Shown here: positions 1 to 64,000 of the stretch, piece by piece
Position numbering within the stretch: position 1 is the first letter of the stretch
Layout: every line of letters starts with the position of its first letter
Source of the DNA: Apilactobacillus apinorum
GTDB taxonomy: Bacteria > Bacillota > Bacilli > Lactobacillales > Lactobacillaceae
Assembly (NCBI RefSeq): GCF_001281175.1
Contig: NZ_KQ440396.1
Span: forward strand, 186,001 to 250,000
Direction: 5' to 3'
DNA: 64,000 nt
Notes under the pieces: generated by a model
Told to the model about the DNA's origin: nothing
The model's database searches: none
What the model saw: only the letters and a program-made list of their open reading frames with translations
Translations under genes and position numbers: made by a program

Positions 1-202
1 CTCTTAATACAGCAACGATCAATCCACTTCTTGTTGAAATTAGGACAGTGGCTAATAATATTGGAATGTCACCAAAATCTAACTTCATATAAGGCGCAAT
101 CGGAATTAAAGGTACCGATAAATAAGTTAGCAAGTATGCTAACCCACCTAAAACTGAAACTTGGACTAAGTTTCTTAAACTAAAACTACTACTTCTTTCC
201 AT
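1..202 (-). CDS. ribU: Riboflavin ECF transporter substrate-binding subunit (5' part only)
   Basis: Only the first 67 codons lie in the window; the gene runs off the left edge. The N-terminus has a short polar leader, a hydrophobic helix (LGGLAYLLTYLSVPLIPIAP) and then YMKLDFGDIPILL, which matches the conserved segment of RibU-type S components. RibU binds riboflavin in the membrane and works with the shared EcfT/EcfA module. Two adjacent ATGs are possible (205 or 202); GGAGG at 210-214 is 7 nt from the second, so I chose 202. The FMN riboswitch just upstream makes the riboflavin assignment strong. The energising subunits are not in the window. Confidence 0.85.
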   Translation of the reverse strand, partial: MERSSSFSLRNLVQVSVLGGLAYLLTYLSVPLIPIAPYMKLDFGDIPILLATVLISTRSGLIVAVLR

Positions 203-230
203 CATAAATCCTCCAATGAGGAATATCTTC

Positions 231-266
231 AAAAAAAATCCCGCTAACCTTTTACAGATCAACGGG
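231..266 (-). terminator. Rho-independent terminator, expression platform of the FMN riboswitch
   Basis: On the minus strand CCCGTTGATC pairs with GGTTAGCGGG (10 bp, some G-U) around a 7-nt loop, followed by eight T. It lies between the aptamer and the ribU start, as expected for FMN-induced premature termination. Confidence 0.85.
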
Positions 267-403
267 CATTTGTGCATACTCAAAAAGAGATCTTCTTTAT
301 ACCAGACTATACTGTCGGCTCTGGAATTTCACCAAATCAACTATCATTTAGATAGGTAGCGGGCTATAACCGCCGGTCGGGAATCACACCCTGCCCTGAA
401 GAT
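267..403 (-). promoter_or_regulatory. FMN riboswitch (RFN element) controlling ribU
   Basis: Reading the minus strand from 403, the RFN hallmark blocks appear in order: ATCTTCAGGGCAGGG, TTCCCGACCGGCGGT, AGCCCGC, GGTGAAATTCC, CCGACAGTATAGTCTGG and the closing AAGAAGAT near 289. This is the conserved FMN-binding fold. High FMN should favour the downstream terminator and shut off riboflavin uptake. Confidence 0.95.
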
Positions 404-432
404 AAACCAATTTATTAATTTTTTCAAAAACA

Positions 433-461
433 ATGATATAAAATTACCAGAAAAAACACAA
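433..461 (-). promoter_or_regulatory. Probable promoter for ribU leader
   Basis: Minus-strand TTGTGT (461-456), 17-nt spacer, TATCAT (438-433). It lies between the rluB stop and the FMN aptamer, so it would transcribe the riboswitch and ribU. Confidence 0.45.
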
Positions 462-467
462 GTCTTT

Positions 468-1193
468 TTATCTTTTTTCTGTAATTTCGTATAACTTTTC
501 AACCTCGAATTTTTTAAGTGGTCGATAATCACCCGGTTGTAATCCTCTTAAATTCAAGAATGCGAAAGATTCTCGCTTAAGCTTCTTAACTGGGTGTCCA
601 ACAGCCTTAAACATATTCTTAACTTCATGATTTTTTCCTTCATGAATAGTTAGTTGAACAACTGCAGTTTTCTTACTAGTATCAGTTTCTAAAACATTGG
701 TTTTAGCTGGACTAGTTTTATGACCATTTACAACAACACCAATGCGAAGTTGTTTTAATTCGTCATTAGTAGGGATTCCTTCAACTTTAGCAACGTAAGT
801 TTTTTCTACTTCATATTTCGGATGAGTAAGGCGATTATCTAAATCACCATCATTGGTCATTAATAATAGACCTGAAGTGTCATAATCTAGTCTACCTACT
901 GGATAAATTCTTTGTTCAACATCTTCAAAGAAATCTAATACAGTTTTACGTGACTTTTCATCAGAAACTGAAGTAATAATACGACGAGGTTTATAAAATA
1001 AATAGTAAACTGGTGCTTCTTTATTGATTGGTAACCCATCAACTTGAACTTCGTCTGACACCTTTACCTTTGTTCCAAGTTCAGTTACTACTTGGCCATT
1101 AACTTTTACTCGTCCCGCCAAAATAATTTCTTCTGACTTTCTTCTAGAAGCAACTCCGGCCTTAGCCATTATTTTCTGAAGTCTCTCCGCCAT
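468..1193 (-). CDS. rluB: 23S rRNA pseudouridine synthase, RluB family
   Basis: 241 residues. An N-terminal S4 RNA-binding domain (about residues 1-60, MAERLQKIMAKAGVASRRKS) is followed by the RsuA/RluB catalytic domain, with the family motif GRLDYDTSGLL at 100-110; Asp103 is the expected catalytic aspartate. The family converts uridine to pseudouridine in the 23S peptidyl-transferase region. It overlaps the end of scpB by 32 bp, so it is the last gene of the xerD-ribT-scpA-scpB-rluB run. Length and order are ordinary for lactobacilli. RluB rather than RsuA/RluE is chosen from the scpAB linkage. Confidence 0.93.
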   Translation of the reverse strand: MAERLQKIMAKAGVASRRKSEEIILAGRVKVNGQVVTELGTKVKVSDEVQVDGLPINKEAPVYYLFYKPRRIITSVSDEKSRKTVLDFFEDVEQRIYPVGRLDYDTSGLLLMTNDGDLDNRLTHPKYEVEKTYVAKVEGIPTNDELKQLRIGVVVNGHKTSPAKTNVLETDTSKKTAVVQLTIHEGKNHEVKNMFKAVGHPVKKLKRESFAFLNLRGLQPGDYRPLKKFEVEKLYEITEKR

Positions 1194-1722
1194 AATCTTC
1201 CTCCTTGATTAAAATCTCATTTTCTATTTTTGGTAATTCGTCTAATGATTTAATGCCAAACAACTTTAAAAAGTTATCTGTAGTTTTATATAGTTTTGGA
1301 TGACCTGGAACTTTTTTATATCCAGAGGTTTCAATCAAACCTTGTCTCAATAATCTCTGTACAGTCTTACTACTATTAACCCCTCTAATATCATCTACTT
1401 CAACTCTTGTAATTGGTTGATTATAAGCAATAATTGTAAGGGCTTCTAAAGCAGTTTGGGTAAGTGAAATACTTTCATCACTCTTCAAGTAATTCTTCAT
1501 TAAATCATCTAATTCTTCTTTAGTTGCTAATCTGTACTTATCAGAATATTGCATGATTGTGAATGCAGAATCATCGCGATTAAATTTATCAGATAATTGA
1601 CTGATGAGTTCGTTTAGTTTATCACCGTCTATTTTTAGCATTTCAATTAGTTGTTCCTCACTAATGCCATCTTCGCCGGAAATATATATTAATCCTTCTA
1701 ATTCAGCTAACTTATTAACCAC
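1162..1722 (-). CDS. scpB: Segregation and condensation protein B
   Basis: 186 residues, ScpB winged-helix family: the N-terminal half contains LEGLIYISGEDGIS and the centre ALTIIAYNQPITRVEVDDIRG, both typical. ScpB dimers bind the ScpA kleisin that bridges SMC heads in chromosome condensation. The start is GTG, placed immediately after the scpA stop (TAA then GTG) with AGGTGA just upstream inside the end of scpA. This indicates translational coupling of the two subunits. The C-terminus overlaps rluB. Confidence 0.94.
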   Translation of the reverse strand: MVNKLAELEGLIYISGEDGISEEQLIEMLKIDGDKLNELISQLSDKFNRDDSAFTIMQYSDKYRLATKEELDDLMKNYLKSDESISLTQTALEALTIIAYNQPITRVEVDDIRGVNSSKTVQRLLRQGLIETSGYKKVPGHPKLYKTTDNFLKLFGIKSLDELPKIENEILIKEEDYGGETSENNG

Positions 1723-2475
1723 TTACTCATCACCTACTTCAACTTGTTCTAAATAAATTTTATCATCAACCTGCCCAACACTAATTTTATGCTCTTTAAC
1801 TAACTCTAATAAAGATAGGAATGTGGTTACTACCATCTCAATATTATTAGTATTCTTAAATAATTGATCAAACTCGATATGCTTTTGCTGCGACAACTTT
1901 TCCATGACAAATTCAGATTGTTCCTTAACTGTAAATTGCCATTCAATAACTGAATGAACGTATGGCTCATTTTCTTTTATTTTATCAATCACTCTATCGA
2001 AAGCTTGTTGAATAAGTCTGATGTTAAATTTCTGATTACCATTAAAATCAATCATTTCATCAACTGTTGGCAAAGTTGGATCAACACTATGGTACTTGGA
2101 ACTTTTTGTTTCCATCTGTTTTAAAACTTTAGAAACCTCTTTATATTCTTGATATATTAACAATTGATTAACTAATTCATCACGTGGATCTTCATAATCA
2201 TCATTTTCATCAATTTCATCATTTCTAGGTAGCAATAATTTTGACTTAATTGCCATCAAGTTCGATGCCATCACGAAATATTCACCAGCGATATTAACAT
2301 TAAGATTTTCCATTGCAGTTAAATAACCCAAATATTGCTCAGTTATTTTTTCAATTTGAATATCATAAATGTCCATTTCCGACTGCTTAATTAAATGTAA
2401 AAGTAATTCAAGAGGGCCATCAAAATCATCAATATGAATATTAATATTATTTGAATTATTGAATTCTGGTTCCAT
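1723..2475 (-). CDS. scpA: Segregation and condensation protein A (kleisin)
   Basis: 250 residues from the chosen ATG. The N-terminal IHIDDFDGPLELLLHLIKQ and EMDIYDIQIEKITEQYL are the ScpA signature that contacts the SMC neck; the C-terminal winged helix (TFLSLLELVKEHKI) contacts the SMC cap. The frame stays open upstream to 2559, but GGGAG lies 7 nt before the ATG at 2475 and the extra 28 residues look like read-through of ribT sequence. The start overlaps the end of ribT by 20 bp. It acts with SMC and ScpB in nucleoid segregation. Confidence 0.93.
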   Translation of the reverse strand: MEPEFNNSNNINIHIDDFDGPLELLLHLIKQSEMDIYDIQIEKITEQYLGYLTAMENLNVNIAGEYFVMASNLMAIKSKLLLPRNDEIDENDDYEDPRDELVNQLLIYQEYKEVSKVLKQMETKSSKYHSVDPTLPTVDEMIDFNGNQKFNIRLIQQAFDRVIDKIKENEPYVHSVIEWQFTVKEQSEFVMEKLSQQKHIEFDQLFKNTNNIEMVVTTFLSLLELVKEHKISVGQVDDKIYLEQVEVGDE

Positions 2476-2824
2476 TACGTTTCTCCCACAGTTCACAGAT
2501 TGATGTCGTATCCATTGTTCCAACAATTTTTTGATCCATATATAAATTGGATAAATCATCTAACATACTACAACAATTATTCATATTCCAAGAATCAGGA
2601 GTTAAAACAATCCTTCTAAGCACTAACATGCTGCCTTTATCTTCAACCGCAATGAGTCCAGCCCAATTATCATCTTCATTTTTCCATAAATAAATAATGC
2701 GGTTTTCATTATCATCGTACCAATTCATTTCATCTTCTAGATGGTGTCCTTGGTTCATGCCTGGTAACAAAGATAACATGTCCATTGCGATTTTTTTATA
2801 TTCTAGACGATATTTAAGTAGCAT
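2456..2824 (-). CDS. ribT: RibT-like GNAT-family protein
   Basis: 122 residues, beginning MLLKYRLEYKKIAMDMLSLL. It matches the RibT family (small GNAT-fold acetyltransferase-like proteins) known from the last gene of the Bacillus riboflavin operon, where it also precedes scpA. RRIVLTP resembles the GNAT beta4 strand. Function is unproven in any organism I know of. No ribDEAH genes are nearby; the neighbours are xerD and scpA. Together with the riboswitch-controlled ribU, this looks like the remnant of a lost riboflavin operon. The family call is good; the role is unknown. Confidence 0.8.
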   Translation of the reverse strand: MLLKYRLEYKKIAMDMLSLLPGMNQGHHLEDEMNWYDDNENRIIYLWKNEDDNWAGLIAVEDKGSMLVLRRIVLTPDSWNMNNCCSMLDDLSNLYMDQKIVGTMDTTSICELWEKRNGTRIQ

Positions 2825-2845
2825 ATTAATTCCCTCCTAAATTTA

Positions 2846-3733
2846 TTAGGCATGAGGATGAAATTCATCAAAAGCCTTATTAAGGTGTTCATGTGATACA
2901 TGTGTGTAAATTTGCGTAGTAGAAATATCTGAATGTCCTAAAAGTTCTTGAACGATTCTTAAATCAGCACCGTTTTCTAATATATGGGTGGCAAATGAGT
3001 GTCTAAGTGTATGGGGAGTGACATTCTTTTTAATGCCAGCTAATGCAACATAGTGTTTTAATTTTTGCCAAATGCTTTGTCGACTAATTCCACCACCATG
3101 TGCGTTTAAAAACAAATATTCAGATCTTCTTTTTTTGAGTAATAAAGGACGACTTTTTTCCATATATTCGTAAATCCACTTAATTGCTTCAGTTCCAATA
3201 GGAATAATTCTTTCTTTATCACCTTTACCGATTGTTTGAATAATTCCCATCTCTAAATGTAAATTATCCATTTTAAGGTTAACTACTTCACTTACTCGTA
3301 ATCCCGTGGCATACATAACTTCTAATATGGTTCTATCCCTTATCCCATATTTATCACTAACATCTGGCATAGTTAATAATTTATCGACTTCATTAACGGT
3401 TAAGACATCTGGAAAATGACTAGCACTTTTAGGTGTATCGACATTAACCATTGGATTTTCAACAATGTAATGATATTTATGCAAATAAGAAAAGAATTTT
3501 TTCATACTTGAGACAAACCTGATTACAGAATTTCTAGCCTTACCTGCATCCTTCATTTGCTTCATGTATTCCAAAATAGTTTTAGAATCTACTTGCTTAA
3601 ATGAATTGACTTGTCTTTCTCTTAAAAAATTAACAAATCCCACAATATCTTGACGATAACTTTTAACTGTATTGTCCGATAAACCTCTTTCGATTACAAG
3701 GTAGTGTAAATAATCTTTAACTTGTTCATCCAT
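2846..3733 (-). CDS. xerD: Tyrosine recombinase XerD
   Basis: 295 residues. The N-terminal SAM-like core-binding domain (1-100) is followed by the catalytic domain with the full tyrosine-recombinase set: Arg146 in ATGLRVSE, Lys170, His241 and Arg244 in HTLRHSFATH, His267 in LLGHSDI and Tyr276 in IYTHV. XerD resolves chromosome dimers at dif during division. Its position next to ribT/scpAB is the usual one in Firmicutes, so this is the housekeeping recombinase and not a mobile-element integrase. No dif-like site was recognised in the window. Confidence 0.94.
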   Translation of the reverse strand: MDEQVKDYLHYLVIERGLSDNTVKSYRQDIVGFVNFLRERQVNSFKQVDSKTILEYMKQMKDAGKARNSVIRFVSSMKKFFSYLHKYHYIVENPMVNVDTPKSASHFPDVLTVNEVDKLLTMPDVSDKYGIRDRTILEVMYATGLRVSEVVNLKMDNLHLEMGIIQTIGKGDKERIIPIGTEAIKWIYEYMEKSRPLLLKKRRSEYLFLNAHGGGISRQSIWQKLKHYVALAGIKKNVTPHTLRHSFATHILENGADLRIVQELLGHSDISTTQIYTHVSHEHLNKAFDEFHPHA

Positions 3734-3747
3734 TTACTTCACCAAAC

Positions 3748-4632
3748 TTATTCTAGTTCTGTTTTATTACCTTTTTCAGTTAACTTCATTTGACCATCTG
3801 ATTGTTCAATTAATCTATTCTTTAATAGATTACCCACAGCACGTTTAAATTGACCTTTACTAATTCCAAAGAACTCTTTAATTGATTCTGGAGTACTCTT
3901 ATCCGTAAATGGAATTGAACCAGATTCAGATTTCTTTAAAACTGTAAAAATCATTTGAGAATCATCACTAATAGCTTCATATCCACGAGGTTTCATTGAT
4001 AAGTTAAGCGTTTTATCTCTTAAAATCCCAATTACTCTTACGTCAACGTGTTGACCCAATCTTGGTTCTAATTCACGTTCACTTGGATGAATAAATCCAA
4101 TTCGATAGTCATCAGTAATAACCCTGGTACCAGCTAACTTAAGTCGATAAGTAGTCGCCTTTAAATTACGATTTTTCATTTTTTCATTGGCAGGAACAGA
4201 TAGACTTTGGAAAATTTCTTCGTCTGCTAATTCACCCCAAATACGACCTTTTTTATCAATTTTCAAGGCAATCATCAATCGATCACCATGTTGAGGCCAT
4301 AATTTTGTTAATTCAGGTAAATCATCGATAGATACAGCAATGTCCTTGTTTGGCAATCCAATGTCAACAAACACACCTAGTCCAAATTTACTTTGAACTA
4401 CAGTACCAAACCCATAGTGATCCACTTGAACTTCAGGAATATTTCTAGTAATTTGCATTTTATGGTCTTCATTTTCGTAGGTAAATCCCTTGAAATTACT
4501 TCCAATTTTTAAAGGTTTTTCAATTTCTGATTTATCTAATGAAAAAGTTGTACCTTCAATTTGTACAAAATAATTTTTATCATTTTCATCTGTCACTTTT
4601 CCGGAGACAACTCGGCCTAAATATTCGTTCAT
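3748..4632 (-). CDS. cvfB: CvfB/YitL S1-type RNA-binding protein
   Basis: 294 residues. It has the CvfB layout: tandem S1-like OB domains (GTVVQSKFGLGVFVDIGLPNKDIAVS in two halves; GFIHPSERE near 190) and a C-terminal winged helix (FFGISKGQFKRAVGNLL). CvfB proteins bind RNA and affect virulence or exoprotein expression in staphylococci; the molecular role in lactobacilli is not established. GAGGAA precedes the ATG. It lies between xerD and pyk, a conserved lactobacillar arrangement. Confidence 0.9.
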   Translation of the reverse strand: MNEYLGRVVSGKVTDENDKNYFVQIEGTTFSLDKSEIEKPLKIGSNFKGFTYENEDHKMQITRNIPEVQVDHYGFGTVVQSKFGLGVFVDIGLPNKDIAVSIDDLPELTKLWPQHGDRLMIALKIDKKGRIWGELADEEIFQSLSVPANEKMKNRNLKATTYRLKLAGTRVITDDYRIGFIHPSERELEPRLGQHVDVRVIGILRDKTLNLSMKPRGYEAISDDSQMIFTVLKKSESGSIPFTDKSTPESIKEFFGISKGQFKRAVGNLLKNRLIEQSDGQMKLTEKGNKTELE

Positions 4633-4693
4633 TAATATTCCTCATTTCGAATCTGTATACCTTAATTCTACACTACTTTACATAATATTTCGA

Positions 4694-4728
4694 TAAAAAA
4701 AGAGGATGCATTAAATGCATCCTCTTTC
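4694..4728 (-). terminator. Terminator of pyk
   Basis: Minus strand: AAGAGGATGCAT, three-base loop, ATGCATCCTCTT, then a run of T. The stem is perfect over 12 bp, just after the pyk stop. Confidence 0.93.
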
Positions 4729-4738
4729 AAACTATTTA

Positions 4739-6499
4739 TTATAGTGAGTTAGCAGCACCACTGTAAACAATACCTCTACGTGAATCAACTGTAATAGTTT
4801 GACCATCAGAGATGTTTTCAGTAGCTCCCTTAGCACCTACAATAACAGGAATTCCTAATGAAATACCTAGAACTGCAGCGTGTGAAGTCATTCCACCATC
4901 TTCTACAATAACAGCACTTGCCTTCTTAATAGCTGGCAAGAAGTCTTTGTTGGTATTCTTTGCTACCAACACGCCACCGTCAACAGCTTTGCTGTTTGCG
5001 TCGGCAGCGTTACTTGCTAAAAAAGCCTTACCGATAACAGTCTTGTCACCAATACCTTGACCTTGAGCAAGTTCTGAACCAATTAATTTAACGCTCATTA
5101 CGTTAGTAGTACCTTTTTCGCCAACAGGTAAACCTGCAACTACAAGGATTAAGTCGCCTTCTTTAGCTAGGCCAGTTTCAACAGCTTTCTTAGCTGCGAA
5201 ATCAAACATGCCATCACTGTTTTCAGGCTTGTCTACAACGATTGGGTGAACACCCCAGTTAACCATTAAACCACGACGTACGCGATCATCAAAAGTTAAA
5301 GCTAAGATGTCAGCATTTGGATGGTATTTTGAAATCATACGAGCTGAGTAACCAGTTGAAGTAGTAGTTACAACAGTCTTAATGTCAAGATCTCTAACCA
5401 TGTCAGCAACTTGCTTACCGAATGCTTCAGTAACATCACCGTTCTTGAATTCAGGACGTGCGTCACCGTATTCATCGTAATGGCTTTCTGCCATTTCATC
5501 AAGCTTAGCCATAGTAGCAACAGCTTCTGCAGGGTAGTCACCATTAGCACTTTCACCTGAAAGCATAGTAGCGTCAGTACCGCTTAATACAGCGTATTCA
5601 ACGTCTGATGCTTCGGCACGTGTAGGACGTGGGTTTTCTTGCATTGAGTCCAACATTTGAGTTGCAGTAATAACAGGTTTACCCATTTCGTTACATCTGT
5701 GGATTAAGTGTTTTTGAACGATTGGAACATTTTCTGCTGGAATTTCAACAGCCATGTCACCACGAGCAATCATTAAACCATCAGAAACCTTCATGATTTC
5801 TTCGAAGTTGTCGATACCTTCTTGTGATTCAATCTTAGGGAAGATTTGAACGTCTTCTTTGTGTTCGTCTTCAAGTAATTTACGGATGTCTAAAACATCT
5901 TCTGGTTTTCTTACAAATGAAGCGGCAATAAAGTTAATGTGCATTTCTGAAAGACCAAAACGAATATCGCTTGAATCTTTTTCAGTGATACCTGGTAAGT
6001 TAATTGATACACCAGGAGCAGTAACAGTCTTACGTGAACCTAAAACAGCATTGTTTTGGGCAGTAACAACTAGTTCTTTGTTTTCTTGGTCAATTTCATC
6101 AATAACTGAGTCTAGGATACCATCATCATATAAGATGTGGCCACCAACATGAACATCAGCTAATAGGCCTGGGTAAGTAACGGCGATTTTTTCTTTAGTA
6201 CCTTCTAAAGTATCGTCCATTGAAATTCTAAACTGGTCACCAGTGTGGAATTCAATCTTACCTTCTTTTTGCTTAGTAGTACGGATTTCAGCACCCTTAG
6301 TATCAAGCATAAGACCAACTGTCTTACCGGTTCTCTTTTCAGCTTCATGAACTTTGTTCAAACGATCAAAGTGTTCTTCATGGTCACCGTGTGAGAAGTT
6401 AAATCTGAAAACATTAGCGCCTGATTCGATTAAGTTAACAATAATGTCAACATCAGTACTTGCAGGTCCTAATGTACTTACGATTTTTGTTTTCTTCAT
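4739..6499 (-). CDS. pyk: Pyruvate kinase with extra PEP-utiliser C-terminal domain
   Basis: 586 residues, the long form of the enzyme. The A/B/C domains (1 to about 475) carry the usual motifs: STLGPAS, RFNFSHGDHEEH, MLDTKGAEIR, PKIESQEG, MIARGDM and the substrate-binding ATQMLDSMQ...RPTRAEASD. The last ~110 residues are a PEP-utilising swivelling domain as in Bacillus-type enzymes, containing GGMTSHAAVLG with Thr538-Ser539-His540. The reaction is PEP + ADP to pyruvate + ATP, the payoff step of glycolysis or the phosphoketolase route. It is monocistronic between a strong terminator and its own promoter. The usual partner gene pfkA is missing upstream. Confidence 0.97.
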   Translation of the reverse strand: MKKTKIVSTLGPASTDVDIIVNLIESGANVFRFNFSHGDHEEHFDRLNKVHEAEKRTGKTVGLMLDTKGAEIRTTKQKEGKIEFHTGDQFRISMDDTLEGTKEKIAVTYPGLLADVHVGGHILYDDGILDSVIDEIDQENKELVVTAQNNAVLGSRKTVTAPGVSINLPGITEKDSSDIRFGLSEMHINFIAASFVRKPEDVLDIRKLLEDEHKEDVQIFPKIESQEGIDNFEEIMKVSDGLMIARGDMAVEIPAENVPIVQKHLIHRCNEMGKPVITATQMLDSMQENPRPTRAEASDVEYAVLSGTDATMLSGESANGDYPAEAVATMAKLDEMAESHYDEYGDARPEFKNGDVTEAFGKQVADMVRDLDIKTVVTTTSTGYSARMISKYHPNADILALTFDDRVRRGLMVNWGVHPIVVDKPENSDGMFDFAAKKAVETGLAKEGDLILVVAGLPVGEKGTTNVMSVKLIGSELAQGQGIGDKTVIGKAFLASNAADANSKAVDGGVLVAKNTNKDFLPAIKKASAVIVEDGGMTSHAAVLGISLGIPVIVGAKGATENISDGQTITVDSRRGIVYSGAANSL

Positions 6500-6524
6500 A
6501 AGTAAAAATCTCTCCTTTTATTTT

Positions 6525-6556
6525 GTATGGTAAATCATTATTTTGATGTTCCATAC
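6525..6556 (-). other. Hairpin in the pyk 5' leader
   Basis: GTATGG and CCATAC (6 bp), plus inner ATCA/TGAT pairs, can form a short interrupted stem between the likely transcription start and the pyk RBS. There is no T tract, so it is not a terminator; it may stabilise the mRNA. Weak evidence. Confidence 0.3.
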
Positions 6557-6569
6557 ATAACTAGGTTTC

Positions 6570-6585
6570 ACACTATAGTGTATCA
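6570..6585 (-). promoter_or_regulatory. Extended -10 promoter of pyk overlapped by a palindrome
   Basis: On the minus strand TGATACACT (6585-6577) is an extended -10 element. The perfect 12-bp palindrome ACACTATAGTGT (6570-6581) overlaps it and the expected start site, which is where a repressor dimer could bind. No good -35 hexamer is visible. Confidence 0.45.
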
Positions 6586-6636
6586 CTTTTTAAAATTTAT
6601 GTCTTTTATTTTTATAGTTTTTTTCACAATAAAAGA

Positions 6637-9600
6637 TTATTTATAAATCACATTACCATTACCTAACAATTGAATAAGTTTACTATATAATTCTTTACTA
6701 CCATTCATACTGTATTTACTTGCTAGTTCTTTTTTTGAGTTATTATTTGCATTATAAATAATAACTTTATTATCACCATGGTTAGCTTGCATGATTTCAT
6801 ATAGCTTAATTGAAGTTTGTTTGTCGTTATGCGATTCATCAATCTTTAAATACCATTTTTTCAATTGTTTTTTCTTATTCAAAGCGCTCTTTACATTAGC
6901 CGCTGGAAGAATTTGATTGGCGATTACTTGAACTTCATTATTTCTAAAATCCGTTTTACCAGTCACTAACAAAACAATCCCTCGTTTAAGCAAGTTAGCA
7001 AATTTCTTAAATGATGTTGGAAAAACTGTGACACTAATATTACCAACCATGTCAGTTCCATTAATAAATGCCATCTGTTCACCTTTTTTGGTTCTGATTT
7101 CTTTAACGTTTTCAACATAAATTAATGTATTGATATTTTCATCTTTATTTATCATTTGATCAGAAGTGGTGATATTCATTTCCTGTTTTAAGACATCATA
7201 ATCTTCAACTGGATGTCCCGATAGATAAACACCTGTGTATTCCATTTCCAAGCTAAGTTTCTCTTGGAGAGTCATATCGTCACGATGCTTTATTTTAGGC
7301 TTCAAAGTACTGAATAGTTCCTGTGATGCACCACTTAAATTAATAGAAGATATAAATTCCTCGATTGAATCTGATAATTCAGCTCGATTATATCCAAAAT
7401 CATCAAATGCCCCTACATAAGCTAGTGACTTTAATAAATCAACATTGCGGAATTTTTTAGGCATTCTATATATAAATTCTTCTAACCCTTTATATTCACC
7501 ATTAAGGTTTCTTTCTTCGATAATAGTTTGTATAAAATCTTTTCTTAATCCTTTTACCGCTGACAATCCAAACAAAATCTTTCCATCACTTTCTGAAAAG
7601 TATGCTTCAGATTTATTAATATTAGGATGTTCTACCAAAATATCTCTTTTTTTGGCCTCAACAACATATGTGTTTGTTTTATCATTATTATTCAAAACTG
7701 AATTTAAAACTGCGACAAAAAATTGCAAACTATAATTAGTCTTTAAATATGCTAATTCAAATGCCATCTTACTATATGCAACTGCATGTGATTTATTAAA
7801 TCCATAACCAGCAAATTTTTCAATATAGTCAAAGGTTTGAATAGCTAAAGGCTCACTATAACCCTTATTAATTGCTCCCGAAACAAATTTATTTTTTAAG
7901 GCGTCCATAGTGCTCTTCTTTTTCTTACTCATTGCACGTCTTAAATTATCGGCTTCTCCAAGTGTAAATCCACCCATTACGGAAGCAACTTGCATAACTT
8001 GTTCTTGATAAACAATGATTCCATATGTCGGTAACAATATTGAATCTAAATTAGGATCAAATCTATCAACCGGTTCTTTTCCTTCCTTTCTACGAATAAA
8101 GGAATCAATATTTTGCATTGGACCTGGACGATATAGTGCGTTCACAGCTGAAATTTGGCCAAAATTATCAGGATGCATTGCTTTTAGCACCCTTTTAATA
8201 CCAGTAGACTCAAATTGAAAAACTCCATTTGTATCTCCGTCTTGGAATAACTTCAACGTTTTAGCATCTGTTAAATCTATTTTCTCAATATCAAAATCTG
8301 AATCAACATTTTGTTGAACTAAAGATACCACTTCTGCCAATATGGATAGATTTCTTAATCCCAAGAAATCCATTTTAAGTAAACCAATTTGTTCAACATA
8401 ATCTTTAGAATATTGAGTCAATAGCAACTCTTCATTCCCACTCTTCAATGGTGAAGTTTCGACTATTGGGGTATCACTTAAGATAACCCCTGCAGCATGG
8501 GTTCCGCTGTGTCTAGGTCTTCCTTCCAGTTTAATGGCAGTATCAAACATCAACTTATTCAACGGATTATCGTTAACTAGATTTTGTAACCTTTGTGATT
8601 CTTTATAAGCAGTGCTTAATTTTATCCTTAATTGATTACTAGGAATTGCTCGACTCCAGTCACTTTGTTGCACACGACTTAGACCAAACGTTCTTCCGAT
8701 ATCACGAATAACTTGTTTGGCTGACATAGTATCGAAAGTCACAATTTGACTAACATGTTCATCCCCATATTTATCATGAACATAATTCAAAACAACATCC
8801 CTCTTATTATCAGGAATATCTAAATCGATATCTGGCATTTGACGACGTTCTTCATTCAAAAATCGTTCAAACAATAAATCATATTGAATTGGATCGACAT
8901 CGGTAATAAATAAGCAAAATGATACTAATGATCCTGCAGCAGAACCTCTCCCAGGACCTGTCATAATATTTTGAGAATGCGCATAATTAATAACATCCCA
9001 AACAATTAAAAAATAATCATTAAATCCCATCTTATCAATTACTGATAATTCATATCCAAGTCTATCGATATATGTTTGCCAATTGTTTTTATCGATTTTT
9101 AATTTAGCCACTCTTTGTCTTAACCCTTGAACGCAGAGTTTCTTTAAGAATTCCTTTGAGGATAATCCTAAATCATTCACATAATGAGGTAATACCGGTT
9201 GTTTTTTATTAATTACAACATTTGTACTATCTGCTATTTTTTGATTATTTAAGACTAATTCTTCCAATCCGGCGTCTATGTATCGCTTTATCACTTCATA
9301 ACGATGGTCTAGCCATTTATTAGTTTTTTCATGACTAGCATTTAGTGGATTCGGAAATTTTTCATTTTGATCAATCTTTTTCATTACTTGTAATGCAAAA
9401 TAATCATCTTGATTAATTAATTGCACTTTTGAAGAGGCAACAGATTGAATATTAAGGGAAGTACTGATATTGGTTAGAAAGTTTCTATACTCAACATTAT
9501 CAATGTTATCCTCACTTAAGCCCATAAATACTGATTGATCATCTTTGTGATCTGAGATTTTTTGAATAGTATCTTCTAACGTATCTAAATCCCCGTTATT

Positions 9601-10005
9601 AAACAAAGTCATCCATTCTCCATAATCAGGAATAATTACGACTGTATGGGATAAGTATGGATAAATATTATCTAGTTCAATTGTTTCTGATTCGTTTGTC
9701 ATTATCTTCGTTGATATTTTCATTAAGTTTTTGTATCCCTCGTTATCTTTAGCGAGCAATACCAATTGATTTCTACTATCACTTGTAGTGATAGCTTCTA
9801 AATCAATTGTTAGTCCGATAATGGGATGAATATCTTCTTTTATACATGTGTCATAAAACTCAATGGCACCATACATATTATTTTCATCAGTTAACGCTAA
9901 TGATTTATATCCTCGTTGTTTTGCTGTTGAAATTAATTCATCTATTGAAATTGTACTGTTCAATAAACTATATGAACTCATTAAGTTAAGCGGTGTATAA
10001 TCCAT
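6637..10005 (-). CDS. dnaE: DNA polymerase III alpha subunit, DnaE type
   Basis: 1122 residues. Order: PHP domain (1 to about 220), polymerase palm with PDIDLDIPD at 391-399 (Asp394 and Asp396 as catalytic metal ligands) and KMDFLGLRNL for the third acid, then fingers, tandem HhH (about 800-880) and an OB-fold (about 970-1060). No 3'-5' exonuclease domain is present, so it is DnaE and not PolC. In Firmicutes with both polymerases DnaE extends primers, mainly on the lagging strand. The PHP segment reads TPLNLMSSYSLL, without the HxH metal motif, so that domain is probably catalytically dead. The extreme C-terminus is divergent. Confidence 0.96.
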   Translation of the reverse strand: MDYTPLNLMSSYSLLNSTISIDELISTAKQRGYKSLALTDENNMYGAIEFYDTCIKEDIHPIIGLTIDLEAITTSDSRNQLVLLAKDNEGYKNLMKISTKIMTNESETIELDNIYPYLSHTVVIIPDYGEWMTLFNNGDLDTLEDTIQKISDHKDDQSVFMGLSEDNIDNVEYRNFLTNISTSLNIQSVASSKVQLINQDDYFALQVMKKIDQNEKFPNPLNASHEKTNKWLDHRYEVIKRYIDAGLEELVLNNQKIADSTNVVINKKQPVLPHYVNDLGLSSKEFLKKLCVQGLRQRVAKLKIDKNNWQTYIDRLGYELSVIDKMGFNDYFLIVWDVINYAHSQNIMTGPGRGSAAGSLVSFCLFITDVDPIQYDLLFERFLNEERRQMPDIDLDIPDNKRDVVLNYVHDKYGDEHVSQIVTFDTMSAKQVIRDIGRTFGLSRVQQSDWSRAIPSNQLRIKLSTAYKESQRLQNLVNDNPLNKLMFDTAIKLEGRPRHSGTHAAGVILSDTPIVETSPLKSGNEELLLTQYSKDYVEQIGLLKMDFLGLRNLSILAEVVSLVQQNVDSDFDIEKIDLTDAKTLKLFQDGDTNGVFQFESTGIKRVLKAMHPDNFGQISAVNALYRPGPMQNIDSFIRRKEGKEPVDRFDPNLDSILLPTYGIIVYQEQVMQVASVMGGFTLGEADNLRRAMSKKKKSTMDALKNKFVSGAINKGYSEPLAIQTFDYIEKFAGYGFNKSHAVAYSKMAFELAYLKTNYSLQFFVAVLNSVLNNNDKTNTYVVEAKKRDILVEHPNINKSEAYFSESDGKILFGLSAVKGLRKDFIQTIIEERNLNGEYKGLEEFIYRMPKKFRNVDLLKSLAYVGAFDDFGYNRAELSDSIEEFISSINLSGASQELFSTLKPKIKHRDDMTLQEKLSLEMEYTGVYLSGHPVEDYDVLKQEMNITTSDQMINKDENINTLIYVENVKEIRTKKGEQMAFINGTDMVGNISVTVFPTSFKKFANLLKRGIVLLVTGKTDFRNNEVQVIANQILPAANVKSALNKKKQLKKWYLKIDESHNDKQTSIKLYEIMQANHGDNKVIIYNANNNSKKELASKYSMNGSKELYSKLIQLLGNGNVIYK

Positions 10006-10029
10006 TAAATCATCCCTTTCATTAAACCA

Positions 10030-10038
10030 ATTATAACA
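10030..10038 (-). promoter_or_regulatory. Extended -10 promoter of dnaE
   Basis: Minus-strand TGTTATAAT, a consensus extended -10, lies about 25 nt upstream of the dnaE ATG; no convincing -35. Confidence 0.55.
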
Positions 10039-10088
10039 AAAATAATCATTAACTGAATTATTTATAACTGTTTTTTCAATCTTAACTG

Positions 10089-10097
10089 TGGTAAAAT
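10089..10097 (+). promoter_or_regulatory. Extended -10 promoter of the DUF2929 gene
   Basis: TGGTAAAAT (TGn plus TAAAAT) lies 26 nt before the chosen start and diverges from the dnaE promoter. Confidence 0.5.
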
Positions 10098-10122
10098 TTC
10101 TATGAAATGTGAGGTGGATATG

Positions 10123-10311
10123 ATGAAATTCATTATTTCAAATCTATTGGTGATCTTTTGGGCATTTATTTTCGGTGAAATCATTGGATACATTGCTAGC
10201 CAATTAACTCAGCTAACATATAACACAACTGAAATTGGTATCGTTTCTGCAGTGGTTGTTGTAATTACAGTCAACTGTGTATCACTAATTTCAAAACATT
10301 CAGTTAAATAA
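10123..10311 (+). CDS. DUF2929 (YjzD-like) small membrane protein
   Basis: 62 residues with two hydrophobic helices (about 2-24 and 38-55), ending in a short basic tail. The sequence FWAFIFGEIIGYIASQLT followed by YNTTEIG matches the DUF2929 family found beside dnaE in many lactobacilli. Function unknown. An in-frame ATG lies 21 nt upstream, but GAGGTG sits between it and the ATG pair at 10120/10123 and gives 6-nt spacing to 10123. It is one of only three plus-strand genes and ends in a bidirectional terminator. Confidence 0.75.
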   Translation: MKFIISNLLVIFWAFIFGEIIGYIASQLTQLTYNTTEIGIVSAVVVVITVNCVSLISKHSVK

Positions 10312-10312
10312 C

Positions 10313-10341
10313 AAAAGCTCAAGTAAATTACTTGAGCTTTT
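10313..10341. terminator. Bidirectional terminator between the DUF2929 gene and clpB
   Basis: AAAAGCTCAAGTAA and its exact complement are separated by a single A: a 14-bp perfect inverted repeat with A and T runs on both sides, serving the two convergent genes. Confidence 0.92.
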
Positions 10342-10346
10342 TTATT

Positions 10347-12929
10347 TTATTCAAATGTTAATTTATCATCATTTAATCCAATATTGATTGTATCTTTAGG
10401 TTTAATATCACCTGAGATTAATAATCTAGCTAACGGAGTTTCTACGTTTCTAGTAACAAATCTTTGTAATGGACGACCACCGTATTGTGGATCATATCCG
10501 TTATCTGTGATCCAATCTATTGCATCATCAGAAATCTTAACTTTAATTTGCTTATCGTTTAATCTATTGCCTAATTTTTGAATTAATTGCTTAACTATTT
10601 CTCTTACATCTGATTTTGATAATGGTTTAAAGGTGATAATTTCGTCAATTCGGTTTAAGAATTCTGGTTTGAAACTCTTCTTCAACAATTCTGAAACTTG
10701 CTTTCTCGCTTTTTCAGAAATGTTTCCATCTTTATTTAAACCATCTAATAAGATGTCAGAACCTAAATTAGAAGTCATTATTAACAAGGTGTTTTTAAAA
10801 TCTACAGTATGCCCTTGTCCATCGGTTAAACGACCATCGTCTAACACTTGCAATAAGACATTAAATACATCTGGATGTGCTTTTTCAATTTCATCAAATA
10901 ATACGATTGTATATGGATCTCTTCTAACTGCTTCAGTTAACTGTCCACCTTCTTCATATCCTACATATCCAGGAGCAGCACCAACTAATCTAGATACTGA
11001 TTCCTTTTCCATATATTCAGACATATCAATTCTTACCATATGTTCTTCTGAATCAAATAAGTTTTCAGCTAATGACTTGGCTAATTCTGTCTTACCAACA
11101 CCTGTTGGACCCAAGAATAAGAATGAACCCAATGGTTTACTTGGGTCTTGTAAACCTGCTCTTGAACGAAGAACTGCATCAGCAACTGATTCAACTGCTT
11201 CATCTTGTCCAATCACTCTCTTATGAAGATTGTCATCCAAGTGAAGTAGTTTTTCTTTTTCGCCTTCCATTAAACGGGATACTGGGATTCTAGTTTCTCG
11301 ACTTAAAACTTCAGCAATTCCATCTTCGGTAACTGACTCACTCACTAACCAATCGTCATCATGGTCTTGGTTTTCCATCTTAGCTAATTCTTTCTCTAAT
11401 TCTGGAATTGTACCATGTTGTAAAACAGCTACTTTATCTAAGTCATAATTACTTTCAGCTTGTTGTAATTCGTTTTTAGCTTGGTCTAATTCGGCTTTTT
11501 TATCGCTAATCGCTTTGATTGAAGTTTTTTCTTGTTGCCATCTAGAATTTAATTTATTAACTGTTTCTTTCAAGTTAGCTAATTCTGGTTCTAGCTTAGC
11601 TAATCGTTGTTTAGATTCATCATCGTCTTCCTTCTTTAATGATGCTTCTTCCACTTCAGCACGCATTAATTTACGGTTGGCTTGATCTAATTCGGTCGGA
11701 TTAGAATTCATTTCTACCTCAATTGTTGATGATGCTTCATCAACTAAATCAATTGCCTTATCTGGTAAAAATCTTTCTGGAATATATCTATCAGCTAACT
11801 TAGCGGCTGCAACTAAAGCATTATCATGAATTCTTACCCCATGATGAATTTCCAAACGTTCTTTGATTCCACGTAAAATCGTGATTGTATCGTCGACAGA
11901 AGGTTCTTCAACATTTACTTTTTGGAATCTTCTTTCCAATGCTTTATCCTTTTGCATGTACTTACGGTATTCATCTACAGTGGTAGCACCAATTAGATGA
12001 AGTTCCCCTCTAGCTAACATTGGCTTTAAGATGTTACCAGCATCCATACTTCCTTCTGTCTTACCAGCACCAACGATATTGTGAATTTCATCAATGAACA
12101 TAATAACTTGTCCATCAGACTTTTTAACAGCTTTTAAAACGGCTTTTAGTCTTTCTTCAAATTCACCACGATATTTAGCCCCAGCAATTAGTGAACTCAT
12201 ATCTAATTCAAATAATGACTTATTTTTTAGATTTTCAGGAACATCATTCACGGCAATTCTTTTCGCTAAACCTTCAACAATCGCAGTCTTACCTACACCA
12301 GGATCACCAATTAAGACAGGATTATTTTTGGTCATTCTAGAAAGAATTCTAATAACGTCAATTATTTCTTCATCCCTACCAATAATTGGTCCAAGTTTAC
12401 CAGCACGAGCTTCAGCAACTAAATCCACTCCGTACTTCTTTAAAGCTTGAAAATTATCTTCTTGATTATTTGAAGTCACCTTTTCTCCTCCTCTAATTTT
12501 ATCAATTGTCTTTTCAACGATTTCTTTTGAAACATGCTTTTCTTTTAAATAATCAACTAATTTATTTCCACTAGTATCCATTAATGCTAATACTAAAGTA
12601 TCAACAGCAATATACTGATCACCCAACTTGTCCTTTTCTTTTTGAGCAAATTGGATTAATGACAACATGCTAGAAGAAATATTTTGTCCATAGTTAACAT
12701 TACTTCCTTCAACGATAGATATCTCGTCTAGTTCTTTATCTAATTCTTGTTCTAAATCATCAATATCCAATCCAACTTCTGAGAAAATTTGTCTTGCTAA
12801 TTCTCCTGGTTGAACTAACACTTTAAATAAGTGTGATATTGTTATTTCTTGATGTTTTCTATTAACTGCCACCTTTTGCGCTTCTGAAAACGATTGGGTA
12901 ACAGCTTCGGTTAATTCTTCTGGATTCAT
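10347..12929 (-). CDS. clpB: ClpB disaggregase (Hsp100)
   Basis: 860 residues. N-terminal Clp repeat domain (1-145), first AAA+ module with Walker A GDPGVGKT at 208-215 and Walker B VIMFIDE at 275-281, coiled-coil M domain (about 405-525) that separates ClpB from ClpA/C, and second AAA+ with GPTGVGKT at 607-614. It lacks the IGF/IGL loop used to dock ClpP. It works with DnaK/DnaJ/GrpE, encoded 40 kb away in this window, to rescue aggregated proteins. Start ATG with AGGTGA upstream. A CtsR box and a good promoter precede it, so it is likely in the CtsR regulon and not the HrcA one. Confidence 0.97.
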   Translation of the reverse strand: MNPEELTEAVTQSFSEAQKVAVNRKHQEITISHLFKVLVQPGELARQIFSEVGLDIDDLEQELDKELDEISIVEGSNVNYGQNISSSMLSLIQFAQKEKDKLGDQYIAVDTLVLALMDTSGNKLVDYLKEKHVSKEIVEKTIDKIRGGEKVTSNNQEDNFQALKKYGVDLVAEARAGKLGPIIGRDEEIIDVIRILSRMTKNNPVLIGDPGVGKTAIVEGLAKRIAVNDVPENLKNKSLFELDMSSLIAGAKYRGEFEERLKAVLKAVKKSDGQVIMFIDEIHNIVGAGKTEGSMDAGNILKPMLARGELHLIGATTVDEYRKYMQKDKALERRFQKVNVEEPSVDDTITILRGIKERLEIHHGVRIHDNALVAAAKLADRYIPERFLPDKAIDLVDEASSTIEVEMNSNPTELDQANRKLMRAEVEEASLKKEDDDESKQRLAKLEPELANLKETVNKLNSRWQQEKTSIKAISDKKAELDQAKNELQQAESNYDLDKVAVLQHGTIPELEKELAKMENQDHDDDWLVSESVTEDGIAEVLSRETRIPVSRLMEGEKEKLLHLDDNLHKRVIGQDEAVESVADAVLRSRAGLQDPSKPLGSFLFLGPTGVGKTELAKSLAENLFDSEEHMVRIDMSEYMEKESVSRLVGAAPGYVGYEEGGQLTEAVRRDPYTIVLFDEIEKAHPDVFNVLLQVLDDGRLTDGQGHTVDFKNTLLIMTSNLGSDILLDGLNKDGNISEKARKQVSELLKKSFKPEFLNRIDEIITFKPLSKSDVREIVKQLIQKLGNRLNDKQIKVKISDDAIDWITDNGYDPQYGGRPLQRFVTRNVETPLARLLISGDIKPKDTINIGLNDDKLTFE

Positions 12930-12946
12930 TTTTTCACCTGCTTAAT

Positions 12947-12980
12947 AAAAAAATACCTATGAGAATACTTCTCATAGGTA
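12947..12980 (-). terminator. Terminator of pepT, abutting the clpB promoter
   Basis: Minus strand: TACCTATGAGAA, GTA loop, TTCTCATAGGTA, then seven T. The 12-bp stem is perfect. Its upstream arm starts 2 bp after the clpB -10, so the clpB start site probably lies inside the stem. Confidence 0.9.
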
Positions 12981-12981
12981 A

Positions 12982-13009
12982 ATTTTACCAAAAGGTCTTT
13001 TATTTTCAA
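12982..13009 (-). promoter_or_regulatory. Promoter of clpB
   Basis: Minus strand TTGAAA (13009-13004), 16-nt spacer, TAAAAT (12987-12982). The -10 overlaps the 13-nt palindrome GGTAAATTTTACC (12977-12989). Confidence 0.8.
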
Positions 13010-13013
13010 ATAA

Positions 13014-13030
13014 TTTGACCTTTATTGACT
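13014..13030 (-). promoter_or_regulatory. CtsR operator
   Basis: Minus strand AGTCAAT-AAA-GGTCAAA: two heptads in direct repeat with a 3-nt NAN spacer, 16 of 17 positions matching the CtsR consensus RGTCAAANANRGTCAAA. It lies just upstream of the clpB -35 and 1 bp beyond the pepT stop codon. Confidence 0.85.
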
Positions 13031-13031
13031 A

Positions 13032-14267
13032 TTATTTTTCAACATTTAAATTTGCGATAGCAATAATAACATCACAGGCTTTTTCCATAGTTTCAACAGA
13101 AACATATTCAAAACGTCCGTGCATATTTTCACCACCCGCAAATAAGTTAGGTGTTGGTAATCCCTTAAATGAAATTGTTGATCCATCTGTACCACCACGA
13201 ACTGGGAAGATATCAGGAGTAACATCAACACTATTCATTGCTTCTTTTGCTAAATCAACAACTTCCATGTTCTTTTCGATTACTTCAGCCATGTTGTAAT
13301 ATTGATCTTTTACGGTTACTTTGACTCTTTCTTCGCCGAATGACTTGTTCATTTCTTCAGCGATTTTAGCAAAGTATTGTTTTCTAGCTTCAAATCTATC
13401 TCTATCATGGTCTCTGATAATGTATGAAAGTTTAGTAAAGTCGGCTGTTCCATTCATTTCAATTAAGAAATAGAATCCTTCTTTACCGTCGGTGTATTCA
13501 GGTCTTTCGTATGCTGGTAATTTAGCATTGAAATCCATCCCTAAAATAGCTGCGTTCACCATTACATTCTTAGCTTCACCTGGGTGAACATCAGTCCCTT
13601 TAATTTCAACAGTTGCTGATGCAGCATTGAATGTTTCATATTGTAATTGGCCCTTAGCTCCACCATCAACAGTGTACGCCATGTCAGCACCAAAATCTTT
13701 AACATCAAATTTAAGTGAACCTGTTCCGATTTCTTCATCGGGACCAAATCCAACTTCAATTTCACCATGTTTAATTTCTGGATGATCAATTAGGTACTTC
13801 ATTGAAGATACAATTTCAGCAACCCCTGCTTTGTCATCCGCACCCAACAAAGTATTACCGTCTGTTGTAATTAAAGTATTGCCTTCATATTTATGTAAGC
13901 TTTCAAAAACGTTAGGATCTAGGTTATATTCACCATTACCTAACGCGATGTTTGATTTTCCATCATAGTTTTCAACAAATTGAGGATTTACATTTTCTGA
14001 ATTGAAATCTGCTGTATCAATATGTGAAATAAATCCAATCTTTTTTACATCTTCATCAACATTAGATGGTAATGTTGCAAATACATATGCACTTTCTTCG
14101 TTAGTTCTAACGTTTTCTAGTCCAATTTCCTTTAATTCATCTTTTAATTTATTTAAAAAATCAATTTGGCGACTAGATGATGGAATCGTGGCACTACTTT
14201 CATCCGATCTGGTATTTTGTTTAACATAATTTATAAAACGTGGTACTAAATCTTCGTACTTAGACAT
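13032..14267 (-). CDS. pepT: Peptidase T (aminotripeptidase)
   Basis: 411 residues from MSKYEDLVPRF, the usual PepT beginning; a GTG four codons upstream is open but overlaps the AGGAG box, so the ATG is preferred. M20/M28 dinuclear zinc peptidase motifs are visible: FISHIDTADF, LLGADDKAG, GFGPDEEIGTGS and VRGGTDGS. It removes N-terminal residues from tripeptides in the cytoplasm, supporting amino-acid supply from imported peptides. It follows the Nif3 gene by 15 nt and ends in a strong terminator. Confidence 0.95.
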   Translation of the reverse strand: MSKYEDLVPRFINYVKQNTRSDESSATIPSSSRQIDFLNKLKDELKEIGLENVRTNEESAYVFATLPSNVDEDVKKIGFISHIDTADFNSENVNPQFVENYDGKSNIALGNGEYNLDPNVFESLHKYEGNTLITTDGNTLLGADDKAGVAEIVSSMKYLIDHPEIKHGEIEVGFGPDEEIGTGSLKFDVKDFGADMAYTVDGGAKGQLQYETFNAASATVEIKGTDVHPGEAKNVMVNAAILGMDFNAKLPAYERPEYTDGKEGFYFLIEMNGTADFTKLSYIIRDHDRDRFEARKQYFAKIAEEMNKSFGEERVKVTVKDQYYNMAEVIEKNMEVVDLAKEAMNSVDVTPDIFPVRGGTDGSTISFKGLPTPNLFAGGENMHGRFEYVSVETMEKACDVIIAIANLNVEK

Positions 14268-14282
14268 AATAATGTACACTCC

Positions 14283-15086
14283 TTAAATAAATTGATATGG
14301 ATCAGTGTTTATATTAGATTCTATCACATCTATTGGCCAATCAAACTCTTTTGACCACTCTTTGAACATTTCGCATAAATATGGTTTACAAATGCTTTCA
14401 ATATGATGACCAGGATCTACTACTGACATGTTATCTGCAATCATATCATGTCCAACATGATAATACACATCTCCAGTTACATAAACATCTGCTCCTTTTT
14501 CTTGTGCGATAGAATAAAACTTTCCTCCATCGCCACCTAAAACAGCTACTCTTTTTACTTTATGATCATCTTGATGACTAATTAATCTTAATCCATCAAC
14601 GTTGAAAAATTCTTTACACTTTTGGGCAAATTCATAGACTGTGGTTTCTTCCTTTAAATCTCCAATTCTACCCATAAAATACTCGTTATCATTATAAATT
14701 CCTTGGCTGACTAAACCTTCAACGTTTCTTAAATCCATTGCTTCAGCTAACCAGTCATTCATTCCACCTTCAGCATTATCCAAATTAGTATGAGCTGAAT
14801 AAACTAAAATATCATTTTTAATTAATTTAGCATACATTGCATTTTGGGGAATTGATAAATCCATGTTTTTAACAGGTCTAAACATAGCTGGATGATGTGA
14901 AAAAATCATATCACAATTATTTGCAATTGCTTCGTCTACCACTTCAGGTCTAACATCCAAAGTCACTAAAACCTTATGAATATCCTGATTGACATCACCG
15001 ATTTGTAACCCGATTGGATCATGGTCAACCGCAATACTCTTAGGAGCGAATTTTTCAAATTGTTCAATCAATTTACTAGCGTTCAT
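14283..15086 (-). CDS. Nif3-like dinuclear metal-centre protein
   Basis: 267 residues. Nif3/YqfO family: metal-ligand segments FSHHPAMF near 64, VYSAHTNLDNAEGG near 100 and the C-terminal VDPGHHIES; it lacks the central CutA-like insert of the longer Bacillus protein. These proteins form metal-binding hexamers and are often mis-annotated as GTP cyclohydrolase I type 2; the true substrate is not known. It directly follows trmK (2 nt gap), the conserved Firmicute pair. Confidence 0.9.
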   Translation of the reverse strand: MNASKLIEQFEKFAPKSIAVDHDPIGLQIGDVNQDIHKVLVTLDVRPEVVDEAIANNCDMIFSHHPAMFRPVKNMDLSIPQNAMYAKLIKNDILVYSAHTNLDNAEGGMNDWLAEAMDLRNVEGLVSQGIYNDNEYFMGRIGDLKEETTVYEFAQKCKEFFNVDGLRLISHQDDHKVKRVAVLGGDGGKFYSIAQEKGADVYVTGDVYYHVGHDMIADNMSVVDPGHHIESICKPYLCEMFKEWSKEFDWPIDVIESNINTDPYQFI

Positions 15087-15088
15087 AT

Positions 15089-15784
15089 TTATAACACCTC
15101 TTTAATTGAGTTAATGTCATCCTTCATTTTTTGAATTTTTTCAATTGGTTTCTCTTTTTTGGCTTGATTCATTTGATCAATTACCATTTCAATACGGTTA
15201 ATTTCATTTTGCCACTTTTCAACAAAAACTTCAGAATGTTGTTTTAATAAGAATGGACCAAATTGCAATTCTTGTTCTGAATATTTCACATCATGATTTA
15301 CTTTTTCAGCAACAATTATTTCATAAGTATGACCATCTTCTCTTAAAATGGTTTCATCTTTGATTTCATAATGATTATTCATTAACCATGTTCTTAAACG
15401 ATTTTCTCCAACATTAGGTTGTAGCACCAATACTTCATTACCGTTAAGATGGTTTTTCCCATTATCAAGAATTTGACGAATCAATGTTCCACCCATTCCT
15501 GCAATGGTAACACAATTTATATTATCTTCTTTATTGATTGATAAAAGTCCGTCGGCTAATCTAGTATCAATTTTATCTGAAAGTCCTTCTGACAAAATTT
15601 CTTGCTTGGCATTTTCAAGCGGACCTTTGGCTACCTCACTAGCGATACCGAATTCGATTTGATTTTGTTTCATCAAATACACTGGTAAATAGGCATGATC
15701 AGAACCAATATCAGCTACCCTACTATTTTTTGGAACAAAATCAGCTACAGTTTTTAGTCTTTGTGATAAATTATTTGCGTCCAT
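15089..15784 (-). CDS. trmK: tRNA (adenine(22)-N(1))-methyltransferase
   Basis: 231 residues. Rossmann methyltransferase with SAM motif VADIGSDHAYLPVYLM (about 24-39), SEVAKGPLENA, and the TrmK-specific TIAGMGGTLIRQIL and LQPNVGENRLRTWL. The C-terminal part is a helical coiled coil. TrmK methylates A22 in the tRNA D-loop. AAAGGTG precedes the ATG. It heads a likely trmK-nif3-pepT operon downstream of the rpoD terminator. Confidence 0.93.
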   Translation of the reverse strand: MDANNLSQRLKTVADFVPKNSRVADIGSDHAYLPVYLMKQNQIEFGIASEVAKGPLENAKQEILSEGLSDKIDTRLADGLLSINKEDNINCVTIAGMGGTLIRQILDNGKNHLNGNEVLVLQPNVGENRLRTWLMNNHYEIKDETILREDGHTYEIIVAEKVNHDVKYSEQELQFGPFLLKQHSEVFVEKWQNEINRIEMVIDQMNQAKKEKPIEKIQKMKDDINSIKEVL

Positions 15785-15801
15785 AAAAGCACCTTTTCTA
15801 C

Positions 15802-15821
15802 TAATATAATTAATTATATTA
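15802..15821. other. 20-bp A/T-only palindrome upstream of trmK
   Basis: A perfect 20-bp inverted repeat built on TAATATAATT lies between the rpoD terminator and trmK, next to TATAAT-like sequence on the minus strand. It may be only a compositional accident in AT-rich DNA. Confidence 0.3.
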
Positions 15822-15838
15822 TAACTGGAATTATAAAT

Positions 15839-15867
15839 AAAAAACAGATAGCATCGCTATCTGTTTT
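15839..15867 (-). terminator. Terminator of rpoD
   Basis: AAAACAGATAGC, 3-nt loop, GCTATCTGTTTT (12 bp perfect), with T runs, 4 bp beyond the rpoD stop. Confidence 0.93.
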
Positions 15868-15871
15868 TTGA

Positions 15872-16984
15872 TTATTCAAGAAAATCTTTTAATTGTTTAC
15901 TTCTAGATGGGTGGCGCAACTTTCTTAGTGCTTTAGCTTCGATTTGTCTAATTCTTTCACGAGTAACGCCAAACACCTTACCTACTTCTTCAAGTGTTCT
16001 AGTACGGCCATCATCTAATCCAAAACGTAATCTAAGAACATTTTCTTCTCTGTCAGTTAATGTATCTAATACGCCTTCTAGTTGTTCTTTAAGCAATTCA
16101 TATGCAGCGTGGTCAGCTGGACTAGTTGCATCTTGGTCTTCAATAAAGTCACCTAAATGTGAATCATCTTCTTCACCAATTGGTGTTTCCAAAGAAACTG
16201 GTTCTTGAGAAATCTTCAAGATACTTCTTACCTTTTGAGTTGGCATATCCATTTCGGCACCAATTTCTTCAGGTGTAGGTTCACGACCTAAATCTTGAAG
16301 TAATTGACGTTGAATACGAATTAACTTGTTAATTGTTTCAACCATGTGGACTGGAATTCTGATTGTTCTTGCTTGATCGGCAATTGCACGAGTAATTGCT
16401 TGTCTAATCCACCAAGTTGCATAAGTTGAGAACTTGAATCCTTTACGGTAATCAAACTTTTCTACCGCTTTCATTAATCCCATATTACCTTCTTGAATTA
16501 AATCTAGGAATTGCATCCCTCTTCCTACATAACGCTTAGCAATAGAAACTACCAATCTAAGGTTGGCTTCAGCTAATTCTTGCTTAGCTTCTTCGTCGCC
16601 TTCTTCAATTCTAAGTGCTAAGTTAACTTCTTGTTCGGCGGTTAAAAGAGGTACACGACCAATTTCCTTAAGATACATTCTAACAGGGTCATTAATCTTT
16701 ACACCTGTAGGAGCAGATGCTGTATTTTTTAGTTCAGTTTGAGTAACTTTCTTTGCAGCTTCAAGTGCTCTTGGATCTGGTTCACCATTTTCATCAACGA
16801 CACTAATACCAGCATCTTCGATTTTTTCTAATAACTCATACATATCAGTCTTAGATAATTTAAAAGGAACTGCAATTGTGTCATTAACATCATCATATGT
16901 TACATGACCAACCTTTTTTTGCTTTTTGATTAAAGCATCAGTTGATTCCTTTAGTTCTTTTTTGGTTAATTTCTTTTCAGCCAT
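15872..16984 (-). CDS. rpoD: Primary sigma factor (sigma A / RpoD)
   Basis: 370 residues. A short region 1.1 (1 to about 85) is followed by region 1.2 ([16 protein letters not shown]), the 2.x block ([39 protein letters not shown] and [14 protein letters not shown] in pieces), region 3 and region 4.2 ([37 protein letters not shown]). It is the housekeeping sigma factor, in keeping with the TTGACA/TATAAT-type and extended -10 promoters in this window. It follows dnaG by 17 nt, the standard macromolecular-synthesis operon. Confidence 0.97.
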
Positions 16985-17001
16985 TTATATGCCTCCTATG
17001 A

Positions 17002-18843
17002 TTAAGCACGACCGCCTAGGTTCTTTTGCTTTTGTAACTGGATAATCTCCATAGCTATTTCAGTTTGTCTATCAATATCACCAAGCTGTTTAGCTTCATT
17101 TAATTCGATTTGCTTTTGTTTCAACTGTGAATCAATCGGAGCTTCGTTCATTATTATATTAACATAGTCATCCACTTCATCAACAGATGGAGAATCATTT
17201 ATTTGCAACATTTCAATATCAATCAATAATTTTCTAAGCTTTTCTTCTTTAATAAAATCTTGAAACTCTGCCGAATTATACTCATCATGTGTAGCCATAT
17301 ATTCTTGTGCCAAGTTATATAACAATTGATAATCAACGTCGACAAATGCAAATCCATCGACACTCATTAACCGTTGCCATAGCTCTTGTGACATTAATAT
17401 TCGATTTAACAGGTATAATTCAGCCATTTCAACTTTAGATCTGTATCTAACTGATTGAATAGGTGCAATCATCTGAGCATTATTATCATTCTTACCATTT
17501 CTAGCATAATTAACTCGGTTAACTGCATCATTTTTCTGAATGAACGAGTTCATCGTCATTGTTAAATCATTTTTATTTAGATTAAATTGATCCGCTAATT
17601 GATTTATATAAAGATCTCTTTCAATTGGTTGATCAACTTTAGCAACTTCTTTTAGCACATCTTGAATGTAGCTAAATTTATCAGTTTCATTATCTAAATT
17701 TCGATTTAACTTATAGTATCTCATCTTAAATGATATAGGAGATTCTATTGATTTACTCATATAATCAGCAAATTTTTCTTCACCGAACTGCTTACGATAT
17801 TCATCAGGATCAATACCTTCTGGCATTTGAATAACTCTTAAAGTTAGACTTGAATTTCCTAACAATGAAAGCGCCCTATTAATCGCATTTTGACCAGCAG
17901 CATCACCGTCATAACAAACATATACGCTGTTACAATGTCTATTGATTACTTTGATTTGGTCATTAGTTAAACTAGTTCCCATCGAAGCAATTCCATTTTC
18001 AATACCTGATTGATAAGCTGAAATAACATCCATAAAACCTTCGAAAAGTATAACAGCGTCTTTCTTTCTAATCGCTGCTTTAGCGTTTGATAAGTTAAAC
18101 AAAACATCCCTTTTATTAAAAATGTCTGTTTCTGGACTATTTAAATATTTAGCCGTGGAATCTTCCTTATTTAAAACTCTTCCAGAAAAACCAATTATAG
18201 AACCAAATTCGTTTTTGATTGGAAACATAATTCGATTAAAAAATCTATCTCTCAGTTTTCCTTCATCGTCTTCAAGAAACAATCCAGACTTACGCATATC
18301 TTGATATTCAAACTTTTGTTCAACTAAGAAACGATTTATAACATTATCGTTAGGTGCAAACCCGATTTGATAATACTTAATAGTATCGTCAGTTAAGCCA
18401 CGATCATGTAGATAATCTAGAGCCTTTTGTCCTAATTCAGTGTTCATCAAAATATGATGATATACCTCAGCGGACTTTTCATGCATCTCAATCAACTTAG
18501 TTTCAGTTGAATTCATTTTAGGTTTTTGACTATTGTTTTGCTTGTATTGATCAGATATTTCAATTCCACTCATGTCAGCGACTTTCAAAATCGCCTCTGG
18601 ATATGTTAAATTTTCAAGTTCCATCATAAAGGTGAAAACATTACCACCTTTTCCACAACCAAAACATTTAAATAATTGTCTATCTTCATTAACAGAAAAT
18701 GATGGACTGTTTTCATCGTGAAATGGACATAATCCCATTAAATTACTACCTGATTTTCTAAGAGCAACAAATTGACCAATAATATCAGCAATATTGGTTT
18801 CGTTCCTAACTTGTTCAATTACCTCTTCAGGAATCATTGGCAT
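17002..18843 (-). CDS. dnaG: DNA primase
   Basis: 613 residues from the second of two tandem ATGs (AAGGAG is 5 nt away; the first ATG at 18846 is only 2 nt away). N-terminal zinc ribbon with Cys39, His42, Cys60 and Cys63 (LCPFHDENSPS, KCFGCGKGGN), TOPRIM core with LFEGFMDVISAYQSG and VCYDGDAAGQ, and a C-terminal helicase-binding domain. It makes RNA primers for both strands, to be extended by DnaE. It is the first gene of the dnaG-rpoD operon. Confidence 0.95.
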   Translation of the reverse strand: MPMIPEEVIEQVRNETNIADIIGQFVALRKSGSNLMGLCPFHDENSPSFSVNEDRQLFKCFGCGKGGNVFTFMMELENLTYPEAILKVADMSGIEISDQYKQNNSQKPKMNSTETKLIEMHEKSAEVYHHILMNTELGQKALDYLHDRGLTDDTIKYYQIGFAPNDNVINRFLVEQKFEYQDMRKSGLFLEDDEGKLRDRFFNRIMFPIKNEFGSIIGFSGRVLNKEDSTAKYLNSPETDIFNKRDVLFNLSNAKAAIRKKDAVILFEGFMDVISAYQSGIENGIASMGTSLTNDQIKVINRHCNSVYVCYDGDAAGQNAINRALSLLGNSSLTLRVIQMPEGIDPDEYRKQFGEEKFADYMSKSIESPISFKMRYYKLNRNLDNETDKFSYIQDVLKEVAKVDQPIERDLYINQLADQFNLNKNDLTMTMNSFIQKNDAVNRVNYARNGKNDNNAQMIAPIQSVRYRSKVEMAELYLLNRILMSQELWQRLMSVDGFAFVDVDYQLLYNLAQEYMATHDEYNSAEFQDFIKEEKLRKLLIDIEMLQINDSPSVDEVDDYVNIIMNEAPIDSQLKQKQIELNEAKQLGDIDRQTEIAMEIIQLQKQKNLGGRA

Positions 18844-18862
18844 CATATCTCCTTTTCACCCA

Positions 18863-18893
18863 TAAAAGTCGCACCAATTTAGTGCGACTTTTA
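18863..18893. terminator. Terminator between glyS and dnaG
   Basis: TAAAAGTCGCAC, 7-nt loop, GTGCGACTTTTA: 12 bp perfect. It ends glyS transcription but would also sit in the dnaG leader if the -10 at 18912-18917 is used. Confidence 0.85.
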
Positions 18894-18911
18894 TTTTAAA
18901 CATGGAAAACT

Positions 18912-18917
18912 ATTATA
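18912..18917 (-). promoter_or_regulatory. Possible -10 box for dnaG-rpoD
   Basis: Minus-strand consensus TATAAT between glyS and the hairpin at 18863-18893, without a clear -35 or TGn extension. Confidence 0.35.
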
Positions 18918-18956
18918 CAACATTTTAGCAACGCTTAATAGCATTGTCTATCAATT

Positions 18957-21035
18957 TTATTTAACAATAAGTTGATTGAAATCAGCGAACCACTTAATCA
19001 TATTAGATAGCTTAGTTAATTCACGTAAATGGTTATTCTTAACTGCTTCATTATCAGACATAACCATTGTTTGGTCAAAGTATCCTTCAATATCATTCTT
19101 AAGGTTAAATAACTTAGTATATTCGTCATTAGCACCTAGAGTATAGAAATCATTCTTGATTGATTCTACTGCGGCATGTAATGATTTTTCAGAGTCATTT
19201 TCAAAAAGTGATTCATCGATGTTTAAATCATCTTCTGCAAAATCACTCTTTTCAGAAATTCTAAGAACACGAGTTAATGCTTCAACTGATTCCTTAAATT
19301 CCTCATCATCTTTATGTTGTTCTAAAACAGATGCAACATCAAAGATAAATTCAATATTGTCATTTTGTGAATTTCCAGCAGCATCAATAATATCGTGTCT
19401 AATATTTTCTGATTTCATTTGTTTTACAATTCTATCTTTAATGAATGATACAATTTCTGGAATTTCCTTTGTTTGATCTAATTCAGGAGCAACATTGGCA
19501 TCGTTTTCTGCACTAATTAATTCATTCATTAATTCAGCAAGATTAAAGTTTAACTTTTCGTTTTTAACGATTCTAACAATTCCGTTAGCTTGTCTTCTAA
19601 GTGCGTATGGATCATTTGAACCACTAGGAATCATCCCTGCGGCAAAGAAAGTTAAAATACTATCAAACTTATCAGCTAATGATAATACTGACCCTACCTT
19701 AGTTTCAGGTAGATCACCACTAGCTGAAATTGGCATGTAGTGTTCTCTAATTGCAGTTGCTACAGATTCATTTTCACCCTTAATTAGAGCATATTTTTCA
19801 CCCATAACACCTTGTAGTTCAGAGAATTCTCCAACCATTCCAGTAACTAAATCAAATTTATAAATTTGTGCAGCACGTTTTACATCTGTTAATTCTTGAT
19901 CAGATAAGTTTGCCTTTTTACCAATGATTGACGCAATTTGTTCTACACGTTGCATCTTTTCAAAAATAGTTGAAATCTTATCATGGAAGCTAACTTTCTT
20001 AAGCTTATTAACGTAAAAATCAATGTCTTTAGCTTGATCTTCTTGGTAGAAGAACATTGCGTCTTCTAGTCTAGCTGTAAGAACCTTTTCATTTCCAGCG
20101 ATAACGTTTTCGATGAAATCCTTATTACCATTTCTTACTGAGATGAAGTAAGGTAAGATTTGGTTTTCTTTATCAGTAACGTAGAAGAATCTTTGGTTAT
20201 CCTTCATTGAAGTAATTAATACTTCTGATGGTAATTGAAGATATTTTTCTTCAAACTTACCAAAGAAAGCTGTAAGCCATTCTACTAAGTTGTTAACTTC
20301 TTCTAGAAGTCCTTTATTAATGTTAATTACCCAATTGTTTTCATCTTGAATTTGTTTGATTTGTTCAACAATTGTTTCTTTTCTCTTATTAGCATCAACA
20401 ATAACAAATTGATCTCTTAATTTTGCTTCGTATTCATCAGCAGAGTTGATTGTAGTGTCAGTACCTAAGAAACGATGTCCACGACTCACATTTGAAGCTG
20501 TAACATCTAAAATTTTAATTGGTAGAACTTCATCATCAAGTAAAGCAACCATCCATCTAATTGGACGAATAAAATCTAAACGATAAACGTTCCATTTCAT
20601 TAGAGTTGGGAAGTTCATGCTTGTAACAACATCTTTTAATCCCATTAAGACTTCTTTAACATCTTTTCCAGCAATATGCTTTTCAACGAATACATATTCA
20701 GTACCTTTAATTTCCTTAAAAGTAATGTCATCGGTACTTACGCCTTGCCCCTTGGTAAAACCAATTGCTGCTTTAGACCAATTGCCTTGATCATCTAAAG
20801 CAATTTTCTTAGCAGGACCTTTAACTGTTTCGTTAATATCTTCTTGTTTATCAGCCAATCCAGTAATTTGAATTGTTAATCTTCTAGGAGTTGAATAAGG
20901 CTTGATACTTTCAAAGTCGATTCTTTGTTCTTTCAAGTATTCTTGTGTCTTTTTAACTAATTGGTCAATACTTGGTGTTACAACATGTGCAGGCATTTCT
21001 TCTAGACCAATTTCAAATAAAAATGTATGAGCCAT
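18957..21035 (-). CDS. glyS: Glycyl-tRNA synthetase beta subunit
   Basis: 692 residues, starting [19 protein letters not shown], the standard GlyS N-terminus. The body has the beta-subunit HD-like region and a C-terminal anticodon-binding-like domain (DFDQTMVM-type YFDQTMVMSDNEAVKNNHL). With GlyQ it forms the alpha2beta2 enzyme that charges tRNA-Gly. The start codon overlaps the glyQ stop (TAATG), so the two subunits are translationally coupled. Expression depends on the glycine T-box upstream of glyQ. Confidence 0.96.
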   Translation of the reverse strand: MAHTFLFEIGLEEMPAHVVTPSIDQLVKKTQEYLKEQRIDFESIKPYSTPRRLTIQITGLADKQEDINETVKGPAKKIALDDQGNWSKAAIGFTKGQGVSTDDITFKEIKGTEYVFVEKHIAGKDVKEVLMGLKDVVTSMNFPTLMKWNVYRLDFIRPIRWMVALLDDEVLPIKILDVTASNVSRGHRFLGTDTTINSADEYEAKLRDQFVIVDANKRKETIVEQIKQIQDENNWVININKGLLEEVNNLVEWLTAFFGKFEEKYLQLPSEVLITSMKDNQRFFYVTDKENQILPYFISVRNGNKDFIENVIAGNEKVLTARLEDAMFFYQEDQAKDIDFYVNKLKKVSFHDKISTIFEKMQRVEQIASIIGKKANLSDQELTDVKRAAQIYKFDLVTGMVGEFSELQGVMGEKYALIKGENESVATAIREHYMPISASGDLPETKVGSVLSLADKFDSILTFFAAGMIPSGSNDPYALRRQANGIVRIVKNEKLNFNLAELMNELISAENDANVAPELDQTKEIPEIVSFIKDRIVKQMKSENIRHDIIDAAGNSQNDNIEFIFDVASVLEQHKDDEEFKESVEALTRVLRISEKSDFAEDDLNIDESLFENDSEKSLHAAVESIKNDFYTLGANDEYTKLFNLKNDIEGYFDQTMVMSDNEAVKNNHLRELTKLSNMIKWFADFNQLIVK

Positions 21036-21967
21036 TATTTTTCCTCCTTGTTTTCATCATCTTGTAGCAGTGATTGTCTTAATTTTTCATCTTTAATCAA
21101 TGGGAAGCCAAGCTTCTTTCTTTCAGCAATAAATGCTTTAGCAATTTCTCTAGCCATTCTTCTAATTCTTGAAAGGTAGCCGGCACGTTCTGTTACAGAA
21201 ACAGCTCCACGGGCATCTAAAAGATTAAAAGTGTGACTACATTTTAGAACATAATCATATGCTGGATGAACTAATCCATTAGCAATTTGCTTTTTAGCTT
21301 CTTCTTCAAAATCATCAAACATCTTCAAAAGCATGTCTTGATTACTTTCTTCGAAACTATATTTTGAGTGTTCAAATTCTGGTTCTTTGAAAATATCACC
21401 GTATTTAACACCATCACTCCATTCAAGTTCAAAAACATTGTTAACATCTTGAACGTATGAAGCTAGTCTTTCTAGACCGTAAGTGATTTCTGATGCTACA
21501 GGATTCATTTCTTGACCACCGACAATTTGGAAGTAAGTAAATTGAGTCACTTCCATTCCGTCAAGCCAAATTTCCCAACCAACACCGGCACAACCCATTG
21601 AAGGATTTTCCCAGTTATCTTCAACGAATCTGATATCATGTTCTTCAGGATTAATTCCTAATTCCTTTAAACTATCCAAGTACAATTCTTGAATGTTTTC
21701 AGGAGAAGGTTTCATAATTACTTGGAATTGATGATGTTGGTATAAACGGTTAGGATTTTCACCATATCTACCATCAGCAGGTCTTCTTGATGGTTCTACA
21801 TATGCAGCGTTCCATGGTTCAGGACCAATAGCTCTTAAAAATGTGTATGGACTCATAGTTCCGGCACCTTTTTCAGTATCGTAAGCTTGCATTAGCATAC
21901 AACCCTGTGATGACCAGTATTGTTGTAGTTTTAAAATAATATCTTGCATTGACAACTTATCTGTCAT
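21035..21967 (-). CDS. glyQ: Glycyl-tRNA synthetase alpha subunit
   Basis: 310 residues. Start [12 protein letters not shown] chosen because AGGAGG is 7 nt upstream; the frame is open to 21997, but that would run into the terminator of the T-box. Class II catalytic motifs are seen: [46 protein letters not shown] and [17 protein letters not shown] in parts. This subunit holds the active site for glycine activation. It is followed by glyS with a 1-nt overlap. Confidence 0.96.
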
Positions 21968-21997
21968 TTTATTTCCTCCTAGTAAAACGAATGGCAT

Positions 21998-22205
21998 AAA
22001 AAATCCCTATGTAAAAAGTATATAAAATACCAATTACATAGGGACGATTATTCGCGGTTCCACCCTACTTCTGAAATTAATCAGCAGCTTGATTTGTTTG
22101 GTTCCAAAAGTGCCAATTACTAAAGTATTGAATAGCTTACACCAACCTATTCTCGCTGAAAAAATATTAGTAACATTCTTCTGTCATTACCATTCGTATT
22201 TAATT
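21998..22205 (-). promoter_or_regulatory. T-box riboswitch, glycine specific, for glyQS
   Basis: The minus-strand leader contains the T-box AGGGTGGAACCGCG (22066-22053), a probable GGC (Gly) specifier at 22114-22112, and a terminator made of CCCTATGTAA (22043-22034 region) with TTACATAGGG (22014-22005) followed by six T. Uncharged tRNA-Gly should bind the specifier and T-box and allow read-through into glyQS. The stem I boundary is estimated. Confidence 0.93.
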
Positions 22206-22211
22206 AATTTA

Positions 22212-22240
22212 ATTATAGTTTAGTAAAACCAAAAAATCAA
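22212..22240 (-). promoter_or_regulatory. Promoter of glyQS
   Basis: TTGATT (22240-22235), 17-nt spacer, TATAAT (22217-22212) on the minus strand, placing the start near 22205 at the T-box 5' end. The -35 is 2 bp beyond the recO stop. Confidence 0.85.
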
Positions 22241-22242
22241 TT

Positions 22243-23004
22243 CTATAATTTCAAATTGTTGATTTGATCCAGAAACTTTTTACTCTTTAAATGAATTCCA
22301 ACTGAATCCGAATATATTTTATCTAGTAACTTACGTAAATTAACCTTAGTGGTCTCATTGACGTTCACATTTCCTAAACGATTTAAATCTATAATTGAAA
22401 ATCTTCTTAAATAATAGATTGTTTTTTGGTCTAAGTGTAATCTGTTTTCATCTAGATGAAAGTGATTCTGACATATTAATCCACCATATGATTCAGAATA
22501 ATCAAAATTTAAATCATTTCTACCGCAGACACTACATCCTCTTAATTCGGGTTTTACCCCAAACACATCTAATAATTGAATTTCCATGATATTAGTGATT
22601 ACATCAGGATCGACTCCATTATCAATGAATCGTAATGCTGCAAATAACTGATTAAACCAAAATGGAATTGGTACAGAATCTTCAAAAGCTGTATCAATTA
22701 AAGACATAATATAAGTAGCATATGCATTAAGAAAGATATCTTCACTTATATTTTCATAGTGACTGGTATCTAATCCACTATAAATATATGAAAGATTCTC
22801 GTTATTTATTTTCCCCGAGTATGTTCCATACGTGAATGGTAAAATATCAGCCATCATTTTGAAGCCTCTTTTACGCGCTCCTCTAATGAAAAACATCTTT
22901 TTTCCAGATTCAGCTGTTAGAAATTTAACAAGCATATCATTTTCTTTATAATCACGCCGATATAATAAAATGCCATGAAAATTCATGTAAGTTTGTGAAT
23001 CCAT
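22243..23004 (-). CDS. recO: DNA repair protein RecO
   Basis: 253 residues from MDSQTYMNF. N-terminal OB fold (FHGILLYRRDYKENDMLVKFLT), a helical domain and a partial zinc site (CSVCGRNDL then a later Cys). RecO loads RecA with RecR during gap repair. In-frame GTG/TTG codons up to 23016 could serve as start; the ATG at 23004 is preferred, but its RBS (GGTG) is weak. It follows era closely (about 20 nt), the usual era-recO pair. Confidence 0.88.
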   Translation of the reverse strand: MDSQTYMNFHGILLYRRDYKENDMLVKFLTAESGKKMFFIRGARKRGFKMMADILPFTYGTYSGKINNENLSYIYSGLDTSHYENISEDIFLNAYATYIMSLIDTAFEDSVPIPFWFNQLFAALRFIDNGVDPDVITNIMEIQLLDVFGVKPELRGCSVCGRNDLNFDYSESYGGLICQNHFHLDENRLHLDQKTIYYLRRFSIIDLNRLGNVNVNETTKVNLRKLLDKIYSDSVGIHLKSKKFLDQINNLKL

Positions 23005-23024
23005 TCTGTTCACCAACCATTTTC

Positions 23025-23933
23025 TTAGTAGTTATCTTTCTTGTAACCTAATGACTTAAGCACTGAAGATTCATTTCTCCATCCTGGATGAACTTTAACC
23101 CAAAGTTTTAAGTAGACTTTACTACCTAATAAATCTTCGATATCTTGTCTAGCTAATGTTCCAATCTTTTTCAACATTGAACCTTGCTTACCGATTAAAA
23201 TTCCTTTTTGGCCAGGTCTATCAACTAAAATATCAGCTTGAATATCAACATTACCATTTTCATTTGTCTTCATACTTAAAATATCAATAGCGATTGAGTA
23301 TGGAATTTCATCTCTAGCCAACATCAATATTTTTTCTCTAATTAATTCGGCAACAATAAATCGTTCCGGATGATCAGTAACTTCATCTTCAGGATAATAT
23401 TGTGGTCCAGCAGGTAATAGTGCTTTTAAATTGGCCATCAATTCATCCACATTATTTCCTTGAAGAGCGGAAATTGGAAATACTTCTTTCCAATCTAACG
23501 CTTTTTTGTAAATATCCATAATACTTAGTAATTTATTAGGATTAATTTCATCAATCTTATTAATGATTAAATAAACAGGCTTATCAATTTCTTTTAAGCG
23601 ATTAATAATGAAGTTATCTCCTGCTCCTCTAGTTTCTGTTGCACTAACCATGAATAAAACAGCATCAACTTCCTTTAATGCAGAAAAAGCAGATTTTTCC
23701 ATAAAGTCATCTAATTTATTAATTGGTTTATGAATTCCAGGTGTATCTAGAAAAACGATTTGTGAATCATTATCTGTATAAACACCTTGAATTTTATTTC
23801 TAGTAGTTTGTGCTTTATCACTCATAATGGCAATTTTTTGTCCGATAATTCTGTTTAAAAATGTTGATTTACCGACATTTGGTCGACCAACAATTGCTAC
23901 AAATCCTGAGTGAAAGTTTGGATCAAATTCCAT
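23025..23933 (-). CDS. era: GTPase Era
   Basis: 302 residues. GTPase motifs: G1 GRPNVGKS at 16-23, G3 DTPGIH, G4 NKID, then the C-terminal KH domain ([23 protein letters not shown], in part). Era binds the 3' end of 16S rRNA during 30S maturation and links this with growth. It is part of the phoH-ybeY-dgkA-era-recO operon, a classic Firmicute arrangement that groups rRNA processing (ybeY) with Era. Confidence 0.96.
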
Positions 23934-23949
23934 AATATTCCTCCATAAA

Positions 23950-24345
23950 TTACAATTCCAATATTATTGGGATATAAACGATGCATCCTATAATAATTGC
24001 AAAAATTGATGCAATTACAACTCCTGCAGCTGCGACGTCTTTGGTTTTTTTAGCTATTTTATTATACTCTTGACCAACGATTAAATTAACTATCGATTCA
24101 TATAAAGTGTTAATTACCTCTGCTATTAAAACAATAAAAATTGCTAATAGAATCCATATCCATTGTTCAGATTTAATTTTTAAAACAATAGATAAAACAA
24201 TTACGATAACTGAAATCAAAAGATGAATTCTAAAATTACGTTCTGTTTTACATAGAATAATTAAGCCATCAATTGCATGTTTCAATGACTCAATAAAGTT
24301 ACGATTCTTACTAGGCTCTTTTTTATCTTTCAAGGCCATAGTCAT
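23950..24345 (-). CDS. dgkA: Undecaprenol/diacylglycerol kinase family membrane protein
   Basis: 131 residues with a basic cytoplasmic start and three predicted membrane helices (about 41-57, 64-82, 106-128). The conserved active-site helix is [32 protein letters not shown], read in parts: Glu of EVINT and KDVAA. Gram-positive members phosphorylate undecaprenol, feeding lipid carrier for peptidoglycan and teichoic acid. The start overlaps the end of ybeY by 23 bp and lacks a strong RBS, so translation is probably coupled; ATG at 24339 is an alternative. Confidence 0.88.
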
Positions 24346-24802
24346 CCATTATCTTTCTTTGTAGTGGGAACATAATATCTTCATCTTCTTGTTTCATATG
24401 ATCATAACCATTTAAATGTAAGAATCCATGAACTACCAAGAAACCTAGTTCTCTTTCGTAAGAGTGATTTAAAAATTCAGCTTGCTCTGCGACCTTATCA
24501 ATTGATACAAAAATGTCTCCGATATTTTCTGGAATTTCTGCAGCCATTTCATCATCCATGATTAATGGAAATTCGTCCTCTCCATCTTCGATTGCGAAAC
24601 TAATAACATCAGTGGCACGATCTACACCTCTATATTTGCTATTGATTTCTTTAATCTCATCATTGTTAACAAATGTTACTGACATTTCAGTATTATCCTT
24701 TAAATTCAATTGCTTGCTTGCAAATTGAAGAACATTTTTTACCAACTCGATGTGTTTTTCATCAACACCATCTTTAGTTTTATCGTAAATTTCTAAGTCC
24801 AT
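24323..24802 (-). CDS. ybeY: rRNA maturation endoribonuclease YbeY
   Basis: 159 residues. The zinc motif HGFLHLNGYDH gives His125, His129 and His135; RGVDRATDVISFA is the other family signature. YbeY acts in 16S rRNA 3'-end maturation and ribosome quality control, which fits its location between phoH and era. Length is normal. Confidence 0.95.
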   Translation of the reverse strand: MDLEIYDKTKDGVDEKHIELVKNVLQFASKQLNLKDNTEMSVTFVNNDEIKEINSKYRGVDRATDVISFAIEDGEDEFPLIMDDEMAAEIPENIGDIFVSIDKVAEQAEFLNHSYERELGFLVVHGFLHLNGYDHMKQEDEDIMFPLQRKIMDDYGLER

Positions 24803-24820
24803 CTAATTACTCCTGTTTGA

Positions 24821-25789
24821 TTATTTATTTTGATATTCAGAATATGCATCGATAATTCTAGCAACTACTGGATGTCTAACAACATCCTTTGAATCAAATG
24901 TTACAAATCTAATTTTATCAACGTTTTGTAAAATGGTTTGTGCTTGAACCAGACCACTACTTGCATGTTTAGGTAAATCAATTTGAGATATATCTCCATT
25001 AACAATCATTTTAGAACCGAATCCAAGACGAGTTAAGAACATCTTCATTTGAGCAGTAGTAGTATTTTGAGCTTCATCCAAAATAACGAAAGCTGATTCC
25101 AATGTACGTCCACGCATATAAGCTAAAGGAGCAATTTCGATTACTCCTCTTTCCATCAATCTAGCAGTATGTTCTCTACCTAAAATTGAATGAAGTGCAT
25201 CATAAATCGGTCTTAAATATGGATCGACCTTTTCTTTTAAATCACCGGGTAAAAATCCTAAGCTTTCGCCAGCTTCAACGGCTGGTCTAGTTAGGATGAT
25301 TTTTTCTACATCACCATGTTTTAACGCAGCAATAGCCATAACTACCGCTAAATATGTTTTACCAGTTCCGGCTGGACCTATACCAAACGTTATGTCATTT
25401 CTCTTTACAGATTGAACATATTGACGTTGTCCAAAATTTTTAACCCTTACTGGTTTGCCTTTAAAATCTTTAATTAATATTTGATTGTATAGATCTTTAA
25501 AATAGCTTAAAGTATCATTTTTTGCCATATTCATAGCAGATACGATATCGCTACTATTTAACGTAACTCCGTTTTGAATTAAGTCCATTAAATTTTTAAA
25601 AATTGAGATAACTTTATTAACATCGTCCTCACTTCCGGACACTTTAACATTTGTCCCGAAAGCATTAATAGAAACATCCATACCCTCTTCAAGAATTGTA
25701 ACGTATTTATTTTGTGCGCCTAATAGCTTAGGTTCAAAATCTAAATTATGAATGATGAATTCTTTGGTTACTTCAGTATTTTCTGTCAA
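24821..25789 (-). CDS. phoH: PhoH-like ATPase
   Basis: 322 residues. N-terminal KH-like region (1 to about 90), then a P-loop NTPase with Walker A GPAGTGKT at 138-145, Walker B FVILDEAQN and the PhoH motif MKMFLTRLGFGSKMIVNGD in parts. The cellular role is not settled; the ybeY linkage suggests RNA metabolism. It is the first gene of the phoH-ybeY-dgkA-era-recO operon. Confidence 0.94.
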   Translation of the reverse strand: MTENTEVTKEFIIHNLDFEPKLLGAQNKYVTILEEGMDVSINAFGTNVKVSGSEDDVNKVISIFKNLMDLIQNGVTLNSSDIVSAMNMAKNDTLSYFKDLYNQILIKDFKGKPVRVKNFGQRQYVQSVKRNDITFGIGPAGTGKTYLAVVMAIAALKHGDVEKIILTRPAVEAGESLGFLPGDLKEKVDPYLRPIYDALHSILGREHTARLMERGVIEIAPLAYMRGRTLESAFVILDEAQNTTTAQMKMFLTRLGFGSKMIVNGDISQIDLPKHASSGLVQAQTILQNVDKIRFVTFDSKDVVRHPVVARIIDAYSEYQNK

Positions 25790-25869
25790 TATAGCGACTC
25801 CTTTTTTTCATTTTTATAATCAAATATTAGCACAACTTTTTAGTTTAAAAAAGTTATTAATATGTATTA

Positions 25870-25894
25870 AAAAGCATGATGTAATCATACTTTT
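25870..25894 (-). terminator. Probable terminator of yqeY
   Basis: AAAAG(C)ATGAT, GTA loop, ATCAT(A)CTTTT: an 11-position stem with one mismatch, with T-rich sequence on the minus strand, just after yqeY. Confidence 0.55.
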
Positions 25895-25902
25895 AGTTAT
25901 TT

Positions 25903-26346
25903 CTAGCTTAAATGTGCTTTAACTGATTGGTTTACTTCGTTTCCATCAGCTTTACCCTTAACTTTAGGCATAATAGCACCCATTACTTTTCCAAAGTCTG
26001 ACATAGCACTTGCGCCAACTTCACTGATTGTTTCTTCAACAACTTTATCAATTTCTTCTTTTGACATTTGTTCTGGGGCATATTTACTTAAAACTTCTAA
26101 TTGTTGTTCTTGTTCAGCAACTAAGTCATCTCTACCACCGTTTTTAAATTCAGCAATTGATTCCTTAACTTGCTTAACTTCACGAGTAATAACTGTAAGT
26201 TCTTCTTCATCAGTTAAATCATGACCTACTGAAACTTTTTCGTTAGTTAGGGCTGTTTTTAGTGATCTAATTACGTTTAAAGCAACCTTGTTGTGTTCCT
26301 TCATAGCAGTCTTTAAATCTTCAGTTAAATTATTAGCAATACTCAT
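25903..26346 (-). CDS. yqeY: GatB/YqeY domain protein
   Basis: 147 residues, YqeY family: N-terminal helices (LKTAMKEHNKVALNVIRSLKTALTNEKV in parts) and the C-terminal EQMSKEEIDKVVEETISEVGA and GKVMGAIMPKVKGKADG. The C-terminal part resembles the tRNA-binding tail of GatB, suggesting a link to aminoacyl-tRNA amidation or tRNA binding, but the function is unproven. It follows rpsU, the conserved rpsU-yqeY pair, with a terminator-like hairpin between them. Confidence 0.92.
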   Translation of the reverse strand: MSIANNLTEDLKTAMKEHNKVALNVIRSLKTALTNEKVSVGHDLTDEEELTVITREVKQVKESIAEFKNGGRDDLVAEQEQQLEVLSKYAPEQMSKEEIDKVVEETISEVGASAMSDFGKVMGAIMPKVKGKADGNEVNQSVKAHLS

Positions 26347-26383
26347 TATAAATTCCTTCTTTCGATTTTTAGCAAAAAAAACG

Positions 26384-26409
26384 CTCCTGAAATAACAGGA
26401 ACGTTTTTA
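26384..26409 (-). terminator. Terminator of rpsU
   Basis: AAAACG(C)TCCTG, loop AAATAA, CAGGA(A)CGTTTT with a T tract on the minus strand; one mismatch. It separates rpsU from yqeY and probably gives the ribosomal gene higher expression. Confidence 0.75.
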
Positions 26410-26413
26410 GTAA

Positions 26414-26608
26414 TTAAAAGCGACGGCTTTTTTTCTTGTTGTTGCGCTTTCTTGCTGCTTCAGATTTTAATTTACGTTTAACACTTGGTTTTTCGTAGAA
26501 TTCTCGTTTACGGTATTCACGTAAAGTACCGTTCTTAGAAACTGTACGTTTAAATCGACGAAGAGCATCATCAAGAGATTCGTTTTTACGAACGACTGTT
26601 TTTGACAT
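26414..26608 (-). CDS. rpsU: 30S ribosomal protein S21
   Basis: 64 residues, very basic, starting [21 protein letters not shown] and ending in an Arg/Lys-rich tail, as in the S21 family. Component of the 30S platform near the anti-Shine-Dalgarno. A GGGAGGGA-like RBS lies upstream. It has its own near-consensus promoter. Confidence 0.97.
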
Positions 26609-26684
26609 ATGAAAATTCCCTCCCTCCGAGCTCGAAATACAACAGTTATCTTTTATTTTTTAGTTATTAAAACTGTTCTTAATA

Positions 26685-26713
26685 ATTATACAAAACAATA
26701 TTATTAACGTCAA
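26685..26713 (-). promoter_or_regulatory. Promoter of rpsU
   Basis: TTGACG (26713-26708), 17-nt spacer, TATAAT (26690-26685) on the minus strand: close to the sigma A consensus, giving a leader of about 70 nt. Confidence 0.88.
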
Positions 26714-26754
26714 TATTACATTTTAATTTCTAGCACACTTTTATCATATAATCT

Positions 26755-26763
26755 TGATATAAT
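26755..26763 (+). promoter_or_regulatory. Extended -10 promoter of ppsR
   Basis: TGATATAAT, a consensus extended -10, about 30 nt before the ATG; GGAGTGA is the RBS. Confidence 0.65.
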
Positions 26764-26792
26764 ATATTTGAATTATGAAGGAGTGATTAAAA

Positions 26793-27605
26793 ATGAAGCA
26801 TATTAATATTTTTGCTATTTCTGATTCCAGTGGAGAAACTGCAATGCAGGTAGCAAAAACCGCTGGAGCACAATTTGATTCTGCTGATATTTCTTACGAA
26901 AGATACCCATTCATAACAACAGAATCAATGCTAGTTGGAATTTTAAAAATTGCAAAAGAAAAAAATGCCGTTATTTTTCATACTCTAGTCAATGCTCATT
27001 TAAGTTTACTAATAGAAGATTTTGCTTCTGAAAACAATCTTCAAAATGTAGATTGTGTACAAAGACCAATGAAGGCGATTAGTAATCAACTTGGCAGCAG
27101 TCCAGAAAGAGTATCTGGTCTTGTTCACGACCTAAACGATGAATACTTTAAAAGAATTGAAGCAATGGAATTTTCAGTAGAAAATGATGACGGCAGCAAT
27201 CCACAAAATCTAACAAAAGCTGACGTGGTTATTCTCGGTATTTCTAGAACTTCTAAAACACCACTCTCGTTATATTTAGCTAATAAAAAATTGAAAGTAT
27301 CAAACGTTCCAATCGGTCCAACTCTTCAACTACCAAAAGAAGTCTTTGATGTTGATTCTAAAAAGATTTTTGGATTAACCAGTGATACCGCTGATATTCA
27401 AAAGATCAGAAAAACTAGAATGGAATCATATGGTATTGAGGAAGAAACACCTTATTCGAGTACAGACAATATAAATGCAGAATTAAAATATGCAGATAAG
27501 CTATACAAACAATTGGGTTGTTTGATAATTAACGTCCATGACAAATCTATCGAAGAAACAGCTACAATTATCATGGAAAGTTTAAATATTGATTCGTATA
27601 AATAA
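26793..27605 (+). CDS. ppsR: Pyruvate, phosphate dikinase regulatory protein homologue (PPRP, DUF299)
   Basis: 270 residues. The family start MKHINIFAISDSSGETA and the P-loop-like GISRTSKTPLSLYLA (about 149-163) are present, as is KIFGLTSD. Characterised members are ADP-dependent kinase/phosphorylases that switch PPDK or PEP synthase off and on by phosphorylating a Thr two residues before the catalytic His. No ppdK or ppsA is in this window, and many lactobacilli lack both, so the target here is uncertain. It is plus-strand and monocistronic, with its own promoter and a shared terminator. Confidence 0.9.
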   Translation: MKHINIFAISDSSGETAMQVAKTAGAQFDSADISYERYPFITTESMLVGILKIAKEKNAVIFHTLVNAHLSLLIEDFASENNLQNVDCVQRPMKAISNQLGSSPERVSGLVHDLNDEYFKRIEAMEFSVENDDGSNPQNLTKADVVILGISRTSKTPLSLYLANKKLKVSNVPIGPTLQLPKEVFDVDSKKIFGLTSDTADIQKIRKTRMESYGIEEETPYSSTDNINAELKYADKLYKQLGCLIINVHDKSIEETATIIMESLNIDSYK

Positions 27606-27632
27606 AAAAAGAGCTTACGCTCTTTTTTTATT
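27601..27632. terminator. Bidirectional terminator between ppsR and nfo
   Basis: AATAAAAAAAGAGC, TTAC loop, GCTCTTTTTTTATT: 14 bp perfect with A and T runs. It overlaps the stop codons of both convergent genes. Confidence 0.9.
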
Positions 27633-28533
27633 GGTTTAAAATATCATTCATTAATGAATCATTGAATTTTTGTTCTTTTAGCATTTTAACTTCGAAATAA
27701 TGTGGAGATACTTTTTTCTTAGTTCCTTCAATAGCAACAGCTGGTGTTTCCATCACTTTAGGAACATCCACAAGAGAATCATGATGAGCAATGTAATTAA
27801 GAGCATCGAAACCAATTGTTCCTAGACCGATAATTTCATGTCTATCTTTATGGCTGCCAAAATCATTTTTAGAATCATTCAAATGAATTACTTTAATCTT
27901 ATCTAATCCGATAACATGATCAAATTCATTTAATACTCCATCGAAATCATTTTTGACATCATATCCTGCATCATTAGTATGACAAGTATCAAAAGTAACT
28001 GACAATTTATCATTCAAAGTAACCCCATCCATAATCTGAGCGATTTCTTCAAATGTTCTACCAACTTCTGTACCTTTACCAGCCATAGTTTCCAATGCAA
28101 TTTGAACCTTTTGATCGGGTTCAATTACTTCATTAAGTCCTTTAGCGATTTGTTCGATTGCTTTATCAGCACCTTCACCTACATGAGCCCCTGGATGCAA
28201 TACGATTTGAGATGCACCGATTGCTTCAGCTCGTTTTACTTCATCATGTAAAAATTGAATTCCAAATTCGAAATTTTGAGGCTTCGTAATATTTCCTAGA
28301 TTAATAATGTATGGAGCATGGACAACTGTTTCTAATATATCATGCTCTTTCATGTATTGTTTTCCATCGTCAGCACGTAGTTCTTCGATTGGTTTTCTTC
28401 TAGTATTTTGAGGTGCACCAGTGTATACCATAAATACGTTTTCGCCATAACTGTCAGCCTCTTTAGCAGAGCCTAAAAACATAGTTGAACCGCTCATACC
28501 TACATGTGAACCAATTAAAAACTTACTTTCCAT
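27628..28533 (-). CDS. nfo: Endonuclease IV (AP endonuclease)
   Basis: 301 residues, TIM-barrel AP endonuclease. Zinc-site motifs: [45 protein letters not shown] and [22 protein letters not shown] (in parts). It cleaves the backbone at abasic sites in base-excision repair. The start overlaps the end of the upstream glycerophosphotransferase gene by 11 bp, so it is transcribed as the tail of the wall-polymer cluster, an unusual linkage. Confidence 0.95.
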
Positions 28534-29746
28534 TATTAATCCCCCTCATGATTTTAACAAATTCTTCTGAAGAATTTTCAGATTCCCATCCACAGAATTT
28601 ATCATAAAATTTATCGTATTTTTCAACATAATCTTCGTATTCATTACTTTCAGTGAAAATGCGAATTTGATTATAGAAATCATTTTCTTCTTCTACAACA
28701 GGTCCTGGTAATTCACTTCTATAATCGAAGTAAAAACCTCTTATGTCATCTTCATAGTGATTTAAATCATAAGCGTAAAATAACATTGGTCTCTTCAAGT
28801 TTGCATAATCGAACATTACTGAAGAATAGTCAGTAATCAATAAATCTGTCATTAGATAGATATCACTCATATCTTCTTCTACCATGATAAATGCACGATC
28901 TTCATAACCAGTGATATCAATAAAGTCTTTTACTAGATAATGTGGACGTAAAATTAGGAATGTATTTTCATCAACATTGTTAAAAAACTCTTCCAAACTG
29001 AAAGGCAATTCAAAATTATAAACTCCCTTACGCTTATAGTTATCATCTCTCCATGTTGGAGCATAAGTAATAACTCTTACGTCATCTCTACCTAAATATT
29101 GTTTCTTTAACTTACTGATTTGTAACTCGTTATTATCATAATAAAGAACATCATTACGAGGATAACCAATATCTAAAAACTTGTTGTTAAAGCCAAACGC
29201 TCTTTTAAATATATCCTTAGAGTATTGATTTGGCGCAATTAAATAATCCCAACGATTAGCTTCTTCAGTAAAGTTCTTTTTATATCTTTCTGTATCAGTT
29301 CCAGGCATCATAACATTTTCAATGTCTGTTCCTAATTTTTTCAAAGGAGTTCCATGCCAAGTTTGCATGTAAACAGTTCCCTTGTTTTTGTTCCACCACT
29401 TGGGTGTTCTTGAGTTAAAAACCCAAAAGTTGGCTCTAGCCATTGCCCAAACCCATCTTGGCATAAATCGTTTAACGATTTTTACATCTGGGTATAACTT
29501 ACTGAAAGTCTTATATTCGGACTTTCTCACAGTAAAGTAAGCAATATTTTTATATTCAGGATATAATTCAACCCATTTTTGATAAATCGCTGCTGGGTTA
29601 TCATTTATATCCTTACCTTGAAAACTTTCGAAAACTACAGAGTTCTTCTTAACCGGTAAAATAATCAAGAAATTATTAATAAGAATCAAACATCTTCTGA
29701 TTGATTTTTTTATTAATTTAACTATTTTCTTTTTAAGTTTCATCAT
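28523..29746 (-). CDS. CDP-glycerol glycerophosphotransferase family protein (TagF/TarF-like)
   Basis: 407 residues. A basic amphipathic/hydrophobic N-terminus (1-32) suggests membrane association. The GT-B-like catalytic domain has [12 protein letters not shown] (His131), GYPRNDV, APTWRD, RPHY (His269) and [10 protein letters not shown], the set needed for transfer of glycerol phosphate (or ribitol phosphate) from CDP-alditol. It is full length for a single-domain TagF/TarF-type enzyme. It resembles the second transferase domain of the 1676-residue protein at 43.7-48.8 kb. Acceptor and exact alditol cannot be told from sequence. The start could be the second ATG (29743); the RBS (AAAGGA) is distant. 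Confidence 0.88.
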
Positions 29747-29769
29747 AAAAAACGTTCAATCCTTTTATA

Positions 29770-30588
29770 TTAAATATAATCAACGAATCTTGCTCTAAAC
29801 TTGTAATGTAGATGTGAACCGATTAATAGGAAGAATAATACCATTAACCAGAAAATAAGCATCAACATAGGTTTTTGCCAGAACCAATCTTCACCTAACA
29901 TTGATTCTCTGAATCCTGAAACAATGTAGAAAAATGGGTTTAATTGTAAGAATCTAACAAAGAATGCTGGGAATGCATTAGTTTCAAAGTTAAATAGCAC
30001 ACCAGACATATAGAATAGAACTCTCATAATTGATTGTAAGAAAATTCTGTAATCACGAACCAAAATAGTTACTGTTGAATTAAAGATTCCAAATGCTAAT
30101 AACCAGCAAATCATTGCAAAGAAGTAGTAAATCCATTGGATCCAGTATATGTTAGGTAATACTCCACCCTTTAAGTATCCAAGAATAATTGAACAAGCAA
30201 GCATTGCCCAGAAAGAACTTAGGTTAGTAAGAATCTTAATTGAAGGTAATACACTTACAGGGAATTTCATTTTTGATACCATTCCCACTTGTTGGTAGAT
30301 ACTCTTTGAGGCATCTAAAGTTACACTGTTCATGTAGAACCATGGAGTAATACCGATAACCATCCAAGTTAGGTAGTCAACACTTCCAGAAGTTCCCTTT
30401 TTCAATCCAACACCGAAAACTAACCAATAAATCATAATTTGAATAATTGGGTAAAGGTATGCCCAGATAATTCCTAAATAATGACTTTGGTAGTCAGATT
30501 TGTCTTCATATTTAGATACTCTAAACATGATTGGTAAATTTTCAATTTGTTCTTTTATTAATGTAATGACTTCCTTCAAGTCGATCAC
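29770..30588 (-). CDS. tagG: Teichoic-acid ABC transporter permease TagG-like
   Basis: 272 residues with six predicted membrane helices and an amphipathic N-terminal helix, as in ABC-2 polysaccharide export permeases. SKYEDKSDYQSHYLGIIWAYLYPIIQ, in parts, is the TagG/Wzm family start, and LNPFFYIVSGFRESML is the conserved C-terminal segment. It should flip lipid-linked wall polymer outward together with a TagH ATPase. No ATPase gene is adjacent, so TagH must be elsewhere. It is sandwiched between two glycerophosphotransferase genes and in one operon with them. Confidence 0.93.
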   Translation of the reverse strand: MIDLKEVITLIKEQIENLPIMFRVSKYEDKSDYQSHYLGIIWAYLYPIIQIMIYWLVFGVGLKKGTSGSVDYLTWMVIGITPWFYMNSVTLDASKSIYQQVGMVSKMKFPVSVLPSIKILTNLSSFWAMLACSIILGYLKGGVLPNIYWIQWIYYFFAMICWLLAFGIFNSTVTILVRDYRIFLQSIMRVLFYMSGVLFNFETNAFPAFFVRFLQLNPFFYIVSGFRESMLGEDWFWQKPMLMLIFWLMVLFFLLIGSHLHYKFRARFVDYI

Positions 30589-30595
30589 ACTTCCT

Positions 30596-31747
30596 TTACT
30601 TTAAAGTTTTTATATATTTATCAATAACTCTGGTCGTAGCAAAACCGTCGTTATATTTATTCCAATGATTGTTAAAATTAGTGAAATCAGTTTTCTTATT
30701 TTCACTAATTGCTAACTTCAATTCATCCAATGTTTTAATTGGATTAGTTGGTAACCAATTTAACAAGTTTTCTTGTAATCCTGGCTTTTGTTTATATTTT
30801 TCAATATCAAACATAAAGAATAACAATGAGTGTGCATTTGGTAGTAATGAATAATCAAACGCTACAGAAGAATAATCGGTTACTAACGTATCAGTTACAG
30901 CCAACAAATCAGTCGTAGAAAGTTGATTGCAGAATAAAACGTTTGGACATTTTGTTTCTTCTTGTAACTTACTTTCAATATCACGCAACAATGGATGTAA
31001 TTTAATTACGACCATTGCATTTTCATCATTAGACAGAGCCTTAATTAATCCCTTAGGCGGATTAAATGATTGTCCGTCATCTCGATATGTAGGCGCGTAT
31101 AAGATAACTCGCTTATCCTTTAATTGTGGTGCAAAGCTATAAACTCTTCTTCTAGCAATTTGAAGCCATTTATCTTTAAAAAGTCTATCTGATCGAGGAT
31201 ATCCCATCATTTGCATCTTATCAAATGAGACATGATAGCTTTCTTCAAATACGTGTCCCATGGTTTCAGAGGCGACAACATATTCATCAAAACTATTATA
31301 TACTTTTTGGAATCTTCGCTTATCAGAGTTACTTCTGTCTTTTGTTGATGGGTCTTGCCAGCCAAATTTCTTAATAGCACCATTTGCATGCCACAACTGA
31401 ACAACCTTTAGTTTTTTGGATTTTACGATTCCACCCATAAACGGAAAGTAATTATCACAAAAAACAACATTACTTGCCATTATTTTTGGAATTAAATCCA
31501 TTATTAGCTTAAGGCCTTCTTGAAATTGTACTGTTTTAATACCATATGCTGCTAAATCTGTAGCAGCAGCTTCATTCGAAGCCTCATAATAAACATAAAG
31601 GGTCTTATCTTTTGGCATCTTTCTCGCCATCGATTTAATTAATCCTAAATTATTATCAAAACTCATTATGTAAATTACATTTTGCTTCTTCTTAAAGAAA
31701 CAAATTAATGAAACCAATCTAATTAAACATATATATATGACTTTCAA
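30596..31747 (-). CDS. CDP-glycerol glycerophosphotransferase family protein (TagB-like)
   Basis: 383 residues from a TTG at 31747, chosen because GGTGGGA lies 6 nt before it and because the extended -10 promoter at 31793-31801 would start transcription near 31786, ruling out the longest open frame. A hydrophobic N-terminal helix precedes the catalytic domain: QLWHANGAIKKFG (the TagB-type HxN variant of WHG), GYPRSDRL, APTYRDD, KLHP and TDYSSVAFDY. TagB-type enzymes add the first glycerol phosphate to the lipid-linked disaccharide primer. The primase role is inferred from the motif variant. Confidence 0.82.
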   Translation of the reverse strand: MKVIYICLIRLVSLICFFKKKQNVIYIMSFDNNLGLIKSMARKMPKDKTLYVYYEASNEAAATDLAAYGIKTVQFQEGLKLIMDLIPKIMASNVVFCDNYFPFMGGIVKSKKLKVVQLWHANGAIKKFGWQDPSTKDRSNSDKRRFQKVYNSFDEYVVASETMGHVFEESYHVSFDKMQMMGYPRSDRLFKDKWLQIARRRVYSFAPQLKDKRVILYAPTYRDDGQSFNPPKGLIKALSNDENAMVVIKLHPLLRDIESKLQEETKCPNVLFCNQLSTTDLLAVTDTLVTDYSSVAFDYSLLPNAHSLLFFMFDIEKYKQKPGLQENLLNWLPTNPIKTLDELKLAISENKKTDFTNFNNHWNKYNDGFATTRVIDKYIKTLK

Positions 31748-31792
31748 AACATATCCCACCAAAATTTTAATAAAACTATCACACAATCCAGT

Positions 31793-31801
31793 ATTATAAC
31801 A
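31793..31801 (-). promoter_or_regulatory. Extended -10 promoter of the wall-polymer cluster
   Basis: Minus-strand TGTTATAAT between yitT and the TagB-like gene; no clear -35. It would start the tagB-tagG-tagF-nfo transcript. Confidence 0.6.
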
Positions 31802-31826
31802 TAATTAATAATTAAAATTTATTTTA

Positions 31827-32714
31827 TTATTCAAGTTTATGTTCATAAAAATGCCCTAATATTGTAGAAGCCTCAGTCACACTAGCAAATGCATGCTCAT
31901 CCGATTCATCCAACGCTTCTTGTAATTCCGACATTTCATATCTAGAAATAGTTGTAAACAAAATGGTCTTAGTGTCATGTTGGTAAGCACCCTCTGCACC
32001 ATGAATAATAGTAATTCCTCTAGGAATATGGTTTTGAACACTATCAATAACCGTTTTGGGATGATCAGTAACAATCAACACCTGCATTCTTTGTTGTCTA
32101 GTATAAGCAAAATCGATTGCTTTAGCGTTAACCACAATCCCAATCGCTGAGTAGAAAGCATATGGCCAACCATAAGTGAATCCCGCAGCAGTAATAATAA
32201 AGATATTGAAAGCAATATTGATTGTTCCAATACTTCGACCTGTTTTTCTACGGATAACGATTCCTAAAATATCTAAACCACCCGTTGAAATCTCATTTTT
32301 CAAACTCATACCAGTACCAAAACCATTAACCACTCCCCCAAAGATTGCACATATCATAGGATCATTGGTTAAATAAACTGGATGAAGTGATTTAATCATA
32401 AAACTGGCTAGAAAGACAGTTAAGATAGTAAAGCAGGTAAACTGATGCCCAATTTGCTTCCAAGCTAAGATAAAGAATGGAATGTTTAAGCAGAACAAGC
32501 CAATTGATGGCGATATAGCAAATGGTAAAAATCTTTCTGAAAGTGTATTAATTAATTGTGATAACCCGGTAAAACCAGATGAATAAATTTTTCCAGGTGT
32601 CCAAAAAAAGTTCATGGCAATGGAAATCATAATTCCATACATGAAGGCTGTTGAAGCTTTTGCTAAATATTGATGTCTTCTCCAAATCCTTTGAACATCG
32701 TCCATACGTCTCAT
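31827..32714 (-). CDS. YitT family membrane protein (DUF161 + DUF2179)
   Basis: 295 residues. Five or six membrane helices (about 20-215) with the family motifs MNFFWTPGKIYSSGFTGLSQL and NEISTGGLDILGIVIRRKTG in parts, then a soluble C-terminal DUF2179 domain (about 205-290). Transport substrate unknown. The start is ambiguous: AGAGG is 2 nt from the ATG at 32714 and 11 nt from the one at 32705. It is monocistronic between the aspS terminator and the wall cluster. Confidence 0.88.
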   Translation of the reverse strand: MRRMDDVQRIWRRHQYLAKASTAFMYGIMISIAMNFFWTPGKIYSSGFTGLSQLINTLSERFLPFAISPSIGLFCLNIPFFILAWKQIGHQFTCFTILTVFLASFMIKSLHPVYLTNDPMICAIFGGVVNGFGTGMSLKNEISTGGLDILGIVIRRKTGRSIGTINIAFNIFIITAAGFTYGWPYAFYSAIGIVVNAKAIDFAYTRQQRMQVLIVTDHPKTVIDSVQNHIPRGITIIHGAEGAYQHDTKTILFTTISRYEMSELQEALDESDEHAFASVTEASTILGHFYEHKLE

Positions 32715-32737
32715 TACCTCTCATTTAATATGAAAAT

Positions 32738-32746
32738 AGTATAACA
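32738..32746 (-). promoter_or_regulatory. Extended -10 promoter of yitT
   Basis: Minus-strand TGTTATACT directly after the aspS terminator, 23 nt before the start codon. Confidence 0.6.
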
Positions 32747-32759
32747 CAAATAGTGATTA

Positions 32760-32791
32760 AAAAAAGGCTCCCCTAATGGGAAGCCTTTTTT
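32760..32791 (-). terminator. Terminator of hisS-aspS
   Basis: AAAAAAGGCT(T/C)CCC with a TAAT loop and one A/C mismatch, followed by six T on the minus strand, just after aspS. Confidence 0.88.
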
Positions 32792-32795
32792 GATA

Positions 32796-34571
32796 TTAAA
32801 TTTCGTCTTCGCTTTCTAAGCCAAGATCGTCTAATTGTTTCTTAGATACAGGTGCTGGAGCATTTGTCATTGGTTCAGTTGCTTTAGAATTCTTAGGGAA
32901 TGCAATAACATCTCTAATATTTTCAGTTTGGGCCAATAATCTAGCAAAACGATCAAGACCAATAGCTAGACCACCATGAGGTGGGAAACCATAGTCTAAT
33001 GCGTCTAAGAAGTATCCAAATTGTTCTTGAGCACTTTCTCTTGTAAATCCTAAAGCTTTCAACATCTTCAATTGTAGTTCTTTAGTATGGATACGAATTG
33101 ATCCACCACCAAGTTCCAAACCATTTAAGATAATGTCGTAACTTTGAGCATGTGCTTTATGTGGGTCTTCTCCATCGTTTAGGTAATGTTCATCACCTTC
33201 ATTTGGCATTGTAAATGGATGATGAGCTGGAACCCATCTGTCAATTCCTTCGTCATATTCAAACAATGGCCAATCAACAACCCATAGAAAATCGAATTCA
33301 TTTTCAGGAATCATATCTAATTCTTTTGCAATATCACATCTTAAGTAGCCAAGTGTGTCCGCAACAACTTTTTCACGATCGGCGGCAAATAGTAATAAAT
33401 CACCTGATTTTGCTTCAGTAGCTTCTAATAATTGAGAAACAACTTGGTCATCAGTAAAGAATTTAGAAATTGGACCAGTTAATCCTTCATCAGTAACCTT
33501 CATCCAAGCTAATCCTTTAGCGCCGAATCTTTCAATGTATGCAGCGTACTTATCAATATCTTTTCTAGAATATTTATCAGCACCGCCTGGGACAGCAATA
33601 GCTTTAACTTTACCACCGTTTTCAATTGCACTACTAAAGACTTTAAAATCAACATCTTTAACAATATCTGATAAGTCTTTTAATTCCATACCAAATCTAA
33701 CATCTGGTTGGTCAGTACCAAAGCGGTCCATTGATTCTTGCCAAGTAATACGCTTGAATGGTGCTTTAATATCAATGTTTAATGTGTCCTTCATTACCTT
33801 AACGATTAAACCTTCTGTTAACTTTTGAATGTCTTCTGCATTTAAGAATGAAGTTTCCATATCGATTTGTGTAAATTCTGGTTGACGATCACCACGTAAA
33901 TCTTCGTCTCTAAAACAACGAGCGATTTGGTAGTAACGATCGAAACCAGATCCCATTAGTAGTTGTTTAAATAATTGAGGAGATTGTGGTAATGCGTAAA
34001 ATGAACCATGGTATAAACGTGATGGTACTAAGTAATCACGTGCACCTTCTGGTGTTGAAACAGTCAAGTTTGGTGTTTCAATATCTACGAATCCATTTTC
34101 ATTAAAGTATTGGTGAACTGCTTGAGTAATCTTACTTCTTAAAATAATTCCCTTTTGAACTTCGGGTCTTCTTAAATCAAGATATCTATATTTTAGCTTA
34201 GTTTCTTCAGAAGCTGTAATATCATCCTTAATATCAAATGGAGGGTTTTCTGACTTATTTAGAATTTTAACGTCAGAAACTGCAATTTCAATTTTTCCAG
34301 TGTTAATTTCGGTATTAACTTCTTTTTCATTTCTAGCAACTACAGTTCCCTTAACTTCGATTACATATTCGTTTCTTAGTTGATCTGCAATTTCTAATGC
34401 TTTTGCGCTATTTTTATCACTGAAAACAAGTTGCACAATTCCTTTAGTATCTCTTAAATCAACAAAGATTAATTTACCTAGATCACGGCGCTTAGCAACC
34501 CATCCATCTAAACATATTTCTTGGTTCAAGAAGCTTTCATCTACTAAACCACAATAAGTTGTTCGGTTCAT
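32796..34571 (-). CDS. aspS: Aspartyl-tRNA synthetase
   Basis: 591 residues. N-terminal OB anticodon-binding domain (1 to about 105), class II core with motif 2 [19 protein letters not shown] in parts and motif 3 [13 protein letters not shown], and the bacterial GAD insert (about 290-420). It charges tRNA-Asp. It is the second gene of the hisS-aspS operon under a T-box whose specifier contains both an Asp and a His codon. Confidence 0.97.
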
Positions 34572-34589
34572 ATCATATCTCTCCTTATT

Positions 34590-35888
34590 TTATAAATTAT
34601 CTGAATCAAATTCATTCAACAATTCAGCAAATCGAGTTTTAACATCGTCAATTCCGACAGTAATTTCTTTTCCATCTGCCATATTCTTCAAATGAATGGT
34701 ATTATTTTCTAATTCTTTTTCACCTATAGTTAAAGTGAACTTGGCATTTAGCTTGTCAGCACTCTTGAATTGAGCTTTTGGCTTTCTATCTAAATAATCT
34801 TTATCTGCAGAAAATCCATTATCTCTTAATGCTTGTACAACTTTAAATGCTTCTAAGCTGGCTTCTTCACCAATACCAACTACGTACGCATCTAATGCGT
34901 TAAAGTTAGGAAATACAAATTTCTTTGAGTTCATTAGTAATAGAAGTCTTTCTACTCCTAAACCAAATCCAACACCTGGCATTTGTGGTCCACCCAATTC
35001 TTCTACTAGGCCGTCATAACGACCACCAGCACAAATTGTTGTGTATCCTTCACCTAATTCTTTAGCATTAGCCATAATTTCAAAGATAGTGTGGTTATAG
35101 TAATCTAGTCCACGTACCATTGTATGGTCAACGTCATATTTGATGCCTAAACCATCAAGCATTCTAGTAACCTTATCAAAATGATTTTGGGCGTCATCAG
35201 TTAAATAATCCAAGATTGATGGCGCACCATCAACAATTAATTGATCTTCTGGAGCTTTACTATCTAAAACTCTTAATGGATTTTTGTGTAATCTTTCCTT
35301 TGAATCGTCACTCAATTCTTCAAAGTGAGGTTCTAAGTAGTCAATTAGTGCTTGACGATAGTTAGCTCTAGTTTCTTTATCACCTAAGGTATTAATTGCA
35401 ATTCTTAAATCATCTATTCCTAGATGTCTTAAATAATCAACAGCCATTGAAATCACTTCAACATCTAGTTGAGGTGATTCGCTTCCGAATGCTTCTACCC
35501 CAATTTGATGGAACTCTCTTAATCTTCCTGATTGTGGACGTTCATATCTAAACATTGGTCCCATGTAAAACATCTTAACTGGCTTAGGGGTATCTGGACC
35601 GAATAATTTATTTTCTACAAATGATCTTACTACCCCTGCAGTTCCTTCAGGTCTTAAGGTAATATGACGATCACCTTTATCATAAAAATCATACATTTCC
35701 TTTGTAACAATATCAGAAGTTTCACCTGATGTTCTAGAAAAAACATCGAAGCTTTCAAACATTGGTGTTCTTATTTCTTGATATCTATAATCTGAAAAAA
35801 GCATTCTTGCTGTTTCTTCAACAAATTGCCATTGTTCTGATTCACCTGGCAAAATATCTGCGGTTCCTTTTGGACGTTGATATCGCAT
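34590..35888 (-). CDS. hisS: Histidyl-tRNA synthetase
   Basis: 432 residues. Start [16 protein letters not shown]; class II motif 2 [20 protein letters not shown] in parts, HisA/HisB motifs [10 protein letters not shown] and AGGRYDGL, and a C-terminal anticodon-binding domain (about 330-425). It charges tRNA-His. It lies directly downstream of the T-box leader, with aspS following after 18 nt. Confidence 0.97.
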
Positions 35889-35922
35889 GTTAATCCCTCC
35901 GATAACGTATTTATAAACTGAT

Positions 35923-36143
35923 AAAAAAGCCCTTGTCTAAAAAATATTTAGACAAGGGCGCAAAAAGCACGGTACCACCTTTTTTTAACTCTTATGTAAC
36001 GTATAATAACGAATGGTATAAAACCATTAGCCTAAAAAGTGTCTTTCCGAACTCAATTCGTCGTTATTTCACCAAAACTAACGCTCTCTTTTTTCGAAAT
36101 AAATCCGTACTTTTCTTTTCTTCATCAGCAACTATTCTATTCA
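35923..36143 (-). promoter_or_regulatory. T-box riboswitch of hisS-aspS
   Basis: Minus-strand leader with T-box AGGTGGTACCGTG (35980-35968) and a terminator stem GCCCTTGTCTAAA/TTTAGACAAGGGC (13 bp, 35929-35959) plus six T. The specifier region reads GACAC (36043-36039): GAC is Asp, and shifted by two bases CAC is His. The whole non-coding stretch from 35889 to 36236 is accounted for by this element and two divergent promoters. Confidence 0.93.
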
Positions 36144-36149
36144 TGTTTC

Positions 36150-36178
36150 AGATTAATGTAATTTAATAAAAAAGTCAA
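36150..36178 (-). promoter_or_regulatory. Promoter of hisS-aspS
   Basis: TTGACT (36178-36173), 17-nt spacer, TAATCT (36155-36150) on the minus strand, giving a start near 36143. Confidence 0.7.
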
Positions 36179-36189
36179 GAACTCAAATG

Positions 36190-36218
36190 TTTACGAAGCA
36201 AAAAATAAATTGTACAAT
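36190..36218 (+). promoter_or_regulatory. Promoter of the fructosamine-kinase-like gene
   Basis: TTTACG (36190-36195), 17-nt spacer, TACAAT (36213-36218); its -35 is 12 bp from the -35 of the divergent hisS promoter. Confidence 0.7.
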
Positions 36219-36236
36219 GCCCTCGAGGTGATATTT

Positions 36237-37082
36237 ATGGGTAAATTGTCAAATGAATGGTTAGAACAATTACCATTTAAAAATGTTTCTGAAATTTCTT
36301 CAGTTAGTGGCGGTGATATAAATGACTCTTATTCAATCGTTGCTGACGACAAAGAATATTTTATGAAAGTTCAACCAAATAGAGGAAAACAGTTCTTTGA
36401 ACATGAAGTTGAAGGAATTAACAAACTGAACCAGAGATGTTTAACACCTCAAATAATTGCTTATGGTGAAATTAATGGTGATGGTTATCTTATCCAAAAT
36501 TGGTTAGATTTATCCCCCATTGGTGATCAGAATAAATTAGGTAAACTTCTCGCTAACGTTCATAAAGATATTGGACCTAATTATGGTTTAGACCATAATT
36601 TCGATTTAGGAAAGATTCCTAAGAATAACCATTGGCAAGATAACTGGTCATCATTCTTTATTAATCAAAGATTATCTCCTCTTATTCAAATGACAATTGA
36701 CAAGGGATTAATTAACAGTAATGAGATTGATAAATTCAATAATGTTATTGACTCTTTTAAATTTGATATGAAAAATCACGAAAGCGCTCCATCCCTTTTA
36801 CACGGTGATCTTTGGAGTGGTAATTTTTCTTTTGTTGAAGGCGAACCAATTTTAATTGATCCAGATGTTTTCTATGGTGATAGAGAATTTGATATCGGGG
36901 TAAGTACTGTTTTCGGTGGTTTTAATTCTGATTTTTATGAATCATACAACCAAAGTTTTCCACTTGATGAAGGTTGGCAACGCAGAATTAAGTATTATCA
37001 ACTATACTATCTAACAGCTCATTTAGTAATGTTTGGACAAATGTATCTTCCATCTGTCAATTCCATACTAGATCAATTCTGA
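36237..37082 (+). CDS. Fructosamine/ketosamine kinase family protein
   Basis: 281 residues from the ATG with GAGGTGA 5 nt upstream (nine earlier codons are open but unsupported). Protein-kinase-like APH/FN3K fold: N-lobe YFMKVQ lysine and EHEVEGI glutamate, catalytic loop LLHGDLWSGNF and metal-binding IDPDVFYGDREFDIG. The family phosphorylates sugars attached to amines by glycation so that they fall off. This suits a cell exposed to high fructose or glucose. It ends in a 15-bp tail-to-tail overlap with the HAD gene. Substrate not proven. Confidence 0.85.
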   Translation: MGKLSNEWLEQLPFKNVSEISSVSGGDINDSYSIVADDKEYFMKVQPNRGKQFFEHEVEGINKLNQRCLTPQIIAYGEINGDGYLIQNWLDLSPIGDQNKLGKLLANVHKDIGPNYGLDHNFDLGKIPKNNHWQDNWSSFFINQRLSPLIQMTIDKGLINSNEIDKFNNVIDSFKFDMKNHESAPSLLHGDLWSGNFSFVEGEPILIDPDVFYGDREFDIGVSTVFGGFNSDFYESYNQSFPLDEGWQRRIKYYQLYYLTAHLVMFGQMYLPSVNSILDQF

Positions 37083-37700
37083 ATTTAATAAATCGTAGTA
37101 ATTATTGAAATTATATTCAGGATTACCAGTGGAATTAATCATCGCATCTGGATCAAATAAGCATCCCTTAATTCCAGCATTATGTGCTGCATCTATATCT
37201 AATTTACGGTCTCCAACCATAATAGTATTTTCCCTATCTAATTTATTATTATCGATAAGATAATTCAAAGATTCAGGATCTGGTTTACGCTTAAAATGAT
37301 TATTTTTGGTAACAATTTCAGTAAATAAACTATCTATAGAATGTTTTTTCAATAGATTAATAGCTACATCATCACGATGTGTAAGGATAAAATTCTTTCC
37401 ACCGTTTTCGATATTCTTATTTAAAACCTGACTTACGTTTAAAAATAGATTAGCATCAATTATATTATTGCTTTCATTTTTATGATAATAATCAGCTAAA
37501 ATATCTTCACTAAGATTAAAGTGAGCGGAATATTTTTGTAAACAAGTAGCAACAGAATGTCTTCTCATTATCTGATTAATTTCGTAATCATCGATTTCAA
37601 AATCATCAACCTTTAATTGAATTAATGCATCCACAAACGATTCAACCATAATTGGATATGTATCCATTACGGTTCCATCAAAGTCAAAAATCATATTCAT
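37068..37700 (-). CDS. HAD-superfamily phosphatase
   Basis: 210 residues, HAD-IA subfamily: motif I FDFDGTV with Asp6 as nucleophile and Asp8, motif II ILTHRD, motif III lysine in FKRKPDPES, and motif IV MVGDRKLDIDAAHNAG. A helical cap occupies about 15-80. It resembles phosphoglycolate-phosphatase/beta-phosphoglucomutase-like enzymes, but the substrate cannot be assigned. AGGAGA is 11 nt from the ATG. It overlaps the 3' end of the opposing kinase gene. Confidence 0.83.
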   Translation of the reverse strand: MNMIFDFDGTVMDTYPIMVESFVDALIQLKVDDFEIDDYEINQIMRRHSVATCLQKYSAHFNLSEDILADYYHKNESNNIIDANLFLNVSQVLNKNIENGGKNFILTHRDDVAINLLKKHSIDSLFTEIVTKNNHFKRKPDPESLNYLIDNNKLDRENTIMVGDRKLDIDAAHNAGIKGCLFDPDAMINSTGNPEYNFNNYYDLLNSELI

Positions 37701-37721
37701 ATCAATATATTCTCCTAATTA

Positions 37722-37747
37722 AAAAAGAGCTTTAATAAGCTCTTTTT
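37722..37747. terminator. Terminator of dtd
   Basis: AAAAAGAGCTT, TAAT loop, AAGCTCTTTTT: 11 bp perfect with flanking A/T runs, at the dtd stop codon. Confidence 0.9.
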
Positions 37748-38192
37748 ATTTGTTTTCAGTGTCAAAAAAGATTGTAAATGGTCCATCATTAAGTAAGTTA
37801 ACTTGCATATCAGCGCCAAAACTTCCTGTTTCAACATGATTACCAGCCTGTCTTAATTCTTCATTAAATCTATCATACATCTCTGATGCAAAATCTGGTT
37901 TTCCAGCTTTTACAAATGATGGACGATTACCTTTCTTTGTATCTGCGTATAAAGTAAATTGAGATACTGATAAGATATCTCCATCAATATCCTTAAGGCT
38001 TAGATTAGTTTTACCTTCGTCATCAGCGAATATTCTTAGATTAGTAATCTTTCTTACCAAGTAATCAATGTCTTCATTAGTATCAGTGTCCTTAACACCA
38101 ACTAATAATAAATATCCTTGATTAATTTGGCCAATACATTCTTCATCGACTGAAACACTTGCATTAGCAACCCTTTGTAGTAAAACTCGCAT
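37746..38192 (-). CDS. dtd: D-aminoacyl-tRNA deacylase
   Basis: 148 residues. Start [18 protein letters not shown]; catalytic [19 protein letters not shown] and the Gly-Pro motif NDGPFT. It removes D-amino acids (and glycine from tRNA-Ala) mischarged on tRNA. It follows rel by 12 nt, the conserved rel-dtd operon. Confidence 0.96.
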
Positions 38193-38204
38193 CAGAACTT
38201 CCCC

Positions 38205-40433
38205 TTACATAAATGGTCTTTTTACAACGTACACATCAGCAACATTCTTTAAATGATCAATAATCATATCCAGTTGTTCTAGGTTCTTAACACCTAATTT
38301 CAAGGAAATGGTAGCTGTTTTATCGTGATCAACTTTTCCTTCAACAGAGTTAATTTGCTTACAAACTGTACTTACTTTTTTAATAACATCATTTAAAATA
38401 TTGCTTCTGTTATAACCTTGTACTTCTACATTAGCATTAAAGAAAGCATGGTTGTCTGGTGAAATATTCCAAGTAACGCTCACTAATCTTTCATCGTCAT
38501 CATGAATATTTGGGCATTCACTTCTATGAACTGAGACTCCTCGTCCCTTGGTAATATATCCAACTACTTTATCTCCAGGAACAGGTGAACAACAATGGCT
38601 TAGTCTTACAAGTAAGTTGTCTACCCCTTCGATTACAATTCCATCAGAAGGCTTTTTATTCTTACTTACTTTATTACTATCATCAGTGGAATTATCAATT
38701 GTTTGATGATTTTCTAAAATGTCTTTTTGTTGTTGTTCAATTCTTTGACGTTCTTTTTCATCCCTAATATCAGAAGTTAAAACGTTAACAATTCCATTAG
38801 GTTGTTTATTTCCAAACCCAATTTCTGCGTACATATCATTAACTTGATTGTAGTACGTATTTTTTAATACTCGATCAAGATTTTCTTTAGTTAAAACGCT
38901 ATTTACATCAAATCCGGCATCACGAATAGCTTTCATCAATATTTCTTTTCCAGCGTTAACATTTTTCTCACGGTCACGAGATTTAAAGTATTGTCTAATC
39001 TTATGTTTAGCACGACTAGTTGAAACCAAACTAATCCAATCTTGGCTAGGTCCAGCAGAACTGGTCGATGTCATAATTTCGACAATATCTCCGGTTTGAA
39101 TCTGATAATCCAGTGGTTCGATTTTTCCATTTACACGAGAACCAACTGTATGGTTACCAACATCAGTATGAATTAAGTAGGCCATGTCTAATGGTCCAGC
39201 ACCCTTAGGTAATTCTAATACATCTCCCTGTGGGGTAAATGCATAAACATGATCACCAAATAGATCTCCCTTTACACTATCCATGAATTCTGAAGCATTA
39301 TCGGTGTCTTCTTGAAGTTCGATAATTCGTTTAAACCAGTTCAAACGGTTATTATCGGTAGATTCCTTAACTTCATCAGTCATACCTTCTTTGTATGCCC
39401 AATGAGCAGCAACCCCATATTCAGCAATTTGATGCATTTCTTTAGTTCTAATTTGAACTTCTAAAGGTCTTCCACCAGGTCCGACAACCGTAGTGTGAAG
39501 AGATTGATACATATTAGCCTTAGGCATTGCGATATAATCTTTAAATCTACCGGGCATTGGTGACCATTTAGTATGAATTGCTCCTAAAACAGCATAACAA
39601 TCCTTAATTGAATCAACTATGCATCTAACTGCCAATAGGTCATAAATTTGTTCAAATTGTTTCTTCTTGGTAACCATTTTTCTGTAAACAGAATATAGAT
39701 GCTTAGGTCTTCCATATACTTGAACATTCTTTAGACCCATTTGCTTTACTTGAGCGTTAACTTCATCGATTGCTTCAGTAATATATGAAACTCTTTCATT
39801 TCTCTTAGAATTCATCAAATGAACAATTCGATAATATTGTTGAGGATTCAAATATCTTAGTGAGATATCTTCTAGTTCCCACTTAATTGTACCAATCCCT
39901 AAACGATCAGCTAACGGAGCATAAATTTCCAAAGTTTCATTTGAAATACGACGTTGTTTTTCTGGTCTCAAATGTTTTAGTGTACGCATATTGTGTAATC
40001 TGTCAGCAAGTTTAACAATCATGACACGGATATCTTTACACATTGCTAACAACAATTTACGATGATTTTCTGCTAATTGTTCTTGATTTGATTTGTATTT
40101 AATTTTACCTAGCTTTGTAACCCCATCAACGATTAGTTCAATATCATTGCCAAATAATTCACCAATATCTTCTAATGATGCACCTGTATCTTCAACGACA
40201 TCATGTAGCAATCCTGCACTAACAGTTTCTGGATCCATTCTTAAAGTCGCTAGAATGCTTGCTACTTGAATTGGGTGGACAATATAAGGTTCACCGGATT
40301 GTCTAAACTGGTCTTTATGACAGATTGACGCAAATTCGTATGCTTTTTTTACAATCGCTACGTGTTTTTTATTCATGTAGCTGGAAATTTCGTTAAATAG
40401 ATCTTCTTTAGACCAAATCTTATGTTCAGACAT
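38205..40433 (-). CDS. rel: Bifunctional (p)ppGpp synthetase/hydrolase Rel
   Basis: 742 residues from the ATG at 40433 (a TTG two codons upstream opens the frame; AAGAAGG is 9 nt from the ATG). HD hydrolase domain with VHPIQVASIL and HDVVEDT (His77-Asp78), synthetase domain with GRPKHLYSVYRKM and GRFKDYIAMPKANMYQSLHT in parts, TGS domain (VYAFTPQGDVLELP), a zinc-finger/helical region with HCCSPVPGD, and a C-terminal ACT domain. It makes and destroys the stringent alarmone. Both catalytic halves look intact. Confidence 0.96.
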   Translation of the reverse strand: MSEHKIWSKEDLFNEISSYMNKKHVAIVKKAYEFASICHKDQFRQSGEPYIVHPIQVASILATLRMDPETVSAGLLHDVVEDTGASLEDIGELFGNDIELIVDGVTKLGKIKYKSNQEQLAENHRKLLLAMCKDIRVMIVKLADRLHNMRTLKHLRPEKQRRISNETLEIYAPLADRLGIGTIKWELEDISLRYLNPQQYYRIVHLMNSKRNERVSYITEAIDEVNAQVKQMGLKNVQVYGRPKHLYSVYRKMVTKKKQFEQIYDLLAVRCIVDSIKDCYAVLGAIHTKWSPMPGRFKDYIAMPKANMYQSLHTTVVGPGGRPLEVQIRTKEMHQIAEYGVAAHWAYKEGMTDEVKESTDNNRLNWFKRIIELQEDTDNASEFMDSVKGDLFGDHVYAFTPQGDVLELPKGAGPLDMAYLIHTDVGNHTVGSRVNGKIEPLDYQIQTGDIVEIMTSTSSAGPSQDWISLVSTSRAKHKIRQYFKSRDREKNVNAGKEILMKAIRDAGFDVNSVLTKENLDRVLKNTYYNQVNDMYAEIGFGNKQPNGIVNVLTSDIRDEKERQRIEQQQKDILENHQTIDNSTDDSNKVSKNKKPSDGIVIEGVDNLLVRLSHCCSPVPGDKVVGYITKGRGVSVHRSECPNIHDDDERLVSVTWNISPDNHAFFNANVEVQGYNRSNILNDVIKKVSTVCKQINSVEGKVDHDKTATISLKLGVKNLEQLDMIIDHLKNVADVYVVKRPFM

Positions 40434-40477
40434 TTCCAAAAACCTTCTTCCAATCGTTTATTTCATTTATTTTATCA

Positions 40478-41221
40478 CTAATTATATAAATTTAGTTCCT
40501 TACATACTGATAATGCTGATAGAAAATAAAATGGAGCTGTTTCGGTTCTTAAGATGCGAGGTCCTAATCCACAAGTTTGATAACCTTTTTCACTTAAAAA
40601 GCTTACTTCCTTTGGAGATATTCCACCTTCAGGACCAAAAAACATTGCGATTGTTTCTCCATCATTAGTCTTTTCAATAGTTTTAATTAAATCGGACTTT
40701 TCACCTTGCTTAGCTGACTCTTCATAAGCAATTAATTTATGATCAAATTCAATCTCACTCAATTCCTTTAATGAATTAATGTATTCAACTACTGGGATCA
40801 CATTTCGATGTGATTGTTCAGCAGCACTTTTAGCAATTTTAGCTAATCTTTGAATCTTCTTATCAGCTTTATTTTTCCATTTTGCAATAGCCCATTCAGT
40901 AGGAACAAAAATAACCTTACTAACTCCTAGCTCTGTTGCTTTTTGAACAATTAGTTCTGCCTTTTCTTTTTTTGGCAAGCCACAAATGATAGTTGCTTGA
41001 ATGGGTAGTTCTACATCTGATTCTCTTTGACTAACTACACTAGCGGTATTATTTTCTTCATCTATAATTTCAGCTATAAAAAGTTGGTGACTAGCATCTA
41101 CAATTTCAAATTGATTACCCTCACCAGATCTTAGAACAGACATAAAATGATGTGCGATATCATCGCTCACTTGAAACGTTTGATTAACGCTTAAATTTTC
41201 ATCAGTGAAATAATGTTGCAT
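40478..41221 (-). CDS. rsmE: 16S rRNA (uracil(1498)-N(3))-methyltransferase
   Basis: 247 residues. N-terminal PUA-like domain (1 to about 70) and SPOUT methyltransferase knot with FGPEGGISPKEVSFL and LGPRILRTETAPFYFLSAL. It methylates U1498 of 16S rRNA. It follows prmA by 3 nt; the two modification enzymes form an operon, as in other Firmicutes. Confidence 0.95.
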   Translation of the reverse strand: MQHYFTDENLSVNQTFQVSDDIAHHFMSVLRSGEGNQFEIVDASHQLFIAEIIDEENNTASVVSQRESDVELPIQATIICGLPKKEKAELIVQKATELGVSKVIFVPTEWAIAKWKNKADKKIQRLAKIAKSAAEQSHRNVIPVVEYINSLKELSEIEFDHKLIAYEESAKQGEKSDLIKTIEKTNDGETIAMFFGPEGGISPKEVSFLSEKGYQTCGLGPRILRTETAPFYFLSALSVCKELNLYN

Positions 41222-41224
41222 AAA

Positions 41225-42109
41225 TTATTCGTCGTCCCTTCTTAAATGAGCAATAATTCCTCGCCAATCTCCCAGTGTAGATACTTGGTCTACTACGTAT
41301 TGATTATTTTCTAGAGTTTCTAGCGTAACTGTTAACTTGTCTTTAATGATACCAGAAATAATGATTTTTCCACCTTCATTAATGTTATTAATAGATTGTG
41401 GTATTAATGGTAAAACTGCTTCTGGTAACATATTGGCGAGAATAATATCTGCTTTCTTAGAAATTCCATCTAATAAACTATTTTTATCGACAAATATGTC
41501 ATTTTCAAATCCATTTAAAGCAACGTTTTTCTTAGCTGAATCTACAGCATCGTCATCATAGTCATAAGCACTAATTTCTCCAGCACCAAGTAACTTTGCA
41601 GCAATACTTAACACACCTGAACCGGTACCAACATCTAAGATGCTTTCATTCTCGCGAATTACAGATTCAATCGCTTGTAAACATAAAACGGTTGTTGGAT
41701 GCACACCAGTTCCAAAAGCTTTTTTAGGATCCAATTTTATTACCAATTCACCATCAAATTCTTTGATATAGTTTTCCCAAACAGGTGAAATGGTTAAGAA
41801 CTTAGTAATTCTCTTAGCATGATAATACTTTTCCCATTCAGAGTTCCATTTATCATCATTCAAGTTTTTAGTAATCACTTCAGCTTTACCTGGATTTAGT
41901 CCAAATTCTGACAACTGTGAAACTCTTGATTGGATAGCAGGAACCTTTGATTCAATGTCAAAATCTTCTGGAAAATAAGAATTAATACTTAACGTGTCCT
42001 TATCAATAGTATCAAGTTCCACTCCTAACGATCCAAACTCCATTAAAATGTTAATTACAGCGTCTTGTGATTCATCATTAGTTAATACTGAAATTTCTGT
42101 CCATTCCAT
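41225..42109 (-). CDS. prmA: Ribosomal protein L11 methyltransferase
   Basis: 294 residues. Start MEWTEISVLTNDESQDAVINIL is the PrmA substrate-recognition domain; the SAM domain has KAFGTGVHPTT, LDVGTGSGVLSIA (about 169-181), YDYDDDAV and ILANMLPE. It trimethylates L11. GGGGAG precedes the ATG. It is first in the prmA-rsmE pair and downstream of a terminator. Confidence 0.95.
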   Translation of the reverse strand: MEWTEISVLTNDESQDAVINILMEFGSLGVELDTIDKDTLSINSYFPEDFDIESKVPAIQSRVSQLSEFGLNPGKAEVITKNLNDDKWNSEWEKYYHAKRITKFLTISPVWENYIKEFDGELVIKLDPKKAFGTGVHPTTVLCLQAIESVIRENESILDVGTGSGVLSIAAKLLGAGEISAYDYDDDAVDSAKKNVALNGFENDIFVDKNSLLDGISKKADIILANMLPEAVLPLIPQSINNINEGGKIIISGIIKDKLTVTLETLENNQYVVDQVSTLGDWRGIIAHLRRDDE

Positions 42110-42135
42110 TGCTAAACTCCCCTGTTAACTTTTTA

Positions 42136-42164
42136 CAAAAAAAGTGCATCCATATGGACACACT
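42136..42164 (-). terminator. Terminator after the 108-residue hypothetical gene
   Basis: AGTGTGTCCAT and ATGGATGCACT pair over 11 positions (two G-U) on the minus strand, followed by seven T. Confidence 0.75.
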
Positions 42165-42180
42165 CCGTTAATTTAACTTA

Positions 42181-42507
42181 TTACTTAGACTCAGCTTGTG
42201 CCTTTTGCAGCTTAAGTTGTTTCAATTTTTCCTCATGCTGTTGTAAGTGTGATTCCAAATACAACATTAGTGAATTTTCATCTTTGAAAATACGAGGATG
42301 TTTTTGTTTATGAAGTCTTAAGTCAATTTCATTAATTTTTTGTCTACCAGTCCACTTATGACCGTATCTAATGATTAGTCGATTATCCAAGTTTTTCTTT
42401 CCGAATCTAAATACATAAACGTTATCAGGAGTAAGTAATGGTCTAATATAAGTCTTTTTGTAATAGTATCCATTATCTCTCAAAAACTTCTTTGTACGAT
42501 TAAGCAT
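42181..42507 (-). CDS. Hypothetical protein, 108 residues
   Basis: Start MLNRTKKFLRDNGYY is set by GGAGGTG 6 nt upstream; five further codons are open before it. The N-terminal half is basic and Tyr-rich (GYYYKKTYIRP; VYVFRFGKKN) and the last 35 residues form a charged Gln/Lys/Glu helix, possibly a coiled coil. No signal peptide or membrane helix. I do not recognise the family. It has its own promoter and terminator. RBS and codon usage support a real gene. Confidence 0.7.
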   Translation of the reverse strand: MLNRTKKFLRDNGYYYKKTYIRPLLTPDNVYVFRFGKKNLDNRLIIRYGHKWTGRQKINEIDLRLHKQKHPRIFKDENSLMLYLESHLQQHEEKLKQLKLQKAQAESK

Positions 42508-42577
42508 TATTAACACCTCCATTTTCTTATTATTTATTTAATAAAGCATAAATCTGTCCATAAATCATTCTATATAA

Positions 42578-42606
42578 ATTTTATATTAAGTTTGACCAAT
42601 TGTCTA
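42578..42606 (-). promoter_or_regulatory. Probable promoter of the 108-residue gene
   Basis: TAGACA (42606-42601), 17-nt spacer, TAAAAT (42583-42578) on the minus strand. Confidence 0.5.
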
Positions 42607-42616
42607 CCTATAAAAG

Positions 42617-42666
42617 AATAAAGAAAAGCGCTGAAATTTCAATATTTAGAAAGAACTCAGCGCTTT
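42617..42666 (-). terminator. Terminator of the 246-residue membrane protein gene
   Basis: AAAGCGCTGA and TCAGCGCTTT pair (10 bp) around a 22-nt, partly self-complementary loop, followed by TTCTTTATT on the minus strand. Confidence 0.7.
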
Positions 42667-42672
42667 ACTATT

Positions 42673-43413
42673 TTATTTTACTTCACCAACATCAATTGCT
42701 TGATGCTTTAGTTTTTTAAAGATATGTTTATCAGCAATTCCAGTAATTCCACCTTGGAAGAAGAACGCAAATAGTGTTCCTAATCCGAAGTTATTAAATT
42801 GATGAGTAATGATAATAGCAACAATTGCCATTAATGTAGGTGGAATGTATGAGAACCACATTGCCTTTGAAGCATTTCCGTTACAGTATTTGAATCTTAA
42901 AATTTGCATTAAGTCATCTGCAGGATGTAAAGCAATGTTAACACGTTGGTAAATTGAAATTGCAATCGCAATAAATGAAACACCAACAAAGTTTAATAGA
43001 ACATATAAAACTGTCATTAACCAACCATGTGCATCTGGTAACCAGTTAGTAACAATACCGTTGAAGTAATTAATTAGTAATGAGAATGGTCCTAAGAATG
43101 CAGCATTTCCAAGAACTCTACTCCAGCTCCATTTACCAACTAAAATAGAATTTAGCACTGTAATTAGCATACCTAAACCAAAGAATGCCCAGAATAATAC
43201 CCATTTACCATTACCTAGAACGGCAAAACCTAGGTTATTTTCCGCAGCAGTCCAATATGCTGATCCTAAGAATGCTGGATGAATTTTTGCACTAGTAACT
43301 AATGTTAATACATTCCCCATTGAATTAATAATCAAAGATACTAAAAAGTAAATGATGGCACTAGTCCATGAAATAGTTCTTTTAGTTTTGTTAGCACTTC
43401 CATTAATTTGCAT
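42673..43413 (-). CDS. Integral membrane protein of unknown function
   Basis: 246 residues with about six hydrophobic helices (roughly 14-42, 68-90, 103-120, 131-156, 188-205, 207-226) and a basic, His-containing C-terminal tail. The N-terminal INSMGNVLTL and the HPADDLMQILRFKY segment loosely recall YczE/YyaS/YitT-type permeases, but I cannot assign it firmly. AAAGGAG precedes the ATG. It is monocistronic, with an AT-rich upstream region. Confidence 0.75.
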   Translation of the reverse strand: MQINGSANKTKRTISWTSAIIYFLVSLIINSMGNVLTLVTSAKIHPAFLGSAYWTAAENNLGFAVLGNGKWVLFWAFFGLGMLITVLNSILVGKWSWSRVLGNAAFLGPFSLLINYFNGIVTNWLPDAHGWLMTVLYVLLNFVGVSFIAIAISIYQRVNIALHPADDLMQILRFKYCNGNASKAMWFSYIPPTLMAIVAIIITHQFNNFGLGTLFAFFFQGGITGIADKHIFKKLKHQAIDVGEVK

Positions 43414-43714
43414 GATAACAATACTCCTTTATTCCTAAATAATTTTAATTTGTGAAACTTTTATCTATTATTATTATATATAATATCCACTAATAACTTA
43501 GTTAAAATTAGCACAAACTTTTCAAAACCATCTAAAACCTTTTACAAATCAAGCTTTGACAAGATATTTAAACTAATATTTATAAATATCATAATTTTAT
43601 ATTACTTAGTTTGTACATAAAATAACTTATATTTAGTTTGTGAACTTTATAACAAAATAAATTATAAACCATTTTCTTTATAAAATAAACCCCCTTTTTA
43701 ATATTTTCTGAAAC
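43414..43714. other. AT-rich intergenic region, no gene seen
   Basis: About 300 bp without a plausible ORF. The part next to the membrane-protein gene has minus-strand TATATAATA with TTAACT 17 nt from TATATA, a possible promoter. Further out, the plus strand holds near-repeats: TTATATTACTTAGTTTGT (about 43597) and TTATATTTAGTTTGT (about 43627), plus TTTGTGAA twice (about 43450 and 43637). No RNA element was recognised. Confidence 0.5.
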
Positions 43715-43746
43715 AAAAAAGCATTGAATAATATTCAATGCTTTTT
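43715..43746 (-). terminator. Terminator of the tri-domain polymerase gene
   Basis: AAAAAGCATTGAAT, 3-nt loop, ATTCAATGCTTTTT: 14 bp perfect, just after the stop codon. Confidence 0.92.
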
Positions 43747-43748
43747 CT

Positions 43749-46700
43749 CTATTTTCTCAAATCGAATATGTTTACCCAATAAGAGTTACTGTTTAACTTA
43801 ATCAATGCAAATGAGTCTCCCACTTGTTCATTAAAGTGTGGATCGATTAAATGCATTTCCTTGATAACTTCAACTTTTTGGTCACCATCAATATTAATCG
43901 CAAATTTTATATCATTAAAGTCTGCGAAGTCTTTATCGGGTTGCCATAATGCTGAACCATCGTTTACAATCATTGTCTTTTCTAAATTATGGGATGCAAG
44001 ATTGTCATCATATACTTCTTCTAAGCTATGATTATTTAACATCTTTTCTACTGCTCGTTTGGATGCATTTCCATCCATCCATGATGCATATTTATTAAAG
44101 AATTCCATGTACTTTTCATCCGGTTGCCAATTATCTAAAATATCTTTCAAATTGGATACAACATCTTTAGTCGTTTTAACCATTGGTCCAGGAGCCTCTT
44201 TAACAAAATCAAAATAGAAACCACGAATTTCATTAGCATATGCATCTAAATCGTATGTGAAGAAAATCATTGGACGTTTTAATGTTGCATAATCGAACAT
44301 TACAGAAGAATAATCAGTAATTAAAACATCACTAATCAAGTATAAGTCCGCAATATCTGGATACTGACTGACATCCAAAGCAATATCAGTATAACTTGAT
44401 AAGTCTAAGTTATTTGAGATTAAATAATGTGTTCTAACTAAAACTAAAACATCACTACCAAAAGCAGCCTTAACTTGATCTAAATCAAGATGCAACTTAG
44501 CAGTAAACTCATCATTTTTAACGTATTCATTATCGCGCCATGTTGGTGCGTACAATACAACTTTTTTATTGCTATCGATATTAAGTGCTTTCTTGATTCT
44601 TTGAATATCATCACTAGTATGATTAATTAATACATCATTTCTGGGATATCCATCTAGTTGCATTTGATTTGCCTTCATTCTAAAAGCTCTTTGCATAATC
44701 TTGGCTGAATACATATTAGGAGCAATTAATCTTGACCATCTATTATCATCTTTAAAAACATCTTTATGATACTTTTGAGCATTCATCCCTGGCATTGTTA
44801 CTTTCATAACATCAGCCGCCAACGTTTTTAACGGTGTTCCATGCCAAGTTTGTAAAACAACAGTATCTTCGCTAGGTTGCCATCTAAATGGTCTTCTAAC
44901 ATTGGTTACCCAATACTTAGCTCTAGCTTGCTTCCAAATGCTACTAAAGCCAAATCGCAAGATATGTGGAATATTATTATCAATGAAGTATTGCTTATCT
45001 TCATCATTAACATTCCAATATAACTTGTATTGTGGATAATTTTTTGCCATATATTCATATATCGCTTTAGGATTATCAGAATATTGTGTACCAAAGAAAC
45101 TTTCAAAGATAACGATATTCTTTTTAGATAATTTCTTAGATAGCCAATTTAAAATTTCTGCTTGCAAATAATTAGTATTAAAGAAATGACCAATCTTTCT
45201 AGTAATCAATTTATCATCAGGTTCTTGATCAAGATCATCATCATTAGTATTTAAGACGGTTTCAACAACTTGTTTTGTGGCTGTTCCCCCATCCCCATAC
45301 TGCGCGAACTCTGTATAGAACTGATCTAACTGTTCTTTATATTGATCATGAACGCTATTTAAATTGACTAAACTATCAATTAATTGATTTTCATCATAAA
45401 CAATTGGTCCGGGCATTTGTTTATCGTAATCTAGATAAACACCACGGTTTTCTTCATCTAAATACCAATCTTTATCATATGCATAAAAAATCATTGGACG
45501 TTTCAAATGTGCAAAATCAAACATAACTGATGAATAATCAGTTACCAATGTATCAGCAATTAGGTATAAGTCATTAATATTGTCATAATCACTAACGTCA
45601 TAGACAAATCCAGGATTAGAATAAAAACTATTTGAATGGGCTACAAAATAATGCAATCTAACTAACAATACATATTCATCAGAAAGCTTGTCTTGTAATT
45701 TATCTAAATCCAATTTGAAATCGAATCCAGCATCTGCTCTATACGTTGGCGCATATAAAATAACCTTTTTATCTAACGGAATGCCAATTTTGTTCTTAAT
45801 TTGATTACAGTAATCAACATTATTATTTGTGTATAATTCATCATTTCTAGGGAATCCAGATTTAATTATTTTTTGACTATAATTAAAAGCCTTACTTGCA
45901 GTTCTAGCCATATAATCAGATGGCACAACTAAATAGTCCCAACGACGATTTCTATGAGCAAATAGATTTTGAATTTTTTTAGTTCCAAATTTAAAGTGAG
46001 GTTCATCATAACCCATGTGCTTTAAAAATGTTCCATGAAGAGTTTCTACTTCAATTTGTCCCTTTCGCTTTGCATATCTATTTGGCATATTAGTGTTTTG
46101 AATAATGTATTTAGCAACTGCTAAATAGTACCAATATTTAAAACTATTCACTTTTACTCTATCAGCATTACCAGTGATCTTAGTTTCAGTGTTATTAAAA
46201 ATCCAAACTGTTTTTATTTCAGGATGTTCTTTAACAACATATTCATACATTAATCTTTCATTACTATCAAATTTAGATGACCAGTATGAATCAAAAACCA
46301 TAACCTTTCTTAGAGGTAAAAATCTCATTAAAGGATATAGTAATGAGTATGATAGTGATCTGAGTGATTTTTTAGAATCAATCAACTTAAAGAATGGTTG
46401 GTTAATACATAATAATATGTTTTTATCAGCATCTTTTTTTACTTCATATTTAACCACCGAACTACCTTTAAATGGCAATTCTGTTAACCCTATCTTAGCT
46501 TTTTTAGCATACTTAATTCGATAAATATCTACTTTATTTTCATTATAGATATACGCCTTAAATTGATAATCTCCACTCAAAAGATTTAACTGAGTTTTTT
46601 GATTGTTGGTTAGCTTGTAATTGAAAGATAAAATTCCTTCATTAAATTTTAAATCGTTATTATCTTCATCAAGAACAACTCTAGTTTGTTTATCCTTGCT

Positions 46701-48779
46701 AATCATTTCAACACGACTGTTATTGATATTAACGTTCTTTAAATCCCTGTAATTCTTTAACTTAGCTTCTACCTTTAAGACGTTAGAACTATTAATTGTC
46801 ATTTTATTGATGACAAAAGGAGTTCTTTCATATGTCATTTCCATATGATCTGGGTCGCCATAATACATAGATAACGAATAATCATTAGATAAATTAATTT
46901 GTTTATGCATCTTTTCAGAGAAAAATGAATATCCCACAAGTGCATTAGTTACTGTGTCACGAATAAATAGACCGACTTTTTTATTTACAAATAGCTTGTT
47001 AAAATCACTCAAAGCAAAAATAAATCCACCTTCATGATTTTGCTTAGCCATAACTTGATTTTGTCCGTCTGAAATAACCATATTGTAATCACTAGCTGTC
47101 GCATTGGTCATATTGAAAATGACGTGTTCTTCATCCTTGATATTTGGAACACTGATTATTGGATCATGGCCTTTTTTAGCTTCAACACTATTTACATCAA
47201 ATACTAACGTTCCAACACTATTGTATCTAGTAATGACCTTAAACCCATCTCTTTCAAACGGCATTAACTTTCTTTCAGCCAATTTATCGGTTGGATTAGT
47301 TACTACATCATTAATAAAATACTTGTTGCTAATTGAATTGCTAATTTGTAATTTCCATGTTCCAATCCCTAAATGTTTTACGGCTTTTGGGATACTAAAT
47401 ACAACTTCATATCCTGCATTATTGTACTTACCTTTTGGTTTCATAATGCGTTTTAATAATATCGTTGGTTTTCTAACAATATTTACTTTATAAGATTTAT
47501 TGTTTTTTATATTAATTAAATTGGCTGTAATGGTTTCACTTGAATTAGCTTTATTAAACCATTTTTTGATTAATTTAATTCGATTGAACTTAAAAGCACC
47601 ACTAATTTCAAAAGTACCCTTCTTAATATCTCTGTATTCAGCCTTACGAATCTTTTGATCGATTTTACAGTTATTGTTAGAAACATTTAAGTGACTAATT
47701 AAATCCTTGTCATTACTAATTTCTGGTAGTCTTAACTGATATTTTCTACCATGAAAACTACTTTTGAACTCACCTATCACTTCATTGTAAGTAAATGAAT
47801 TAATCATTGAAATATCATTAACTTGGAGCGCATGATACATTATTTGGTGCTTAATTGGTAATAGATTAAATATGTCAGAACTCCATAGATTCCAATCTCT
47901 TAGAAAAACGTAAACCATTTCTTGGACTTTATAAATATAGTCTTCTTCGTTATCACCAAGATTTTGAATAAAAATATAAATATCCAAAAATAGTACTTTA
48001 TACATGAAATCCATAATCATACTATCTTGTTTATCAAAACCCGCATCTAATAACATTTTATATGCAATGTTTAATGCATCTAAACGGTTTTGAAAGTTAG
48101 ATAATGCACTCCTTGTTTGAGTGATGGAATCTGAACTTTCTCGCCATCTCCATTTATAAACAACATCTTCAATAATAGACGTCTTTTTAGACTTTAAGTG
48201 CACATCTAAAGTAAAGGGAATGTCTTCATAAATCATCCCTTCAATAAATTTAATGTTATTTTCTACTAAAAATGAGCGTTTGTATAACTTATTCCAAACC
48301 GTTGTGTCATATAGTAAATCATGATTAAATTTTAAGTCAGTATCGTTATAGTCATCATGAACCGCAAAAGAATGAAGGTATGAATTAGTCAATCGATACT
48401 TATCAAATCGTTCAACGAATCCAACAACAACATCAGAATCATTTTGACGTGCCTTATAAGTTAAGTTGGAATATGCATCTTCAGGAACAATATCGTCTCC
48501 ATCAACAAAGGCAATATATTTTCCTCTTGCATGCTTCATTCCATAATTTCTAGTGGTACTGATTCCACCATTGGTCTTATGTAATGCCCTAAAAAAATCA
48601 TATTTTTCAGCATATTCATCAATAATATCTTTGGTTTTATCTGTTGATTCATCATCAATCATTAATACTTCAAGGCTATCCTTGGGGAAAGTTGTATTTG
48701 CAATTGAGTCTAAACATCTTCTGATATAATCTTCGACGTTATAACAGGCTACAATCACAGATAAATATGGTTCTCTCAT
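43749..48779 (-). CDS. Giant wall-polymer polymerase: GT2 glycosyltransferase plus two CDP-glycerol phosphotransferase domains
   Basis: 1676 residues. Residues 1 to about 330: GT2 (GT-A) glycosyltransferase with LSVIVACYNVEDYI, NGGISTTRNYG and the metal-binding DGDD at 93-96. About 330-800: beta-rich linker with no recognised motif, probably several Ig-like sandwiches. About 810-1175: TagF-type domain 1 with LHGTFLKHMG (His915), GFPRND, APTYRAD, RLHY (His1043) and [10 protein letters not shown]. About 1215-1580: TagF-type domain 2 with WHGTPLKTL (His1313), GYPRND, APTWRDN, THY (His1451) and [10 protein letters not shown]. About 1600-1676: small C-terminal module. All three active sites look intact. 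It probably builds a teichoic-acid-like or capsular polymer combining sugar and glycerol (or ribitol) phosphate at the inner membrane face; export could use TagG. Alone in its transcription unit. Confidence 0.9.
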   Translation of the reverse strand: MREPYLSVIVACYNVEDYIRRCLDSIANTTFPKDSLEVLMIDDESTDKTKDIIDEYAEKYDFFRALHKTNGGISTTRNYGMKHARGKYIAFVDGDDIVPEDAYSNLTYKARQNDSDVVVGFVERFDKYRLTNSYLHSFAVHDDYNDTDLKFNHDLLYDTTVWNKLYKRSFLVENNIKFIEGMIYEDIPFTLDVHLKSKKTSIIEDVVYKWRWRESSDSITQTRSALSNFQNRLDALNIAYKMLLDAGFDKQDSMIMDFMYKVLFLDIYIFIQNLGDNEEDYIYKVQEMVYVFLRDWNLWSSDIFNLLPIKHQIMYHALQVNDISMINSFTYNEVIGEFKSSFHGRKYQLRLPEISNDKDLISHLNVSNNNCKIDQKIRKAEYRDIKKGTFEISGAFKFNRIKLIKKWFNKANSSETITANLINIKNNKSYKVNIVRKPTILLKRIMKPKGKYNNAGYEVVFSIPKAVKHLGIGTWKLQISNSISNKYFINDVVTNPTDKLAERKLMPFERDGFKVITRYNSVGTLVFDVNSVEAKKGHDPIISVPNIKDEEHVIFNMTNATASDYNMVISDGQNQVMAKQNHEGGFIFALSDFNKLFVNKKVGLFIRDTVTNALVGYSFFSEKMHKQINLSNDYSLSMYYGDPDHMEMTYERTPFVINKMTINSSNVLKVEAKLKNYRDLKNVNINNSRVEMISKDKQTRVVLDEDNNDLKFNEGILSFNYKLTNNQKTQLNLLSGDYQFKAYIYNENKVDIYRIKYAKKAKIGLTELPFKGSSVVKYEVKKDADKNILLCINQPFFKLIDSKKSLRSLSYSLLYPLMRFLPLRKVMVFDSYWSSKFDSNERLMYEYVVKEHPEIKTVWIFNNTETKITGNADRVKVNSFKYWYYLAVAKYIIQNTNMPNRYAKRKGQIEVETLHGTFLKHMGYDEPHFKFGTKKIQNLFAHRNRRWDYLVVPSDYMARTASKAFNYSQKIIKSGFPRNDELYTNNNVDYCNQIKNKIGIPLDKKVILYAPTYRADAGFDFKLDLDKLQDKLSDEYVLLVRLHYFVAHSNSFYSNPGFVYDVSDYDNINDLYLIADTLVTDYSSVMFDFAHLKRPMIFYAYDKDWYLDEENRGVYLDYDKQMPGPIVYDENQLIDSLVNLNSVHDQYKEQLDQFYTEFAQYGDGGTATKQVVETVLNTNDDDLDQEPDDKLITRKIGHFFNTNYLQAEILNWLSKKLSKKNIVIFESFFGTQYSDNPKAIYEYMAKNYPQYKLYWNVNDEDKQYFIDNNIPHILRFGFSSIWKQARAKYWVTNVRRPFRWQPSEDTVVLQTWHGTPLKTLAADVMKVTMPGMNAQKYHKDVFKDDNRWSRLIAPNMYSAKIMQRAFRMKANQMQLDGYPRNDVLINHTSDDIQRIKKALNIDSNKKVVLYAPTWRDNEYVKNDEFTAKLHLDLDQVKAAFGSDVLVLVRTHYLISNNLDLSSYTDIALDVSQYPDIADLYLISDVLITDYSSVMFDYATLKRPMIFFTYDLDAYANEIRGFYFDFVKEAPGPMVKTTKDVVSNLKDILDNWQPDEKYMEFFNKYASWMDGNASKRAVEKMLNNHSLEEVYDDNLASHNLEKTMIVNDGSALWQPDKDFADFNDIKFAINIDGDQKVEVIKEMHLIDPHFNEQVGDSFALIKLNSNSYWVNIFDLRK

Positions 48780-48828
48780 TGTTATTACATCTCACTTATC
48801 TTTTGTTTTGTTATAAATATTTAAAATA

Positions 48829-48853
48829 AAAAATACCGATTAAAAATTCGGTT
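48829..48853 (-). terminator. Weak terminator-like hairpin before the polymerase gene
   Basis: Minus strand ACCGA, 8-nt loop, TCGGT, then ATTTTTTATTTT. The stem is short (5 bp). It could end uraA transcription or attenuate the polymerase mRNA, since the possible promoter lies upstream of it. Confidence 0.4.
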
Positions 48854-48899
48854 AACTTGATTAAAGCAATACAATTATTGCTTTTTATGATATAGCTAA

Positions 48900-48908
48900 A
48901 TTATATCA
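48900..48908 (-). promoter_or_regulatory. Extended -10 promoter, polymerase gene
   Basis: Minus-strand TGATATAAT in the uraA-polymerase gap, flanked by the inverted repeat ATGATATA/TATATCAT (48887-48909). The leader to the ATG would be about 110 nt. Confidence 0.5.
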
Positions 48909-48945
48909 TTAATAACTTCATTTTTAATTGGTATTTTATTAAGAA

Positions 48946-50199
48946 TTATTCATTTTTAGGTAATACTAGGTTCAATATAACTCCTAATATTACTGAGACG
49001 GCTAATCCATTTAAAGGTAATGTTCCAATTTTTAACATGAATCCACCCACACCGATTACTAAGATTGTTGAGATGATCATTAAGTTTCTCTTCTTAGCTA
49101 AATCAATTTGGTTTTCTATCATGATTTTAATTCCACTAGAAGCAATTGTTCCAAATAGTAAGAAACTAATACCACCAATTACGGGTAATGGCATTTGCAT
49201 AATTAGAACGTTTAACTTATTAATAAATGAGAATAATACGGCAAAGATAGCAGCCCCGATTAAAACGTAAACACTATGGATTTTGGTAATAGCCATAACA
49301 CCAATGTTTTCACCATAACTTGTAACTGCTGGCCCACCCAATAGTCCGGCAAATACTGATGCTAATCCATCACCTGTAAGAGTTCTGTTTAGACCTGGGT
49401 TTTTAAAATAATTTCTTCCAGTTAATTCGTCTAGAACCATTAAGTGTCCCAAATGTTCAGTGATTGTCACAAAGGCAATTGGAGCAATTGCGATAATTGC
49501 TCCCCATTCAAACTTAACATTGTAAGAAACGAATGGAATTTCAAATTTAGGCATTGCAAACCACTGTGCATTTGCAATTGTAGATAGATTTACTAGTCCC
49601 ATTGCAATAGAAAGAACATAACCACAGATAATTGCTAACAAGATTGGCATAAATCCAAGGAAACCTTTTACGTACATATTAAAGAATATTGCTAATAATA
49701 ATGTTACAAGCGAAACAACAACGTATTTGTAGTCATAGTTACCATTATTTAGCATTGCATCGTTCGCTGCGCTTCCTGCTAATGATAATCCAATTACAAT
49801 AACAACTGGTCCGACTACTACAGCTGGTAATAGCTTATCGATCCAATCAGATCCGATCATGCTAATTAATAAAGCTACAATTAGGTAAATAACACCAACC
49901 GCAATTACTCCTTGAGCGATTCCAGGATACCCTGTCACTTGCATCAAGTATTTCATTGGAACAATGAAAGCGAAACTAGATCCCATATATGCAGGAATTT
50001 TCTTTTGTGTTACTAAGATATGAATTAGTGTTCCTACACCAGATGTAAATAGTGCAATACTTGGACTTAATCCAACTAGTAGCGGAACGATTACAGTACT
50101 CCCAAACATCGAAAACATATGTTGTAATGATAAACCAATCCATAGCCAGAATCCTGGTTTATCATTAACATCTAATATCACATCTTGCTTTTTATCCAT
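48946..50199 (-). CDS. uraA: Uracil permease (NCS2 family)
   Basis: 417 residues from the ATG with GGGAGGA upstream (an upstream in-frame TTG lies within the RBS). NCS2 nucleobase transporter: LQHMFSMFGSTVIVPLL at the start of helix 1, TEHLGHLMVLDELTGRNYF and GPAVTSYGENIGVMAIT with the substrate-binding Glu residues. About 14 helices expected. The PyrR attenuator upstream points to uracil, not xanthine, as substrate. Confidence 0.94.
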   Translation of the reverse strand: MDKKQDVILDVNDKPGFWLWIGLSLQHMFSMFGSTVIVPLLVGLSPSIALFTSGVGTLIHILVTQKKIPAYMGSSFAFIVPMKYLMQVTGYPGIAQGVIAVGVIYLIVALLISMIGSDWIDKLLPAVVVGPVVIVIGLSLAGSAANDAMLNNGNYDYKYVVVSLVTLLLAIFFNMYVKGFLGFMPILLAIICGYVLSIAMGLVNLSTIANAQWFAMPKFEIPFVSYNVKFEWGAIIAIAPIAFVTITEHLGHLMVLDELTGRNYFKNPGLNRTLTGDGLASVFAGLLGGPAVTSYGENIGVMAITKIHSVYVLIGAAIFAVLFSFINKLNVLIMQMPLPVIGGISFLLFGTIASSGIKIMIENQIDLAKKRNLMIISTILVIGVGGFMLKIGTLPLNGLAVSVILGVILNLVLPKNE

Positions 50200-50235
50200 A
50201 TTTCTTCCTCCCAAAAACTTAAGATCTCTAATTTA

Positions 50236-50272
50236 GCAAAAAAGATCTATTTATCCCGAGATAAATAGACCT
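50236..50272 (-). terminator. Attenuator terminator of uraA
   Basis: AGGTCTATTTATC, loop, GATAAATAGATCT (13 bp with one G-U) followed by a T run on the minus strand, upstream of the uraA RBS. Confidence 0.88.
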
Positions 50273-50341
50273 TTACAAATTTTAATTAAATTCGTTCAAT
50301 CTTTTCAGCCTCACGGGACTAAATTAAAGACTCTATATTTT
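50273..50341 (-). promoter_or_regulatory. PyrR-binding RNA leader of uraA
   Basis: On the minus strand AGTCCCGTGAGGCTGAAAAG (50321-50302) matches the PyrR anti-antiterminator binding loop (TCC...GAGGCT...AAAAG). With the terminator at 50236-50272 it forms the usual PyrR attenuator: UMP-bound PyrR promotes termination. Confidence 0.88.
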
Positions 50342-50347
50342 TATTAA

Positions 50348-50376
50348 ATAATACTTAGATTAATAAGAAATGTCAA
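50348..50376 (-). promoter_or_regulatory. Promoter of uraA
   Basis: TTGACA (50376-50371), 17-nt spacer, TATTAT (50353-50348) on the minus strand; the -35 directly abuts the lepA stop codon. Confidence 0.88.
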
Positions 50377-52215
50377 CTACTTTTTATCAGATTCTTCTTC
50401 ATCAGTTTGTAGAACCGCCATAAATGCAGCCTGTGGTATATCAACTTTACCAACTGCCTTCATACGCTTCTTACCAGCCTTTTGTTTTTCAAGTAATTTC
50501 ATTCTTCTAGTTCTATCCCCACCATATAGGTGCGCAGTAACATCTTTTCGATAAGCCTTAATATTAGTTCTAGCGATAACTTTAGCTCCGATGGCAGCTT
50601 GCACAGGAATTTCAAAGTTTTGTCTAGGAATAATCTTCTTAAGCTTTTCAACAATAATTCTGGCACGACTAGCAGAGAATTGTCGATGTGAAATAAAACT
50701 CAATGCATCAACTTTTTCACCATTTAGCAAGATATCAATCTTAACTAGATCAGATGGCTTGTAGTCACCTAATTCGTAATCAAGTGATGCATAACCTCTG
50801 GTAGTTGATTTTAATTTATCGAAGAAATCAAAAATGATTTCTGATAGCGGAATTGAATACATGATATTAACTCTATAATCATCAATATATTCCATTGTAT
50901 CAAACTGCCCACGTCTTGATTGGCAAAGTTCCATAACTGCTCCAACATAGTCATTTGGCACCATTACTGTTGCATTAACATATGGTTCTTCAACTGACTT
51001 AATTTCAGAAGCATCTGGCATTTCAGATGGGTTTTCCACATCTTTACGATTACCATCAGTTGTGAAAACATGGTAAGTAACTGATGGAGCTGTTGTAATA
51101 AGATCTAGATTAAATTCTCTTTCTAATCTTTCTTGAACAACATCCATATGCAGCATTCCTAAGAATCCACATCTAAATCCAAACCCTAGAGCTTGTGATG
51201 ATTCTGGTTCAAATTCTAAAGCAGCATCATTAAGCTTTAGTTTTTCTAGAGATTCTCTTAAATCTGTGAACTTTGCATTATCAGTAGGATATAATCCAGA
51301 ATAAACCATTGGTTCCATTTCACGATAACCAGGTAAAGCTTCTTCTGCAGGATTATTAGCATTAGTTACAGTATCCCCAACCCTGGTTTGGTTGATATCC
51401 TTAATACTTGCAGTAATGTATCCAACGTCTCCCGCCATTAAATATTCTCTTTGAACTGGATGTGGAGAGTTAACACCAACTTCAGTTACTTCATATTCAC
51501 TTCCACTGTTCATTAATCTGATTTTATCGCCGGGTTTTACAACCCCATCTTCTAAGCGGACACTTAAAACAACTCCACGATAGTCATCGTAGACTGAGTC
51601 AAATACTAATGCTTTTAATGGCGCATCTAAGTCACCAGTAGGTGCTGGAACTTCTTCGACAATTCTTTCTAATAAATCTTCGATTCCAATACCCTTTTTA
51701 GCACTAGCTAAAACAGCGTTATCCGCATCAATTCCGATGATGTCTTCCACTTCTTTTTTTACCATATCTGGTCTAGCAGAAGGTAAATCAATTTTATTAA
51801 TTACTGGAACAATTTCCAAATCGTCATCAATTGCTAAATAAACATTAGCTAAAGTTTGCGCTTCGACACCTTGGGCTGCATCAACTACTAATACGGCTCC
51901 TTCACAAGCTGCTAAACTTCTTGAAACTTCATATGAAAAATCGACATGTCCGGGTGTATCGATTAAATGAAATTCGTAATCATGACCATCTTTAGCATGA
52001 TATTTTAGTTCAACTGCATTTAATTTGATTGTGATTCCACGTTCTCTTTCAAGTTCCATATCATCCAACAATTGATTTTGCATGTCTCTTTTAGCGACAG
52101 TATCTGTCATTTCCAAAATTCGATCAGCTAAAGTAGATTTACCATGATCAATATGAGCAACAATCGAAAAGTTACGAATGTATTTTTGATGTTCCTTCAT
52201 TTTTTCTAAATCCAT
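50377..52215 (-). CDS. lepA: Elongation factor 4 (LepA)
   Basis: 612 residues from [28 protein letters not shown], with TAGGAA upstream; an in-frame TTG 18 nt earlier is less likely. Translational GTPase motifs: G1 [10 protein letters not shown]3 [13 protein letters not shown]4 NKIDLPSA; C-terminal domain ending in the conserved [18 protein letters not shown] (in part). LepA promotes back-translocation or initiation-complex remodelling under stress. Its own promoter separates it from dnaJ. Confidence 0.96.
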
Positions 52216-52250
52216 GTTTATTCCTACTTTCAACGTAATATATTAGTATA

Positions 52251-52281
52251 ATTATAACAACCGCACACGGTTTGTACAAAC
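52251..52281 (-). promoter_or_regulatory. lepA promoter with overlapping palindromes
   Basis: Minus strand TTGTAC (52279-52274), 17-nt spacer, TATAAT (52256-52251). The spacer contains AACCG-N4-CGGTT (52259-52272), and the perfect 12-bp palindrome GTTTGTACAAAC (52270-52281) covers the -35, so a repressor site is likely. Confidence 0.7.
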
Positions 52282-52302
52282 TAAATAATATTAATAACAA
52301 AC

Positions 52303-52333
52303 AAAAAAAGAGTCGCTTTAACGACTCTTTTTA
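52303..52333 (-). terminator. Terminator of the hrcA-grpE-dnaK-dnaJ operon
   Basis: AAAAAGAGTCG, 6-nt loop, CGACTCTTTTT with a T run; 11 bp perfect, 2 bp after dnaJ. Confidence 0.92.
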
Positions 52334-52334
52334 T

Positions 52335-53492
52335 TTATTTCTTACCATTCATAGCGTCCTTCATTTTTTCGAAAAATCCACCATCTTTGTAGTCTTTTTC
52401 TCCAGAAGCTTCAGCAAATGCTTTAAGAGCTATCTTTTGTTGTTTATTAAGGTTCTTAGGAGTAACTACCTTAACAGTAACTAATTGGTCTCCCTTTGAA
52501 CTACTGTTAATTCTAGGCATTCCTTTACCTCTAAGTCTGAATGTTGTATTTGATTGAGTTCCAGCAGGAACCTTCATTTCAACATCACCATAGACAGTTT
52601 TTACCTTAATCGTACTTCCTAGTGTAGCTTGAGCAAATGAAATGTCTTGGTCATAGTATAAATCATCACCTTGACGTTCGAATTCACGACTTTCTTTTAC
52701 TCTAAAGACAATGAATAAATCACCGTAAGGTCCACCATTTTCACCGGCTTCACCTTGTCCTTGTAGTCTCATTTGTTGTCCGTCATCCACACCAGCAGGA
52801 ATCTTAACTTCTACTTTATGGCTTTCATGCATGTGACCAGAACCATGACACTTATCACATTTTTCTTTAATTTCTTTACCAGTTCCACCACAAGTAGGAC
52901 ATGGATGTTGAGTTTGCATTCTACCAAATGGAGTATCTTGAACACCAGTTACGTATCCACTACCGTTACATTCATGACAAGTTTCCGGATTAGTTCCTGG
53001 TTTAGCACCAGAACCTTCACACTTATCACATTTAGCTTCTCTATCATATCTAATAGTAGTAGTCTTACCAAATACTGCATCTTCAAAATTAATCGTCATT
53101 TGGTACTGTAAATCTCTTCCCTTTACAGGAGCGTTAGGATCTCTTTGTGTTCTTCCACCGGCTCCACCACCGAAGAATTGACTAAAGATATCATCAAATC
53201 CTCCGCCACCAAAGCCTGAGAATCCACCAGCACCACCGAAGCCACCAGCTCCGCCGCCAAATCCGCCAGCAGGACCTTCAGCTGAACCGAATTGATCATA
53301 ATTTTGACGCTTTTGATCATCACTTAGTACTTCATAAGCTTCATTAATTTCTTTGAATCTTTTTTCGGCACCAGGTTCTTTATTGATGTCGGGATGATAC
53401 TTTTTAGACATTTTACGATATGCTCGTTTGATTTCGTCTTGACTGGCATCTTTTGATATTCCTAATATTGAATAATAATCTTTATCAGCCAT
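52335..53492 (-). CDS. dnaJ: Chaperone protein DnaJ
   Basis: 385 residues. J domain (1 to about 70) with KKYHPDINK, a long Gly/Phe-rich linker (about 73-115) and four CxxCxGxG zinc repeats ([32 protein letters not shown]), then two beta-rich substrate-binding domains. It stimulates DnaK ATPase and delivers clients. Last gene of the HrcA-regulated operon. Confidence 0.97.
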
Positions 53493-53518
53493 TGTTATCC
53501 CCCATTAATATTTTTGCA

Positions 53519-53561
53519 ATAAAAGGCCAAAGCCCATCAGTCAGACTTTGACCTTTTATTG
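53519..53561 (-). terminator. Hairpin between dnaK and dnaJ
   Basis: AATAAAAGGTCAAAGTC pairs with GGCTTTGGCCTTTTATT with a few G-U pairs, followed by a weak T tract. Probably partial termination or a processing site that sets the dnaK:dnaJ ratio. Confidence 0.6.
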
Positions 53562-53573
53562 AATAATTATTTA

Positions 53574-55424
53574 TTATTTTTTGTCATCATCATTAACTTC
53601 GTGGAAATCGCCGTCAACTGTGTTGTCGTCTTTACTCTTAGTATCTGATGAGTCAGCTGATGTAGCTTGATCGCCACCTTGAGCTTGTTCTTGTTGGTAT
53701 AACTTAACAGCAAGTGCTTGTACTTGTTGGCTCAAGTCATCTTTCTTAGCTTTCATTTCTTCTAAGTTGTTGTCGTCTTTAGCTTTCTTCAATGCATCTT
53801 CAGCTTCTTTAGCTTTCTTGATTTCATCTTCAGAAACCTTACCTTCAACATCCTTTAGAGTCTTGTCAGTTTGGAAGATTAATTGATCTACTTCGTTCTT
53901 TAGATCTACTTCTTCCTTACGTTTCTTATCTTCTTCTTCATTCTTCTTTGCTTCATCCATCATACGTTGGATTTCGTCATCTGAAAGACCATTTGAATCT
54001 TTGATGGTAATCTTTTGTTCCTTACCAGTACCTTTGTCCTTAGCAGAAACGTTTACGATACCATTCTTATCGATATCAAATTTAACTTCGATTTGAGGAA
54101 TTCCACGAGGTGCTGCAGGAATATCAGTCAATTGGAATTGACCTAATGTCTTGTTATCAGCAGCCATTGGACGTTCACCTTGAAGAACATGGATATCAAC
54201 AGCTGGTTGGTTATCAGCAGCAGTTGAGAACACTTGTGATTTTGAAGTTGGAATAGTTGTATTTCTATCGATTAACTTAGTGAATACACCACCCATAGTT
54301 TCAATACCTAATGATAGAGGAGTAACATCCAATAGGACAACATCCTTAACATCACCAGTTAGCACACCACCTTGAACGGCAGCACCTAAAGCAACGGCTT
54401 CATCAGGATTAATTGAGTGGTTTGGTTCCTTTCCAGTCCAGTTCTTAACAGCTTCTTGAACAGCTGGAATACGAGTTGAACCACCATTTAGGATAACTTC
54501 ATCAATGTCTGATTTGCTTAATCCAGCATCTTTTAGAGCATTGTCAAAAGCAACTTTAGTCTTATCAACTAAGTCAGAAGTTAATTCATTAAACTTAGCA
54601 CGTGATAGGCTTGTTTCTAGGTGAAGTGGACCATTGTCACCTGAAGCAATAAATGGAAGACTAATTTCTGTTTCTGAAACACCTGATAGGTCTTTCTTAG
54701 CTTTTTCAGCAGCATCCTTTAGACGTTGTAAAGCCATCTTGTCTTGTGATAAGTCAATTCCGTTTTCGTTCTTAAATTGTTCAACTAAGTAGTCCATGAT
54801 TCTTTTATCAAAATCATCACCACCAAGGTGGGTATCACCATTAGTTGAAAGTACTTGGAATACACCATCACCTAATTCAAGAACAGAAACATCAAAAGTA
54901 CCACCACCAAGGTCATATACTAATACCTTTTCGTCTTTATCTTGTTTGTCCAAACCGTATGCTAATGCAGCAGCAGTTGGTTCGTTAATAATACGTTTTA
55001 CATCAAGACCGGCAATCTTACCAGCATCTTTAGTAGCTTGTCTTTGTGAATCATTGAAGTATGCAGGAACAGTAATAACTGCTTCACTAACTGTATCTCC
55101 AAGATAGTCTTCAGCAAATCCCTTGATGTATTGTAAAATCATAGCTGAAATTTGTTGTGGTGTGTATTTCTTGCCATCAACATCAACAGTGTATCCTTCT
55201 TCACCCATGTGACTCTTAATTGAAGCAATTGTGTTTGGGTTAGTGATCATTTGACGCTTAGCTACTTCACCAACTTGTGGTTCACCATCTTTAAATGCAA
55301 CTACAGATGGAGTAGTTCTTGCACCTTCAGGATTAGTAATGATCTTTGGTTCTTTACCTTCTAGTACAGCAACAGCTGAGTTAGTGGTACCTAAATCGAT
55401 ACCGATAATTTTATTACTTGCCAT
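53574..55424 (-). CDS. dnaK: Chaperone protein DnaK (Hsp70)
   Basis: 616 residues. ATPase domain with [34 protein letters not shown] in parts, [12 protein letters not shown] and [12 protein letters not shown]; linker [13 protein letters not shown]; substrate-binding domain and lid; disordered acidic Gln/Asp-rich tail. It folds and protects proteins with GrpE and DnaJ encoded on either side and ClpB elsewhere in the window. A TTATCCCCTTA leader gap of 29 nt follows grpE. Confidence 0.98.
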
Positions 55425-55453
55425 AATTTATTATCCCCTTATTATCAAATTTA

Positions 55454-56026
55454 TTATTGTGCTACAACAACCATACATGGTCTGATAACTCTATCAGCTA
55501 ATTTGTAGCCTTTTTGTAAAATTTCAACAACTGTGTCAGCTGGATGTTCATCATCCGCTGGAACAGTTTGTACAGCTTGACATTCGTTTGGATCGAACTT
55601 CTTATTTAAAACATCAATTTCTTCGATTCCATTTTCGGATAAAGCCTTATTAAAATGTTTTAAAACTAGTTCAACACCTTGCTTTAATTGTTTTCCGTTT
55701 TCATCAGAAACTTCGACTTGAAGAGCTCGATCTAAATTATCCATTACTGGTAAAACACTAGTGGCTAATTTTTGACCATCATATTTGTAAATGTCAGCTC
55801 TTTCTCTCTTATAGCGTGTTTGCATATTTTGCATTTCTGCTTCAGCTCGAAGATACTTGTCAGAGAAATCATCAACTTGTGCTTGAAGTTCTTTAACTTT
55901 ATCTTCTAAAGGATTTTTATCATCCTTTTTTGCTTTTTCTTTCTTAGCACCCTTATCATTAGCTACTTTTTCTTTTTTATCAGTAGCTTTTTTTAGGTCT
56001 TTTTCATCATCCTTCTTACTTGCCAA
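55454..56026 (-). CDS. grpE: Nucleotide exchange factor GrpE
   Basis: 190 residues. A lysine-rich disordered N-terminus (1 to about 45), a long coiled coil (about 45-95, EDKVKELQAQVDDFSDKYLRAEAEMQNM in parts) and the C-terminal beta domain ending in GYKLADRVIRPCMVVVA. It releases ADP from DnaK. It is 14 nt downstream of hrcA. Confidence 0.95.
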   Translation of the reverse strand: MASKKDDEKDLKKATDKKEKVANDKGAKKEKAKKDDKNPLEDKVKELQAQVDDFSDKYLRAEAEMQNMQTRYKRERADIYKYDGQKLATSVLPVMDNLDRALQVEVSDENGKQLKQGVELVLKHFNKALSENGIEEIDVLNKKFDPNECQAVQTVPADDEHPADTVVEILQKGYKLADRVIRPCMVVVAQ

Positions 56027-56040
56027 GTAAATGCCTCCTT

Positions 56041-57081
56041 TTACTGATTATATTTATCATAATAATTTCTCAGTTTTTTTGATAACTCGTTTCTAAATCC
56101 ATCCACAATACCAATCACTCTTGAATACGGCATTCTAGTAGGACCTAAAACGGCTATAACACCTTTACCATACGGACCTACATCATAGGAACCAGTAATG
56201 ATACTGTAATCCTTCAATAACTCATTACTCAATTCTGGACCAATTTTAACTGATACAGAATTATCAGAGCTTTGGATGAATTTTGATGCATCATCTTTAT
56301 CGTTAAGTAAAGAATAAATTGGTTTCAAATAACTGACGTCATTATTATCAGTAAAACTCAATAAGTTCAGTTCTCCGCCAATATAAAATTGGTTAGTAGA
56401 AGCTTCAGCCAAAACATCATCCAGCGTTTGAACTAAATTATCTGGATCACTAACATACTTGAGAATTTCTGGAACGATTTCCTCTTTTAGTTTAATGACC
56501 ACTTCATCAAGTGGCTTTCCAGCTAATTTATCATTAATCATTCTGACAACTGCTTCCAGTCTATCTCCGCTAATGTCTCCAGAAATATGGAAAACTTGAT
56601 TAACGACCTCATCATTACTAGTAATTAAAATCGCCATTACTTGATGATTGCCCAATGGAACAAGTCTGAAACTGCCTAAAATAGGAACAGTTTCTTGCTC
56701 CGGCTTTAAGGTTAACGCCGTATAATTTGTTAGGTTGGATAGTATGTCAGCAGATTGCTTAACAATCTCATCAATTTGCCTAAAGCTTCCTGACAATGAA
56801 TTCTGAATTAACATCATATCATTGTTGTCAATAGGATTAGGATTCAAAAGATTATCAACATAATATCGATAACCCTCAATTGATGGAATTCTACCCGATG
56901 AAGAATGGTTTTTAGTAATTAATCCAATCTCTTCTAAAAAAGCCATTTCATTTCTGACGGTCGCAGAACTAACATGAATTGGTAGTTGACTGGATAATGC
57001 CTTCGAACCTACTGGAACTCCTGACTTAGTGTAATCGTTGACGATTACCTTTAAAATCATTTTCTCTCTTTCAGTTAGCAT
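56041..57081 (-). CDS. hrcA: Heat-inducible transcription repressor HrcA
   Basis: 346 residues. N-terminal winged helix (MLTEREKMILKVIVNDYTKSG, then PVGSKAL, SSATVRNEMAFLEEIG) and the GAF-like dimerisation domain; C-terminus GPTRMPYSRVIGIV. It binds CIRCE and represses this operon; activity depends on GroEL. RBS AAGGAG. It lies directly downstream of a CIRCE element, so it is autoregulated. Confidence 0.96.
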   Translation of the reverse strand: MLTEREKMILKVIVNDYTKSGVPVGSKALSSQLPIHVSSATVRNEMAFLEEIGLITKNHSSSGRIPSIEGYRYYVDNLLNPNPIDNNDMMLIQNSLSGSFRQIDEIVKQSADILSNLTNYTALTLKPEQETVPILGSFRLVPLGNHQVMAILITSNDEVVNQVFHISGDISGDRLEAVVRMINDKLAGKPLDEVVIKLKEEIVPEILKYVSDPDNLVQTLDDVLAEASTNQFYIGGELNLLSFTDNNDVSYLKPIYSLLNDKDDASKFIQSSDNSVSVKIGPELSNELLKDYSIITGSYDVGPYGKGVIAVLGPTRMPYSRVIGIVDGFRNELSKKLRNYYDKYNQ

Positions 57082-57101
57082 ACCAGATCACTCCTTATCA
57101 A

Positions 57102-57137
57102 TTAGCACCTTTAGCAGTCATATACTTCAAGTGCTAA
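57102..57137 (-). promoter_or_regulatory. CIRCE operator with an extra adjacent arm
   Basis: Canonical 9-9-9 element on the minus strand: TTAGCACTT-N9-GACTGCTAA (57137-57111), two mismatches to the consensus TTAGCACTC-N9-GAGTGCTAA. A third arm AGGTGCTAA (57110-57102) follows directly and matches the outer arm better than the middle one does. Confidence 0.92.
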
Positions 57138-57148
57138 CCACAATTTAT

Positions 57149-57177
57149 AATATATCAGATACATCAAAATTGGTCAA
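57149..57177 (-). promoter_or_regulatory. Promoter of the hrcA operon
   Basis: TTGACC (57177-57172), 17-nt spacer, TATATT (57154-57149) on the minus strand; CIRCE begins about 12 nt downstream of the -10, so HrcA would block initiation or early elongation. Confidence 0.82.
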
Positions 57178-57189
57178 GAAAAACGGCCG

Positions 57190-58125
57190 CTACTTTTTAA
57201 AATATTTTCTAGTCATTTGTTCATCTGACTTAAGCTGTTCAATCAGCTTTTCAACACCTTCAAACTTTACTTCACCACGAAGACGATGCAACCAATCAAT
57301 CTCTAATACTTCACCATAAATATTGTCATTAAAATCTAGAATATTTATTTCAACTGTAATTGGATTTTTATCACCAAAAGTCACATTTCTTCCAATTGAT
57401 GCCATTCCATGATGTTTTTCCTCACCAATCCAGACATCAACAATATAAACTCCAATTACTGGTAACCATTGTAATTCATCATGATCAATATTAGCAGTTG
57501 GATATCCTAGCTCTCTTCCTCTTGCAAACCCATGGACAACAGTTCCGTCAGTTCTAAATGGTCTTCCCAAAAGCATATTAACGGTGTCGATATGTCCTTG
57601 ATCTAAATTTCTTCTAATTCTAGTTGAACTAATTTTAGATAAATGATAATCAGCTAGATCAACTGATACAACATCAAATCTTCCAGATGCGTACTTAGGT
57701 AATAAGTCCATTGTTGCATCCTTAGCACCATACGTATGATCTGTTCCTGCAACAACAGTATCGGCGTTAAATCTAATTAAATAATTATCAACAAATTCTT
57801 GAGGAGACTGATTTTGGAAGTTAAAGCTATAGTTAACTTCAAATACTATATCCACGCCTAATCTTTCTAATTCTTTATATTTATTTTTTTGTAAAATTAT
57901 ATCTCTTTTATCATGCGGTGATAACTGGTCATAAACAACAGCTGGTTTATGGTCATATGTTAAAACACCTAAGGGCATCCTCTTTTCATCAGCAATAGAC
58001 TTAGCTTGGTTTATTACTTTTTGATGTCCTTTATGAATGCCATCAAAGTACCCCATTGCCAATATAATTTTTTCTTTTTGTTCAAAGGATGCTTTTAGCG
58101 GGTGATGTATATTGATAATTTTCAT
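57190..58125 (-). CDS. ribF: Bifunctional riboflavin kinase / FMN adenylyltransferase
   Basis: 311 residues. N-terminal nucleotidyltransferase (FAD synthetase) with GYFDGIHKGHQ and SSTRIRRNL; C-terminal flavokinase with GRPFRTDGTVVHGFARGRELGYPTANI in parts and GVYIVDV. It turns imported riboflavin into FMN and FAD. Linked here to truB, as usual. Together with RibU at the left end it suggests that flavins come from uptake, not synthesis, although absence of rib genes can only be shown genome-wide. Confidence 0.95.
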   Translation of the reverse strand: MKIINIHHPLKASFEQKEKIILAMGYFDGIHKGHQKVINQAKSIADEKRMPLGVLTYDHKPAVVYDQLSPHDKRDIILQKNKYKELERLGVDIVFEVNYSFNFQNQSPQEFVDNYLIRFNADTVVAGTDHTYGAKDATMDLLPKYASGRFDVVSVDLADYHLSKISSTRIRRNLDQGHIDTVNMLLGRPFRTDGTVVHGFARGRELGYPTANIDHDELQWLPVIGVYIVDVWIGEEKHHGMASIGRNVTFGDKNPITVEINILDFNDNIYGEVLEIDWLHRLRGEVKFEGVEKLIEQLKSDEQMTRKYFKK

Positions 58126-58143
58126 ATTTTAAACCTTCTAAAT

Positions 58144-59055
58144 TTATTGATTACTAAACATTTTTTCAGGCTTATAAACCTGTTTATTTTCGTCATAATA
58201 ATAGATAGCTTTAACAGCATGCTTATAACTTAACACACATTTGTCATCTTTTGTATCAATAACATCTGATGATAAAAAACCACCGTTTTTAACCGTTGCC
58301 CACTGAGCATCATTTAATTCTAAATGTTTAAAATCAACTAATACGGAATCAATTGATTTCACAATTTCATCAATTTTATTATTTTCTACAGCTGCTCTAA
58401 TATCATCTAATTTAAATGTTTCATCGATATTAAAGCCTCCACTTTTAATTCTAGTTAAACTAGACATTACCGCTGGCATGTTTATTTTCTTACCAAAATC
58501 AACTGCTAGAGTTCTTACATATGTTCCTTTTCCACAACCAACTTCAAAGAAAATAGTTTGTTGCTTCTTATCTTCATCATATACGCATTCTTTAGTTTGC
58601 TTAAAATAATGAATTTGAACATGTCTCTTTGGTCTTTCAACCGTTTCACCATTTCTAGCATATTCATATAATCTTTTTCCGTTCACTTTAACAGCTGAAT
58701 ACATTGGTGGAATTTGAATTAAATCTTCCGATACAAAGCTTTCCAACAATTCATTAATTTCATCATCAGATAACGGCTTTTCTACATCTTTAGTACTAAC
58801 CACTTCTCCATCTAAGTCTTCTGTTGTGGTATCGAATCCTAAAGTAATACTACCTTGATATATCTTTCCCGAGTTCATTAAGTAATCAACCAATTTAGTT
58901 GCTTTTCCCAAACAAATAGGTAAAACTCCTTCAACGTTAGGATCTAATGTCCCACTATGACCAATTCTTTTCATTTTAAGAATGCCACGTAATTGACTAA
59001 CACATGCAAAGCTAGTCATTCCTTTTTCTTTATATAATGGGATAATTCCATCCAT
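58144..59055 (-). CDS. truB: tRNA pseudouridine(55) synthase TruB
   Basis: 303 residues. Catalytic motif GHSGTLDPNVEGVLPICLG in parts (catalytic Asp of GTLDP), YQGSITLGFDTTTEDLDG, and the C-terminal PUA-like domain (about 245-303). It makes the T-loop pseudouridine. RBS GGAG. It has its own extended -10 promoter after the rbfA terminator and is followed by ribF. Confidence 0.95.
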   Translation of the reverse strand: MDGIIPLYKEKGMTSFACVSQLRGILKMKRIGHSGTLDPNVEGVLPICLGKATKLVDYLMNSGKIYQGSITLGFDTTTEDLDGEVVSTKDVEKPLSDDEINELLESFVSEDLIQIPPMYSAVKVNGKRLYEYARNGETVERPKRHVQIHYFKQTKECVYDEDKKQQTIFFEVGCGKGTYVRTLAVDFGKKINMPAVMSSLTRIKSGGFNIDETFKLDDIRAAVENNKIDEIVKSIDSVLVDFKHLELNDAQWATVKNGGFLSSDVIDTKDDKCVLSYKHAVKAIYYYDENKQVYKPEKMFSNQ

Positions 59056-59088
59056 AATTATTCGCTCCTTGATTACTATTTAACGTAA

Positions 59089-59097
59089 ATTATAGCA
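59089..59097 (-). promoter_or_regulatory. Extended -10 promoter of truB-ribF
   Basis: Minus-strand TGCTATAAT between the rbfA terminator and truB, 34 nt from the ATG; no clear -35. Confidence 0.6.
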
Positions 59098-59122
59098 TAA
59101 TTGAACGCTTTATTTTTCCATC

Positions 59123-59153
59123 AAAAAAACCTGCAACTAATTGCAGGCTTTTT
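59123..59153 (-). terminator. Terminator of the nusA-infB-rbfA operon
   Basis: CCTGCAA, CTAA loop, TTGCAGG with flanking A/T runs extending the stem; ends at the rbfA stop. Confidence 0.88.
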
Positions 59154-59154
59154 A

Positions 59155-59508
59155 TTATTTTTCTTGTCTTTTTAGCTGATTGATTAACTGATCAATCTTG
59201 CTTCCATATTGAATGGAGCTATCTAATTTGAAAACTAGTTCTGGAGTACGATAAATACTCAAGCGAGAACCCAATTCTCCTCTAATTAAAGAAGTAGCTT
59301 TATCTAGTCCTTTTTGAGTAACTTCTTCTTCATCATCGTTGTCTGATAATGTGCTGTAATAGATAGTTGCTTGTTGTAAATCGCCAGTAACATCTACTCC
59401 AGTAATGGTTACCCCTTGGACACGTGGGTCTCTAACTCTTTTTAGTAAAATATCATTTACTTCTTTTTGAATTTCTTGTTCAAGTCTTCCAACTCTGTAT
59501 TGAGCCAT
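59155..59508 (-). CDS. rbfA: Ribosome-binding factor A
   Basis: 117 residues from MAQYRVGRLEQEIQKEV; the ATG two codons upstream is only 3 nt from AAGGAG, against 9 nt for this one. KH-like fold with DPRVQGVTITGVDVTGDLQQATIYYS, in parts, and IYRTPELVFKLDSSI. It binds helix 1 of pre-16S rRNA for cold-sensitive 30S maturation. It follows infB by 14 nt. Confidence 0.94.
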   Translation of the reverse strand: MAQYRVGRLEQEIQKEVNDILLKRVRDPRVQGVTITGVDVTGDLQQATIYYSTLSDNDDEEEVTQKGLDKATSLIRGELGSRLSIYRTPELVFKLDSSIQYGSKIDQLINQLKRQEK

Positions 59509-59522
59509 ATTCATTCACTCCT

Positions 59523-61784
59523 TTACTTAGCAGGAACTTCCTTCATTTCGTAAGCTTCTACAACGTCTCCTTCTTTAAGATCGTTGTAGTTTTCAATTGT
59601 AAATCCACATTCGAAACCTTGTTTAACTTCTTTAGCATCATCCTTGAAACGCTTCAAACTGTTAAGTTCGCCGTTGTAAATAACAACGTTATCACGAATC
59701 AATCTAATCTTACTATCACGTTTGATTACACCACTGGTAACCATTCCACCGGCAATAGTACCAACTTTAGAAGCCTTGTATAGTTGTCTAATTTCAACTT
59801 CACCTGTAATGTGTTCTTCAAACTTAGGAGCAAGCATACCCTTCATTGCTGATTCAACTTCGTCAATTGCATCATAGATAACTTGATGTAAACGAATATC
59901 AACATTATCAGTTTCAGCTTGTGCCTTTGCTTGTGGTGTTGCACGAACATTAAATCCAACTATAATTGCGTTACTTGCTTGAGCTAATGCAATATCACTT
60001 TCATTAATTGCACCAACAGAACTGTGAACGATGTTAACTCTAACGCCTTCAACATCAATCTTTTGTAGACTTGATGCTAATGCTTCAACTGAACCTTGAA
60101 CATCGGCTTTAATGATAACTTCTACTTCCTTCATTTCTCCTTCTTTTAGAGATTCGAATAAGTTATCTAGAGTAACACTATTGTTCTTCTTACGTTCTTC
60201 CATTTGAGCTTCTTTAGCTCTTTCTTCACCGGCTGCACGAGCTGTCTTTTCATCATCAAAGACAACAAAACGGTCTCCGGCTTCAGGAACATCATTTAAA
60301 CCAGTAATTTCAATTGGTGTAGATGGAGTTGCAATTTCTAGGTCTTCACCTAATTCATTAGTCATAGTTCTAACTCTACCGAAAGTGTCACCAACAACAA
60401 TTGGATCACCAACGTGCATTGTTCCTTGTTGAACTAATAAAGTAGCAACTGGTCCACGACCACGGTCAAGTCTAGCTTCAATTACAGAACCTGCAGCATG
60501 TTGTTTAGGGTTAGCCTTAAGTTCCATAACGTCTGATTCTAGAAGAATCATATCTAATAGTTCATCCACGTTAGTTCCCATCTTAGCAGATAGTTGAACG
60601 AAAATAGTGTCACCACCCCAGTCTTCTGGGATAAGTTCATAACTAGCTAACTGTTCAATAACATGGTTAGGGTTTGCACCTGGTTTATCAATCTTGTTAA
60701 TTGCAACAATAATTGGTGTCTTGGCAGCCTTAGCATGATCAATAGCTTCAATTGTTTGTGGCATAACACCATCATCAGCAGCAACAACTAGAATGGTAAT
60801 ATCAGTAATATCAGCACCACGAGCACGCATTGCAGTAAATGCAGCATGTCCAGGTGTATCTAAGAATGTAATAGTTTTACCATTTCTCTTTAATTGGTAG
60901 GCACCAATAGCTTGAGTAATTCCACCAGCTTCACCAGCTGTAATGTGTGAGTTTCTCAAGTAATCAAGCAATGTAGTCTTACCATGGTCAACGTGACCCA
61001 TGATGGTAACAACTGGTGCACGATCTTCTAAATAATCAGTGTTTTCTGCTTCTTCATCAAAAATCTTATCAATATCAGAAACGTTAACTTCGACTTTTTC
61101 TTCAGCTTTCATACCGTAGTCTTCAGCTAGTAGTTCAATTGTATCCTTATCTAAAGATACATTTTGGTTAACCATAATTCCTAATAAGAATAACTTCTTA
61201 ACGATTTCAGCTGGTTCTCTATGAATAAGCTTTCCAATTTCTTGAGCATTCATACCAACACTGTAAAATAAAGTTTCTGGTAATGGACGTTCTTTTCTTT
61301 CTGGAGCTTTCTTATTCTTGTTGTTTTGTCTAATACGTTGGTTCTTAGTGTACATCCCTGCAAACTTGTTGTTTCCACGGTTATTTTTCTTATTGAATTT
61401 CTTCTTGTTCTTTCCCTTTTTAAAGTCAGAAGTTGAATTGCTATTGTTTCTATTGTTTCTATTGTTTGTGTTTCTAGTACTATTTGTATTGTTATTGTTC
61501 ATAGATTGTCTTGCCTTATCATTAGTATTTTGATTTAAAGTCTTACGTGGCTTTTCGGCAGGTTTCTTAGAATTATTGTTAGCAGTTTTAGTGTTAGTGG
61601 CTTTTTCACTTTTAGCCGGCTTATTTTTTGGAGCAAAATGATCACGAATTGCTTTTTCTTCATCCGCTGTTAATCCAGACATATGATTTTTAACGTCATA
61701 TCCCTTCTTTTTTGCTTCATCAATTATTGTCTTACTAGCTACATTTATCTCTTTAGATAATTCGTAAATTCTTTTCTTACCCAT
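59523..61784 (-). CDS. infB: Translation initiation factor IF-2
   Basis: 753 residues. N-terminal IF2N domain (1 to about 50), a basic low-complexity linker (about 55-165) very rich in Asn and Lys, second IF2N (about 170-225), G domain with GHVDHGKT at 263-270, DTPGHAAF and NKIDKPGAN, then the C-terminal fMet-tRNA binding domains. The Asn-rich linker is the only unusual part and is probably unstructured. Part of the rimP-nusA-ylxRQ-infB operon. Confidence 0.97.
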
Positions 61785-61788
61785 ACCA

Positions 61789-62106
61789 TCACGTTCCTTT
61801 ACAATTATTTGTCATTTCTTTCAAACGTTTGGCAAATCCATTATCCGCAATTCCGATTATGGTTCGAGGAATCCCAATTGCATCGCTTATGTCTACTTTA
61901 GTAAACATTTGATTGGTTGGAATGTTATATGAATTAGCCTTATCTGTAAATTTCTTTAAGCTGGCTTTTCCAGAGTCAGTAGCGATAATCAGAAATTTAA
62001 TTTTATTCTTTTTTATTGCGTTAAGCAATATATCTTCACCAGTAGTAATTTTACCAGCACGCTTTGCAATCCCAATAAAGTTTAAAATTTGCTCTTTATT
62101 TGTCAT
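61789..62106 (-). CDS. ylxQ: YlxQ, L7Ae/L30e-family RNA-binding protein
   Basis: 105 residues from [20 protein letters not shown]; a TTG two codons upstream is less likely. L7Ae fold with [24 protein letters not shown] in parts. It probably binds kink-turn RNA; the exact role is unknown. It overlaps the end of ylxR by 11 bp. Confidence 0.9.
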
Positions 62107-62395
62107 TGTCAAAAAGTTCTTTTCTGGCTTGCTTGTGATCTACGTATGCAATTAATTCATCGTAAAAGTCATCGCTTAGGTTTACTGAGAAAACTTCATT
62201 TAGTTTCTTAGAAGCCTTTGCCTTTTCAGCAACTTTTACATCAATTGATACATATGCCCCTCTACCTGATTTTTTACCAGTTTCATCAATAGAAACGTTA
62301 TCTTCTTTATCTTTAACGATTCTAACTAAATCTTTTTTGGGAGCCATTTCACCGGTGACAACATCTTTTCTCATTGGAATTTTTCTTGTTCTCAT
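62096..62395 (-). CDS. ylxR: YlxR (DUF448) nucleic-acid-binding protein
   Basis: 99 residues, starting MRTRKIPMRKDVVTGEM; the family GRGAYV motif appears in KKSGRGAYVS, and K/R-rich patches suggest RNA or DNA binding. Usual position between nusA and ylxQ. RnpM/transcription-regulator roles have been proposed for homologues; I cannot tell which applies here. Confidence 0.92.
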   Translation of the reverse strand: MRTRKIPMRKDVVTGEMAPKKDLVRIVKDKEDNVSIDETGKKSGRGAYVSIDVKVAEKAKASKKLNEVFSVNLSDDFYDELIAYVDHKQARKELFDNDK

Positions 62396-62421
62396 TGAAC
62401 TATCACTCCTTAAGCTGATAA

Positions 62422-63507
62422 TTAGTCGTTATCAATTCCTTCATCATCATCTGTAGCGTATTCTTCTACACCATCTGCTTCAGATTCTGATTTAATATCA
62501 ATCTTGTATCCTGTTAATTTAGCAGCTAATCTAGCATTTTGACCACGCTTACCAATAGCTAATGATAATTGATAATCTGGAACGATTACTGTACATGCTC
62601 TTTCATTTTCTTCATCAAAAATAACATCAACTACTTCAGATGGATTTAATGAGTTAGCAATAAATTCAGCAGGATCTTCTGTCCATTGAACAATGTCCAT
62701 GTTTTCCCCACCAAGTTCATTAACGATTGTTTGAACACGTTGACCTCTTGGACCAACTGTAGTTCCAACTGGGTCGATATCTTCACTGTTTGATCTAACA
62801 GCTACTTTAGCACGGTCTCCAGCTTCTCTTGCAATTGAAACAATTTCAACAGTTCCATCATAAATTTCAGGAACTTCTTCTTCAAATAATCGTTTTAATA
62901 GACCAGGTGCTGTTCTACTAACAAAAATTTGTGGACCTTTTGTAGCATCTTCAACACGGTTAACATAAACCTTAATTCTATCTTGTGGTCTGTATTGTTC
63001 GTTTGGCATTTGGTCATTCTTTGGCATTACAGCCTCAACCTTACCTAGATCTACATATACAAAACGATCATCTTGGCGTTCAATTTCACCAGTGATTAAT
63101 TCATCTTGGTACTTGCTGTATTTGTTGTAAACAATAGTTCTCTCTGCTTCTCGAACTCTTTGCATAATAACTTGCTTAGCAGTTTGGGCAGCAATTCTAC
63201 CAAAGTTTTTAGGTGTAACTTCAAACTTAATTTCATCACCTAATTCATAACCACGATTTAATTGTAATGCATCTTCAATACTACATTCTAGACGTGGGTC
63301 TACAACTTCTTCAACCACTGTCTTTACAGCATATACGTGAATGTTACCCTTCTTTTCGTCAAATACTACTTCCACGTTTTGTGCTTGGTTGTAATTTCTT
63401 TTGTAAGCTGACACTAGTGCAGCTTCTAGGGCATCAATCACTGTTTCCTTAGAAATTCCCTTATCATTTTCTAGGGCATCTAATGCGCCTAAAAGTTCTT
63501 TACTCAT
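62422..63507 (-). CDS. nusA: Transcription termination/antitermination factor NusA
   Basis: 361 residues. N-terminal RNA-polymerase-binding domain (MSKELLGALDALENDKGIS; 1 to about 125), S1 domain (about 130-200), two KH domains (TVGPRGQRVQTIVNELGGE; LAIGKRGQNARLAAKLTG) and an acidic tail. It lacks the C-terminal acidic repeats of proteobacterial NusA, normal for Firmicutes. It modulates pausing and the intrinsic terminators and riboswitches that abound in this window. Confidence 0.97.
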   Translation of the reverse strand: MSKELLGALDALENDKGISKETVIDALEAALVSAYKRNYNQAQNVEVVFDEKKGNIHVYAVKTVVEEVVDPRLECSIEDALQLNRGYELGDEIKFEVTPKNFGRIAAQTAKQVIMQRVREAERTIVYNKYSKYQDELITGEIERQDDRFVYVDLGKVEAVMPKNDQMPNEQYRPQDRIKVYVNRVEDATKGPQIFVSRTAPGLLKRLFEEEVPEIYDGTVEIVSIAREAGDRAKVAVRSNSEDIDPVGTTVGPRGQRVQTIVNELGGENMDIVQWTEDPAEFIANSLNPSEVVDVIFDEENERACTVIVPDYQLSLAIGKRGQNARLAAKLTGYKIDIKSESEADGVEEYATDDDEGIDND

Positions 63508-63526
63508 TTTTTATAATCTCCCTTAG

Positions 63527-64000
63527 CTAAAATTTAATTGCTAGTCTTGCTTTGGCAATAGATTTTCTTGGTATGTTTAAATCCTTAATTCGACCTTTTA
63601 AATTAACAGTCAAAATAAGTTCTTCATCACTTAACTCTTTCAATGTACCTTCATATACTTTTTCACCATTAATGGGTGCGTAAAGTGATACATGAATGTA
63701 TTCACCAACTGCATTTTCATAATCTTGAGGTTTCTTAAGAGGTCTTTCAGCTCCAGGTGATGATACTTCTAAAAAGTATGCTTGTGGAATTGGATCAGGT
63801 TCAATAGTATCTAGTTTTTCACTTAATTCATCTGATACTAAAGCACAATCCTCAATGTTAATACCACCATCTTTATCAACATAAACTCTTAAATACCAAC
63901 TCTTACCTTCATGTACGAATTCGATGTCATAGAGATAAAAACCGTGACTATCTAGAATTGGTGTTACTAATTCTTTTACCGTTTGTGTAACTTCGCTCAA
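63527..64000 (-). CDS. rimP: Ribosome maturation factor RimP
   Basis: 157 residues. Two alpha/beta domains with [23 protein letters not shown] in parts, [10 protein letters not shown] and the C-terminal [20 protein letters not shown]. It helps 30S assembly. The first codon is TTG exactly at the window edge; [16 protein letters not shown] fits the family N-terminus, so the gene is probably complete, but the RBS is out of view and a further upstream start cannot be excluded. Confidence 0.92.

Follow-up and report, generated by a model that had tools for sequence, protein, structure and literature searches.

The window analysed here is the whole stretch of 64,000 nucleotides from Apilactobacillus apinorum (contig NZ_KQ440396.1, positions 186,001 to 250,000). 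One of its genes encodes a protein of 1676 residues with a GT2 glycosyltransferase and two TagF-type transferase domains, which we call T1 and T2. The features of this gene and of the nearby wall teichoic acid (WTA) genes are as follows.

43749..48779, minus strand: the whole gene, 1676 aa from an ATG start, in the order GT2, middle region, T1, T2, C-terminal beta domain (Pfam)
48075..48779, minus strand: GT2 (GT-A) glycosyltransferase, residues 1-235 (Pfam and fold matches)
48495..48503, minus strand: DxD of GT2, D93-G94-D95 (alignment)
46365..48074, minus strand: middle region, residues 236-805, fast-evolving (divergence), with helices and then beta-rich parts in a model of modest confidence
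45255..46364, minus strand: T1, first TagF-type transferase, residues 806-1175, motif LHGTF (PF04464 and alignment)
46035..46037, minus strand: H915, putative catalytic base of T1 (aligned to TagF H444)
46026..46028, minus strand: F918 of T1 (alignment), a position that is Pro in GroP transferases and Gly in RboP transferases by the rule in PMC10299916
44025..45143, minus strand: T2, second TagF-type transferase, residues 1213-1585, motif WHGTP as in CDP-glycerol users (Pfam and alignment)
44841..44843, minus strand: H1313, putative catalytic base of T2 (alignment)
43752..44024, minus strand: C-terminal domain, residues 1586-1676, predicted mostly beta; a polymer-binding role would be a guess
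43716..43746, strand not assigned (the scan listed the plus strand only): terminator-like palindrome of 14 pairs directly after the stop codon
48852-48835, minus strand (the gene's own): terminator-like site between a permease gene and the start of the 1676-aa gene (terminator scan)
28523..29746, minus strand: stand-alone TarF-like transferase, 407 aa, likely of the same pathway (PF04464 and tree)
29770..30588, minus strand: ABC membrane protein (PF01061), TagG-like by position
30596..31786, minus strand: TagB-like primase, 396 aa (PF04464)

GT2 is matched by PF00535 over residues 7-171 (E 1e-32), with VDGDD at residues 92-96. PF04464 matches the frame in two stretches (E 6.8e-216, the best being 1216-1580), and the two single-domain scores of 372 and 361 bits each exceed the curated cut-off of 22.1. 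The protein has PRND, APTYR/APTWR, RLH/RTH and TDYSSVMFD along with both His (H915 and H1313). Every scored residue is kept in the alignment. These are D93, D95 and D186 in GT2, H915, K920, R978, R1014, R1041, H1043, S1083, S1084 and D1088 in T1, and H1313, K1318 and the counterparts of the others in T2. The HG-motif His, the RxH His and the Arg, Ser, Ser and Asp contacts are present in both T1 and T2. The first-pass annotation had proposed three intact active sites in one chain, and this stands. It had also said that the proposal would fall if a transferase domain lacked its key residues, and in the window protein neither domain does. Against the nearest relative (L016) dN/dS is 0.031 for GT2, 0.022 for T1 and 0.058 for T2, which indicates strong purifying selection on all three domains. 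Since 34 distinct proteins, our own included, also align over the whole length, the three-domain architecture is far beyond chance.

It must be noted that family scores can mislead here. The NCBIfam equivalog for TarF (NF041712) asks for a score of at least 550. The whole protein reaches 656 bits because the scores of two domains are summed, while the single domains reach 299 and 381. The equivalog for TarL, the ribitol-phosphate polymerase (NF041713), gives 197.9 bits against a cut-off of 1000. The fold matches of the protein are all to known folds. The C-terminal domain has no Pfam family over its cut-off (the best is Phage_CI_C, sub-cut-off at E 0.0043) and is aligned by none of the best 50 fold matches listed. 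Its pLDDT is 50 in the first block of ten residues and 62-91 after that. An SH3b polymer-binding C-terminus, as in the capsule enzyme Bcs3, was suggested to us by the mostly-beta prediction and found no support among Pfam families over their cut-offs or among the listed fold matches. The AlphaFold models are weak (A1, pLDDT 58.9 and pTM 0.38; A2, pLDDT 50.4 and pTM 0.34) and fix neither the position of Phe918 nor how far apart the active sites are. Each was built from nine sequences, namely the window protein and 8 of the 10 loci of a contig scan, omitting a broken homologue (L012) and a two-domain relative (L014).

The gene looks monocistronic, given the terminator-like site before its start and the palindrome after its stop. 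The first-pass annotation had it standing alone. That is true of the window, where the nearest WTA genes are the TarF-, TagG- and TagB-like genes about 12 kb away, but relatives carry it beside such genes. In L080 (genome G618) the order is tagB-like, tagA (named by eye), tarF-like and then the GT2-T1-T2 gene. It adjoins a gene named tagB-like from its place in the TagF-domain tree in L036 (G048), and tagG-like genes in L055, L056, L060, L061 and L063, as well as by eye in L046. The g5 genomes have both tagG-like and tagH-like genes beside it. In L062 and L065 it follows tagD and a tarF-like gene, and in L054 it is near both. In Lactiplantibacillus genomes a TarF-like gene of 396-405 aa adjoins, with tagD too where the region was viewed; the viewed region of L013/L053 showed neither neighbour. 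Since the gene adjoins tagB, tagA, tarF, tagD or tagGH in relatives, we argue that the protein is very probably a WTA chain polymerase. The link to teichoic acid and the idea of a polymerase, both made from the window alone, are borne out to that extent.

The own genome has TagD, which makes CDP-glycerol, together with TagA-family and TagO-family proteins and, by eye, an MnaA-like gene (in L064). A tagH gene was not seen beside the genes at 28523-31786; a TagH-like ATPase, 61% identical to the protein in L063, lies on another contig (G000:C1:513487-514533). On the 3' side of the GT2-T1-T2 gene there are a 113-aa protein without a Pfam family (42181-42522) and a DUF6198-like membrane protein below its cut-off (42673-43413), and both also lie after the gene in L005, L006, L008, L009 and L010. 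Further large TagF genes were seen in several genomes. One of 744-767 aa directly precedes the GT2-T1-T2 gene in P. myokoensis, A. ozensis and A. xinyiensis (L008:4885-7188, L009:4912-7152 and L010:3558-5792); in the window it is not adjoining. G048 has a tandem pair of 760 and 767 aa near lepA (L057:3786-8394), and its GT2-T1-T2 gene is elsewhere, beside aspS and the tagB-like gene. In L062 (10851-14189) and L065 (2137-5430) a second large TagF protein, of 1112 and 1097 aa respectively, adjoins; it has one full TagF domain and apparently a partial, degenerate one before it. A membrane protein of 370-394 aa, by eye like the AI-2E-family transporters, adjoins a tagD or tagB-like gene in three genomes (L052:7834-8946, L064:9718-10845 and L080:14533-15717).

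The distribution of the protein was examined at several depths. The contig scan, the one search reaching beyond the order, gave ten loci, six of them in Apilactobacillus with the nearest at 93% identity, and the two-domain relative L014 in a Clostridiales bin. All 16 Apilactobacillus genomes searched have the gene. It is one intact frame in 15, each with all scored residues kept. The exception is A. micheneri (G006; L012, L030 and L031), where the homologue is broken within T2 into a 1443-aa frame and a separate remnant, through loss or a sequencing error. In the family, 35 of 397 Lactobacillaceae genomes match at E <= 1e-140, spread over 7 of 40 genera. Three-domain proteins make up 34 of the 35, in six genera including our own (G006 being broken and G052 having a doubtful start). 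The remaining match, G045, is the sole matching genome of its genus. It has GT2-T1 only, in 1144 aa, and a separate 408-aa TarF-like gene. In the order, 15 of 395 genomes (Lactobacillaceae included again) match at E <= 1e-110. Six of these lie outside the family, and G618 alone among the six has the three-domain protein.

A tree of 76 TagF domains, midpoint-rooted and sampling 19 of the 34 distinct three-domain proteins, speaks to how the chain was assembled. The 19 T1 domains form one group (support 100/99) that lies next to the domain of the GT2-T1-only protein of G045 (100/96). The 19 T2 domains form another (100/99), nested with stand-alone TarF-like enzymes in a wider group (100/97); support for the group immediately beside T2 is weak (86/51). 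The tree tool flagged several long branches, including L052, L056_T2 and L055_T2. T1 and T2 are 34% identical and fall in separate supported groups, so we reject a recent tandem duplication of a single TagF domain. With all T1 in one group and all T2 in another the fusion looks single and old, so T1 and T2 look like distinct old lineages that were joined once. The scatter of carrier genera suggests transfer of the gene between them as well.

Relatives in which catalytic residues have been lost offer another line of reasoning. Residues were scored in distinct frames of at least 1600 aa (n = 34, own included). This set leaves out the broken L012/L030 and the cut copies L003, L069, L070 and L072; L003 and L012 were among the 33 rows of an earlier table. 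All scored catalytic residues are kept in 29 of the 34, one of which (L013) seemingly has no in-frame start of GT2. In this Lactiplantibacillus plajomi locus (L013/L053) the start of GT2 and the remainder of the protein seem to lie in different frames. The other five fall into two kinds. Three g14 proteins have D95R in GT2 and have lost R1041 and others in T1, including H915R and H1043D, with T2 intact. Two g5 proteins, G058 and G140, have H1313 replaced by Gln or Asn and the neighbouring Trp by Gly in T2, with GT2 and T1 intact. Near the G058 gene lies a separate TagF-type gene of 399 aa. The test that the window protein passed therefore has a different outcome across the family, where T1 residues are gone from three relatives and those of T2 from two others.

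The altered domains are also the more diverged ones. Between L040 and L042 identity is 64% in GT2, 65% in T1 and 88% in T2, and between L055 and L056 it is 65% in T1 and 43% in T2. For intact proteins, the T1 and T2 identities lie within 6 points of each other in all seven pairs compared. The altered domains nevertheless remain under constraint when close species are compared (L040/L043, dN/dS 0.037 for GT2 and 0.027 for T1), and their frames are open, so they are not simply decaying and may be kept for structure. A search of 24 g14 genomes found the same three carriers and no intermediate in the loss of GT2 and T1. The joint loss, which is seen in three species of one genus, may have been one event. 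We argue that these reciprocal losses suggest two modules, GT2+T1 and T2.

The donor pockets of the two TagF domains are not the same. In previous work the residue at TagF P447 is Pro in enzymes that use glycerol and Gly in those that use ribitol (PMC10299916). The motif is WHG in glycerol phosphate transferases and QHG in hexose phosphate transferases, and the CDP-glycerol-binding residues described in Cps3D are Arg, Ser, Ser and Asp (PMC11666461). T2 has the full CDP-glycerol pocket motif of WHG and Pro (W1312, H1313 and P1316). T1 has L914, H915 and F918 at these places, although its Arg, Ser, Ser and Asp contacts are retained. Phe918 is found in 34 of 34 proteins. The T1 motif is LHGTF in the window and FHGTF in G618, and G045, the nearest T1 relative in the tree, has HGTP. 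As a motif, the LHGTF of T1 fits no described class, whether by the glycerol rule (WHG, Pro), the ribitol rule (Gly) or the hexose-phosphate rule (QHG). Cps3D transfers GroP onto a sugar and keeps the Pro (PMC11666461), so a sugar acceptor by itself does not account for Phe918.

One can imagine that the two domains use two different alditols, and the first-pass annotation had proposed a repeat with alditol phosphates A and B. The two alditols found no support, although an alternating three-part repeat as such may still be made. A search for the IspD/TarI family (TarJ not included) found no TarI-type CDP-ribitol synthetase in the own genome, whose single IspD-family match is a 457-aa ORF (from ATG) that is GlmU-like by eye. 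The own assembly is 96.57% complete and a gene could be missed there, but the 16 genus genomes agree. Each has a single IspD-family match in an open frame of 460-478 aa and no TarI-type enzyme; in 4 of the 16 the match is just over the family cut-off, in the same GlmU-sized frame. Since TagD is present and a TarI-type enzyme was not found, CDP-glycerol is the only alditol donor indicated in the genome.

We propose that this protein is the main-chain polymerase of Apilactobacillus WTA, a GT2-TagF polymerase (GT2+T1) fused to a TarF-like T2 with a division of labour between them. We give this reading a probability of roughly 0.45. TagO, TagA, TagB and the stand-alone TarF-like enzyme would first make the linkage unit. 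With CDP-glycerol as donor, T2 would extend a glycerol end by glycerol phosphate, GT2 would add a sugar to the growing chain end, and T1 would add a phosphate-linked group, most simply glycerol phosphate, to that sugar. The two TagF sites would then differ by acceptor, a sugar end or a glycerol end, rather than by alditol. This would give a poly(glycerol phosphate) that contains sugar, in a regular or an irregular pattern. We infer this polymer structure. A sugar in the backbone is favoured by analogy with the GT-A/TagF fusions examined in Gram-negatives, which build linear backbones with the sugar inside (PMC5974469), and mildly by the joint loss of GT2 and T1.

The rival that survives best is a polymerase that decorates its own product. 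T1 and/or T2 would make plain poly(GroP) and GT2 would add side-chain sugars during synthesis. It stays alive because the best fold matches of residues 1 to ~537 are enzymes that decorate WTA: RmlT (8bz5, Z 21.8, 412 aligned, rmsd 14.1 as the parts fit separately), TarS (5tze, Z 20.4, 305 aligned, rmsd 4.6) and TarP (6h21, Z 19.4, 282 aligned, rmsd 4.3). A common GT-A fold does not fix the acceptor, however, and decorators are normally separate enzymes. If GT2 acts on any GroP chain, its joint loss with T1 while T2 is kept would be unexpected. Among WTAs in general, poly(GroP) decorated with sugars is known (PMC4155827), and we regard this reading as unlikely but worth taking seriously.

Another scenario casts T2 as a primer of the TarF kind, responsible for the first glycerol phosphates, after which GT2+T1 make the long chain. 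T2 does group with the stand-alone TarF-like enzymes, G045 carries its GT2-T1 protein and TarF-like gene separately, and G058 and G140 have lost the His of T2, with the 399-aa TagF-type gene near in G058. However, all 16 genus genomes have a stand-alone TarF-like frame (410-418 aa), which would make a fused primer superfluous. In g14, without the GT2 and T1 residues, T2 is the only site with its residues intact, and so we consider this division improbable.

T1 could instead be a sugar-1-phosphate transferase. The chain would then alternate sugar phosphate and glycerol phosphate, a pattern like that of type III teichoic acids. The Trp and Pro of the glycerol pocket are absent from T1, and the Gram-negative GT-A/TagF capsule enzymes with known products include hexose-phosphate transferases (PMC5974469). 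But T1 lacks the QHG reported for hexose-phosphate transferases (PMC11666461) and keeps the Arg, Ser, Ser and Asp described in Cps3D, and its nearest relative in the tree has HGTP. This makes the scenario decidedly improbable. That one TagF domain is merely structural in the window protein is hardly credible: relatives do retain a T1 or T2 stripped of catalytic residues, but the scored residues are kept here and in all 15 intact genus genomes, and both domains have low dN/dS to L016 (0.022 and 0.058), even if low dN/dS does not by itself show catalysis (it is 0.027 for the altered T1 of L040/L043).

Several known systems resemble the window protein in part. In the capsule polymerases CslB and Cps1B (PMC5974469), as in the window protein, a GT-A domain with DxD at the N-terminus and a TagF-like domain with the five motifs share a single chain. 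They are described with one TagF-like domain and come from Gram-negative capsule loci, and the product of CslB is a poly(oligosaccharide phosphate), whereas the window protein has two TagF domains in a Gram-positive WTA setting. Bcs3 of H. influenzae b (PDB 8a0c) also places several enzyme sites on one polypeptide that makes a repeat, one of them the TagF-like CroT (PMC10299916). It differs in its phosphatase, its ribose-phosphate transferase and its use of CDP-ribitol, and the account of its domains drawn on here mentions no second TagF-like domain. No phosphatase family is among the Pfam matches of the window protein up to E 1. The TagF of S. epidermidis (PDB 3l7i) is matched in its catalytic half by T1 (E 6.7e-70) and by T2, the best stretch of the whole protein (E 2.8e-101), and its N-terminus matches the window GT2 weakly (35 bits). 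It has one transferase domain, unlike the window protein, and makes poly(glycerol phosphate). TarS, TarP and RmlT, the best structural matches of the GT2 half, decorate chains, unlike the proposed polymerase, and to our knowledge have no TagF domain.

The same kind of protein is already in print under a simple name. A published Lactiplantibacillus pentosus locus has TagD, TagF1 (405 residues) and TagF2 (1675, group_728), with another copy of 1092 residues (PMC12090711). This agrees in order and size with L062 and L065, which have TagD, 405 aa, 1678 aa and then 1112 or 1097 aa. We infer from size and gene order, rather than from sequence, that this TagF2 belongs to the GT2-T1-T2 family. It is called a GroP polymerase there. 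The passages of that paper drawn on here do not mention the GT2, the two TagF domains or lost sites, and the three-site anatomy, the single fusion and the reciprocal losses are not described in them. L. plantarum WCFS1 needs tagF1-tagF2 for its glycerol-type WTA, and its TagF2 has 941 residues (PMC3511166). Searches of open-licence PMC text found no paper on two TagF domains and teichoic acid, none combining Glyphos_transf with Glycos_transf_2 and no TarL structure paper. For Apilactobacillus and teichoic acid, none of the matches listed there was titled on teichoic acid synthesis.

The GT2-T1-T2 family is a concrete candidate for the way in which Gram-positives make teichoic acids with a sugar in the chain. 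It is also a caution that TarF/TagF annotation by summed score or by length can hide three enzymes in one chain. The stronger claim is that one polypeptide builds a heteropolymeric WTA by means of two TagF sites with different jobs, T1 with its LHGTF being a class with an undescribed donor or acceptor. We hold this as a tentative and rather doubtful proposal. The family comes with built-in natural variants, namely relatives without the GT2 and T1 residues, relatives without those of T2 and one with GT2-T1 alone. Setting the wall polymers of these carriers side by side would reveal the contribution of each site. If the proposal is true, Apilactobacillus has a polymerase for sugar-containing WTA, and the reciprocal loss of modules in its relatives would be the natural evolution of polymer structure.
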